From the NCBI GenBank assembly GCA_946539175.1, contig CAMNHH010000003.1, positions 1 to 33,311 on the forward strand: DNA of 33,311 bases, read 5' to 3'. The stretch comes from an uncultured Clostridia bacterium (GTDB lineage Bacteria; Bacillota; Clostridia; Oscillospirales; Oscillospiraceae). Below, one piece after another: positions 1-33,311 of the stretch (the stretch's first letter is position 1; each line of letters opens with the position of its first letter). The notes under the pieces were generated by a model. It made no database searches. It was given only the letters and a program-made list of their open reading frames with translations, and had not been told where the DNA came from. The position numbers were made by a program, and so were the translations under genes.

Positions 1-447
1 AGCAGCAAGGCTGAAAGCAGCAAGAGCGAGAGCAGCAAGAGCAGCAGCTCCAGCGCCTCCACCGGCAGCAGCCTGGGCGAGCGTGTGGCGGCCTACGCCA
101 TGCAGTTCAAGGGCTACCGCTACGTCTACGGCGGCTCCTCTCCCTCCGGCTTCGACTGCTCCGGCATGGTCTACTACATCTACAAGCAGTTTGGCTACAA
201 TGTGGGCCGCATCTGCACCGCCCAGCTCTCCGCTGGCAAGCAGGTCTCCCGCGCCAACCTCCAGCCCGGCGACATCGTGGTCTTTGAGCGGACCTACACC
301 ACCTCCAGCCGTGCCACCCATTCCGGCATCTACATCGGCAACGGCCAGTTCATCCACGCCGCCAACACCAAGCTGGGCGTCATCGTCAGCAGCATCGACC
401 AGGAATACTACGCCAGCCGTCTGATCTGCGGCGTCCACGTGGGCTGA
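1..447 (+). CDS. NlpC/P60 (C40) peptidoglycan hydrolase, 5'-truncated by the window edge
   Basis: The reading frame is open from base 1, so the N-terminus (probably signal peptide and cell-wall-binding part) lies outside the window. The visible part starts with a Ser/Lys/Glu-rich low-complexity linker, followed by a C40 domain of about 120 residues. The catalytic Cys is in FDCSG, the His in HSGIYIG, and a third polar His in FIHAAN, the usual Cys-His-His arrangement of gamma-D-Glu-diamino-acid endopeptidases. It probably cleaves stem peptides of peptidoglycan outside the cell. The ORF track's start at 85 is a GTG inside the domain boundary and is not a real start. A strong terminator follows 13 bases after the stop, so the gene ends a transcription unit. 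Its role (growth, separation or spore cortex) cannot be told from this fragment. Confidence 0.93.
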   Translation, partial: SSKAESSKSESSKSSSSSASTGSSLGERVAAYAMQFKGYRYVYGGSSPSGFDCSGMVYYIYKQFGYNVGRICTAQLSAGKQVSRANLQPGDIVVFERTYTTSSRATHSGIYIGNGQFIHAANTKLGVIVSSIDQEYYASRLICGVHVG

Positions 448-460
448 TCCACTTACGTCC

Positions 461-495
461 AATACCCGGTATCGAAGGATACCGGGTATTTTTTT
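461..495 (+). terminator. Rho-independent terminator after the NlpC/P60 gene
   Basis: A perfect 13-bp stem (AATACCCGGTATC and its complement) closes a GAAG tetraloop and runs into a T-tract (TATTTTTTTTG). It isolates the hydrolase gene from spoVAD. Confidence 0.92.
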
Positions 496-524
496 GCGCA
501 AAGGGGGAAAGATAGGAAAAACAC

Positions 525-640
525 GACGGATCGGGATTTGTCTAATTGTAGTGCCGGCAATCTGCCGGCCCGATCCGCTCCGGCATCTCGGTTTTGCCGG
601 CAGATTGCCGGCACTACAGACTTACAAATCCCAATCTGTC
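525..640. repeat. 116-bp near-perfect palindrome (MITE-like or REP-like hairpin)
   Basis: Two 45-base arms (525-569 and 596-640) are inverted copies around a 26-base centre. The inner 23 bases of each arm (core TGTAGTGCCGGCAATCTGCC) are perfectly complementary. Next come 5 unpaired bases on each side, then 17 outer bases with 15 matches. There is no T-tract, so it is not a simple terminator. The element ends 6 bases before the spoVAD ribosome binding site, and the overlong spoVAD ORF of the track (start 538) runs into it. It carries no coding capacity. It could be a miniature inverted-repeat element, a repetitive extragenic palindrome or a leader hairpin; only a genome-wide copy count can decide. 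Confidence 0.85.
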
Positions 641-654
641 AACATGGAGGCAAT

Positions 655-1665
655 ATGGATACTCTGCGTCGCGGAAAGCAAAGCGTTCTGTTCCCCAACC
701 GGCCCGCAGTGACGGCCTGGGCTTCGGCGGTGGGGCCGAAGGAGGGGCAGGGGCCCCTGGGGCCGGAATTCGACCTGGTGGCGGAGGACGGCCGGCTGGG
801 GGAAAAGACCTGGGAGCAGGCGGAGACCCGGCTCCAGCAAAAGGCCATGGAGCTGCTGATGAAAAAGGCGGGCCTGGAGGGCGGCGGGCCGGAGCTGGTC
901 TTTTCGGGAGACCTTCTGAATCAGTGCGTGGGCTCCAGCTTCGCCCTGCGGGGCACGGGCTTCCCCGCTCTGGGGCTCTACGGAGCCTGCTCCACCATGG
1001 CGGAGGGACTGCTGCTGGCAGGGGCGGCGGTGAACGCCGGATACGTCTCCAACGCGGCGGCCCTCTCCTCCTCCCACTTTGCCGCGGCGGAGCGGCAGTA
1101 CCGCTTCCCCCTGGCCTACGGAGGACAGCGGACCCCCACCGCCCAGTGGACCGTCACCGGCTCCGGCGCGGTACTGGTCTCCGCCCGGGGAGAGGGACCG
1201 GTGCTGAGCGCCGCCACCGTGGGCACTGTGGAGGACAAGGGGATTACAGACGCCAACAACATGGGGGCCGCCATGGCCTGGGCCGCCTGCCGCTCCATCC
1301 TGGTCCATCTGGAGGACCTGGGTCGGGGGCCGGAGGACTACGACCGGATTGTCACGGGAGATCTGGGCAGCCTGGGCAGCGCCATGTTGCGGGAGCTGTT
1401 GGCGAAGGACGGGCTCCGGCTGGGGGACCGGCTGACGGACTGCGGTATGCTGATCTTCGACCCCAAGACCCAGGACGTCCACTGCGGCGGCTCCGGGGCG
1501 GGCTGCAGCGCGGCGGTTCTGGCGGCGGAGCTGCTGCCCGGCCTGGTCTCGGGCCGCTGGAAGCGGCTGCTGTTCTGCGGCACCGGGGCCCTGCTCTCCC
1601 CCACCACCGTGCAGCAGAAGCAGAGCATTCCGGCGGTGTGCCACTGCGTGGCCATCGAGCATTGA
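655..1665 (+). CDS. spoVAD: Stage V sporulation protein AD (SpoVAD)
   Basis: The 336-aa product matches the usual SpoVAD length and has its thiolase-like fold signatures: GTGFPALGLYGACSTMAEG near residue 100, SSSHFAAAERQYRFPLAYG, and VTGDLGSLG. In Bacillus, SpoVAD binds dipicolinic acid and with the other SpoVA proteins moves Ca-DPA into the forespore and out during germination. The start chosen is the ATG at 655, four bases after GGAGG; the longer track ORF begins inside the palindrome and would add unrelated residues. spoVAE follows 28 bases downstream. In most Clostridia the order is spoVAC-spoVAD-spoVAE; here the palindrome and an NlpC/P60 gene stand where spoVAC would be. I could not find a convincing sigma-G promoter in the 160 bases upstream. 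Confidence 0.95.
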   Translation: MDTLRRGKQSVLFPNRPAVTAWASAVGPKEGQGPLGPEFDLVAEDGRLGEKTWEQAETRLQQKAMELLMKKAGLEGGGPELVFSGDLLNQCVGSSFALRGTGFPALGLYGACSTMAEGLLLAGAAVNAGYVSNAAALSSSHFAAAERQYRFPLAYGGQRTPTAQWTVTGSGAVLVSARGEGPVLSAATVGTVEDKGITDANNMGAAMAWAACRSILVHLEDLGRGPEDYDRIVTGDLGSLGSAMLRELLAKDGLRLGDRLTDCGMLIFDPKTQDVHCGGSGAGCSAAVLAAELLPGLVSGRWKRLLFCGTGALLSPTTVQQKQSIPAVCHCVAIEH

Positions 1666-1693
1666 AAGCAAGATCACAACAGGCGGAGGAAGT

Positions 1694-2047
1694 ATGGAAT
1701 ATTTGAAAGCGTTTTTGGTGGGCGGGCTGATCTGCTGCGTCTGCCAGATTCTGATCGACAAGACTGCCCTGACCCCGGCCCGCATCCTGACCGGCTGCGT
1801 GGTGAGCGGGGTGCTGCTGGGGGCCCTGGGACTCTATCCGGCCCTGGCGGACTGGGCCGGAGCCGGGGCCTCCGTGCCCCTGACGGGCTTCGGAAACGTT
1901 CTGGCCCAGGGGACCCGGGAGGCAGTGGACCGGCAGGGCCTCCTGGGCGCCCTCACCGGTCCTCTGACCGCCGCCTCCGGCGGCATCGCGGCGGCTGTGC
2001 TCTTCGGCGCCCTGGCCGCCCTCCTCTTCCCCTCCAGGGAGAAATAG
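1694..2047 (+). CDS. spoVAE: Stage V sporulation protein AE (SpoVAEb type), membrane protein
   Basis: A 117-aa hydrophobic protein with about four membrane segments. It has the typical N-terminus (FLVGGLICCVCQILID), followed by LTPARIL, and ends in a long Ala/Leu-rich helix with a short basic tail. Length and sequence fit SpoVAEb, a membrane component of the SpoVA Ca-dipicolinate channel. The ATG at 1694 is preceded by GGCGGAGGAAGT. It lies 28 bases after spoVAD and surely shares its transcript. A terminator overlaps the stop region. The channel would also need SpoVAC, which is not in this window. Confidence 0.93.
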   Translation: MEYLKAFLVGGLICCVCQILIDKTALTPARILTGCVVSGVLLGALGLYPALADWAGAGASVPLTGFGNVLAQGTREAVDRQGLLGALTGPLTAASGGIAAAVLFGALAALLFPSREK

Positions 2048-2085
2048 ACCGGCGGCGTCGGCCCACCCGACGCGCCCGGTTTTTT
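2048..2085 (+). terminator. Terminator after spoVAE
   Basis: ACCGG-CGGCGTCGG pairs with CCGACGCGCCCGGT, leaving one two-base internal mismatch, and a T6 tract follows. It separates the spoVA pair from the yabP unit. Confidence 0.8.
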
Positions 2086-2089
2086 GTCG

Positions 2090-2118
2090 GCATATTCTCC
2101 GAGCTGCCCGCATAGAAT
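2090..2118 (+). promoter_or_regulatory. Sigma-E-like (mother-cell sporulation) promoter for yabPQ
   Basis: GCATATT (2090-2096), a 14-base spacer and CATAGAAT (2111-2118) match the known sigma-E consensus (about KMATATT, 13-15 bases, CATACAMT) with one mismatch in the -10. The position, 27 bases before the yabP start and just after the spoVAE terminator, fits. In B. subtilis yabP and yabQ are mother-cell genes under sigma-E, which supports the reading. Confidence 0.7.
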
Positions 2119-2144
2119 GCAATGCAGCAGAAGGAGGGGCGGCT

Positions 2145-2426
2145 ATGGCAGCGGAAAAAAAGCAGGATACAGGATCAGAGGAGCGGCTGTGCCTGGAGGG
2201 GCGGCAGCTCTTGCGGGTCACGGGGGTAAAGGAGGTGCTGCGTTTTGACGAAAGCGCGGTGCTGCTCCGCAGCGGGGATCGGCTGCTGGCGGTCCGGGGC
2301 CAGGAACTTCGTCTCAGACAGCTGGCGCCGGAGGAGGGCCGGGTGGAAATTCGGGGCCAGGTGGAGGCCCTGGTCTATCAGCAGGCTGCCGGTCCCGGCG
2401 GTCTGCTGAAGCGGTTGTTTGGCTGA
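2145..2426 (+). CDS. yabP: Sporulation protein YabP
   Basis: A 93-aa protein of the YabP/YqfC family: a short polar N-terminus, then a beta-rich core (LRVTGVKEVLRFDESAVLL, LLAVRGQELRLRQL, GRVEIRGQVEALVY). Family members act in the mother cell and are needed for normal spore cortex and coat assembly in B. subtilis; the biochemical role is unknown. AAGGAGG sits seven bases before the ATG. The stop overlaps the yabQ start by one base (TGATG), which implies translational coupling. A sigma-E-like promoter lies just upstream. Confidence 0.9.
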   Translation: MAAEKKQDTGSEERLCLEGRQLLRVTGVKEVLRFDESAVLLRSGDRLLAVRGQELRLRQLAPEEGRVEIRGQVEALVYQQAAGPGGLLKRLFG

Positions 2427-2779
2427 TGGAGCTGCCGGTACAGCGGCAGCTGCTGGAGCTGCTGCGGGCTTTGGCCCTGGGAGCGGGCTTCGGTCTTCTC
2501 TACGATCTGCTGCGACCCCTGCGCCGCCGGCGCTGGAGCGCCGCCTTGTCAGACGGGGTCTGGTGTCTGGCGGTGCTGACGGGGCTGCAGGCCTTCGCCC
2601 TCTACGCGGGCGGGGGAAGGCTGCGGCTCTTCGCCCTGGCTGCAATGGGGCTCAGCGGCGGGCTGTGGCTGAGGCTGGTCTCTCCCCTGCTGCGGGCTCT
2701 GGGACGGCTGCCGGGACAGGCGCGCCGGGTCTTTGGAAGGGCCCGGAAAAGGCCCGTAAATTTTGCGAAAAAATTGTAA
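2426..2779 (+). CDS. yabQ: Spore cortex protein YabQ, membrane protein
   Basis: A 117-aa protein with the YabQ layout: an N-terminal helix with the family-like FGLLYDLLRPLRR stretch, about three further hydrophobic segments, and a strongly basic C-terminal tail (RARKRPVNFAKKL). YabQ is an outer-forespore-membrane protein required for cortex formation in Bacillus. It is translationally coupled to yabP. Its 3' end is A/T-rich and leads straight into the promoter of divIC. Confidence 0.88.
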   Translation: MELPVQRQLLELLRALALGAGFGLLYDLLRPLRRRRWSAALSDGVWCLAVLTGLQAFALYAGGGRLRLFALAAMGLSGGLWLRLVSPLLRALGRLPGQARRVFGRARKRPVNFAKKL

Positions 2780-2787
2780 AATAGTTG

Positions 2788-2815
2788 TTGCATTTGCCGA
2801 AAAATCTGTTACAAT
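2788..2815 (+). promoter_or_regulatory. Vegetative (sigma-A-like) promoter for divIC
   Basis: TTGCAT (2788-2793), 16 bases, TACAAT (2810-2815), in an A/T-rich patch that contrasts with the GC-rich surroundings. It gives the cell-division gene expression independent of the sporulation genes upstream. Confidence 0.6.
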
Positions 2816-2871
2816 AATAATCAGACCATTGAATGGGATTTGGCGCTTTTTTGCGGGAAGGAGGGACAGTG

Positions 2872-3153
2872 ATGCGCTTTCGGAAGAGCTCTATTTGGGT
2901 CAAGCTGATTCTCATCATTGTGGCGGTCTATGCCGTCGTCACCTTGGTGGACCTCCAGGATCGCATCAGCAGCACCAAGGCCCAGGCCGCCGCTCTGGAG
3001 CAGCAGGTCCTCTACGCCCAGCAGGAATATGCCCTTGTGGAGCAGGAGCTGGCGGACCTGGGCTCCGACAGCAGCATCAAGAAGATCGCCCGCTCCCGCC
3101 TGGGCATGGTGGAATTGGGCGAAATCGTCTTCTACGACGCTGACGCGCAGTAG
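2872..3153 (+). CDS. divIC: Septum formation initiator DivIC/FtsB family
   Basis: A 93-aa bitopic protein: a basic N-terminus (MRFRKSSIWVK), one membrane segment (about residues 10-28), a Gln/Ala/Glu-rich coiled coil (about 30-65), then a short extracellular tail with IKKIARSRLGMVELGEIVFY, the FtsB/DivIC hallmark. It joins FtsL and DivIB/FtsQ in the divisome and helps activate septal wall synthesis. The start at 2872 is preferred over the track's 2833 because AAGGAGGG lies seven bases before it. The order yabP-yabQ-divIC-yabR is the same as in Bacillus. Confidence 0.92.
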   Translation: MRFRKSSIWVKLILIIVAVYAVVTLVDLQDRISSTKAQAAALEQQVLYAQQEYALVEQELADLGSDSSIKKIARSRLGMVELGEIVFYDADAQ

Positions 3154-3183
3154 GGTCATCAACAGGAAAGGATCACAGCGTAC

Positions 3184-3609
3184 ATGGAATTTACACCGGG
3201 CACTATCCTGGAAGGCACCGTTCGATCCATTGCCGCCTTCGGAGCGTTCATCAATCTCCCGGAGGGAAAAACCGGGCTCGTCCACATCTCCGAGGTGGCT
3301 GCGTCCTATGTGACCGACATCCATCAGCATCTGGCCGAGGGCCAGACGGTCCGGGTCAAGATCCTCAGCACCGATGATCGGGGCAGGTTGAGCCTGTCCA
3401 TCAAGCAGGCTGTGGAAAAGCAGACCGAGCCCCGCCGGAGCGCCGAGGAGCGGCAGCCCCGCCGGACGCCCCGGCCTGTCAGCTTCCAGCCGCCCCGCCA
3501 GGAGCCCGAGAGCTTCGAGGATAAGCTGAAGCAGTTCATGGCGGATTCCAACAGCAAGATCTCCGGCGTCCGGCAGTATGAGCACAGGACGAGAAGTCGA
3601 AGGAGATAA
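3184..3609 (+). CDS. yabR: S1-domain RNA-binding protein (YabR-like)
   Basis: A 141-aa protein with one S1/OB-fold domain (residues about 1-75). Motifs are GTILEGTVRSIAAFGAFINL, GLVHISEVA and VKILSTDDRGRLSLSIK, as in polynucleotide phosphorylase and ribosomal protein S1. The second half is a Pro/Arg/Glu-rich, probably disordered linker ending in a short conserved tail and a basic C-terminus. It corresponds to B. subtilis YabR, whose exact role is unsettled. The gene is 30 bases after divIC. The ribosome binding site (GGAAAGGA) is distant from the ATG, so translation may be modest or partly coupled to divIC. Confidence 0.88.
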   Translation: MEFTPGTILEGTVRSIAAFGAFINLPEGKTGLVHISEVAASYVTDIHQHLAEGQTVRVKILSTDDRGRLSLSIKQAVEKQTEPRRSAEERQPRRTPRPVSFQPPRQEPESFEDKLKQFMADSNSKISGVRQYEHRTRSRRR

Positions 3610-3611
3610 TG

Positions 3612-3640
3612 AAAAGGGGGTGCCCGGCACCTCCTTTTTT
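3612..3640 (+). terminator. Terminator after yabR
   Basis: AAAAGGGGGTGCC pairs with GGCACCTCCTTTT (one G-U pair) and the T-tract continues. It ends the divIC-yabR unit. Confidence 0.85.
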
Positions 3641-3641
3641 C

Positions 3642-3660
3642 AATGAAGCCGCGCTTCATT
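3642..3660. promoter_or_regulatory. Short inverted repeat upstream of the dehydrogenase gene, possible operator
   Basis: AATGAAGC-CGC-GCTTCATT is a perfect 8-bp inverted repeat. It lies just before a possible -10 (TATGAT, 3664-3669) that has no good -35, which suggests a regulated promoter. Eight base pairs can occur by chance, so the call is tentative. Confidence 0.35.
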
Positions 3661-3682
3661 CCGTATGATCGGAGGAATCATC

Positions 3683-4378
3683 ATGGAACACGTACTGATC
3701 ACAGGCGGCTCCCGGGGCATCGGCGCGGCGACGGTCCGTGCCTTTGCGGAGGCCGGATACGAGGTCAGCTTTTTCTATCTTCGCAGCGGCCAGGCCGCCG
3801 AGACTCTGGCCGCGGAGACCGGGGCCCGGGCGATCCGCTGCGACGCGGCGGATCCGGCGGCGGTGCTGGCCGCCGTGGAGGCCCTGCCCCCCGTGAACGT
3901 GCTGGTGAACAATGCGGGGATCTCCCACGTCGGACTGATTTCCCAGATCAGTCCGGCGGAATGGGACCGGCTTTTCGCCGTCAACGTCAAGAGCGTCTAC
4001 AACACGGTCCGGGCTGTGCTGCCCGCCATGCTGGCCCGGCAGGCCGGGGCCATCGTCAACGTGGCCTCCATGTGGGGCCAGGCAGGGGCCAGCTGTGAGG
4101 CCGCCTACTCCGCCACCAAGGGCGCCGTCATCGCCCTGACTCAGGCCCTGGCCCGGGAGCTGGGGCCCTCCGGCATCCGGGTAAACGCGGTCTCTCCCGG
4201 GGTCATCGCCACGGAGATGAACGCCCATCTCTCCCCTGCCGAGCTGCGGGAGCTGGCGGAGGAAACCCCGCTGGGCCGGATCGGCCGCCCGGAGGAAGTG
4301 GCGGAAGCCATTCTGTATCTGGCCCGGGCCGAGTTCGTCACCGGGCAAAATCTGCCGGTCAACGGCGGCTTTCTTTGA
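3683..4378 (+). CDS. Short-chain dehydrogenase/reductase (FabG-like)
   Basis: The 231-aa protein is a classical SDR. It shows the Rossmann NAD(P) motif TGGSRGIG near residue 8, NNAG in the middle, the catalytic Ser in NVASM, and the Tyr-Lys pair in YSATK, followed by the usual PG segment (AVSPGVIATEMN) and a C-terminal NGG. Overall it resembles 3-oxoacyl-ACP reductase FabG. No other fatty-acid gene is nearby, so it may reduce a different carbonyl substrate. The ATG at 3683 has GGAGG seven bases upstream; the track start at 3665 has none. The gene stands alone between two terminators. Confidence 0.9.
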   Translation: MEHVLITGGSRGIGAATVRAFAEAGYEVSFFYLRSGQAAETLAAETGARAIRCDAADPAAVLAAVEALPPVNVLVNNAGISHVGLISQISPAEWDRLFAVNVKSVYNTVRAVLPAMLARQAGAIVNVASMWGQAGASCEAAYSATKGAVIALTQALARELGPSGIRVNAVSPGVIATEMNAHLSPAELRELAEETPLGRIGRPEEVAEAILYLARAEFVTGQNLPVNGGFL

Positions 4379-4385
4379 GCAGCAA

Positions 4386-4415
4386 GGGACGCCCTGTCGC
4401 AAGACAGGGCGTCCC
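4386..4415. terminator. Hairpin between convergent genes, probable bidirectional terminator
   Basis: A perfect 13-bp stem GGGACGCCCTGTC closed by a GCAA tetraloop lies between the dehydrogenase stop and the convergent kinase-like gene. The following sequence (CGTTCTTT) is only moderately T-rich. Confidence 0.75.
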
Positions 4416-4421
4416 CGTTCT

Positions 4422-5471
4422 TTACAGCAGATCCTCCGGCCGGTACAGCTCCGCCGGGAGCACCTGGGACAGGGCGGTCAAGGCCTCGTCCGGCCCCGCG
4501 GGCCGCTGGATCCCGCCCCGGAGCTCCGTCGGTTCCTCCCGGGGGGCGCCCAGCACGCTGAGCAGGGCGCTGATCCGGCCCTCCTCGTCGGCGGAGAGCA
4601 GGAAGCCGCCCCCATGGGCTGCAGCACCCGCGCTGACCAGGCTCAGGCCCAGGCCCAGGCCCGGCTCCAGATCCCGGCGCTCCGCCGCGTGGCGGTGGAA
4701 TATCTGCTCCGGCAAAGGGCCGTCGGAAAAGTTGCTCAAACAGAAGCGCAGTCCGCGTCGGCCCGACCGGCTCAGCTCCAGCCGCAGGGTCCCGTCGGCA
4801 CTGTGGGCGGCGGCGTTGGCGGCCAGCTCCAGCAGCATGGCCTTGATCAGGGGCCAATCCAGGATGAGGCTGAATTCCTTTTTAGGCAGGCTCCACTCCA
4901 GGCGCAGACCGGCGCTCCGCAGCAGCTCCGCCGTCTCCCGGCAGAGGGCTTCGGTTGCCTCCACCACCCGGACCCGGCGGCGGCACAGGGCCCCGCCCCT
5001 GCGGAGGACGGCAAAGCGCTCCAGCTCCCCCGCGGTGCGGCGCAGACGGTAGACTCCACGCAGACCCAGGGCCGCGCTGTGGGCGGCGGAAGGATCGTCC
5101 CCGGGAAGCTGCTCACTCAGGGCGTCCAGCGCCAGCGTCAGCTCCTGGGCGGCGGCCCGGATCACCCCCGCTGTGTGCAGCAGGGTGGCCTCGTTGGGCG
5201 CCTGATCCGCCGCGGGCAGGGGCCGCAGGAAGCAGAGGCACAGCCCCGGCTCCGGGCTGACGGCCCGCAGGGTCCAGCTCCGACCCCCAAAGCTCTGACA
5301 GCTTTCCAGAGGCGGCTCTCCGGGGACCGGCAGGGCCAGAGCCCCCAGGACGGCGGGCTCCGGGTCCAGCAGCTCCGCCTCTTCGTTGCACAGCAGCAGT
5401 CTGCCCTCCCGCAGGGCAAAGGCAGGCCCCTCCGCCAACTCCAGCATGGCTCGTATCGCAGACAGTTCCAT
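4422..5471 (-). CDS. Histidine-kinase-like sensor, cytosolic, with degenerate phosphoacceptor region
   Basis: 349 aa with no membrane segment. The N-terminus (about 1-110) looks like a degenerate PAS-type sensor. The middle (about 115-200) is helical like a dimerisation domain, but its only candidate histidine is in LLHTAGVIRAAAQE, which lacks the usual H-E/D-x-R/K-x-P pattern. The C-terminal part is a HATPase_c domain with an N-box (ELAANAAAHSADG), a weak G1 box (LSNFSDG instead of DNGxG) and a clear G2 box (GLGLGLSLV) followed by HGG. No response regulator is adjacent, so it is an orphan. The start at 5471 has AAGGAGG upstream; the track start at 5603 would run through the promoter. It may be a kinase with divergent chemistry or a non-catalytic ATP-binding sensor. 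Confidence 0.75.
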   Translation of the reverse strand: MELSAIRAMLELAEGPAFALREGRLLLCNEEAELLDPEPAVLGALALPVPGEPPLESCQSFGGRSWTLRAVSPEPGLCLCFLRPLPAADQAPNEATLLHTAGVIRAAAQELTLALDALSEQLPGDDPSAAHSAALGLRGVYRLRRTAGELERFAVLRRGGALCRRRVRVVEATEALCRETAELLRSAGLRLEWSLPKKEFSLILDWPLIKAMLLELAANAAAHSADGTLRLELSRSGRRGLRFCLSNFSDGPLPEQIFHRHAAERRDLEPGLGLGLSLVSAGAAAHGGGFLLSADEEGRISALLSVLGAPREEPTELRGGIQRPAGPDEALTALSQVLPAELYRPEDLL

Positions 5472-5525
5472 GGCCCGCCTCCTTTCCTGCTTAGTATGCG
5501 CCGTCATGGCGTTTTCATTTCCTGT

Positions 5526-5554
5526 ATCATACACCAAATTCCGACAAATTGCAA
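5526..5554 (-). promoter_or_regulatory. Promoter for the kinase-like gene
   Basis: Read on the minus strand: TTGCAA, 17 bases, TATGAT, ending 55 bases before the chosen start codon. Confidence 0.55.
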
Positions 5555-5596
5555 GCCCCTGCCGCAGGCAATCGGCTTGTCGAAGCAGCTTGCGTC

Positions 5597-5625
5597 TTGA
5601 CATTTTCCCTCGAAGCGGCTAAGAT
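5597..5625 (+). promoter_or_regulatory. Sigma-A-type promoter for the P-type ATPase gene
   Basis: TTGACA (5597-5602), exactly 17 bases, TAAGAT (5620-5625), 36 bases before the ATG. It is divergent from the kinase promoter about 45 bases away. Confidence 0.75.
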
Positions 5626-5660
5626 TAAGAGAAGCGCAATTCCCTGTGAGGTACAGACTT

Positions 5661-8066
5661 ATGAAAAAAAAGATTCAATCCGCCCAGGCGCCGCTCCGCA
5701 GCCTGGCCCTTCCCGCCGGATTGCCGGAGGGCTTCGTTCCCACCCCGCCCCAGGGGCTCAGCGCCGCCGAGGCCGCCGCCAGAGCGGAGGCCGGACAGGC
5801 CAACCGACAGAGCGCCGAGCCGGGCAAATCCGTGGCCCAGATTGTAGGAGAAAATCTCTTTACCCTCTTCAATCTGCTGAACTTCGCCCTGGCCCTCTGC
5901 CTGGCCCTGGTGGGTTCCTGGCGGAACATGCTGTTTTTGGGAGTCGTCTTTTCCAACACCCTCATCGGCACGGTACAGTCCCTGCGGGCCCGCGCCATGC
6001 TGAATAAGCTGCGGCTGCTGCAGGAGAAGCCCTGCCACCCCATCCGGGACGGGCAGGAGCAGGACTGCCCCCCCGCGGAGCTGGTGCTGGGCGACCTGGC
6101 GGTATTCCGGGCAGGCGATCAGCTGCCGGCGGACGCCATCGTCCGGGAAGGCAGCTGCGCCGCCGACGAATCCCTGCTGACCGGCGAGAGCGATCCGATC
6201 CCCCGGAGCGCGGGAGATTGGCTCATGTCCGGCTCCTTCCTGACGGAGGGCAAGGTCACGGCCCAGCTTGCCGCCGTAGGCGACGACAGCTACGCCGCCC
6301 GGCTCATGGGGGACGCCCGGCAGATCCGCTCTCCAAAGTCGGAGCTGATGACGGATCTGAATCAGCTGGTGCGCTGGATCAGCCGCCTGCTGGTGCCCAT
6401 TGGGCTGCTGCTCTTCCTGCGGGAGGTTCTGACCCGCTCCGTGCCGGTAAAGGAGGCTGTGCCCGGTGTGGTGGCCGCCATGATCGGCATGATCCCGGAG
6501 GGTCTGATCCTGCTGACCTCCGTGGCCCTGATGGCCGGTGTGGTGAAGCTGGGCCGCCGGAAGACCCTGGTGCAGGAGCTCTTCGGCATTGAGACCCTGG
6601 CCCGCACCGACGTGCTGTGCCTGGACAAGACCGGCACTCTGACCACCGGTGAGATGAGCCTGGAGAAGGCCATCCCGATGGAAGTCTCCGAGGAAGCGCT
6701 GCAAAGAGCCGTGGGCCGCTTTTTGGGGGCCTTTGAGGCCGGCTCCGGCACCCTGCGGGCCCTGGCCCAGGCCTTCCCCGCCGCCTCGGAGCAGCCGGTA
6801 TCCACCCTTCCCTTCTCCTCCGCCCGCAAAAAATCCGCCGCCGCCTTCTCCGACGGGACCGTGCTGATCCTGGGGGCGCCCTCCTTTGTACTGAAGGCCG
6901 TGCCGCCCCAGGCGGAGACCTGGGCCGCGGAGGGCTTCCGGGTGCTGGCCCTGGCCCAGGCCAGGGGTGCCCTGGAGGGAGACAAGCTGCCGCCGGTGGA
7001 GAAGCTTCTGGGCCTGTTTCTGCTGCGGGATACCCTGCGGCCCGCCGCCTCCGACACCCTCCGCTGGTTCCGGGAGCAGGGCGTGCAGGTGAAGATCATG
7101 TCCGGCGACGATCCCCGCACCGTGGCCGCGGTGGCCCGGCGGCTGGGTCTGCAGGACGCGGACAAGGCCGTGGACTGCGGCGCGCTGACGGACCAGGAGC
7201 TGGCCGAGGCCAGGGACCAGGTGATCTTCGGGCGGCTGACTCCAGACCGGAAGCGGCTGCTGGTGGGGGCCTTCAAGGCCGACGGCCACACCGTGGCCAT
7301 GACCGGCGACGGTGTCAACGACATTCCGGCGCTCAAGGCCTCCGACTGCTCCATCGCCATGGCGGGCGGCGCGGAGGCCACGGAGCACGCGGCCCAGCTG
7401 GTGCTGATGGACGGAGACTTCAACTCCCTGCCGGCGGTGGTGGCGGAGGGGCGACGGGTGATCGGCAATATCACCAGAACAGCCAGCCTGTTTTTGGTAA
7501 AAACGCTGTATTCCGCCGCTTTGGCGATTTTGACCCTGCTGCTGCCCCTGCGCTATCCCTTCCAGCCCATCCAGCTGACGCTGATTTCCGCCATTTCCAT
7601 CGGCATTCCCTCCTTCTTCCTGGCCCTGGAGCCCTCCAGTGAACGGGCCAGGGGCCGCTTCCTGCGGCGGGTGCTGCTGCGGGCGGCCCCCGGTGCGGCC
7701 GCTGTCACCGTCTGTGCCCTGGCCTCCCTGCTGGTGAGCCGCGGCGGCAGCTCCTTTGAGGCCGCCTCCACCATGGCCGCCATCGCCGCCGGGATCATCG
7801 GCCTGGCCAATCTGGTGCTCACCTGCCGTCCTCTGACCCGTCTGCGGGCTCTGCTCTGCGGCGTCATGGCGGCGGCCTTCGCCGGAGCGGTGCTGCTGGC
7901 GCCTAAGGTCTTCTTCCTGCAGACCGCCTCCCTCACGGGCCGGGAATGGGGGGAGCTGGCCGTTATCCTGGTCTGCGGCGTCGCCGTTCTGCTGCTGGGC
8001 TCGGCTCTGGCCCAGCGCAGGCAAAACGCCGACGAAAGCCGAGCGGAAGCGCACAAGGCAAATTGA
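5661..8066 (+). CDS. P-type cation-transporting ATPase (CtpE-like P2 group)
   Basis: 801 aa with all P-type ATPase elements in order: actuator loop TGES near residue 175, membrane helix 4 motif MIPEGLILL, phosphorylated Asp in DKTGTLT (about residue 322), a short nucleotide-binding domain, TGDGVNDIPALK near 548, then a C-terminal block of about six membrane helices. The PEGL helix, compact N-domain and lack of heavy-metal CPC or N-terminal CxxC motifs place it with P2-type Ca/Mg pumps, closest by memory to the CtpE group, for which Ca2+ uptake has been reported. Substrate is inferred only. GAGGT precedes the ATG at 5661; a GTG at 5646 is the alternative. The stop overlaps the -35 of the next promoter. 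Confidence 0.92.
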   Translation: MKKKIQSAQAPLRSLALPAGLPEGFVPTPPQGLSAAEAAARAEAGQANRQSAEPGKSVAQIVGENLFTLFNLLNFALALCLALVGSWRNMLFLGVVFSNTLIGTVQSLRARAMLNKLRLLQEKPCHPIRDGQEQDCPPAELVLGDLAVFRAGDQLPADAIVREGSCAADESLLTGESDPIPRSAGDWLMSGSFLTEGKVTAQLAAVGDDSYAARLMGDARQIRSPKSELMTDLNQLVRWISRLLVPIGLLLFLREVLTRSVPVKEAVPGVVAAMIGMIPEGLILLTSVALMAGVVKLGRRKTLVQELFGIETLARTDVLCLDKTGTLTTGEMSLEKAIPMEVSEEALQRAVGRFLGAFEAGSGTLRALAQAFPAASEQPVSTLPFSSARKKSAAAFSDGTVLILGAPSFVLKAVPPQAETWAAEGFRVLALAQARGALEGDKLPPVEKLLGLFLLRDTLRPAASDTLRWFREQGVQVKIMSGDDPRTVAAVARRLGLQDADKAVDCGALTDQELAEARDQVIFGRLTPDRKRLLVGAFKADGHTVAMTGDGVNDIPALKASDCSIAMAGGAEATEHAAQLVLMDGDFNSLPAVVAEGRRVIGNITRTASLFLVKTLYSAALAILTLLLPLRYPFQPIQLTLISAISIGIPSFFLALEPSSERARGRFLRRVLLRAAPGAAAVTVCALASLLVSRGGSSFEAASTMAAIAAGIIGLANLVLTCRPLTRLRALLCGVMAAAFAGAVLLAPKVFFLQTASLTGREWGELAVILVCGVAVLLLGSALAQRRQNADESRAEAHKAN

Positions 8067-8091
8067 CAAATCCCCCGATCTGTGATATGAT
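8063..8091 (+). promoter_or_regulatory. Near-consensus sigma-A promoter of the ABC-RsbU-RsbW unit
   Basis: TTGACA (8063-8068), exactly 17 bases, TATGAT (8086-8091). Its -35 begins within the stop codon region of the ATPase gene. It is one of the strongest promoter matches in the window and lies inside a long inverted repeat, so it is presumably held in check by a DNA-binding protein. Confidence 0.85.
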
Positions 8092-8117
8092 TTGCTATAT
8101 CACAGATTGGGGGATTT
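8068..8117. promoter_or_regulatory. Long inverted repeat overlapping the promoter, probable operator
   Basis: Arms of 21 bases (8068-8088 and 8097-8117) match at 20 positions around an 8-base centre; the core is ATCTGTGATAT-N8-ATATCACAGAT. The left arm covers the spacer and most of the -10; the right arm covers the expected transcription start (about 8098). Because transcription would start inside the repeat, the RNA could not form the full hairpin, which favours a DNA-level operator for a dimeric regulator. No regulator of a recognisable DNA-binding family is encoded in the window. Confidence 0.75.
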
Positions 8118-8122
8118 TGACG

Positions 8123-9874
8123 ATGGAGCACAAACCCCTGTTTGCCAAACTGAAGATGATTTTTCCCAGGAAGGAGCGGCGCTATTTCGTTCTGCTCTTT
8201 TTTCTCATTCTGATCGGCACGGCCTTCGACTTTCTGGGCGTTTCCCTGATTCTGCCGCTGGTGAATCTGCTGATCGCCCCGGAGCAGCTCTCCGGCAGGA
8301 GCTGGTACAGGCTGCTGACCCGGATCGTCCCCGTGGAGGATCCCAACAGCCTGCTGCTGGTGCTGGTGCTGCTGATCATCGCCGTGTACGTGCTGAAAAA
8401 CCTGTATGCCATCTATATGTCCGTGGTCCAGGGGGTCTTCCTGGCCCGGAACCAGGTCAACACCTCCGCCAAGCTGCTGGACTGCTTCATGCGAAAGCCC
8501 TACAGCTTCCATCTGCAGCACAACTCCGCTGAGGTGATCCGTTCCATCAACAACGATGTTTCCAGCGCCTACGACATCGTCTCCAGCATCATCGGGCTGG
8601 TGACCCGGGGGCTCATCACCCTGCTTCTGATCGCCTATCTGATCCTGGTGGATTTCTGGCTGACGGTCTCCATCGTGCTGGGGCTTGGGCTCTATTCGCT
8701 GGTCTACTTCCTGCTGGTGCGGAAGAAGCTGAAGGCCTCCGGCGAGGAATCCAGAGAGGTCTCCGTTCGCATGATCAAGGCCATCGTCCAGTCCGTGGGC
8801 GGCATCAAGGAGGTCAAGGTCATGGGGCGGGAGCGCTATTTCGTGGACAGCTACGCCAAAAACGGCGACGCCTTCGTCCGCATCCGCCGCCGCATGGCCG
8901 TTCTGGCCGGCGTGCCGCCCCGCCTGCTGGAGATCCTCTGCGTCTCCGGGGTGCTGGGGCTGGTGGCCGTGAAGATCGCCCTGCGGCAGGATCTGAGCTC
9001 TGTGATGGGCAGCCTCTCCGCCTTTGCGGTGGCCGCCATCAAGCTGATGCCCAGCGCCAAGTCCATCAACAGCACCATCAATAACATTTCCTACCGGATG
9101 CCTGGGCTCAACGCCGTGTGCGAGCTGATCGACGACAATTGGGGCACGGACATCGGCCAGGCCAAAATCAGCAGCCGGGACCGGATCCGAAGCCGTCAGG
9201 CCAAGCTGGCGGATATCCGGGTGGAGCGGCTCAGCTTCACCTACCCGGAGAGCGACACGCCGGTGCTGCGGGACGTGGATCTCACCATCAAGGCAGGAAG
9301 CAGCGTGGGCATCGTGGGCGTCACAGGCGCCGGCAAGACCACTCTGGTGGATCTGATCCTGGGGCTGCTGGAGCCCCAGCAGGGCCGCATCCTCTACGAC
9401 GGCAGGGATATCCGGGCGGACTACGCCGACTGGCAGTCCCGCATCGGCTATATTCCCCAGAACATCTATCTCACCGACGAGACCATCCGGGCCAACGTGG
9501 CCCTGGGCATTCCCGAGGAGGAGATCGACGATCGGCAGGTCTGGAAGGCGCTGGACGACGCCCAGCTGGGGGACTTCGTCCGGGGGCTCAAGAACGGCCT
9601 GGATACCAAAATCGGTGAGATGGGCGTCCGCATCTCCGGCGGCCAGCGGCAGCGGATCGGCATCGCCCGGGCCCTGTACTACGACCCGGACATTCTCTTC
9701 CTGGACGAGGCTACGGCGGCCCTGGACAGCGCCACGGAGCAGGCCGTCATGGCCTCTGTCAAGGCTCTGAGCCGGGAAAAGACCTGCATCATCATTGCCC
9801 ACCGACTCAGCACCATTGAGCACTGCGACGAGCTCTACCAGGTCCGGGAGGGCCGGGTGGAACGGCAGCGCTGA
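8123..9874 (+). CDS. ABC exporter, fused membrane and ATPase domains (MsbA/HlyB type)
   Basis: 583 aa. The first 320 residues hold about six membrane helices (the first is FVLLFFLILIGTAFDFLGVS); the C-terminal 230 residues form the ATPase domain with Walker A GVTGAGKTT near 400, Q-loop YIPQNIYL, signature ISGGQRQRIGIARAL near 503, Walker B ILFLDEATAALD near 523 and H-loop IIAHRLSTI near 557. It has no N-terminal C39 peptidase domain. As a half-transporter it should act as a homodimer, exporting a lipid, glycan or peptide. The downstream phosphatase/kinase pair follows without a terminator or promoter, so the three are probably co-transcribed. With the NRPS genes 7 kb away, export of the NRPS product is possible but unproven. 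The start at 8123 follows a G-rich site; the track start would run into the ATPase gene. Confidence 0.92.
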   Translation: MEHKPLFAKLKMIFPRKERRYFVLLFFLILIGTAFDFLGVSLILPLVNLLIAPEQLSGRSWYRLLTRIVPVEDPNSLLLVLVLLIIAVYVLKNLYAIYMSVVQGVFLARNQVNTSAKLLDCFMRKPYSFHLQHNSAEVIRSINNDVSSAYDIVSSIIGLVTRGLITLLLIAYLILVDFWLTVSIVLGLGLYSLVYFLLVRKKLKASGEESREVSVRMIKAIVQSVGGIKEVKVMGRERYFVDSYAKNGDAFVRIRRRMAVLAGVPPRLLEILCVSGVLGLVAVKIALRQDLSSVMGSLSAFAVAAIKLMPSAKSINSTINNISYRMPGLNAVCELIDDNWGTDIGQAKISSRDRIRSRQAKLADIRVERLSFTYPESDTPVLRDVDLTIKAGSSVGIVGVTGAGKTTLVDLILGLLEPQQGRILYDGRDIRADYADWQSRIGYIPQNIYLTDETIRANVALGIPEEEIDDRQVWKALDDAQLGDFVRGLKNGLDTKIGEMGVRISGGQRQRIGIARALYYDPDILFLDEATAALDSATEQAVMASVKALSREKTCIIIAHRLSTIEHCDELYQVREGRVERQR

Positions 9875-9936
9875 GAACCCGCGCCCGGAGCGGCACCGAT
9901 CCCGCCCCGCCCGGATCCTTTTAAGGAGGCACGAAA

Positions 9937-11697
9937 ATGCCCAAAAAATCCGTTTCGGAAATGAACGCCCTGGAGCAGCTCCACTACAGTCTGAAGGGAA
10001 AGACCTTCCGGGCCATCATTCTCTTTGCCACGATCATCAGCGTGGCAGCCATTGCCTTCGGCTTCTGCCTCTACTCCGCCACCGTGCGGCGGGAATACCG
10101 CACCCGGACCTGGCAGATGTCCCACACCGCCGTGGAGCTGCTGGACACGGAGCTGCTCTGCCGACAGGCCGCCCAGGTGGCGGAGGTCTACGACGCCATG
10201 AGCGAAGCGGAGCGGGCGCAGCTGCAGGACAAGACCTCTCCCCTGCTCGCCTGCTTCGACGCGGTGCGGGGGCCGGAATTCGACCAGGTCGCCCGGATGC
10301 TGCGGCAGATTCAGGAGAACAACGGCGGCAAGGCCGCCTTCACCGCCCTGCTGGATCCCTCCTCCAACCGACGGATCTTCGTGGTGGACTCCGACCCCAA
10401 CGACAGCTTCTGCCCTCCCGGCAGCCTGGACGACATGGGCGAGGACGTGATCTCAGATCTGATCAACGGCAAGGCCGAGCTGCTGGATCAGTTCTACGGC
10501 CTGGGTCCCATCAGCGCCACGCTGATCGACATGGAGCCCTACGGCTATCGCTGCATGGCGGGTACTCAGGTGGCTTATGTGGGGAGCTATCCGGTTTTCG
10601 TTTTCTTTGACACAGATATGAACCAGGCTGCCAGCACCAGCCGCAGCTTCTTCTGGCAGTACGTGGGGCTGATGGCCTTCATCACCCTGATTGTGCTGAT
10701 TCTCGCCATCCACCACATGAAGCGCACCACCGTGGCCCCCATCAACGCCCTGGCCGCGGCGGCGGAGGCCTACATCGCGGACCGGACAGACGAGCACCGG
10801 GACAACGCCCATTTCGCCAAGCTCAACATCCGCACCGGCGACGAGATAGAAAAGCTGAGCGTGGTTATGAAGGCCATGGAGGCCGATCTGGCGGACTACG
10901 TGCAGAATCTCACCCGCATCACCGCGGAAAAGGAGCGCATCAGCACGGAGCTGTCCCTGGCCACCAAGATCCAGGCCGCCATGATGCCACATATCTTCCC
11001 GCCCTTCCCGGGCCGGGACGAGATCGACATCTACGCCAGCATGGACCCGGCCAAGGAAGTGGGCGGCGACTTCTACGACTTCTTCCTGGTGGACGAGGAC
11101 CATCTCTGCGTGGTGATGGCGGACGTTTCCGGCAAGGGCGTCCCGGCGGCCCTCTTTATGATGGCCTCCAAGATCATCCTCCAGAGCTGCGCCATGCTGG
11201 GCCAGTCCCCCGCCGAGATCCTCACCAAGACCAACCAGGCCATTTGCTCCAACAACCAGGAGGAGATGTTCGTCACTGCCTGGGTGGGCATTCTGGAGCT
11301 GTCCACCGGCATTCTGACCGCCGCCAACGCGGGCCATGAGTACCCGGTGCTGACCCGGCAGCCCGGCGGCGCCTTCTCCCTCTACAAGGACCCCCACGGC
11401 TTCGTGATCGGCGGCCTGGACGGGGTGAAGTACCGGGAATACCAGTTGCAGCTGCAGCCCGGCGCCAAGCTTTTCCTTTACACCGACGGCGTCCCGGAGG
11501 CCACCGACCGGAACAACGCCCTCTTCGGCACGGATCGGATGCTGGAGGCCCTGAACACCGTTCGGGAGGGAGATCCCAGGCAGCTGCTGCAGACCGTGCG
11601 GGCCGCGGTGGACAAGTTCGTGCAGGAGGCGGAGCAATTCGACGATCTGACCATGCTCTGTCTGGAATACAAAAAGCGGAAGGAAGAGCAGCCATGA
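9937..11697 (+). CDS. Membrane-bound PP2C-family Ser/Thr phosphatase with sensor and HAMP (RsbU/SpoIIE-like)
   Basis: 586 aa: membrane helix at about 27-48, an extracytoplasmic region of about 185 residues (unrecognised, PDC-like by position), a second helix near 238-258, a HAMP-like linker, then a PP2C_2 domain (about 345-580). The metal-binding acidic residues are present: KEVGGDFYDFF, ADVSGKGVPAALFM (about residue 396) and QFDDLTML at the end. Such proteins dephosphorylate STAS-domain anti-sigma antagonists in response to a signal. The next gene, an RsbW-like kinase, overlaps by ATGA, the classic partner-switch pairing. AAGGAGG lies eight bases before the ATG. No STAS gene is adjacent; the nearest is at 16791-17090. 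Confidence 0.92.
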   Translation: MPKKSVSEMNALEQLHYSLKGKTFRAIILFATIISVAAIAFGFCLYSATVRREYRTRTWQMSHTAVELLDTELLCRQAAQVAEVYDAMSEAERAQLQDKTSPLLACFDAVRGPEFDQVARMLRQIQENNGGKAAFTALLDPSSNRRIFVVDSDPNDSFCPPGSLDDMGEDVISDLINGKAELLDQFYGLGPISATLIDMEPYGYRCMAGTQVAYVGSYPVFVFFDTDMNQAASTSRSFFWQYVGLMAFITLIVLILAIHHMKRTTVAPINALAAAAEAYIADRTDEHRDNAHFAKLNIRTGDEIEKLSVVMKAMEADLADYVQNLTRITAEKERISTELSLATKIQAAMMPHIFPPFPGRDEIDIYASMDPAKEVGGDFYDFFLVDEDHLCVVMADVSGKGVPAALFMMASKIILQSCAMLGQSPAEILTKTNQAICSNNQEEMFVTAWVGILELSTGILTAANAGHEYPVLTRQPGGAFSLYKDPHGFVIGGLDGVKYREYQLQLQPGAKLFLYTDGVPEATDRNNALFGTDRMLEALNTVREGDPRQLLQTVRAAVDKFVQEAEQFDDLTMLCLEYKKRKEEQP

Positions 11698-12101
11698 AGG
11701 AATTGAATCTGGAAGCCACGCTGCAAAACATCCCCCGGGTCACAGAGTTCGTGGACGCTCAGCTGGAGGCGCTGGACTGCCCCCCGAAGGCCCAGATGCA
11801 GCTCGACGTGGCAATCGACGAGCTGTTCAGCAACATCTCCCGCTATGCCTACGATCCCACCACCGGCCCCGCCACGGTCCGGGTGGAGGTGGAGCGGGAG
11901 CCCCTGGCTGTGATCATCACCTTCATCGATCACGGCAAGCCCTACGATCCCCTCTCAGCCCGGGACCCGGACGTGAAGGCCGCCCTGAAGGACCGGCCCA
12001 TCGGCGGCCTGGGGGTCTTCCTGGTGAAGAAAACCATGGACGCGGTGCAGTACGAGTACCGGGAGGGCAAGAACATCCTGCGGATCAAGAAGCAGCTCTG
12101 A
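11694..12101 (+). CDS. RsbW-like serine-protein kinase / anti-sigma factor (HATPase_c_2)
   Basis: The 135-aa single-domain GHKL ATPase has the N-box DVAIDELFSNISRYAY, G1 DHGKPYDPL and G2 IGGLGVFLVKKTMD, closely following the RsbW/SpoIIAB family (the GLGVFLVKKTMD form is typical of clostridial members). Family members phosphorylate a STAS antagonist on Ser and sequester a sigma factor or another target. It overlaps the phosphatase gene by four bases (ATGA), implying coupled translation and near-equal amounts. There is no sigma factor gene in the window, so the output partner is unknown. Confidence 0.92.
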   Translation: MKELNLEATLQNIPRVTEFVDAQLEALDCPPKAQMQLDVAIDELFSNISRYAYDPTTGPATVRVEVEREPLAVIITFIDHGKPYDPLSARDPDVKAALKDRPIGGLGVFLVKKTMDAVQYEYREGKNILRIKKQL

Positions 12102-12110
12102 ACAAAAAGC

Positions 12111-12148
12111 GCGCGGCCCCCCCGGGATTCGATCCCAGGGGGCCGCGC
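12111..12148. terminator. Strong GC-rich hairpin between convergent genes
   Basis: GCGCGGCCCCC pairs with GGGGGCCGCGC, with a second small stem (GGGAT/ATCCC) inside. It lies between the stops of the RsbW-like gene and the pyruvate kinase gene and probably terminates both. The left arm is preceded by AAAAA, a T-tract for the minus strand. Confidence 0.85.
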
Positions 12149-12157
12149 AAATTCATA

Positions 12158-13171
12158 TCAGCACTCCGTATCATCGGCCTGTGTACGATACGCCTCCGCC
12201 TGCCGTACCGTGCGGGTCAGATAGCGGATGGTCTGGACCGGATATTCCCCGGCGGCGGTCTCCCCCGTGACCATCACGGAGGCGGCGCCGTCCAGCACGG
12301 CGTTGAACACGTCGCTGAGCTCGGCCCGGGTGGGGACGGGGCGGTGGGTCATGGAGTCCAGCATTTGGGTCACCACCATGAAGTCCCGCCCGGCCCGGCG
12401 GCAGGCGGCGGCAATGCGCTTCTGAACGCCGGGCAGCTCCCAGAGGGGCATGGCGTTGCCCAGGTCTCCCCGGGCAATGACGATCTCATCACAGCAGGGG
12501 ATCAGCTCCTCCAGCCTGGCCACACCCTCCAGATTTTCCACCTTGGCCAGCAGCCTCAGCTCCGGACAGCCTGCCTCAGCCATGGCCTGCCGCAGCTCCA
12601 GCAAATCCTCCCTGCCCCGGACGAAGGGCTGCATCACCGCCGTGACCCCGTAGTTCTTTGCCAGCCGCAGCTGCGCCCGGTCCGCCGCCGTCAGAGCAGG
12701 GGGCCGCAGGAGGCAGCCGGGCAGGGCCACGCTCTTTCGGCTCTCCAGCAGGCCGCCCCGCAGAACCTGCAGCGACAGCTTTCCCGTCGGGTCCGCCTGG
12801 GTCCGCAGAAGCAGCTTACCGTCGTCCAGCAGCAGCTCCTGACCGGGGCCCTTTTGCTCCAAAAGGCCTCCGACCTCCGGGGGCAGGGGCAGGGCGGACA
12901 GGGGCAGCAGACCGCCGCTTTCCAGGCTCAGGGGGGCCGCCAGGCTGCCGATCCGCAGCTCCGGACCCTGCAGGTCGATCAGCAGCTCCGGTCTGACTCC
13001 GCAGGCCTCTGCGGCCCGGCGGCAGTTCTCGATCAGCGCCGCGGACTCCCGCAGACCGCTGTGGGAGAGATTCAGCCGCAGGCCGTCCATGCCCTCCCGG
13101 AACATGGCCTCCAGCAGGCCCTGTTCCCTGCAGGCAGGGCCCAGGGTCCCGTATATCGTTACTGCTTTCAT
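12158..13171 (-). CDS. Short pyruvate kinase-like protein lacking the C-terminal domain
   Basis: 337 aa, against about 470-590 for ordinary pyruvate kinases. The A (TIM-barrel) and B domains are present, but the protein stops right after the last barrel segment, so the C-terminal domain that carries allosteric effector sites and subunit contacts is absent. Active-site motifs are kept, with changes: RLNLSHS (usual RLNFSHG), DLQGPELRIG (usual DTKGPEIR), AKVEN with the catalytic Lys, ARGDLGNAMP, TQMLDSM and PTRAELSD...GETAAGEYP. It may be an unregulated pyruvate kinase paralogue or act on a related enolate substrate. The ATG at 13171 is preferred since the GGGGGG site lies eight bases before it. 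The gene has its own promoter and terminator, so the short form looks native rather than broken. Confidence 0.88.
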   Translation of the reverse strand: MKAVTIYGTLGPACREQGLLEAMFREGMDGLRLNLSHSGLRESAALIENCRRAAEACGVRPELLIDLQGPELRIGSLAAPLSLESGGLLPLSALPLPPEVGGLLEQKGPGQELLLDDGKLLLRTQADPTGKLSLQVLRGGLLESRKSVALPGCLLRPPALTAADRAQLRLAKNYGVTAVMQPFVRGREDLLELRQAMAEAGCPELRLLAKVENLEGVARLEELIPCCDEIVIARGDLGNAMPLWELPGVQKRIAAACRRAGRDFMVVTQMLDSMTHRPVPTRAELSDVFNAVLDGAASVMVTGETAAGEYPVQTIRYLTRTVRQAEAYRTQADDTEC

Positions 13172-13211
13172 GGACATCGCCCCCCTTTGCCGGTTTCATC
13201 CGTTCTGTCCT

Positions 13212-13240
13212 ATTATATACGATGCCGCCCGGTTTCTCAA
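13212..13240 (-). promoter_or_regulatory. Sigma-A-type promoter for the short pyruvate kinase gene
   Basis: On the minus strand TTGAGA (13240-13235), exactly 17 bases, TATAAT (13217-13212), 40 bases before the start codon. Confidence 0.8.
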
Positions 13241-13253
13241 GCTGTTTTTTGCG

Positions 13254-13291
13254 AAACGACCCCCGACGCGTCCCGCGTCGGGGGATCGTTT
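13254..13291 (-). terminator. Terminator after pepC
   Basis: AAACGATCCCCCGACGCG pairs with its complement (one bulged base) around a three-base loop, 16 bases beyond the pepC stop. It sits just upstream of the pyruvate kinase promoter. The minus-strand tail is only short in T (CGTTTCG), so efficiency is uncertain. Confidence 0.7.
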
Positions 13292-13306
13292 TGCTTTGTG
13301 TTCGGC

Positions 13307-14620
13307 TCAGAGCCAGTCGCCCTCCCAGGGCTGGATGCGGCGGGGCTCCTGCTCCAGCAGGGCTCGCTGCGCCGGGCTCAGATGCTTCTTGCGGACGATG
13401 ACCTCGTAGACGTACTCGTGGAAGTACTTCTCGCTGCAGACGAAGTAGCCCTTGCGGCCGGCCTCCTCCCCCCAGCTGTTTTCGATCTTCCAGCGGTTGG
13501 GTCTGCCGTTTTCGTCCAGGTTGACCCCCACGAAGATCATGGCGTGGGTGGCAAAGCTGTCGTGATACTCCAGCCGGTCGCCCTTGGACATGCGGAAGTC
13601 CACACCCCCCATGAGGCCGGAGAAATCCAGGCTGTCCGGGTCCCAGATGCCCTGCTCCCGGTCCCCGCAGGCGCCGGAGTCACAGCCGAACCAGACGGGC
13701 TCTCCGTCCTGCAGCTGCTTGAGGGTCAGCTCCTCCATCTCCTCCAGACTCAGATTCAGATTGATCACGTCCCGGTTGGCCATGGAGCCCATGTAGTGGA
13801 ACACGTAGTAGAGGTTCATGGGCAGGCCGTGGGTGGGATGGTTGGTGACGGTGATGTAGTCCTCCAGGCTGCCGGCCAGGTACTTCTCGTAGAAGCTCCG
13901 GCCCGTCAGGCCCCGTTCGGCGTGGAAGACCCCGTCCTTGTCCCGATACTCGAAGTCGAACTGCTTCGGAGGCTCGCCGTAGCAGACGCACTCCATCCGG
14001 TAGACCTCCTCCAGCATGGCCTCCTTGGCGGGCTGGGGGTCCTCCCCCCGGGCGATCAGCTCCCGCAGGAGGACCGCGTCCTTCCGCAGCAGCGTGTTCA
14101 GCAGCTTACGGAAGCTCTCGGTGTGGGTGGACTGCCAGGTCTCCGGCATGACGGAGGCCGGGACCACGCCGTATTTGGCCACCAGGTCCGCGGCCATATC
14201 CCAGTAGCCGCCGTCCCCCACGCCCCCCAGGACGTACTCCATCATTCGGTCGTTCAGGGGCTTATGGGCATTCTCAATGATCAGCTCCAGGAAGTTGTTG
14301 GCCTTCTCCAGCTTGTCGTAGAAGGCCAGATAGTTGGCGGACAGCTCGAACTTGTCCAGGCCGCAGACCTCGGAAATCCGCTCCCGCAGGATGTTCAGCA
14401 CCGCGAACATCCAGCAGCGACCGCTCCGCTTCTGCCAGGTGATGCCCCGGGTCTTCAGCTCGATGCTGAAGTCTCCGTTCAGCTTCGCCGCGGCGCTGGG
14501 CACGTAGGCCAGGTCCTTCAGCTCCGTCTTGGCCAGGGCGGCATGGAGGGTCCTCAGCTCCGGCCGCTCCGCCTCCCGGGCCCGAAAGCGCTCCAGCAGC
14601 TCAAATGTGATCTCTTGCAT
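13307..14620 (-). CDS. pepC: Aminopeptidase C / bleomycin hydrolase family (C1 cysteine peptidase)
   Basis: The 437-aa protein has the full family length and the papain-fold triad: catalytic Cys in RSGRCWMFA (about residue 69), His in THAMIFVGV and Asn in KIENSWG. The preceding Gln (TWQKRSGRC) that forms the oxyanion hole is present. PepC is a cytosolic hexameric aminopeptidase that trims peptides. It has its own promoter, but no terminator separates it from the upstream phosphatase gene, so the NRPS operon transcript may read into it. Peptide aldehydes are known inhibitors of papain-type peptidases, which makes its position beside a predicted peptide-aldehyde NRPS notable; this may be coincidence, since pepC is a common housekeeping gene. 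Confidence 0.95.
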   Translation of the reverse strand: MQEITFELLERFRAREAERPELRTLHAALAKTELKDLAYVPSAAAKLNGDFSIELKTRGITWQKRSGRCWMFAVLNILRERISEVCGLDKFELSANYLAFYDKLEKANNFLELIIENAHKPLNDRMMEYVLGGVGDGGYWDMAADLVAKYGVVPASVMPETWQSTHTESFRKLLNTLLRKDAVLLRELIARGEDPQPAKEAMLEEVYRMECVCYGEPPKQFDFEYRDKDGVFHAERGLTGRSFYEKYLAGSLEDYITVTNHPTHGLPMNLYYVFHYMGSMANRDVINLNLSLEEMEELTLKQLQDGEPVWFGCDSGACGDREQGIWDPDSLDFSGLMGGVDFRMSKGDRLEYHDSFATHAMIFVGVNLDENGRPNRWKIENSWGEEAGRKGYFVCSEKYFHEYVYEVIVRKKHLSPAQRALLEQEPRRIQPWEGDWL

Positions 14621-14653
14621 GGTGATCCCCGCTCTCTTTCTTAGGATGCTTTG

Positions 14654-14682
14654 ATTATAGCACAGGGCGGACCGGGAAGCAA
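14654..14682 (-). promoter_or_regulatory. Promoter for pepC
   Basis: Minus strand TTGCTT, 17 bases, TATAAT (14659-14654), 33 bases before the pepC start codon and just downstream of the phosphatase stop codon. Confidence 0.65.
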
Positions 14683-14688
14683 GAGGGA

Positions 14689-16794
14689 TCAGCGATTTCC
14701 CTCCGCCCCCACAGGCCGCAGCCTTTTCGTTACGGTAAGGCGGTTTCGGTCTCCCCGCCGGGTATAGCGCTGGCTGTCGGAGAGGCTGCGGACCAGCTGG
14801 ATGCCGAAGCCGCCCTCGGTTTCGGCCGGGACTGCCTCCGCGGGCCCGGTCAGAGGATCAAAGGGCAGGCCGTTGTCCTCGAAGCAGAGCTCCGCCTCCC
14901 CCTCCCGCAGCGCGAGACTGAGCCAGATCCTGGGCTCCCCCGTCCGGGGGAAGGCGTAGCTGATCTGGTTGTTCAGGATCTCGTCCAGGATGACGCCCAG
15001 CTCGGAAAGCTGCTCCGGGTCGAAGCCCTCCAGCTCCCCCAGCAGCGCGTCCGTCACCCCGGGAATGTCCGAGTAGGAGGGCGCTGTGAGCTCCAGGCGC
15101 TTTGTTTTGCCGAAGGAGAGCGCCAGCATGGTCACGTCGTCAAACTGCTCGGCGTCGCCGCAGAACTCGCACAGGGCCCGGTAGAGCGTCCGGGTGGGAT
15201 CCTCTCCCGCCTGCCGCAGGGCCTCCGCGATGCGCTGACAGCCGAAGGCCTCCTGGGCCTCGTTGATGCCCTCGCTGAGTCCGTCGGTGAACATCAGCAT
15301 CAGATCTTCCGGCTCCAGGCGCAGGGTCTCGGAGCGGAATTCCATGTCCTCAAAGACGCCAAGAATGGAATTGGACTCCTCGCTGAGCCGGATCACCTCG
15401 TCGCCCCGCCGCAGCAGAGGCTGCTCATGGCCGGCCCGCAGGTAGGAGAGCTGCCCATCCCGGACGTCCAGCACCCCGAAGAAGGCGGTGATGAAGATGC
15501 TCTCCTCGTTGCCGGCGCAGAGCTGGTTGTTCAGCCGGAAGGCAAATTCATCCAGAGAGGAGGCGCTGTGGACCTCCGCCTTGATCAGCTCCATGGCCCG
15601 CATCATGAACAGAGACGCGGGCACCCCCTTGCCGGACACGTCCGCCAGGCAGAAGAAGATCCGGTCCTCGTCCAGGGGGAAATACTCATAGAGGTCGCCG
15701 CCCACCTCCCGGGCGGGCTTCAGGAAGCTGCGGAGCACCGCTGCCCCCTGCTGCAGCTGCGCCTTGGGCAGGGCCTCCAGCTGAATGCTGGCGGCCAGCT
15801 CCAGCTCCGCCTTCATCTTTTCCTCCTGGGCGGTTTTCTCCGCCAGGCTGCTCAGATAGCCCAGGATGGCCCCCTGCATCAGATCGAAGGCCTCGGAGAG
15901 CTCCCCGATCTCGTCTCCGGAGCGGATCTCCGCAGAGACCTGCTCCGGGCTCCCCCCGTGGATCTCAGAGCTGAAGCGCCGGGAGGCGGCTGTCAGCTTC
16001 TTCACGTTCCGCACGATGAGCCGATCCGCGAAGAACAGGGTGAAGACCCCGATGATCAGCGTAGCCCCCAGGAGAATGCCCAGGGTGTAGAGGGAGAAGA
16101 GCCGGACGCTGCGGCTCAGATCCATGCTCCGCTTGCCGAAGCGCACGAACACGTCCCCGGTCCCCGTCACAGGCGCCAGGGCCATGCAGCTGCCGTCCTT
16201 GACGTAGGAGACGGCGCTGCCGCTCTCCAGCGCCCCGGCCAGGATCTCGTCCTGGGGCTTGCTCACGCTGGCGGGAAAGCTGTAGCGCATGGAGCTCTCG
16301 GGCATACGGTCAATCAGATAGACCAGGTTGCCGTGCTCCCCGTCGTAGAAGAACAGGGACGCCGCGTCCAGGCCTCCGGCAAAGGAGAGCATGTCCATCT
16401 CATTGGCCAGCGCCTCATACTCCAGCTTGAACGCCAGCATTTCGTAGGACATGCCAAAGCCCTGCTTGGGCGGAAAAATGTCCGCCGTAAGGGCCTCGTA
16501 GAAGGCTGCCCGCTTGTCATAGCTCTCGAACTCCGTGACGGCGGCCTGCTCCAGAAGCTCCCGGTTTTCCCCGTAGATGGCGCCGATCTTGCTTCGGACG
16601 TCCCGGATGAAGTCCCAATGGGCGTCGGTGATGCTGCCCACCAGGGTATCCGCCGTCTCGGCGCAGAGCTCCCTTTCGTTCCGCTCCAGAGAGTCCCGGT
16701 AGAGCCGGGAGGAGATCAGCACGGAGGAGACGATCAGCGCCAGGGACAGCAGGGCGATCAGCAGCAGCAGCTTGCCCCGGATGCCGGATCTCAT
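14689..16794 (-). CDS. Sensor PP2C phosphatase fused to an RsbW-like ATPase domain
   Basis: 701 aa in five parts: membrane helix (about 8-28), extracytoplasmic sensor (about 30-230, unrecognised), second helix (about 232-254) with HAMP and coiled coil, PP2C_2 domain (about 345-560: AREVGGDLYEYF, ADVSGKGVPASLFM, QFDDVTMLAL), and a C-terminal HATPase_c_2 domain (about 575-695: N-box LDEILNNQISYAF, G1 EDNGLPFDPL, G2 GGFGIQLV). The polypeptide thus carries both the phosphatase and the kinase/anti-sigma half of a partner switch. Its start overlaps the STAS gene by ATGA, so antagonist and regulator are co-translated, and both lie downstream of the NRPS. The other phosphatase at 9937 has the same front half but a separate kinase gene. 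Confidence 0.93.
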   Translation of the reverse strand: MRSGIRGKLLLLIALLSLALIVSSVLISSRLYRDSLERNERELCAETADTLVGSITDAHWDFIRDVRSKIGAIYGENRELLEQAAVTEFESYDKRAAFYEALTADIFPPKQGFGMSYEMLAFKLEYEALANEMDMLSFAGGLDAASLFFYDGEHGNLVYLIDRMPESSMRYSFPASVSKPQDEILAGALESGSAVSYVKDGSCMALAPVTGTGDVFVRFGKRSMDLSRSVRLFSLYTLGILLGATLIIGVFTLFFADRLIVRNVKKLTAASRRFSSEIHGGSPEQVSAEIRSGDEIGELSEAFDLMQGAILGYLSSLAEKTAQEEKMKAELELAASIQLEALPKAQLQQGAAVLRSFLKPAREVGGDLYEYFPLDEDRIFFCLADVSGKGVPASLFMMRAMELIKAEVHSASSLDEFAFRLNNQLCAGNEESIFITAFFGVLDVRDGQLSYLRAGHEQPLLRRGDEVIRLSEESNSILGVFEDMEFRSETLRLEPEDLMLMFTDGLSEGINEAQEAFGCQRIAEALRQAGEDPTRTLYRALCEFCGDAEQFDDVTMLALSFGKTKRLELTAPSYSDIPGVTDALLGELEGFDPEQLSELGVILDEILNNQISYAFPRTGEPRIWLSLALREGEAELCFEDNGLPFDPLTGPAEAVPAETEGGFGIQLVRSLSDSQRYTRRGDRNRLTVTKRLRPVGAEGNR

Positions 16795-17090
16795 AGCAGC
16801 GTAAAGCTCTTATTGAGGCCGGAAACCCGGAACACCTCGTTCACCACGGCGTTGGTGTTCCGCAGCACCAGAACGCGGCCCCCTGCCCTGGCGTTCTTCT
16901 GCAGGGAGACCAGCAGCCGCAGCCCGGCGGAGGAGATGTACTCCACCCCGGCAAAGTCCAGGTCCAGATCCAGGCCCGTGGGATCGGCGGCCTCGATCTG
17001 CCGGCGCAGCTCGGCGCTGTTGACGGTGTCCAGCCGGCCCGCGGGTGCGATCCGCATAACGCCCGCTTCCTTCGTAATTACAGTTTCCAT
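16791..17090 (-). CDS. STAS-domain anti-sigma-factor antagonist (RsbV/SpoIIAA-like)
   Basis: A 99-aa single STAS domain. The phosphorylation loop reads VEYISSAGLRLLVS; the second Ser of SSAGL aligns with the phosphorylated Ser of RsbV/SpoIIAA (DSSGL or DSTGL), with Ser in place of the preceding Asp. It should be phosphorylated by an RsbW-type domain and dephosphorylated by a PP2C phosphatase, both present in the next gene. The start at 17090 has AAGGAAGGA seven bases upstream. An ATG at 17117 overlaps the NRPS stop (TAATG) and would add nine residues; coupling to the NRPS is possible either way. It resembles the STAS protein at 25253 in length and in the ISSAGLR loop. Confidence 0.93.
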   Translation of the reverse strand: METVITKEAGVMRIAPAGRLDTVNSAELRRQIEAADPTGLDLDLDFAGVEYISSAGLRLLVSLQKNARAGGRVLVLRNTNAVVNEVFRVSGLNKSFTLL

Positions 17091-17116
17091 GTTCTGATCC
17101 TTCCTTTCTGAATCCA

Positions 17117-20100
17117 TTACATGTCGTCACGGTCAAAGAAGCCCAGGGAATCCAGGGATTCGATGATCCGAAGCAGATAGTCGCTGTCGGTGATGGGCCA
17201 TTTGTAGCCCAGGCGGTACAGGGCCTTGACGGAGAAGCGGTTGTCGCTGCGGATCTCCCGGCGCTGGCGGCCGTCGCTGCTGGAATAGGTCAGCAGGCCC
17301 GAGACCAGCATGCCGCGGCTTTCGTCCGCAATGGCCTCGTTGAGTCTGGCCCGGAAGGCCTCGTCCCGCAGGATCTCGATCCGGAAGCCATAGCGGTTCA
17401 TGGTCTCGATCACGTCGCCCATCTGGACCTCGTGGGCGTTGGCACAGTGGAAGAGGGTGAACTTCCGGTTGGTCAGAGACAGGCGCATGACGCACTCGGC
17501 CACCTCGTCGATGGGAGAGAAGTCCACGGTCTCGTCGCAGGCGGAGACGGGGAAGCAGCCCAGCACCCGGTAGGCCTTCAGACTGCGGATGAAGCTGTTG
17601 GTGACAGAGTTGATCTGGAACTCGCCGTCGGACTGGCGGCCCATCAGATTGCCCACCCGGATGATCTTGGCGTCCAGGCCGCCGTCGATGGCCTCCAGCA
17701 CGGCCCGCTCCGCCATGAACTTGGAGTGGACGTACTTGTTGGAGATGTCCTGGCCGAAGTCCAGGGCGTTCTCCGCCAGGCGGAAATCAGCGCCGATGGC
17801 GTTGTCCACGTCCTCGCCCGCCACGGAGAGGGTGGAGATCTGGATGAAGCGGGCGTTTCTGGCTTTGGACAGGGCAAGCAGGTTCTTCACGCCCTCCACG
17901 TTGATCCGCTCGATCACGTCGTCCTTGGCGAAGTGCTTGACGCAGGCGGCGCAGTTGATGACCGTGTCGATCCGCTCGCCGGCCAGCAGCTCCTCCAGGC
18001 CCGGCGAGGTGATATCCGCGTCGAAGACCTTCACCAGCCGGGAGATTTCGCTCTCCAGGGGGGAGTCGAAGTAGTAGGCCATCATGGCCCGCAGGCGGGT
18101 GTTCTGGTCCAGCTCTCCCGCCCGGCAGAGGGCCGCCACGGGGATCTCCCGCTCCAGCAGCTTTTTCAGCACGTGGGAGCCCAGGAAGCCGGTGGCGCCC
18201 GCCAGCAGCACCCGGCCCAGGGGCCGCTGCTCAGCGATCTCGTCCACGTATTCCGGCACGTTGTTCCGAAGGGCGTTCTCATGGACCTCCCAGCTCTCCT
18301 GCTTTACGGCGGCAGGGGCCGCAGACTCCGACACGGCCCCCAGGTGCTTTGCCATCTGCTCGGCGGTGGGGAACTCGAACACGTCCTTGTAGGCGATGGA
18401 AAGGTTCATGGACAGGGCCAGCATGGCCACCTTGGAGGCGGACAGCGAGGTGCCGCCGTTTTCAAAGAAGTCCTCGTCCACGCCCATGTCCCTGTGGCCC
18501 AGGGACTTGGCGAAGATGGACACGATCTTCCGCTCCAGCTCGTTCCGGGGCCGCTTCACCTCCCGCTGGACGCTCTCGGTGACGGGCTCCGGCAGGGCCT
18601 TCTTGTCGATCTTGCCGTTCTTGTTCATGGGGATGGAATCCAGCTGCATGTAGACGGAGGGCACCATGTATTTGGCCAGACTCTTGCTGATATGGGCCTT
18701 CAGCGCCGCCGCGTCCACCTTCTCGCTGGCGGTGAAGTAGGCGCACAGGAACTGGCCCTCCCGCTCGGACTCCTTCACCAGCACCAGGCTGCGGAGCAGA
18801 GCGGGGTAGGTATTCATCACGTTCTCGATCTCGTCCAGCTCGATCCGCAGGCCCCGGAGCTTCACCTGATTGTCCATGCGGCCCATGAAGAGGATGCGTC
18901 CGTCCTCGCTCCAGCGGGACAGATCGCCGCTGCGGTAGGCGGGCAGGCCCTCAAAGGAGATATACTTCTCCCTGTTCATCCCGTCCAGCTTCACGTAGCC
19001 CCGACCCACGTTGTCGCCGCAGAGGATCAGCTCGCCGGGCACGTAGGGCGGCAGCTCGTTGTCAAATTTGTCGAAGATGGCCAGCTTGGTGTTGCCCACA
19101 GGGCCGCCGATGGTGATGTTGTCGTCCTTCACGTTGTCCACCGTGATGAAGATGGTGGTCTCGGTGGGGCCGTAGCCGTTGAGGATCCGGGCGTTGATGC
19201 CCAGAGCCCGCATTCTGCGGTAGAGGGGGGCGGGCAGCGCCTCGCCGCCCAGCAGCAGGGACTTCATGCTCTTCAGCGCCTTCACCGCGTCGGGGAAATC
19301 CAGCAGATTGTTGGCGTAGGAGGGGGAGAAGAAGCTGGCCTCCACGTGGTTCTCCAGGATCAGTCTGGCCAGCAGATTGGGGTTGTGGATTTCCTCCTCC
19401 GTGGCGATCACCACGGTCTTGCCCCCGTAGAGGCCCGTGGTATGCTCCATGACGGACACGTCGAAGGTCAGCGCCGCGAAGCTCATGGTGACGCTGACGT
19501 CCTTCAGATGCTCGGTGGCGTAGCGGTTATAGGGGTTCTCGGTGACGAAGTTCACCAGGGAGTGGTGCTCGATCATAACGCCCTTGGGCTTGCCGGTGGA
19601 GCCGGAGGTATAGAGGCAGTAGGCCAGGTTATGGGGCGTAAGCGCGGGCTCCGGGTTGCCGATCTCATTGCTTTGGATCAGCTCCTCGATCACCATCACC
19701 CGCAGGCCGCAGGTCCTGAACAGCTCCGCCCGCTCCCGGGCCAGCTGGGCGGTGGTCACCAGCAGCCTGGCCTCAGAGTTCTCGATGATGTACTGCACCC
19801 GGTCGTCGGGGTAGTCCGGGGCCAGCATCAAAAAGCCGCCGCCGGATTTCAGAATGCCCTCCCGCCCGGCGTAGGCCCAGACCGTTCTGGGCACCATCAG
19901 GCCCACCATATCGTCGGGCCGGACCCCCTCCCGCATCAGGGCGTGGGCGATGCGATTGGCGTGTTGGTTCAGCTCCCGATACGTCAGCCGCTCGCCCTGG
20001 GCGATGACGGCGATCCGGTCCGGGTGGCGCTCCACCTCCGCCTCAAAGATCCTGTTCACCGTGGTCTCCGGCACGGGGCCCTCGGTGGCGTTGAAGCCCT

Positions 20101-23100
20101 TGATCCGCTCCTTGACCGGGGCGGGCAGAATGCTGACCTGCTTCACCAGCTCCCTGACCATCAGCTCCCGGGCCGCCTGCTCAAAGTAGGCGGCAAAGGC
20201 CCGGATGAAGGCCTCGGAGTACAGATCGCTGCGGTACTCGAAGCGGAAGTCCGCCCCGCTCCCCTTCCGGAAGATGAAGAAGGAGATGGGAGCCATGGAG
20301 TCGCTTACGTCCAGGGGGAAGCATTCTGCGGGCTCGCCGCCGATCTGATCGAAGTTGAAGTATTCGCCCTGGTAGACGAACATATAATCCATGGGAATCT
20401 CGCAGGCTCTGGCGATCTCCCCGAAGGAGTAAATATCGTGGCTCATGCTGTCGATGAGCTGCTCGCCCAGCCGGGCGATGAGGGTCTTCACCGGCAGGTC
20501 CCCCTGAAGCTGCTGGTAGACCGGCAGCGTCTTGACCAGCATGGTGACGGCCCGGGACAGGCGAGGATCGTTTCTGCCGCTGTAGACGGTGGTGTAAAGG
20601 GCCTCGTTCTTGAAGCTGTACTTGCTCACCAGCAGGACGAAGGCCGCGTTGCAGAAGGCGTTGACCGACACCCGGTTCTTCCTGCAGAAGGCCTCGATCC
20701 GGTCAAAGTCCAGACCGGAGGGCAGGGTCAGAAGACCTGTGGCGGGCTTGGCCCCGTGGACGTCCTTGGGCGGCAGGAAGTCGTGCTCCGCCCCCTCCAG
20801 CAGGCCATGGTAATAGCGCTTCGCCTGCTCGTATTTCTCGCTCTGCCGGGCCTTCTTCTCATCCAGGGCGGCCTCGAAGCCCGTGTACCGTTCCGGCTCC
20901 GGGGCGGCGCCGGCGTAGGCGGCGTTGACGTCCTCGATGAGCACCGCCAGGCTGGTGCCGTCACAGATGATGTGGTGGATATCCAGGAACAGATAGTTCC
21001 CCTGCCCGGTCTTGTAGATCTGCATCCGGTACAGTCTGCCGCCGAAGAGCTCGAAGGGAGTGACCAGCCGCTCCGGCAGCCGCTCCGTCTCGAAGCGTTC
21101 CACCACCGGCAGCTTGGGATCGTCCCGGCAGACCCGGATCTCCCCGTCCTCCTGGACAAAGAGCTTGATCTTCAGGTAGGGATGGGCGTTGACGGTCGCC
21201 TCCAGAGCCGCCTGCAGTCGGTCCAGATCCACCCGCTCCGAGAGCTTGAACAGGTAGGGGATATTGTAAACAGTGGACTCCGGCTTGGACAGACTCTCCA
21301 CAAGGATGCCGTTCTGGGTCTCCGTCAGCGGATAGTCGGAGAGGATCTCATAGCGCTCCGCCTGCTCGCTGCCCTGGATGAATGCCTCCAGGGCCTCCAC
21401 GGTGCTGTTGGCCTTCAGATCCGCGATGGTGAACACCACGTCGAATTCCTTGGACAGCAGCACGTTGAGCTTGATGGCACCGATGGAGGAAAGGCCCGCG
21501 GCAAAGATATCGGTGGTGACGCCGAAGCGCTCGGAGCCGATGGCGTCGGCCACGCAGGCGAAGATCCGGCGCTGGATCTCGTTCTTCGGGCGCACCAGCT
21601 CCTCCGCCTTGCGCTGGGGCACAGGCAGGGCCCGCTTGTTGACCTTCTGGTTCTGATTCAGGGGGATACGCTCGATCTGCATGGTCACAGCGGGCACCAT
21701 GTAGGGGGGCTTGTTCGCCAGAATGAAGGCGTTCAGTGCGTCGACGTCCACGGTCCGGTCGGAGACCACGTAGGCCGCGATGAACTTGCCGCCGCCCTGC
21801 TGGTCGAAGGCCTGGACGGTGGCGTCCCGGATGCCCTCGAATTTGCGGATGATGCCCTCCACCTCGCTGAGCTCTATGCGGAAGCCCCGGATCTTCACCT
21901 GGCCGTCGCTGCGGCCGATGAAGTCCACCACGCCGCCGGGCAGCATCCGCACCAGATCCCCGGTGCGGTATACGTGCCGGTACGCGGGATCGTCCTCGAA
22001 GGGATTCTCAAGAAAGGCCTTGGCGGTCTGCTCCGGGCGATTGAGATAGCCCCGGCCCACCTGCGGACCGGCGCAGAGCAGCTCGCCGGGCACGCCCACC
22101 GGGACGCGCCGCAGCTGCTTGTCCACCACGTACTGCCGCAGATTGTTCAGGGCCGGACCCAGAGGGACCCGCTCATAGAGCCGGTCCACCGGGAAGTGGT
22201 TGACAAAAACGGTGCATTCCGTGGGGCCGTAGACGTTGTAGAGCTTGTAGGTCCGGGGCGGCTCCACAGGCACCAGCCGCTCCCCGCCCACGGAGAGCTG
22301 CTTGGGGTACTCCGCGTCGGGGAACAGCTCGGCGTACTGCCGTCCCACCTGGGTGGTCATGAAGCTGTGGGTGATGCGGTTTTCCTGGAAATATGCCCGG
22401 ATGGCCAGCATATCCAGGCGGATCTCCTCCTGGATGATATGCAGCTCCGAGCCTGCCGTCAGAGTGGGCCAGGTGTCCATCATATTGGCGTCGAAGCCGA
22501 AGCTGGCATAAGCCGCCGCCCGGCTGTCGGAATCCAGTCGGTAGAAATCCCGGAACCAGCCGCAGAAGGCCGCCAGGTTCCCCCGCTCCAGAATGACGCC
22601 CTTGGGCACGCCGGTGGAGCCGGAGGTATAGAGCATGATAAAGCGCTGATCCGGGCTGAAGTCGGCGGGCAGCGCATCCGCCGGGGGCAGGTCGGGAATT
22701 TCGTCGGTATAGAGCACGGGGCCGGCGTAGCCGGGGACCCGGTCCATGAGGCCCCGATCCGCGATCAGGTACTTTGCCTCCGCGTCCCGGATCATGAACT
22801 CCAGCCGCTCGGGGGGATAGCTGGGGTCCAGGGGCTGATAGGCCGCGCCGGACTTCAGCACGCCCAGCGGGGTCACAGCCATGCTGGCGCAGCGGGGGAT
22901 CAGAATGGAGACCACATCCTCCGGTCCGATGCCCTTGTCCCGCAGGAAGGCCGCCAGGGTGTCGCTGAGGCGGTCCAGCTCCCGGTAGCTGAGCCGGGTC
23001 GCGCCGCAGACCACAGCGGTATGCTCGGGCTGCCGGGAGGCCTGCCTCCGGAACAGCTCCACCACGTCGCTCCGGTCCAGTTCCTTTTCGTTCCGGTTGG

Positions 23101-24346
23101 CGGCGTCCAGCTCCGCCAGCTGCTCCCGGGTCAGAAGATCGATCTGACCCAGCCGCTCCACGGCGGGCAGCTCCAGCAGAATCTTTTCATAGCTCTCCTG
23201 CATGGAGCGAACCACCGCGTCGTTGTACCGGTCCATGGCGTAGTCCGCCCGGAAGCTGACCCGGTCCCCGTCCCGCCAGACGGTAAAGGCGAAGTCCTCC
23301 GGGGCGTCCAGCTCCGTGCAGGCTTCCGGAACCTGCTTCAGTCCGCAGAAGCTGAGCTCCGACAGCAGGTCGCCCTGGTAGGCGAAGATCACCTTGGGCC
23401 GCAGCTCCGTCTCGGCGCAGAAATCCGCGAAGGAATAGAGGCTGTTGGCCCGGCTGGCCCCGATCTGCCCGTCCAGCTCCCGCAGGAAGTCCCCGACGGG
23501 CGTTTCATCCCGGGGCTCGGCCAGCACCGGATAGGTTTTGACAAACATGCCCACGCTGTTGGCCAGGCGCTGATCTCTGCCGTGGAACACGGTGGCATAG
23601 ACCGGGGCTTCCCGGTCCGTGTGCCGGGCCAGAAGGACGGCGAAGGCCGCGTTGAAGACCGTGCTGAGCCGGACCCCGTTGCTGCGGGCATAGGCCCGCA
23701 GGGTCTCCGCACTGAGGCGCTCCGAGATCCGGGTCAGGGACTTGCGCTTGTGGGGTCTGGGATTGGCGTCCTGGTACAGCTCCGCAGCGGATTCCACCCC
23801 GTCGAAGCGCTTCAGGTAGTATTCCCGGGCCGCTTCATACGCCGGGGAGGCCAGGCGCTGCCGCTCCTCCAGGGCATAGTCGTTGGCGCTGAAGCGCTCC
23901 TCCTCCACGGGCAGGCCGTTGTAGGCGGCGTCGATCTGCCGCAGCAGCAGACGCAGGGAGCAGCCGTCGAAGACGATATGGTGGAAGTCCAGGAACAACC
24001 GCTTCTCTGCCGGACTCAGCAGAATGGCAAAGCGGTACAGGGGACCATGCTCCAGGTCGAAGGGCTTGACAAGCTCGCTGATTCGGAAGCTCCCGGCCTC
24101 CAGAATCGGGATCTCCGGCTCGCCGCCGCAGGCGTATTTGCAGAGCTCGCCCTTCTCATCCGTACCAAAGCGGGTATTCAGGTACGGGTGGGCTGCCAGG
24201 ACGCCGCGGATGGCGGCCTGCAGCCGCTTCGGGTCCAGGCTGTCCGGCAGCCGGAGGGTGAAGGGCTGGTTGAAGGCAGTGCCGGAGGCTGCCGTCCGGG
24301 CCGCGTAGATGCCGTATTCTGATTTGGAAAGCGGATAGCAATTCAT
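17117..24346 (-). CDS. Two-module nonribosomal peptide synthetase with terminal reductase, C-A-T-C-A-T-R
   Basis: 2409 aa. Domain order: condensation C1 (1-430, HHIVFDG at 122-128), adenylation A1 (440-930, YTSGSTGVPKG near 574, YGPTE near 704), carrier T1 (about 935-1000, GLSSIGA), condensation C2 (1005-1430, HHIICDG near 1125), adenylation A2 (1440-1940, YTSGSTGKPKG near 1578), carrier T2 (about 1945-2005, NGGTSLSA) and a thioester reductase (2040-2409: GATGFLG near 2050, ISTLSVAG, YVHSK near 2204). The reductase should release the dipeptidyl thioester as an aldehyde using NAD(P)H. A condensation domain before the first adenylation domain suggests an N-acyl starter. The architecture fits the gut-clostridial NRPS family known to make dipeptide aldehydes and pyrazinones. 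The ATG at 24346 has GGGGAGGT upstream; the PPTase precedes it by 23 bases and STAS/PP2C genes follow. Confidence 0.95.
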   Translation of the reverse strand: MNCYPLSKSEYGIYAARTAASGTAFNQPFTLRLPDSLDPKRLQAAIRGVLAAHPYLNTRFGTDEKGELCKYACGGEPEIPILEAGSFRISELVKPFDLEHGPLYRFAILLSPAEKRLFLDFHHIVFDGCSLRLLLRQIDAAYNGLPVEEERFSANDYALEERQRLASPAYEAAREYYLKRFDGVESAAELYQDANPRPHKRKSLTRISERLSAETLRAYARSNGVRLSTVFNAAFAVLLARHTDREAPVYATVFHGRDQRLANSVGMFVKTYPVLAEPRDETPVGDFLRELDGQIGASRANSLYSFADFCAETELRPKVIFAYQGDLLSELSFCGLKQVPEACTELDAPEDFAFTVWRDGDRVSFRADYAMDRYNDAVVRSMQESYEKILLELPAVERLGQIDLLTREQLAELDAANRNEKELDRSDVVELFRRQASRQPEHTAVVCGATRLSYRELDRLSDTLAAFLRDKGIGPEDVVSILIPRCASMAVTPLGVLKSGAAYQPLDPSYPPERLEFMIRDAEAKYLIADRGLMDRVPGYAGPVLYTDEIPDLPPADALPADFSPDQRFIMLYTSGSTGVPKGVILERGNLAAFCGWFRDFYRLDSDSRAAAYASFGFDANMMDTWPTLTAGSELHIIQEEIRLDMLAIRAYFQENRITHSFMTTQVGRQYAELFPDAEYPKQLSVGGERLVPVEPPRTYKLYNVYGPTECTVFVNHFPVDRLYERVPLGPALNNLRQYVVDKQLRRVPVGVPGELLCAGPQVGRGYLNRPEQTAKAFLENPFEDDPAYRHVYRTGDLVRMLPGGVVDFIGRSDGQVKIRGFRIELSEVEGIIRKFEGIRDATVQAFDQQGGGKFIAAYVVSDRTVDVDALNAFILANKPPYMVPAVTMQIERIPLNQNQKVNKRALPVPQRKAEELVRPKNEIQRRIFACVADAIGSERFGVTTDIFAAGLSSIGAIKLNVLLSKEFDVVFTIADLKANSTVEALEAFIQGSEQAERYEILSDYPLTETQNGILVESLSKPESTVYNIPYLFKLSERVDLDRLQAALEATVNAHPYLKIKLFVQEDGEIRVCRDDPKLPVVERFETERLPERLVTPFELFGGRLYRMQIYKTGQGNYLFLDIHHIICDGTSLAVLIEDVNAAYAGAAPEPERYTGFEAALDEKKARQSEKYEQAKRYYHGLLEGAEHDFLPPKDVHGAKPATGLLTLPSGLDFDRIEAFCRKNRVSVNAFCNAAFVLLVSKYSFKNEALYTTVYSGRNDPRLSRAVTMLVKTLPVYQQLQGDLPVKTLIARLGEQLIDSMSHDIYSFGEIARACEIPMDYMFVYQGEYFNFDQIGGEPAECFPLDVSDSMAPISFFIFRKGSGADFRFEYRSDLYSEAFIRAFAAYFEQAARELMVRELVKQVSILPAPVKERIKGFNATEGPVPETTVNRIFEAEVERHPDRIAVIAQGERLTYRELNQHANRIAHALMREGVRPDDMVGLMVPRTVWAYAGREGILKSGGGFLMLAPDYPDDRVQYIIENSEARLLVTTAQLARERAELFRTCGLRVMVIEELIQSNEIGNPEPALTPHNLAYCLYTSGSTGKPKGVMIEHHSLVNFVTENPYNRYATEHLKDVSVTMSFAALTFDVSVMEHTTGLYGGKTVVIATEEEIHNPNLLARLILENHVEASFFSPSYANNLLDFPDAVKALKSMKSLLLGGEALPAPLYRRMRALGINARILNGYGPTETTIFITVDNVKDDNITIGGPVGNTKLAIFDKFDNELPPYVPGELILCGDNVGRGYVKLDGMNREKYISFEGLPAYRSGDLSRWSEDGRILFMGRMDNQVKLRGLRIELDEIENVMNTYPALLRSLVLVKESEREGQFLCAYFTASEKVDAAALKAHISKSLAKYMVPSVYMQLDSIPMNKNGKIDKKALPEPVTESVQREVKRPRNELERKIVSIFAKSLGHRDMGVDEDFFENGGTSLSASKVAMLALSMNLSIAYKDVFEFPTAEQMAKHLGAVSESAAPAAVKQESWEVHENALRNNVPEYVDEIAEQRPLGRVLLAGATGFLGSHVLKKLLEREIPVAALCRAGELDQNTRLRAMMAYYFDSPLESEISRLVKVFDADITSPGLEELLAGERIDTVINCAACVKHFAKDDVIERINVEGVKNLLALSKARNARFIQISTLSVAGEDVDNAIGADFRLAENALDFGQDISNKYVHSKFMAERAVLEAIDGGLDAKIIRVGNLMGRQSDGEFQINSVTNSFIRSLKAYRVLGCFPVSACDETVDFSPIDEVAECVMRLSLTNRKFTLFHCANAHEVQMGDVIETMNRYGFRIEILRDEAFRARLNEAIADESRGMLVSGLLTYSSSDGRQRREIRSDNRFSVKALYRLGYKWPITDSDYLLRIIESLDSLGFFDRDDM

Positions 24347-24369
24347 ATGATACCTCCCCAAAAAATACT

Positions 24370-24951
24370 CTATGGCAGGACCACGGGCGACAGCTCGCCC
24401 GGATCTTCCTCGCCGCAAAGGCTCAGGGCGAAGCCCGCCCGGACCGTGCTTTTCACGAACAGGCCCTCCGGCCAGGGCGGGCCCAGGGCCGGGATCTGCT
24501 TCGGGTCCTCATAGCCCCCCAGGGCCTTGTAGAGGCTCTCCTTGCGGGTCCAGAGAATATGAAAGCGCTCCAGAGGCGCGGGCCGGATCCAGACCAGCTC
24601 CTCCGGCCTCAGGGCAGCCTCCGCCGCCGGAAGATTGTCCGGCTCCAGCCGCTCCAGGTCCACCCCCAGGCGTCCCCGGCCCAGGGCCAGTACGCAGCGG
24701 CCTCCGCTGTGGGAAAGGCTGAAGGAGGGGCCGCCCGGCAGAAAGGGCCTTCCCGCCGGGTCCAGGCACAGCTGCGCCTCGTCCTCCAGACCCAGGACCC
24801 GGTGAAGCAGGGCCCCGGCGGCCAGAATGGAGCGCCGATCCTCCAGCCGCAGGCAGCGCGCCGCCCGGGCCCAGCGTCTGGGAAAGCGGGCTTGGAGAAA
24901 GCGGCACTCCGCCGCGTCCAGATCCGCCGCGTCCAGTCTGTAAAGCTCCAC
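24370..24951 (-). CDS. Sfp-type 4'-phosphopantetheinyl transferase
   Basis: 193 aa. It has the Sfp/AcpT signature motifs: GRPFLPG, FSLSHSGG, the magnesium-binding LGVDLERL, and WTRKESLYKALGG. It transfers the phosphopantetheine arm from CoA to the Ser of carrier domains, here surely the two T domains of the NRPS encoded 23 bases downstream. The start codon is GTG at 24951 with AGGGA seven bases before it. It is the first gene of the operon, preceded by an extended -10 promoter. It is short compared with Sfp (about 224 aa) but keeps all the core motifs. Confidence 0.93.
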   Translation of the reverse strand: MELYRLDAADLDAAECRFLQARFPRRWARAARCLRLEDRRSILAAGALLHRVLGLEDEAQLCLDPAGRPFLPGGPSFSLSHSGGRCVLALGRGRLGVDLERLEPDNLPAAEAALRPEELVWIRPAPLERFHILWTRKESLYKALGGYEDPKQIPALGPPWPEGLFVKSTVRAGFALSLCGEEDPGELSPVVLP

Positions 24952-24996
24952 GCGCTTCCCTCCCGTCCTTTGCCCGATGCCGAACTCTTTTCTGAT

Positions 24997-25005
24997 ATTA
25001 TACCA
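24997..25005 (-). promoter_or_regulatory. Extended -10 promoter for the PPTase-NRPS operon
   Basis: Minus strand TGGTATAAT, a perfect TGnTATAAT extended -10, 45 bases before the GTG start. No good -35 lies 16-18 bases upstream, which fits an extended -10 promoter or one needing an activator. A palindrome TTTTCCGGAAAA sits just upstream of it. Confidence 0.5.
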
Positions 25006-25137
25006 TATTTTTCCGGAAAATACAGCATTATTTCCCTGCGAAGCAGGATTTCTCCCGGATATTTATCCACTTTTCGCCGGACCTGCCGGACCGTCGGGAG
25101 GAGGCCGCCATTTTTCCCCGAAAAAGCCGGATTTTTC

Positions 25138-25167
25138 TTTACATTCCGCATTGTTTTATGTTATAAT
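25138..25167 (+). promoter_or_regulatory. Sigma-A-type promoter for the second STAS gene
   Basis: TTTACA (25138-25143), 18 bases, TATAAT (25162-25167). It leaves an 85-base leader before the ATG at 25253. Confidence 0.65.
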
Positions 25168-25252
25168 ATACAATCAGAAACAGGAAACCGGCCGGACTCC
25201 CCGCTCGGGGACGCTTGACAGGCCTGAACCGGATATCAAAAGGAGGACCAAC

Positions 25253-25552
25253 ATGCTGAATATCGAAAAAACTCTGAACGAAAACGCCGCTGTCCTGACG
25301 CTGGAGGGACGGCTGGACACCATCACCGCCCCGGATCTGGAGGAGGCCATCGGGGAGCTGCTGCCTCAGCTGGGGGAGCTGACTCTGGATTTCACCAAGC
25401 TGGAGTACATCTCCTCCGCCGGACTGCGGGTGCTGCTCAGCGCCCAGAAGCGGATCCAGGGCAAGGGCTCCATGCGGCTGATCGGCGTCAGCTCCAGCAT
25501 TATGGAGATCTTTGAAGTCACGGGCTTCGCAGATTTTCTCACCATCGAATAA
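25253..25552 (+). CDS. STAS-domain anti-sigma-factor antagonist, second copy
   Basis: A 99-aa single STAS domain with the loop LEYISSAGLRVLLS, the same SSAGL form as the STAS protein inside the NRPS operon, and a shared GRLDT near residue 20. The conserved Ser makes it a candidate substrate of the two RsbW-type domains in the window. AAAAGGAGG lies seven bases before the ATG. It is transcribed away from the NRPS operon from the shared 301-base control region, which fits a regulator of that operon, although no DNA-binding or sigma partner is visible. The methyltransferase gene follows after 31 bases. Confidence 0.93.
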   Translation: MLNIEKTLNENAAVLTLEGRLDTITAPDLEEAIGELLPQLGELTLDFTKLEYISSAGLRVLLSAQKRIQGKGSMRLIGVSSSIMEIFEVTGFADFLTIE

Positions 25553-25583
25553 GCCCCCCGCAGCGTTGGGAGACGAAGCGTCC

Positions 25584-26078
25584 ATGGGCTGCTTAGAACG
25601 GCGTTACGCCTCTCCCCTGGGAGAGCTTCTGCTGGCCGCCGGGGACGGTGCCCTGGTGGGTCTTTGGTTTGCGGGGCAGGCCCGGTTCCGGGAGCTGCCG
25701 GGACTTGTACTGGGCCGTCAGGCCCCCGGACCGGCGGACGCGGCGGCCCTGGACGCGGCCTGCCGCTGGCTGGACCGCTATTTCGCCGGGCGGGAGCCCG
25801 GTCCCCTGCCGCCTATGCGGCTGGGGGGCAGCCCCTTTCGGAAGCGGGTCTGGGAAGCCCTGCTGCGCATACCCAGGGGGCAGACCCGCAGCTACGGTCA
25901 GCTGGCGGCGGAGCTGGGCAGCTCCGCCCGGGCAGTGGGCGGAGCCGTGGCCCGGAACCCCATTTCCATTCTTGTCCCCTGCCATCGGGTGCTGGGGGCG
26001 AAGGGCCGTCTCACCGGCTACGCCGGAGGACTGGACAAAAAAGAACAGCTTCTGGCCCTGGAGCAGGGCCGGAAATAA
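25584..26078 (+). CDS. ogt: Methylated-DNA--protein-cysteine methyltransferase
   Basis: 164 aa. The C-terminal domain has the acceptor Cys in ILVPCHRVLG, preceded by TRSYGQLAAELG (helix-turn-helix with the arginine finger region) and GGAVARNP, all hallmarks of Ogt/MGMT. The N-terminal domain is short and Gly/Leu-rich. It takes alkyl groups from O6 of guanine onto its own Cys, once per protein. The ATG at 25584 is the first after the STAS stop; its upstream site (GGGAGACGAAG) is weak, so translation may depend on the STAS gene 31 bases upstream. A functional link with STAS is not expected; co-transcription may be incidental. Confidence 0.93.
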   Translation: MGCLERRYASPLGELLLAAGDGALVGLWFAGQARFRELPGLVLGRQAPGPADAAALDAACRWLDRYFAGREPGPLPPMRLGGSPFRKRVWEALLRIPRGQTRSYGQLAAELGSSARAVGGAVARNPISILVPCHRVLGAKGRLTGYAGGLDKKEQLLALEQGRK

Positions 26079-26082
26079 AAGG

Positions 26083-26118
26083 CAAGGCGCTTGCGGCTAT
26101 TGGGCTGCAAGCGCCTTG
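26083..26118 (-). terminator. Terminator overlapping the end of the desulfurase-like gene
   Basis: CAAGGCGCTTGC pairs perfectly with GCAAGCGCCTTG around a 12-base loop. On the minus strand it runs into CCTTTTATTT. The right arm is coding sequence of the desulfurase gene, whose stop codon lies in the loop. It may also stop the convergent ogt transcript. Confidence 0.8.
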
Positions 26119-27233
26119 ACGGCTTCTATGGCAAGCTCCACCTCTTGAGGGGTGGTGAAGGGGGAAAAGCTGAACCGGACCGCGCCCCGGTCCTGGGTCC
26201 CCAGGGCACGGTGCATGCGGGGGGCGCAGTGGGCCCCGGCCCGGACGGCGATGTCGTAGTCCGTGGCCAGCAGGTCCGCCGCCAGGGCCGCGTCCAGCTC
26301 CCCCACGTTCAGACAGACGATGCCTGCCCGCAGGGACTGGGTGAAGTCTCCATAGACCGTGACGCCGGGGATCTGCCGGACGCCCTCATAAAAGGCCTGC
26401 ATCCGGGCGTGCTCCCGGCTGTAAAGGCTCTCCCGTCCTGCCACGGAGATATAGTCCAGGGCGGCGGAGAGGCCCGCGATGCCGTGGGCGTTCAGGGTCC
26501 CCGCCTCCAGCCGGGTGGGATAGTCCATGGGCTGGTGGGGGTCATAGGAGTGGACCCCGCTGCCGCCCCGCTTGAGGGGCCGCAGCTCCACCCCGGGCCG
26601 GAGGCAGAGGCCGCCGGTGCCCTGGGGGCCCATGAGGCCCTTGTGGCCGGTGAAGCAGAGCACGTCGATGCCCATCTCTCCCATGTGGATGGGCAGGGCA
26701 CCCGCAGTCTGGGCCGCGTCCACGATCAGAAGGGCGCCCCGGCTGTGGGCGATCTCAGAAATCCGGGTCAGCTCCAGGCTGTTTCCCGTCAAGTTGGAGG
26801 CGTGGGTACAAATCACCGCCTTGGTGCCCGGGCGGATCAGCCGCTCGAAATCGGCGTAGTCCACCCTGCCCTGCCGGTCTGCGGGAACAACATCCAGCTC
26901 CAGTCCCCGTTCCGCCAGATCGTAGAGGGGCCGCAGCACGGAGTTATGCTCCAGATCCGTGGTAACGGCGCGGTCGCCGGGGCCCAGCAGGCCGTAGATG
27001 GCGATATTCAGTGCCTCGGTGACGTTGCAGGTGAAGATCACATGGTCCGGCCTGGGGCAGCCGAAGAGGGCCGCCAGCTTCCGGCGGGTGTCGTAGACCC
27101 GGCGGCCAGCCTCCAGCGCGGCGCCGTGGGCGCCCCGGGCGGGATTGCCCAGACCCTCGATGGCCGCGGCCACCGCCTTCGCCACCTGGGGCGGCTTGTG
27201 CAGGGAGGTGGCGGCACTGTCCAGATAAATCAT
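26097..27233 (-). CDS. Cysteine desulfurase-like aminotransferase class V enzyme
   Basis: 378 aa. PLP-dependent fold type I: the cofactor Lys is in FTGHKGLMGPQGTG, His in DLEHNS, Asp in IVDAAQT, and the active-site Cys in VRAGAHCAPRMH near the C-terminus. The N-terminus MIYLDSAATS is typical of the NifS/SufS/CsdA families. It removes S (or Se) from cysteine (selenocysteine) as a persulfide. It falls in the desulfurase subgroup often found with yedF rather than with iron-sulfur cluster genes, and indeed yedF and DUF3343 genes lie directly upstream and no suf or isc gene is near. The start at 27233 has AAGGAG upstream. It is the last gene of the VanW-yedF-DUF3343 run. Confidence 0.92.
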   Translation of the reverse strand: MIYLDSAATSLHKPPQVAKAVAAAIEGLGNPARGAHGAALEAGRRVYDTRRKLAALFGCPRPDHVIFTCNVTEALNIAIYGLLGPGDRAVTTDLEHNSVLRPLYDLAERGLELDVVPADRQGRVDYADFERLIRPGTKAVICTHASNLTGNSLELTRISEIAHSRGALLIVDAAQTAGALPIHMGEMGIDVLCFTGHKGLMGPQGTGGLCLRPGVELRPLKRGGSGVHSYDPHQPMDYPTRLEAGTLNAHGIAGLSAALDYISVAGRESLYSREHARMQAFYEGVRQIPGVTVYGDFTQSLRAGIVCLNVGELDAALAADLLATDYDIAVRAGAHCAPRMHRALGTQDRGAVRFSFSPFTTPQEVELAIEAVKALAAQ

Positions 27234-27243
27234 GGGGAGCTCC

Positions 27244-27480
27244 TTAAAAATCGATGAGATCACAGCCCTGGTATTCCAGCTTCCGCTCCCGGAAGAAGGC
27301 CCGGACCCTGTCGCCCGCCGCGGGCTCCGTCATCCAGGCCAGGCCGCAGCCCGCGGTGATCTGCCGGGGCACCGGCACCAGGCGGCCGGGGATCCCGGCC
27401 TCCCGGCAGAGCCGCTCCGCCTCCATGGCGTGGACGGTGGCGGCAAAGCTGAAAAACAGGGTGGGCTTGCGGGGGCGCAT
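27244..27480 (-). CDS. DUF3343 small protein (putative Se/S carrier)
   Basis: 78 aa, matching the size of the DUF3343 family. It starts with a hydrophobic strand (TLFFSFAATVHAMEAERLC), then VPVPRQITAGCGLAW and a short basic C-terminal part. The Cys in TAGCGLAW is the likely carrier residue in this family. Its ATG overlaps the yedF stop by one base (TGATG) and the desulfurase starts 10 bases after it, so the three are coupled. Function is inferred from this fixed neighbourhood: passing persulfide or selenide between desulfurase and YedF. Confidence 0.82.
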   Translation of the reverse strand: MRPRKPTLFFSFAATVHAMEAERLCREAGIPGRLVPVPRQITAGCGLAWMTEPAAGDRVRAFFRERKLEYQGCDLIDF

Positions 27481-28091
27481 CAGGGCCGCAGCACCAGGTC
27501 CGCCCCGGTCAGGGTCTCCACGATGCTGTACATATTGGTGACGCCGCCCACCCGCAGCTTCTCCGTCAGGCCGTAGAAGTTCAGGCAGGTGCCGCAGCTG
27601 AGGATCTCGACGCCCCGGCTCTCCAGGGCCTTCAGATCCTCCAGGGACTCAGAGCCCTCGCAGCTGAGCCGGACGCCGCCGTTGTAAAACAGAATGGCGG
27701 CGGGCAGCTGCTCCAGCTGGCCCAGGGCAAAGAGGAAGCCCTTGAGCAGAGTCCTGCCCAGCTTTTCGTCGCCCTCTCCCATGTGGTCCGCCGTGACGGC
27801 CACCACCACCCGCTTCCGGCGGGGCGTCAGCCCGCAGGCAGACGGCTCCTCCGTCTCTTCGGCGGCGGCAGAGCGCTCCACGCCGATCAGGACCCGGTAT
27901 TCCCCGGTGCCTCGCTGCTGGACGGAGAAAGCGTAGCCCTTGGACTGGGCCATGCGCTTCAGATTCTCCACGGCGGTGGGATTGTCCACCAGGGTCTCAA
28001 CGCGCTCCGGCCCGGTGAGGGCCTTGATGGCGTTCAGGGTCTTGACAACGGGCAGCGGACAGGCGTCGCCCAGGGCGTTCACAGTGATCAT
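27480..28091 (-). CDS. yedF: YedF: TusA-like/DsrE-like fusion, selenium metabolism-associated
   Basis: 203 aa in two parts. Residues 1-75 form a TusA/SirA-like domain with the carrier Cys in DACPLPVVKT (CPxP motif). Residues about 95-203 form a DsrE-like domain ending with a CxxC-type pair (ILSCGTCLNFYG). This two-domain form is the selenium-associated YedF family found in genomes with selD and often with selenium-dependent hydroxylases. It lies 18 bases after the VanW gene and is coupled to DUF3343 downstream. No selD, selA or molybdenum hydroxylase gene is in the window, so the selenium link rests on family knowledge only. Confidence 0.9.
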   Translation of the reverse strand: MITVNALGDACPLPVVKTLNAIKALTGPERVETLVDNPTAVENLKRMAQSKGYAFSVQQRGTGEYRVLIGVERSAAAEETEEPSACGLTPRRKRVVVAVTADHMGEGDEKLGRTLLKGFLFALGQLEQLPAAILFYNGGVRLSCEGSESLEDLKALESRGVEILSCGTCLNFYGLTEKLRVGGVTNMYSIVETLTGADLVLRP

Positions 28092-28109
28092 ATCCGTTTT
28101 TCCTTTCCG

Positions 28110-29726
28110 TTAGTCCTCGTCGGGTTCCGACGGTTCCGTGGCAGGCGGCAGAGCCGCGATCACCTTGTCCCGCTTCCGGTAGCGGCTGGTGGAGATTCTC
28201 GTGGTCTCCACCACGTTGCCGTCCTTATCCACCACGGTGCGGTAGGTGGCGATCAGATAGCCGGTGTAGGGCGTAACCAGGGTTTCGCCCGGGGCAGCAG
28301 AGCCGTCGTAGACGTACCGGTAGGTGGTTTCGTAGGGCACCTCCTCCAGGGTGTCGTAGCTCAGCCGGACCGTGTAGTCCTTCCACTCGGTGCCCTTGAG
28401 GAAAATGTGGACCATGCCGTCGGAGACGTTGGCCTCGATCTTGATGGGATAGGGGCTGCTGTTGCGGAACTTGTAGTCCAGCATGCCCCAGTAGATGGCG
28501 GCGTCCATGCCCCGGGGCACGTAGGTCACCAGATACATGTGGCTGGAGCGCTCCACGGTCTCCAGATCCGCCTGGAGCACCGCGTAGTAAATGGAGGAGG
28601 CCACCTGGCAGACGCCGCCGCCCAGCTCCGGCACGGAGGCGCCGCCGGCCCCGTAGACCGTGGCCTCCCGGTAGCCCTTCTCGGCGGTGCGCTCGCCCAC
28701 GGTCTCGTTGAAGGAGAAGATCTCTCCCGGCATGACCACGGTGCCGTTGATGGCCGCGCAGGCCAGCTCCAGATTGTGGGTGCGGTCGTTGATCCAGCTG
28801 TGGGGGGTGTTGGCCTCCGCAATGGTCTCGGCGTACAGGGAGGCCTCGATATCCGCCGCAGTGATCTCCGGCTGGACCGGGTGCAGGGTCAGGCTGCAGG
28901 CCTTGCCCGGCTCCGTGTTTTCCAAAAGCGTCTCCAGCTCCTGGGGCTCAAAGCCATAACCGGAGATCTCCGGGGTGATGGCGAAGGTCTTTTCATCCAG
29001 CACGGCGTCCACAGGCGGGATGCACAGCTCCTTATGGATGGCCTCCAGGTCCAGAGGCTTGGGGCTCTGCAGACGGTAACGGAGCACGGGATTCAGATCG
29101 CCGTTCTGATAGGCCTCCACGAGGGCTTCGTAGATGGCGTCGGCGCTGATCTCCCGGCCCTCCCGGCCCTGATTCACCACCAGGACATGGGCCTCCTCCT
29201 GACCGATGGGAACGGTTCTGAGGCTGGAGAAGGACTCCAGGAAGGGCTGCCGGTATTCCTCCTCCGCCTGCTCCGCCAGAGCCCGCAGGGCCTTGCGGTC
29301 CAGGGACAGATAGCGGCTCGGGTCCACCTGGTAGCGGCCCCGGCTGACCCGGCCCACGTCTGCGTCCAGATCCGTCTCCAGGCCCTTGAGATCGATGCCG
29401 GCCTGGCTCTTGGCGGGGGGAATCACCAGCCGGATGGGCTCGCGCTCCGTCTCTCCTTCCTCCGGCAGCAGGGTCAGAATCATATCCTGCTGCTGGATCT
29501 GGCTGCCGATCCAGCGGTAGAGATTCATGGTCTCCTGTCTGCTCAGGCCCACCGGCTCCGAGGTGCTCTCCGGCTCGCTCCGGCTGTGGCTCAGCAGCAG
29601 GATGGCCGCCAGCGCAGCCAGCACCAGCAGCGGCACCAGCACCAGCAGCCAATCCGGGCGGCGCTTGCCCGTTTCCTCCGAAGTGGGAGCTGCCTTTCGG
29701 CCGGCTTCAAATTTTCCTTGCTTCAT
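28110..29726 (-). CDS. VanW-family protein with peptidoglycan-binding-like and G5 domains
   Basis: 538 aa. A basic cytoplasmic N-terminus and one membrane helix (about 25-45) anchor an extracellular protein: two peptidoglycan_binding_4-like repeats (about 60-310), the VanW domain (about 320-460: NRTHN-like DRTHNLELACAAINGTVVMP, FSFNETVG, GGGVCQVASSIYYAVLQ) and a C-terminal G5-like domain (about 460-520). Such YoaR/VanW proteins are thought to act at the cell wall; the reaction is unknown. The start at 29726 has GAGGAT upstream; the track's 29741 is a GTG. It is the first gene of the run with yedF, and the combination of a wall protein with a selenium/sulfur set is odd. The acidic C-terminal tail is short. 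Confidence 0.9.
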   Translation of the reverse strand: MKQGKFEAGRKAAPTSEETGKRRPDWLLVLVPLLVLAALAAILLLSHSRSEPESTSEPVGLSRQETMNLYRWIGSQIQQQDMILTLLPEEGETEREPIRLVIPPAKSQAGIDLKGLETDLDADVGRVSRGRYQVDPSRYLSLDRKALRALAEQAEEEYRQPFLESFSSLRTVPIGQEEAHVLVVNQGREGREISADAIYEALVEAYQNGDLNPVLRYRLQSPKPLDLEAIHKELCIPPVDAVLDEKTFAITPEISGYGFEPQELETLLENTEPGKACSLTLHPVQPEITAADIEASLYAETIAEANTPHSWINDRTHNLELACAAINGTVVMPGEIFSFNETVGERTAEKGYREATVYGAGGASVPELGGGVCQVASSIYYAVLQADLETVERSSHMYLVTYVPRGMDAAIYWGMLDYKFRNSSPYPIKIEANVSDGMVHIFLKGTEWKDYTVRLSYDTLEEVPYETTYRYVYDGSAAPGETLVTPYTGYLIATYRTVVDKDGNVVETTRISTSRYRKRDKVIAALPPATEPSEPDED

Positions 29727-29791
29727 AGATTGTATCCTCACTGCGCTGCAGATAAACTCAAAGGGCGCGCCTGTTCAGCGCCTTTCGATAT

Positions 29792-29820
29792 ATCATACTG
29801 CATCTTGTGACGAAAATCAA
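29792..29820 (-). promoter_or_regulatory. Promoter for the VanW-yedF-DUF3343-desulfurase unit
   Basis: Minus strand TTGATT (29820-29815), exactly 17 bases, TATGAT (29797-29792), 65 bases before the VanW start. Confidence 0.7.
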
Positions 29821-29840
29821 CAAGAAATCCCATATCTGGC

Positions 29841-29875
29841 AAAAAAACATCCCTCCGTTCCGGAACGGAGGGATG
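29841..29875 (-). terminator. Terminator after the 185-aa membrane protein gene
   Basis: A perfect 28-base palindrome (CATCCCTCCGTTCC and its complement) followed on the minus strand by T7. It isolates the upstream genes from the VanW promoter. Confidence 0.9.
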
Positions 29876-29879
29876 CTGC

Positions 29880-30437
29880 TCAAGGTATCCTGATCTCTGC
29901 CGCGTATTGCAGAAAGGCTTCCCGGTTTTTCTCCAGGCTGCCGGACTCGCAGACAAAATGGACCGTCCAGAAGGCCTCGCTGCCCCGGAACACAAAGTCC
30001 ATACAGTCCCGGGTCTTTCCGTCCTCCAGGCCGGCATAGCTGAAAAACAGCAGCCGGTCCCGCCGCTCCGGCACAGGCGCCGGCTCCGCCGCCGCCGCTG
30101 CGGCCCGGGCGGCGTATTCCTCCGGGCTCAGCTCTTCCAGCCCCGCGGTCAGGGCCTCCCGGCGCACGTAGACGCTCTCATGGTTGGAGCGGTAGGCCCG
30201 GTCATAGCCCTGCCGGTCCCCGGTCTCGACAAAGCCCGCGGAGAGCGTCAGACCCAGGCCGTCGGCGTCAAAGCTCGTTTTGGTCTGCTTCGGTGCCTTT
30301 CCCCGGCTCAGCAGCAGGCCGATGCCGATGCCGGCCAGAATCGACAGAATCAGCACCACGGTTCGGATGCGGGCCGCCTTCTCCCTGCTGACGCCGCCTT
30401 GCTCCCGCTCTGCTTCCCGCTGAAGTTTCTCCTCCAT
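29880..30437 (-). CDS. Unrecognised single-pass membrane protein
   Basis: 185 aa, not recognised. A charged cytoplasmic N-terminus (MEEKLQREAEREQGG) precedes one membrane helix (about 25-43, VVLILSILAGIGIGLLL). The extracellular part contains an Ala/Glu/Pro-rich linker (about 105-122) and a compact C-terminal half with FFSYAGLEDGKTRDCMDFVF and a final alternating stretch that resembles a PsbP-like or Mog1-like alpha/beta sandwich by pattern only. AAGGAGG lies seven bases before the ATG. It is 33 bases downstream of another unrecognised gene and ends at a strong terminator, so the two probably form an operon. Confidence 0.8.
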   Translation of the reverse strand: MEEKLQREAEREQGGVSREKAARIRTVVLILSILAGIGIGLLLSRGKAPKQTKTSFDADGLGLTLSAGFVETGDRQGYDRAYRSNHESVYVRREALTAGLEELSPEEYAARAAAAAAEPAPVPERRDRLLFFSYAGLEDGKTRDCMDFVFRGSEAFWTVHFVCESGSLEKNREAFLQYAAEIRIP

Positions 30438-30470
30438 GTCTGTTCCTCCTTTTTCTCTCTTCGCTCTGTC

Positions 30471-30956
30471 TCAATCCAGCCCCGGGCCCTGCATCTGCTG
30501 CTGCCGCTGGGGTTCTCCTAACTGCGCGCCTCTGCCCCTTTCCACGATCTCCTCCGGATAGGGATCGTCCGCAAGGTTGTCCGCCAGGTGGCCTCCCAGG
30601 TTTCTGTACGTACAGGAATTCCAGAATTGGGCCTTGGGATCCTGGCTGATCTTTGTGTACGTGAGATCCAGGGGATCGCCGGCCTGCTGATTGCCGCTGA
30701 CGTAATGCACCGGAAGATCGGGATCGAACTTGTGAAGCCGCTGCATGTGGGACTTGGTGTTATAAGCGCCAGCGCCGGACCAGCCCAGCATTCCCGCCAG
30801 ATGGATGCCCCACATCTTCGTCTTCGCGCTGTCATACATGGAATCGATGGAGCTGTGGAGCACAAGGCCCCCCAGCTTTTGCTCCTTCAACAGATACGGC
30901 GGGAACAAATGCTCGAATTTCTCCAGATCCGGGGGTGTCAGTAGATTGATCTCCAT
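30471..30956 (-). CDS. Unrecognised cytosolic protein
   Basis: 161 aa, not recognised. No membrane segment or signal peptide. The central part is rich in His, Tyr, Trp and Asn (GIHLAGMLGWSGAGAYN, PVHYVSGNQQAG, FWNSCTYRN), and the C-terminus is a Gln/Arg-rich tail. The base composition is less GC-rich than that of its neighbours. The start at 30956 has GGAGG seven bases before it; the track start at 31118 would run through a promoter and a hairpin. A promoter lies 49 bases upstream. Confidence 0.75.
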   Translation of the reverse strand: MEINLLTPPDLEKFEHLFPPYLLKEQKLGGLVLHSSIDSMYDSAKTKMWGIHLAGMLGWSGAGAYNTKSHMQRLHKFDPDLPVHYVSGNQQAGDPLDLTYTKISQDPKAQFWNSCTYRNLGGHLADNLADDPYPEEIVERGRGAQLGEPQRQQQMQGPGLD

Positions 30957-31004
30957 GTACGTTCCTCCATGTTGAAAAGATAGATCTTTTTTCTTGACAC
31001 GGGG

Positions 31005-31033
31005 ATTATAACATAAAAGCCGTACAGAAACAA
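31005..31033 (-). promoter_or_regulatory. Promoter for the two unrecognised genes
   Basis: Minus strand TTGTTT (31033-31028), exactly 17 bases, TATAAT (31010-31005), in an A/T-rich patch. Confidence 0.7.
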
Positions 31034-31041
31034 TACAATCG

Positions 31042-31104
31042 GCCGGCAGCTTCCCCAAACATTTCCAAAAAAATGAAAAATTTTTTCGGAAGGAAGCTGC
31101 CGGC
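31042..31104. repeat. Inverted repeat with A/T-rich loop
   Basis: GCCGGCAGCTTCC (31042-31054) and its perfect complement (31092-31104) enclose 37 bases with long A and T runs. It lies between the frameshifted gene and the next promoter and could end transcription of the former. The GCCGGCA core is shared with the palindrome at 525-640, hinting at a related repeat family. Confidence 0.6.
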
Positions 31105-31121
31105 GCCTCTGTATCCATTTT

Positions 31122-31393
31122 TTATTCTGTGATCCTGTCCGTGAAACGCTGCGGTTCAAACGCGCCCGGAGACCTCGAAGCGCGCAACGTCGGGCAGATC
31201 CCCACGCCGAGGGCCGCCAGAGTCAGAACCCCTCCAACGCCCGGAAGGATCGGCAGCAGGCGATTATCCGTGCCGTAGATCTCCACGCCCCCCAACAGAC
31301 GGAGCCCAGGGTCAGCATGAACAGTCCCGGCTCCAGCAGGGCCAGGCCACAGGAGAGGGCCGTCCAGAGGATCCTGCGTTTCGCTGCTTTCAT
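31122..31393 (-). pseudogene. Small membrane protein gene with a probable single-base frameshift
   Basis: From the ATG at 31393 the frame reads MKAAKRRILWTALSCGLALL and a first hydrophobic segment, then degrades after TLGSVCWG and stops at 31223 (56 aa). In the neighbouring frame the sequence continues sensibly from the same point: GGVEIYGTDN, a second hydrophobic segment (LLPILPGVGGVLTLAALGVGI) and a polar tail ending at 31122. The junction is a run of six G (31288-31293 as C6); one extra G would restore an about 90-aa two-helix protein. Either the gene is broken, the base was lost in sequencing, or slippage is used. GGAGGAG lies upstream of the ATG at a long spacing. The family is not recognised. 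Confidence 0.6.
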
Positions 31394-31564
31394 GCCGTCG
31401 TCTCCTCCGATTTTATATGCCCTCGGTTTGTCTCCGAACCCTAAAACAGGCTTATAATTCCCCGCCGGAACAATCACTATACAAATTGTTATAAAAAGCG
31501 GCGGCCCTCCGCCCGGCATCCGCGGAGCGTCCGAGACAATCCCGCAGAGGGGTGCCGCAAAAGA

Positions 31565-31596
31565 AAAGGAGGCCCGCAGCTGCGCGGGTCTCCTTT
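31565..31596 (-). terminator. Terminator after the lipoprotein gene
   Basis: AAAGGAGGCCCGC pairs with GCGGGTCTCCTTT (one G-U pair). On the minus strand the stem is followed by TCTTTTG. It lies about 80 bases beyond the lipoprotein stop; the bases between hold nothing I recognise. Confidence 0.75.
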
Positions 31597-31677
31597 GAGG
31601 AACAGCGGATCGGAATGCAGGTGGGACGGAGCTGCGGGGCGAAAGCTGTCGCCGCCGTTTCGCGGCTCCTTCGGGGA

Positions 31678-32310
31678 TCAGTCCGCCTCGGTTTCCGTGC
31701 CGACGGAAAGGCGCAGCTCCACCGCGCCGCCCCCCAGCAGCTCGGCCAGGGCAGACGAATCCATCCCCAGGATCTTGCCCAGGCGGGTGTAGGGCCAGCG
31801 GTTGGAGCCGTAGAACACCACGATCTGATCGCCGGAGTACAGCACGATGTCGCCGGGCTCCGTGGTGGTCTGCACGTCATTCTCAGGCAGGCTCCGGCCG
31901 ATGGACCCCATCTGCTCAAAGCCCCCGTAGGGGCGCATCTGGATGCGCAGCGGGCTCTCGGCCGCCAGCGCCCGCAGGGCGGCAACGCTTTCGTTATCCT
32001 CCCAGCGAACGGTAAGCGCTCTGCCGTTGACGCTCAGTTTCATGGATGCTTCCTCCTTTTGGGCCGTTTCCGACTGTGCCCGGACGGTTTCCTCCTCCGG
32101 TATGGCCTCGGTCTGCGCCTCCGTCTGCCGTCGGGGCTGCGTTTCCGCCCTTGCTTCCGTCGTCATCACGGCGGCGGAGGTGGTCCGCGAGGCGGAGGCC
32201 TCCTTCGTTTCAGCGGCCCCGCAGCCGGCCAGGGCGGCCAGGCAGAGCAGGGCGGCCGACAACAGAGACAGCCGCTTCAGCCTGCTACCGCAGTGCTTTT
32301 CCGAAGCCAT
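31678..32310 (-). CDS. Lipoprotein with a cyclophilin-like domain
   Basis: 210 aa. The N-terminus is a lipoprotein signal (KRLSLLSAALLCLAALAGC) with the lipobox Cys at residue 30, followed by a Thr/Glu/Ala-rich linker (about 31-88). The C-terminal 115 residues match the cyclophilin-like fold family (KLSVNGRALTVRWEDN, MRPYGGFEQMGSIGRSLP, TEPGDIVLYSGDQIVVFYGSN). These proteins resemble cyclophilins but are not known to be prolyl isomerases; their role is unknown. The start at 32310 overlaps the end of the flavodoxin gene by 26 bases and has GGAG upstream. It often accompanies flavodoxin and hydrolase genes in gut clostridia, as here. Confidence 0.88.
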   Translation of the reverse strand: MASEKHCGSRLKRLSLLSAALLCLAALAGCGAAETKEASASRTTSAAVMTTEARAETQPRRQTEAQTEAIPEEETVRAQSETAQKEEASMKLSVNGRALTVRWEDNESVAALRALAAESPLRIQMRPYGGFEQMGSIGRSLPENDVQTTTEPGDIVLYSGDQIVVFYGSNRWPYTRLGKILGMDSSALAELLGGGAVELRLSVGTETEAD

Positions 32311-32827
32311 ACGCCTGCTCCAGCGCCTCCGCCCTGTCCGCGGCGGCGCCCGGCCCGTCGATCCCGCCGCAGAAGAGCACGCCGCCCAGCTCCGCCTTCG
32401 GGAAGCAGTCGATCCAGCCCTGCAGGCCGTTTACAGCCCGCTCCGGGGTCTGCGCGTCGTCGTCCGCGGCGCAGGACAGCAGATATACCCTGCGGAATCG
32501 GTATTCGGCGGGGTAAAGGGGGTTCATCCGATCCAGCAGGGTCTTCATCTGTCCGCTCATCTCATAATAGTAGATGGGTGTGACAAAAACCAGGGTGTCG
32601 GCGTTTTTCACCTGCTCCGCGATCGGAACGGCGTCGTCCTGCAGCACGCATTTCCGCGTCTTCTGGCAGGCCATGCAGCCTGTGCAGAATTTGATTTCCT
32701 TGCCCTTGAGGCTGATCCGTTCCACCTCATGCCCCGCGTCCTTCGCGCCGGCGATCAGTCGCTCCGCCAGCAGGTCGGTATTGCTCCTTGCCCGCAGGCT
32801 GGTGGTGATGACAAGCACCTTGCTCAT
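32285..32827 (-). CDS. Flavodoxin-family NAD(P)H-dependent oxidoreductase with a Cys-rich insert
   Basis: 180 aa with a flavodoxin-like fold: N-terminal VLVITTSLRARSNTDLLAERL (phosphate-binding loop of the FMN reductase family) and TPIYYYEMSGQMKTLLDRM (typical second FMN contact). Between them is FCTGCMACQKTRKC, a Cys cluster also seen in iron-sulfur flavoproteins; whether it binds a cluster here is unknown. It should bind FMN and transfer electrons from NAD(P)H to an unidentified acceptor. AAAGGAGG precedes the ATG at a suitable distance. It lies 14 bases after the hydrolase gene, and overlaps the lipoprotein gene, so the three form an operon. Confidence 0.92.
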   Translation of the reverse strand: MSKVLVITTSLRARSNTDLLAERLIAGAKDAGHEVERISLKGKEIKFCTGCMACQKTRKCVLQDDAVPIAEQVKNADTLVFVTPIYYYEMSGQMKTLLDRMNPLYPAEYRFRRVYLLSCAADDDAQTPERAVNGLQGWIDCFPKAELGGVLFCGGIDGPGAAADRAEALEQAYGFGKALR

Positions 32828-32841
32828 TGCGCCTGCCTCCT

Positions 32842-33311
32842 TTATTTCAGATATTCCCTGTAGAACGCGTCCAGCCTGTCAAAGGGGATGGCGTTCTTGC
32901 CGCCGCCGTCGTAGAGGTCTGTGTGGACCGCGTCGGGGATGATCAGCAGCTCCTTGTTGTCGGTATACTTGTTATCCCGGACCATGTCGGCGTAGGCGTC
33001 CCGGCTGAAATAGCAGGAGTGGGCCTTCTCCCCGTGGACGATCAGCACCGCGGAGCGGATCTCGCCGACGTACTTCAGAATCGGCTGGTTGATGAAGCTC
33101 ATGCAGCCGATCACGTTCCAGCCGCCGTTGGAGTTCAGAGAGCGCTTGTGATAGCCCCGGGGCGTCTTGTAGTAGTCGTAGTAATCCTTGACGAAGAAGG
33201 GAGCGTCCTCCGGCAGGGGATCCACCACGCCGCCGCCCAGCTTGTAAAAGCCGTTTTTGTAGTCCTCGATGCGCTGGGCGTTGAGGGCCTTTTTCATCTC
33301 ATAGCGGGCCT
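32842..33311 (-). CDS. Alpha/beta hydrolase, 5'-truncated by the window edge
   Basis: The frame is open to the window end, so only the C-terminal 155 residues or so are seen; the ATG at 33297 is internal. The visible part has VGEIRSAVLIVHGEKAHSCYFS, the usual strand before the catalytic acid, and PDAVHTDLYDGG, with the likely catalytic His in AVHTDLYD. This matches a hydrolase group of the dienelactone-hydrolase-like kind common beside flavodoxin genes. The nucleophile (GxSxG) lies outside the window. The flavodoxin gene follows after 14 bases. Confidence 0.85.
   Translation of the reverse strand, partial: ARYEMKKALNAQRIEDYKNGFYKLGGGVVDPLPEDAPFFVKDYYDYYKTPRGYHKRSLNSNGGWNVIGCMSFINQPILKYVGEIRSAVLIVHGEKAHSCYFSRDAYADMVRDNKYTDNKELLIIPDAVHTDLYDGGGKNAIPFDRLDAFYREYLK

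Follow-up and report, generated by a model that had tools for sequence, protein, structure and literature searches.

The palindrome that precedes spoVAD in this uncultured member of the Oscillospiraceae contains a REPIN, an inverted pair of GTAG-tagged class A REPs. The REPIN is enclosed by a second, outer inverted repeat, the frame, which is present in tens of copies in each genome of a sub-clade within a single rumen genus of the Oscillospiraceae. Orthologous frame sites in related species hold different repeat classes. We consider it likely that the palindrome is a composite mobile element, formed by a class A REPIN in a clade-specific frame, which inserted long ago and whose cargo has since been exchanged through nesting and slippage. 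More tentatively, the frame might be a vehicle or landing platform common to unrelated RAYT/REPIN families and other palindromic repeats, with sites that outlast speciation and cargo that is replaced through nesting and deletion between arms.

Structure of the palindrome and the spoVAD leader

Coordinates refer to the window, the whole stretch of 33,311 nt analyzed here, which is part of a 2.1-Mb draft genome (G000, 75% complete). The strongest inverted repeat of the entire window lies at 525-640 and has arms of 45 nt (525-569 and 596-640), complementary at 38 of 45 positions (84%) and separated by 26 nt. The inner stem, TGTAGTGCCGGCAATCTGCCGGC, pairs over 23 bp with no mismatch. Inverted-repeat searches and folding thus recovered the arms, matches and perfect stem described in the original prediction. 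The predicted RNA fold reaches -83.9 kcal/mol compared to -44.0 kcal/mol for shuffled sequences (z = -10.2; 0 of 200 shuffles), and the DNA fold gives z = -11.8. The palindrome has two layers (Table 1). The core consists of two inverted REP units, which are exact complements across the spacer and form a hairpin. Both units read TGTAG followed by TGCCGGCAATCTGCCGGC, which places the GTAG tag at the foot of a short GC-rich palindrome. Inverted REP pairs of this kind were named REPINs by Bertels and Rainey (PMC3116915). The class A doublet is multi-copy in the extragenic DNA of the same genome, recurring on two further contigs (C19 and C145), with single or half units elsewhere. The outer layer is a separate inverted repeat of the form CAAATCGGGATTTG...CAAATCC(C/G)(G/A)ATTTG.

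Table 1. Features between the window start and the end of spoVAE.
Feature	Position	Strand	Sequence or motif	Evidence
NlpC/P60 hydrolase gene, 3' part	1-447	+		PF00877, 93 bits
Intrinsic terminator of the upstream NlpC/P60 gene, ordinary	462-495	+	stem ATACCCGGTAT/ATACCGGGTAT, then T-run	also in most relatives
Candidate -10 region of a putative spoVAD promoter	511-516	+	GATAGG, TA-containing	by eye; recurs there in relatives
Left frame arm and linker	525-546	+	core motif GATCGGGATTTGT at 529-541; linker CTAAT	motif counts in G000; logo of 110 frames
REP unit, class A	547-569	+	TGTAGTGCCGGCAATCTGCCGGC; GTAG tag and hairpin	sequence; recurs in G000; flanks RAYT genes in G019, G004 and G007
Spacer of the REP doublet (hairpin loop region)	570-595	+		variable among 18 aligned class A/A2 copies
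Second REP unit, class A, inverted	596-618	-		sequence and inverted-repeat search
Right frame arm and linker	619-640	-	core motif at 624-636 on the minus strand; linker GACTT	
spoVAD ribosome binding site, outside the hairpin	646-650	+	GGAGG	sequence, fold
spoVAD	655-1665	+		PF07451, 435 bits; 22 of the 23 genomes of the genus have an orthologue
spoVAE	1694-2047	+		TIGR02839, 135 bits (cut-off 131)

Other readings of the palindrome were rejected. The GC-rich stem is not followed by a T-tract and no T-run occurs after position 640, which excludes an intrinsic terminator, as the original prediction had held. A known structured RNA was discarded likewise, as Rfam returned only a chance match to mir-564 (E = 0.94). 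The proposed echo of the GCCGGCA core in a second hairpin at 31042-31104 is at chance level, given 18 occurrences of the 7-mer in the window against 14.3 expected. This second hairpin (GCCGGCAGCTTCC...GGAAGCTGCCGGC) has an AT-rich loop and no GTAG, and the 7-mer is its only match to the element. Elsewhere in the window, a strong hairpin lies between two genes at 8062-8120 (GACAAATCCCCCGATCTGTGATAT...ATATCACAGATTGGGGGATTTTG), and its ends look like oppositely oriented frame arms. Open frames that are very long and overlap one another occupy both strands at 17117-24418 (2433 aa on the minus and 2296 aa on the plus strand).

The element starts about 8 nt downstream of the candidate -10 motif and stops 5 nt short of the ribosome binding site of spoVAD. 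Judged from these positions, the very stable hairpin probably forms most of the spoVAD 5' leader in the mRNA and leaves the ribosome binding site free. A leader structure acting on spoVAD expression is plausible from the same placement. The expectation that spoVAC should lie at 525-640 did not hold. An NlpC/P60 gene and its terminator precede spoVAD in most relatives examined, hence no spoVAC is missing.

Frame copies, cognate RAYT genes and mobility

The frame was located by motif in draft MAGs. With at most one mismatch, the motif AATCSGGATTTGT occurs 48 times in G000, 77 times in G019, 64 times in G016, 91 times in G003 and 37 times in G004; these numbers are underestimates because assemblies in the genus break at frames, with many G003 contigs stopping 40-90 bp from a frame arm. 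The reversed control motif has 0 occurrences. The frame is almost entirely lacking in about 105 other genera sampled. Among 121 genomes across the family, a stricter frame pattern turned up in G000 and in one instance in each of two further genera. The composite matches named records that are MAGs from sheep rumen and other Oscillospiraceae or Clostridia MAGs. The paired arms are inverted copies of each other in 110 frames, and the arm logo built from these shows that any sequence consensus ends within about 4 bp outside the arms. The arm itself is a near-palindrome (ACAAATCSSGATTTGT). Lone arms occur in G000, G016 and G019, and a single arm on G019:C31 near 52934 stands where G016:C9 holds a full element.

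The frames enclose payloads of discrete length (approximately 108, 112, 121, 122/148, 123, 134 and 68 bp), which fall into at least seven classes as defined by motif in the present analysis. Classes A, A2, B, C and E are REP doublets, each with its own RAYT family, and classes D and F contain no GTAG doublet. In large contigs taken whole, REPs adjoin a frame arm in 27 of 47 cases in G016 and 13 of 19 in G019.

Profile searches identified RAYT-like genes in 19 of the 23 genomes of the genus. The same class A REP flanks RAYT genes in sister species (G019:C98, G004:C19 and G007:C100), where intact class A RAYT genes are present. A truncated RAYT lies between two class A REPs on G003:C11. The profile search found no class A RAYT in G000, which is 75% complete, or in G016. 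The class A proteins score 59-69 bits against the NCBIfam family NF047646 (REP-associated tyrosine transposase), which is below its cut-off of 80. They are likely divergent RAYTs, given that NF047646 is their best and almost only matching family. The G019:C98 protein carries NHLHLIL and FYDHIIR, corresponding to the HUH motif and the catalytic tyrosine region of Y1 transposases. PF01797 is matched by related RAYTs at 22-24 bits. The remaining RAYTs of the genus are accompanied by different REP classes, and a given gene usually has only one. None of the RAYT loci examined is framed, and the RAYT linkage concerns the core only.

Some repeats near RAYT-like genes are of other kinds. Long terminal repeats at RAYT genes lacking GTAG REPs (G016:C31, G010:C33 and G005:C50) were considered as frames and rejected, as they are other palindromes. 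At L302, L312 and L279, RAYT-like genes without GTAG REPs are flanked by other palindromic repeats, comparable to transposases flanked by terminal inverted repeats (PMC3733652). Class A REPs also form tandem arrays in one orientation, at L063 1300-1530 (G007:C1), with a period of about 34 bp in G007, and at L051 1390-1600 (G019:C121). Each array lies directly ahead of a gene or of a framed REPIN.

G016 has two copies that match the window copy at 99-100% identity over 100-104 bp, a span that takes in most of the arms and linkers, and these copies stand in other contexts. The SpoVAD proteins of G016 and G000 are only 79% identical. A filled site on G019:C26 is empty in G016, where both the REPIN and the arms are absent. 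These comparisons indicate that arms, linkers and REPIN travel as one unit and together are a composite miniature mobile element. The near-identical copies at non-orthologous sites hint indirectly at RAYT-dependent mobility of the doublet, and a RAYT may move the composite as a whole. The original prediction of a REP-like sequence or non-autonomous mobile element agrees with the REPIN, with the cognate RAYT in sister species and with these copies. Target-site duplications, the search for which it had proposed, were not found, and flank matches are no better than under shuffled pairing. The frame arms themselves were rejected as a duplication because the left arm is an inverted copy of the right (centre GG versus CC or CG) rather than a direct one.

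The frame could instead be the terminal repeat of a MITE moved by some other transposase, with the REPINs and other repeats as mere passengers. We regard this as possible, if doubtful. A MITE would account for near-identical copies in different species that share arms and linkers, for frames enclosing the GTAG-less classes D and F, and for the lack of framed RAYT loci. However, target-site duplications are absent, no transposase gene lies between frame arms in the loci read, and the capture of five REPIN families would need explanation.

Cargo at orthologous frame sites

A frame stands upstream of spoVAD in five species, enclosing class A in G000 and G019, C in G003, B in G016 and D in G004. 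The majority of the other relatives in the genus lack an element upstream of spoVAD. The original prediction had named a single copy conserved at this position in all relatives as evidence against a mobile repeat. The multi-copy nature of the element favors mobility; the site speaks less clearly, being common to five relatives, mostly with different cargo, and empty in others. Among the loci collected, we recognized 18 groups of orthologous frame sites; both flanks could be aligned for 14 of them. Each of these 14 intergenic sites is represented by at least two species, and the payload class differs at 11 of them, or at 10 of 13 without the weak arm call at G000:C13. Payload classes agree in 5 of 28 classed pairs, and random draw would give 3.25 (P = 0.21). 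Knowing the position is thus no better than chance for predicting the cargo. Distances from frame to flank mostly agree between species to within about 5 bp on both sides. About 6 of 10 clearly mappable frame sites are shared when mapped onto large contigs of other species, with no frame required there. Inherited insertions with changed cargo are the simplest reading of the shared sites. The pattern suggests that cargo is swapped over time while the outer wrapper stays at the same genome spots.

Nested and half-resolved forms point to a possible route. On G004:C26 and G016:C46, a framed B or C element begins directly after the left half of an A element. A right half of A comes after a B element on G000:C185 and G004:C106. 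One frame on G019:C13 holds two payloads. Tandem pairs of elements with one common arm occur on G000:C175 and G019:C41, and such sharing is possible because each arm is nearly self-palindromic. G019:C61, which is orthologous to G016:C46, contains C without the A remnant. The left linkers of the two C copies differ, hence the pair is consistent with the resolution of a nested form and is not proof of it. Taken together, these forms suggest nesting followed by deletion between arms. Composites would land in or beside older composites, either in the loop or at an arm. The repeated, nearly self-palindromic arms might then act as direct repeats, and the older cargo could be lost by slippage between them, leaving an old site with new cargo. 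The insertion at spoVAD is probably old, since the frame occupies almost the same position in five related species with differing cargo.

The main alternative for the step of cargo change is copying between inherited frames, with cargo overwritten through gene conversion or template switching and without any nesting. The arms would serve as short homology. Breaks and template switching are known effects of long palindromes, a few classes dominate in each genome, and different cargo in inherited frames would follow directly. Frames with two payloads and half elements, however, are expected from nesting and less so from clean copying, and arms of about 18 bp are short. We consider copying rather unlikely.

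The frames might also not be inherited at all. Composites with different cargo could have entered the same preferred positions independently in each species. At several shared sites the arms diverge more than the flanks, which indicates that arms may not be inherited there, and the chance-level agreement of cargo classes at shared sites would fit as well. We nevertheless give re-insertion at hot spots a low probability, as no consensus extends outside the arms beyond a few base pairs, frame-to-flank distances mostly agree on both sides, and about 6 of 10 mappable sites are shared. A fixed cis-regulatory hairpin, retained in the leader for its effect on spoVAD expression, would suit the very stable fold immediately upstream of the ribosome binding site and the presence of an element there in five species, but is very improbable given that most other relatives lack it, its interior varies between species, the same element occupies many unrelated sites, and frame edges lie beside gene starts (70) and gene ends (87) in similar numbers, which argues against a dedicated leader role.

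Relation to known REP systems

The REPINs and RAYTs of Pseudomonas fluorescens SBW25 (PMC3116915) share many features with the system described here, including inverted REP doublets with a short spacer that form hairpins, several REP classes per genome, RAYTs each flanked by their own class, and REPINs inserting into or next to REPINs. In contrast to SBW25, the doublet here is placed in an extra frame common to several REP classes, the class differs between species at orthologous frame sites, and the host is a rumen Oscillospiraceae. GTAG REP dimers within longer palindromes were noted briefly in Anabaena variabilis (GTAG-15) and Thermomicrobium roseum (GTAG-23), along with Halothiobacillus (CGTC-1) (PMC3733652). 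These palindromes likewise have a fixed consensus and enclose REP dimers, and for two of the three, no palindrome lacking a REP was found. Each palindrome there encloses one REP family, whereas the present frame encloses at least five RAYT-linked families and two GTAG-less classes. The frame sequence is also unrelated, and cargo varies here at orthologous sites. REP classes of pseudomonads and stenotrophomonads switch in evolution while the genomic position stays (PMC3686654). In that case the RAYT locus stays and the flanking REP class changes, whereas here non-coding sites stay and the whole cargo changes, including its length and linkers.

The open-access literature yielded no report of one frame for several REPIN families, none of orthologous frame sites with differing cargo, and nothing useful on RAYTs in Firmicutes, nested MITE/REP insertions or palindromic repeats in Faecalibacterium. 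New are the use of one frame by several REPIN families, the change of cargo at fixed sites and the occurrence in Clostridia. In the usual view, every RAYT family has a repeat population of its own, to which its REPINs belong. If the frame is indeed common property, REPIN families would compete for, or cooperate through, the same positions. Cargo changing at fixed sites would also provide a means to count cargo replacements. The genus documents a rich RAYT/REP system in rumen Clostridia, outside the scope of the REP papers cited here, and offers an example of a REPIN hairpin directly before a sporulation gene.

Follow-up and report, generated by a model that had tools for sequence, protein, structure and literature searches.

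An ABC exporter gene of an uncultured Clostridia bacterium (Oscillospiraceae), carried on the 33,311-nucleotide stretch of DNA analysed here in full (the window), has a promoter that lies within an inverted repeat with 21-bp arms, which raises the question of what so long a symmetric element does directly ahead of a start codon. A sequence-only reading of the locus had identified a near-consensus TTGACA-N17-TATGAT promoter overlaid by the repeat, and our analysis confirmed both elements and their coordinates (Table 1). The arms match at 20 of 21 positions (95% complementary) with 8 nt between them, and the sole mismatch in the DNA becomes a G·U pair in RNA. Given the length and composition of the window, about 0.00015 repeats of this kind (21 nt, at least 20 matches, loop of at most 60) are expected by chance. 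When the promoter-like sites in 1.14 Mb of this genome, 568 in all, were compared, the best stem by far was likewise the one at 8063-8117, with a score of 49 as against 32.5 for the best shuffled control. Even if 3 mismatches are tolerated, the repeat core is found a single time in the genome, rather than in the many random copies that the sequence-only reading had named as evidence against itself. This core, TGTGATAT, amounts to the Gram-positive extended -10 (TRTGnTAnnnT) joined to its own complement.

Table 1. Features of the ABC exporter locus in window coordinates
Feature	Position	Strand	Remarks
P-type ATPase gene	5646-8066	+	co-directional, upstream; presumed source of read-through transcripts
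-35 hexamer TTGACA	8063-8068	+	carries the stop codon TGA (8064-8066) of the P-type ATPase gene
Left arm of inverted repeat	8068-8088	+	essentially the -35/-10 spacer together with the 5' half of the -10; complement of the Shine-Dalgarno region
-35/-10 spacer	8069-8085	+	17 nt
Extended -10, TGTG-A-TATGAT (TRTGnTAnnnT)	8081-8091 (hexamer TATGAT, 8086-8091)	+	same element in orthologs
Right arm of inverted repeat	8097-8117	+	5' start of the own-promoter transcript; includes the Shine-Dalgarno sequence
Predicted transcription start	8098 ± 1-2 nt	+	inside the right arm; from the position of the -10
Shine-Dalgarno sequence GGGGGA of the ABC gene	8109-8114	+	predicted to be buried in the stem of read-through RNA
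ABC exporter gene	8123-9874	+	583 aa; ABC_membrane + ABC_tran
SpoIIE-type phosphatase gene	9937-11697	+	downstream neighbour in the window only
RsbW-type kinase gene	11694-12101	+	downstream neighbour in the window only

The placement of these elements relative to the Shine-Dalgarno (SD) sequence bears directly on the question. The SD falls within the right arm, while the left arm is essentially the -35/-10 spacer; hence, with the start predicted where the sequence-only reading had also put it, the gene's own promoter would be nested in the 5' strand of a hairpin. RNA spanning 8050-8140 folds at -39.1 kcal/mol (z = -6.7; none of 200 shuffles is as good), and in this fold of the read-through RNA the SD is fully paired. 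The computed cost of opening the SD is 19.3 kcal/mol in the read-through RNA as against 8.1 in the own-promoter RNA and a mean of 4.6 with a shuffled spacer; in the own-promoter RNA of the window the SD may partly pair with a CCCC in codons 4-6. A scan of the window against Rfam matched no family.

The repeat is, in our judgement, quite probably a read-through insulator of a single-gene ABC exporter, acting as an RNA hairpin that masks the SD. Polymerase arriving from the upstream gene would transcribe both arms, and the resulting long RNA would form a 21-pair stem that buries the SD and leaves the exporter untranslated. Polymerase engaging the nested promoter would start inside the right arm, and its transcripts would have a free SD and be translated because they lack the left arm. 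In effect, the exporter would be made only when its own promoter fires, irrespective of the upstream gene. Read-through from the P-type ATPase gene is likely, this gene being co-directional with a stop codon that overlaps the -35, an overlap that leaves no room for a terminator between it and the promoter. The sequence-only reading had reserved an RNA hairpin for the case of a start upstream of the repeat; the start is predicted inside it, but an RNA hairpin that would form on read-through transcripts only remains the best reading of the repeat.

Such a stem could also be the intrinsic terminator or attenuator of the upstream gene, overlapping the next promoter by chance. It is a stable GC-closed stem right after the upstream stop codon and is followed in the window by TTTT. 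However, the strong hairpins of two orthologous loci (L004 and L006) have no T-run after the stem and a third (L003) has just TTT, the site at 8063-8117 is absent from the terminator scan list, and the end of the stem is tied to the SD rather than to the upstream stop codon, which lies anywhere from 0 to ~60 nt before the -35. We accordingly regard a terminator as very improbable, though partial termination could add to the insulation. An invertible promoter was rejected as well, as the repeat overlies the -10 instead of flanking the promoter.

The unit to which the element belongs appears to be the ABC gene alone. Among single-chain relatives the exporter is closest to the flippase PglK, but its score stays below the NCBIfam cut-off for that family, and membership was rejected. 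The sequence-only reading had joined the exporter with the SpoIIE-type phosphatase (its RsbU) and RsbW genes in an operon of exporter and partner-switch functions. This arrangement is specific to the window: neither SpoIIE nor RsbW genes adjoin the ABC gene in any of the orthologs examined, several of which lie on short contigs, and the ABC gene alone travels with the promoter. The two genes are thus no conserved part of the ABC unit. Most ABC orthologs have a terminator-like hairpin directly 3' of the stop codon; the window gene is without one, and the SpoIIE gene starts 62 nt on. Elsewhere in the window, a SpoIIE-HATPase fusion protein is encoded on the minus strand (14689-16794), coming after the same-strand gene for a 2433-aa nonribosomal peptide synthetase (17117-24418) that contains two AMP-binding and two condensation domains and ends in a reductase-like domain.

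On the upstream side, the window has spoVAD-spoVAE at 655-2047, ~6 kb from the ABC gene, while in several relatives spoVAE directly precedes it. This adjacency is present in both clades, so the old position of the ABC gene was probably directly behind spoVAE, and the 6-kb distance in the window suggests that other genes came in between. An imperfect inverted repeat with 45-nt arms (84%) is also found at 525-640, just upstream of the spoVAD start.

We then compared the element across the genus, where the ABC gene was found in 12 of 23 genomes, nearly all of them draft assemblies, namely the window's own and eleven others with 59-83% identity. Eleven ABC loci have a TTGAC promoter whose -10 ends 27-47 nt ahead of the start codon, and one (L012) is without such a promoter. 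Near-perfect stems occur in the window, L003, L004 and L006, with arms that differ from locus to locus; those of L006, for instance, are TTTCCCCCCTTGTATGGTAA and TTACCATACAAGGGGGGAA. Arm identity between L002/L003 and L004/L006 is just 52-62% (33-67% in the outer 12 nt), and complementarity is kept. Among the seven closest sequences, 10 of the 21 pairs are altered on both sides while 84% of the cells are paired, a combination reached by none of 500 shuffles; when the partner is slid by 1-3 columns as a control, the two-sided changes fall to 2-4. G·U pairs make up 5 of the ~26 non-Watson-Crick cells in this set (manual count), which is uninformative alone. Ranked by the z-score of the fold, four ABC loci take places 1-4 among 253 promoter-gene pairs. 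L009 has a 14-pair SD stem with three G·U pairs and zero mismatches, its loop being ~30 nt longer than the 8 nt of the window (the arm distance is also given as ~30 nt), and L011 has an SD-spacer stem of yet another form.

These patterns have to be weighed against the interpretation of the sequence-only reading, in which a repressor dimer that contacts each arm twice binds a symmetric site over the -10 and the start and shuts the promoter. The dyad indeed covers both, a typical operator placement, and a regulator co-evolving with its site could alter both arms jointly. The same genus even offers a potential precedent: a BlaI-family gene (L187, L190-L193) is preceded by CCAGACGATTGTGATAGTCTA-N4-TAGACTATCACAATCGTCTGG, an operator-like palindrome whose 21-bp arms, with the inner motif TTGTGATA, lie over a TTGACA promoter, and to which BlaI itself presumably binds. 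This site resembles the ABC site in that a long inverted repeat overlies a TTGACA promoter immediately ahead of a start codon, and in the inner motif TGTGATA. It behaves otherwise, however: its arm sequence is nearly constant between four genomes (G001, G012, G005 and G020), its centre is fixed at 4 nt, its SD lies outside the arms in G020, and, unlike the ABC site, it precedes a BlaI-type regulator gene. At the ABC site it is complementarity and not the sequence of the arms that is conserved, the arm spacing ranges from 8 to ~30 nt (in close orthologs, TGTGATA and TATCACA are 9 or 10 nt apart), the SD is invariably where the outer arm ends, and the core has no further site in the genome. The observation that no regulator is encoded nearby was upheld, and no regulator gene accompanies the ABC gene across the ortholog loci. 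We therefore prefer RNA over a protein operator mainly because the ABC arms diverge and still pair whereas those of the BlaI site are nearly constant, and consider an operator unlikely. A CRP-like reading of TGTGA...TCACA was rejected too, the spacing being far too large and the sequence not conserved. Taken together, the promoter, the unusually long repeat, the missing regulator and the absence of other copies stand from the sequence-only reading; its repressor and its operon are not supported.

A further distinction between the masking hairpin and the operator comes from the genes upstream of the ABC orthologs, which are diverse. Those transcribed co-directionally are the P-type ATPase of the window, FtsX (L003), SpoIVA (L006) and spoVAE (L004, L009, L010 and L011), with spoVAE lying co-directionally but farther upstream in L012 and L013; divergent neighbours are the threonyl-tRNA synthetase ThrRS (L005 and L008) and, in L007, an amino-acid permease. 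The upstream neighbour in the sister genus seems mostly to be divergent and to encode a DUF2953-like protein (one Pfam hit), while L180 has a co-directional one with a terminator-like hairpin in between. None of the eight sister-genus loci has a strong SD hairpin, and the extended -10 is kept at their orthologous promoters without any symmetry.

Across both genera, a strong hairpin, defined as z <= -2.5 by a cut-off picked after the values were seen, is present in 6 of the 7 loci with an abutting co-directional gene as against 1 of the 12 others with a divergent, distant or terminated neighbour (Fisher 0.0017, for related loci that represent few independent events, with L013, where spoVAE lies ~270 nt before the -35, placed in the distant group and L012 left out). 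A rank test on the SD opening cost over the 11 same-genus loci gave a weaker result (p = 0.05-0.08). Within the seven-member clade, the spacer's own contribution is 11.6 to 15.4 kcal/mol in the four co-directional cases versus -0.8 to 2.5 in the three divergent ones, of which two are sisters. Two loci fit the context rule poorly: L010 abuts spoVAE and is almost without a hairpin, and L005 has a moderate hairpin despite its divergent neighbour. Where the upstream gene is divergent, the symmetry is gone though the promoter is retained, which counts against an operator.

Two of the orthologous contigs show further sequence peculiarities ahead of the ABC promoter. In L158 (~8676-8745), an FtsX-type gene has its final codons (DALKQETL-stop) tandemly duplicated just before that promoter, as if the ABC gene had carried along the tail of a former neighbour. 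In L166 (~15918-16200), repeated GGGCCGATG...CATCGGCCC hairpin units lie between spoVAE and the promoter, and the SD hairpin is absent there.

Neighbour orientation also bears on whether the symmetry might be a mutational by-product, with template switching copying one arm onto the other (quasi-palindrome correction) and no selection for RNA structure. As copying would yield, the palindromes of several loci are near-perfect and have arms peculiar to each locus. But under this mechanism the orientation of the neighbour should not matter, yet the hairpin tracks it; moreover, exact copies would be expected, whereas L009 pairs with the help of three G·U and a second gene of the genus, described below, departs from Watson-Crick pairing mostly through G·U. 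A purely mutational origin is hence very improbable.

This second gene, a cbiM-like gene on contig C30 (L126, minus strand, ~8489-8425; orthologs L196-L208), emerged from the same scans, in which 1.36 of the genome's 2.1 Mb were covered. Pairing between its promoter spacer and its SD was seen in 9 of 12 orthologs across the genus (z -3.8 to -6.1). In 10 of the 12 loci the gene is preceded by a co-directional CsoR-like gene, and both loci without it lack the hairpin. Over eight sequences, pairing holds for 96.3% of 136 pair cells; 28 cells are not Watson-Crick, and of these 23 are G·U (manual count), an excess arising because the SD side is nearly fixed while the spacer alternates between C and T. 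Two-sided changes are few (2 pairs), such that the support comes from this wobble pattern and not from classical covariation; the pattern is one expected of RNA pairing, unlike a DNA operator or template copying, and points to the former. Directly upstream of the cbiM -35 there is a conserved CCCCCCGGGGGG-like palindrome (L126 ~8490-8505, minus strand; same place in L197-L208), possibly the operator of the CsoR-like regulator. The third strong hairpin in the scanned 1.36 Mb, at ~4375 of L140, has a poor promoter match.

Hairpins of this layout have been described before. In bacteriophage T4, gene e, soc, gene 49 and I-TevI carry a promoter within the sequence that specifies the 5' strand of a hairpin masking the SD, such that long transcripts are silent whereas short ones, which start at the nested promoter, are translated, with a ~100-fold effect for gene e (PMC3014915, PMC2988022). 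The ABC site shares this layout, its presumed effect on translation being deduced from the anatomy; however, the T4 examples are phage genes with late promoters in which the device sets timing, whereas the ABC gene is chromosomal with a housekeeping-type promoter, and the device would give it independence from its neighbour. Another example is sigG (spoIIIG) of Bacillus subtilis, for which a large leader hairpin, unable to form on transcripts started at the gene's own promoter, was proposed to block read-through RNA from spoIIGA-sigE (spoIIG) (PMC5942855). Like the ABC gene, sigG is chromosomal and belongs to a spore-forming Firmicute, but it encodes a sporulation sigma factor under a sigma-F/sigma-G promoter, as opposed to an exporter under a vegetative-type one; further, the ABC gene, unlike sigG, is found next to a wide range of genes, its arms co-vary from species to species, and its stem decays beside a divergent neighbour. 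Fold-back inhibition in IS10 and IS50 follows a related principle, in that RNA from the terminal repeat conceals the start site of the transposase, though only in transcripts that come in from outside the element. The ABC locus differs in having neither a transposase nor element ends, its gene being a transporter. It thus seems that the ABC site joins the known promoter-nested SD-masking hairpins, now for a transporter; what it adds to them is a hairpin whose presence seems to follow the gene's neighbour.

More tentatively, and with somewhat less than even confidence, we propose that the -35/-10 spacer of certain promoters in the genus becomes an anti-Shine-Dalgarno strand over evolution when the gene comes to sit behind a co-directional neighbour, and degenerates when the neighbour is divergent. 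It would provide a reusable form of read-through insulation that replaces a terminator and allows individual genes to change transcription unit, with the ABC exporter and cbiM as two independent cases. These loci also caution that a long palindrome over a promoter is not necessarily a repressor site; pairing of the spacer with the SD, along with co-variation of the arms, helps separate RNA from operator readings. If the proposal is true, a gene landing behind an unrelated gene would keep its own regulation with no terminator needed, and the occurrence of the same gene in many contexts would offer a natural series in which the gain and loss of insulation may be followed.
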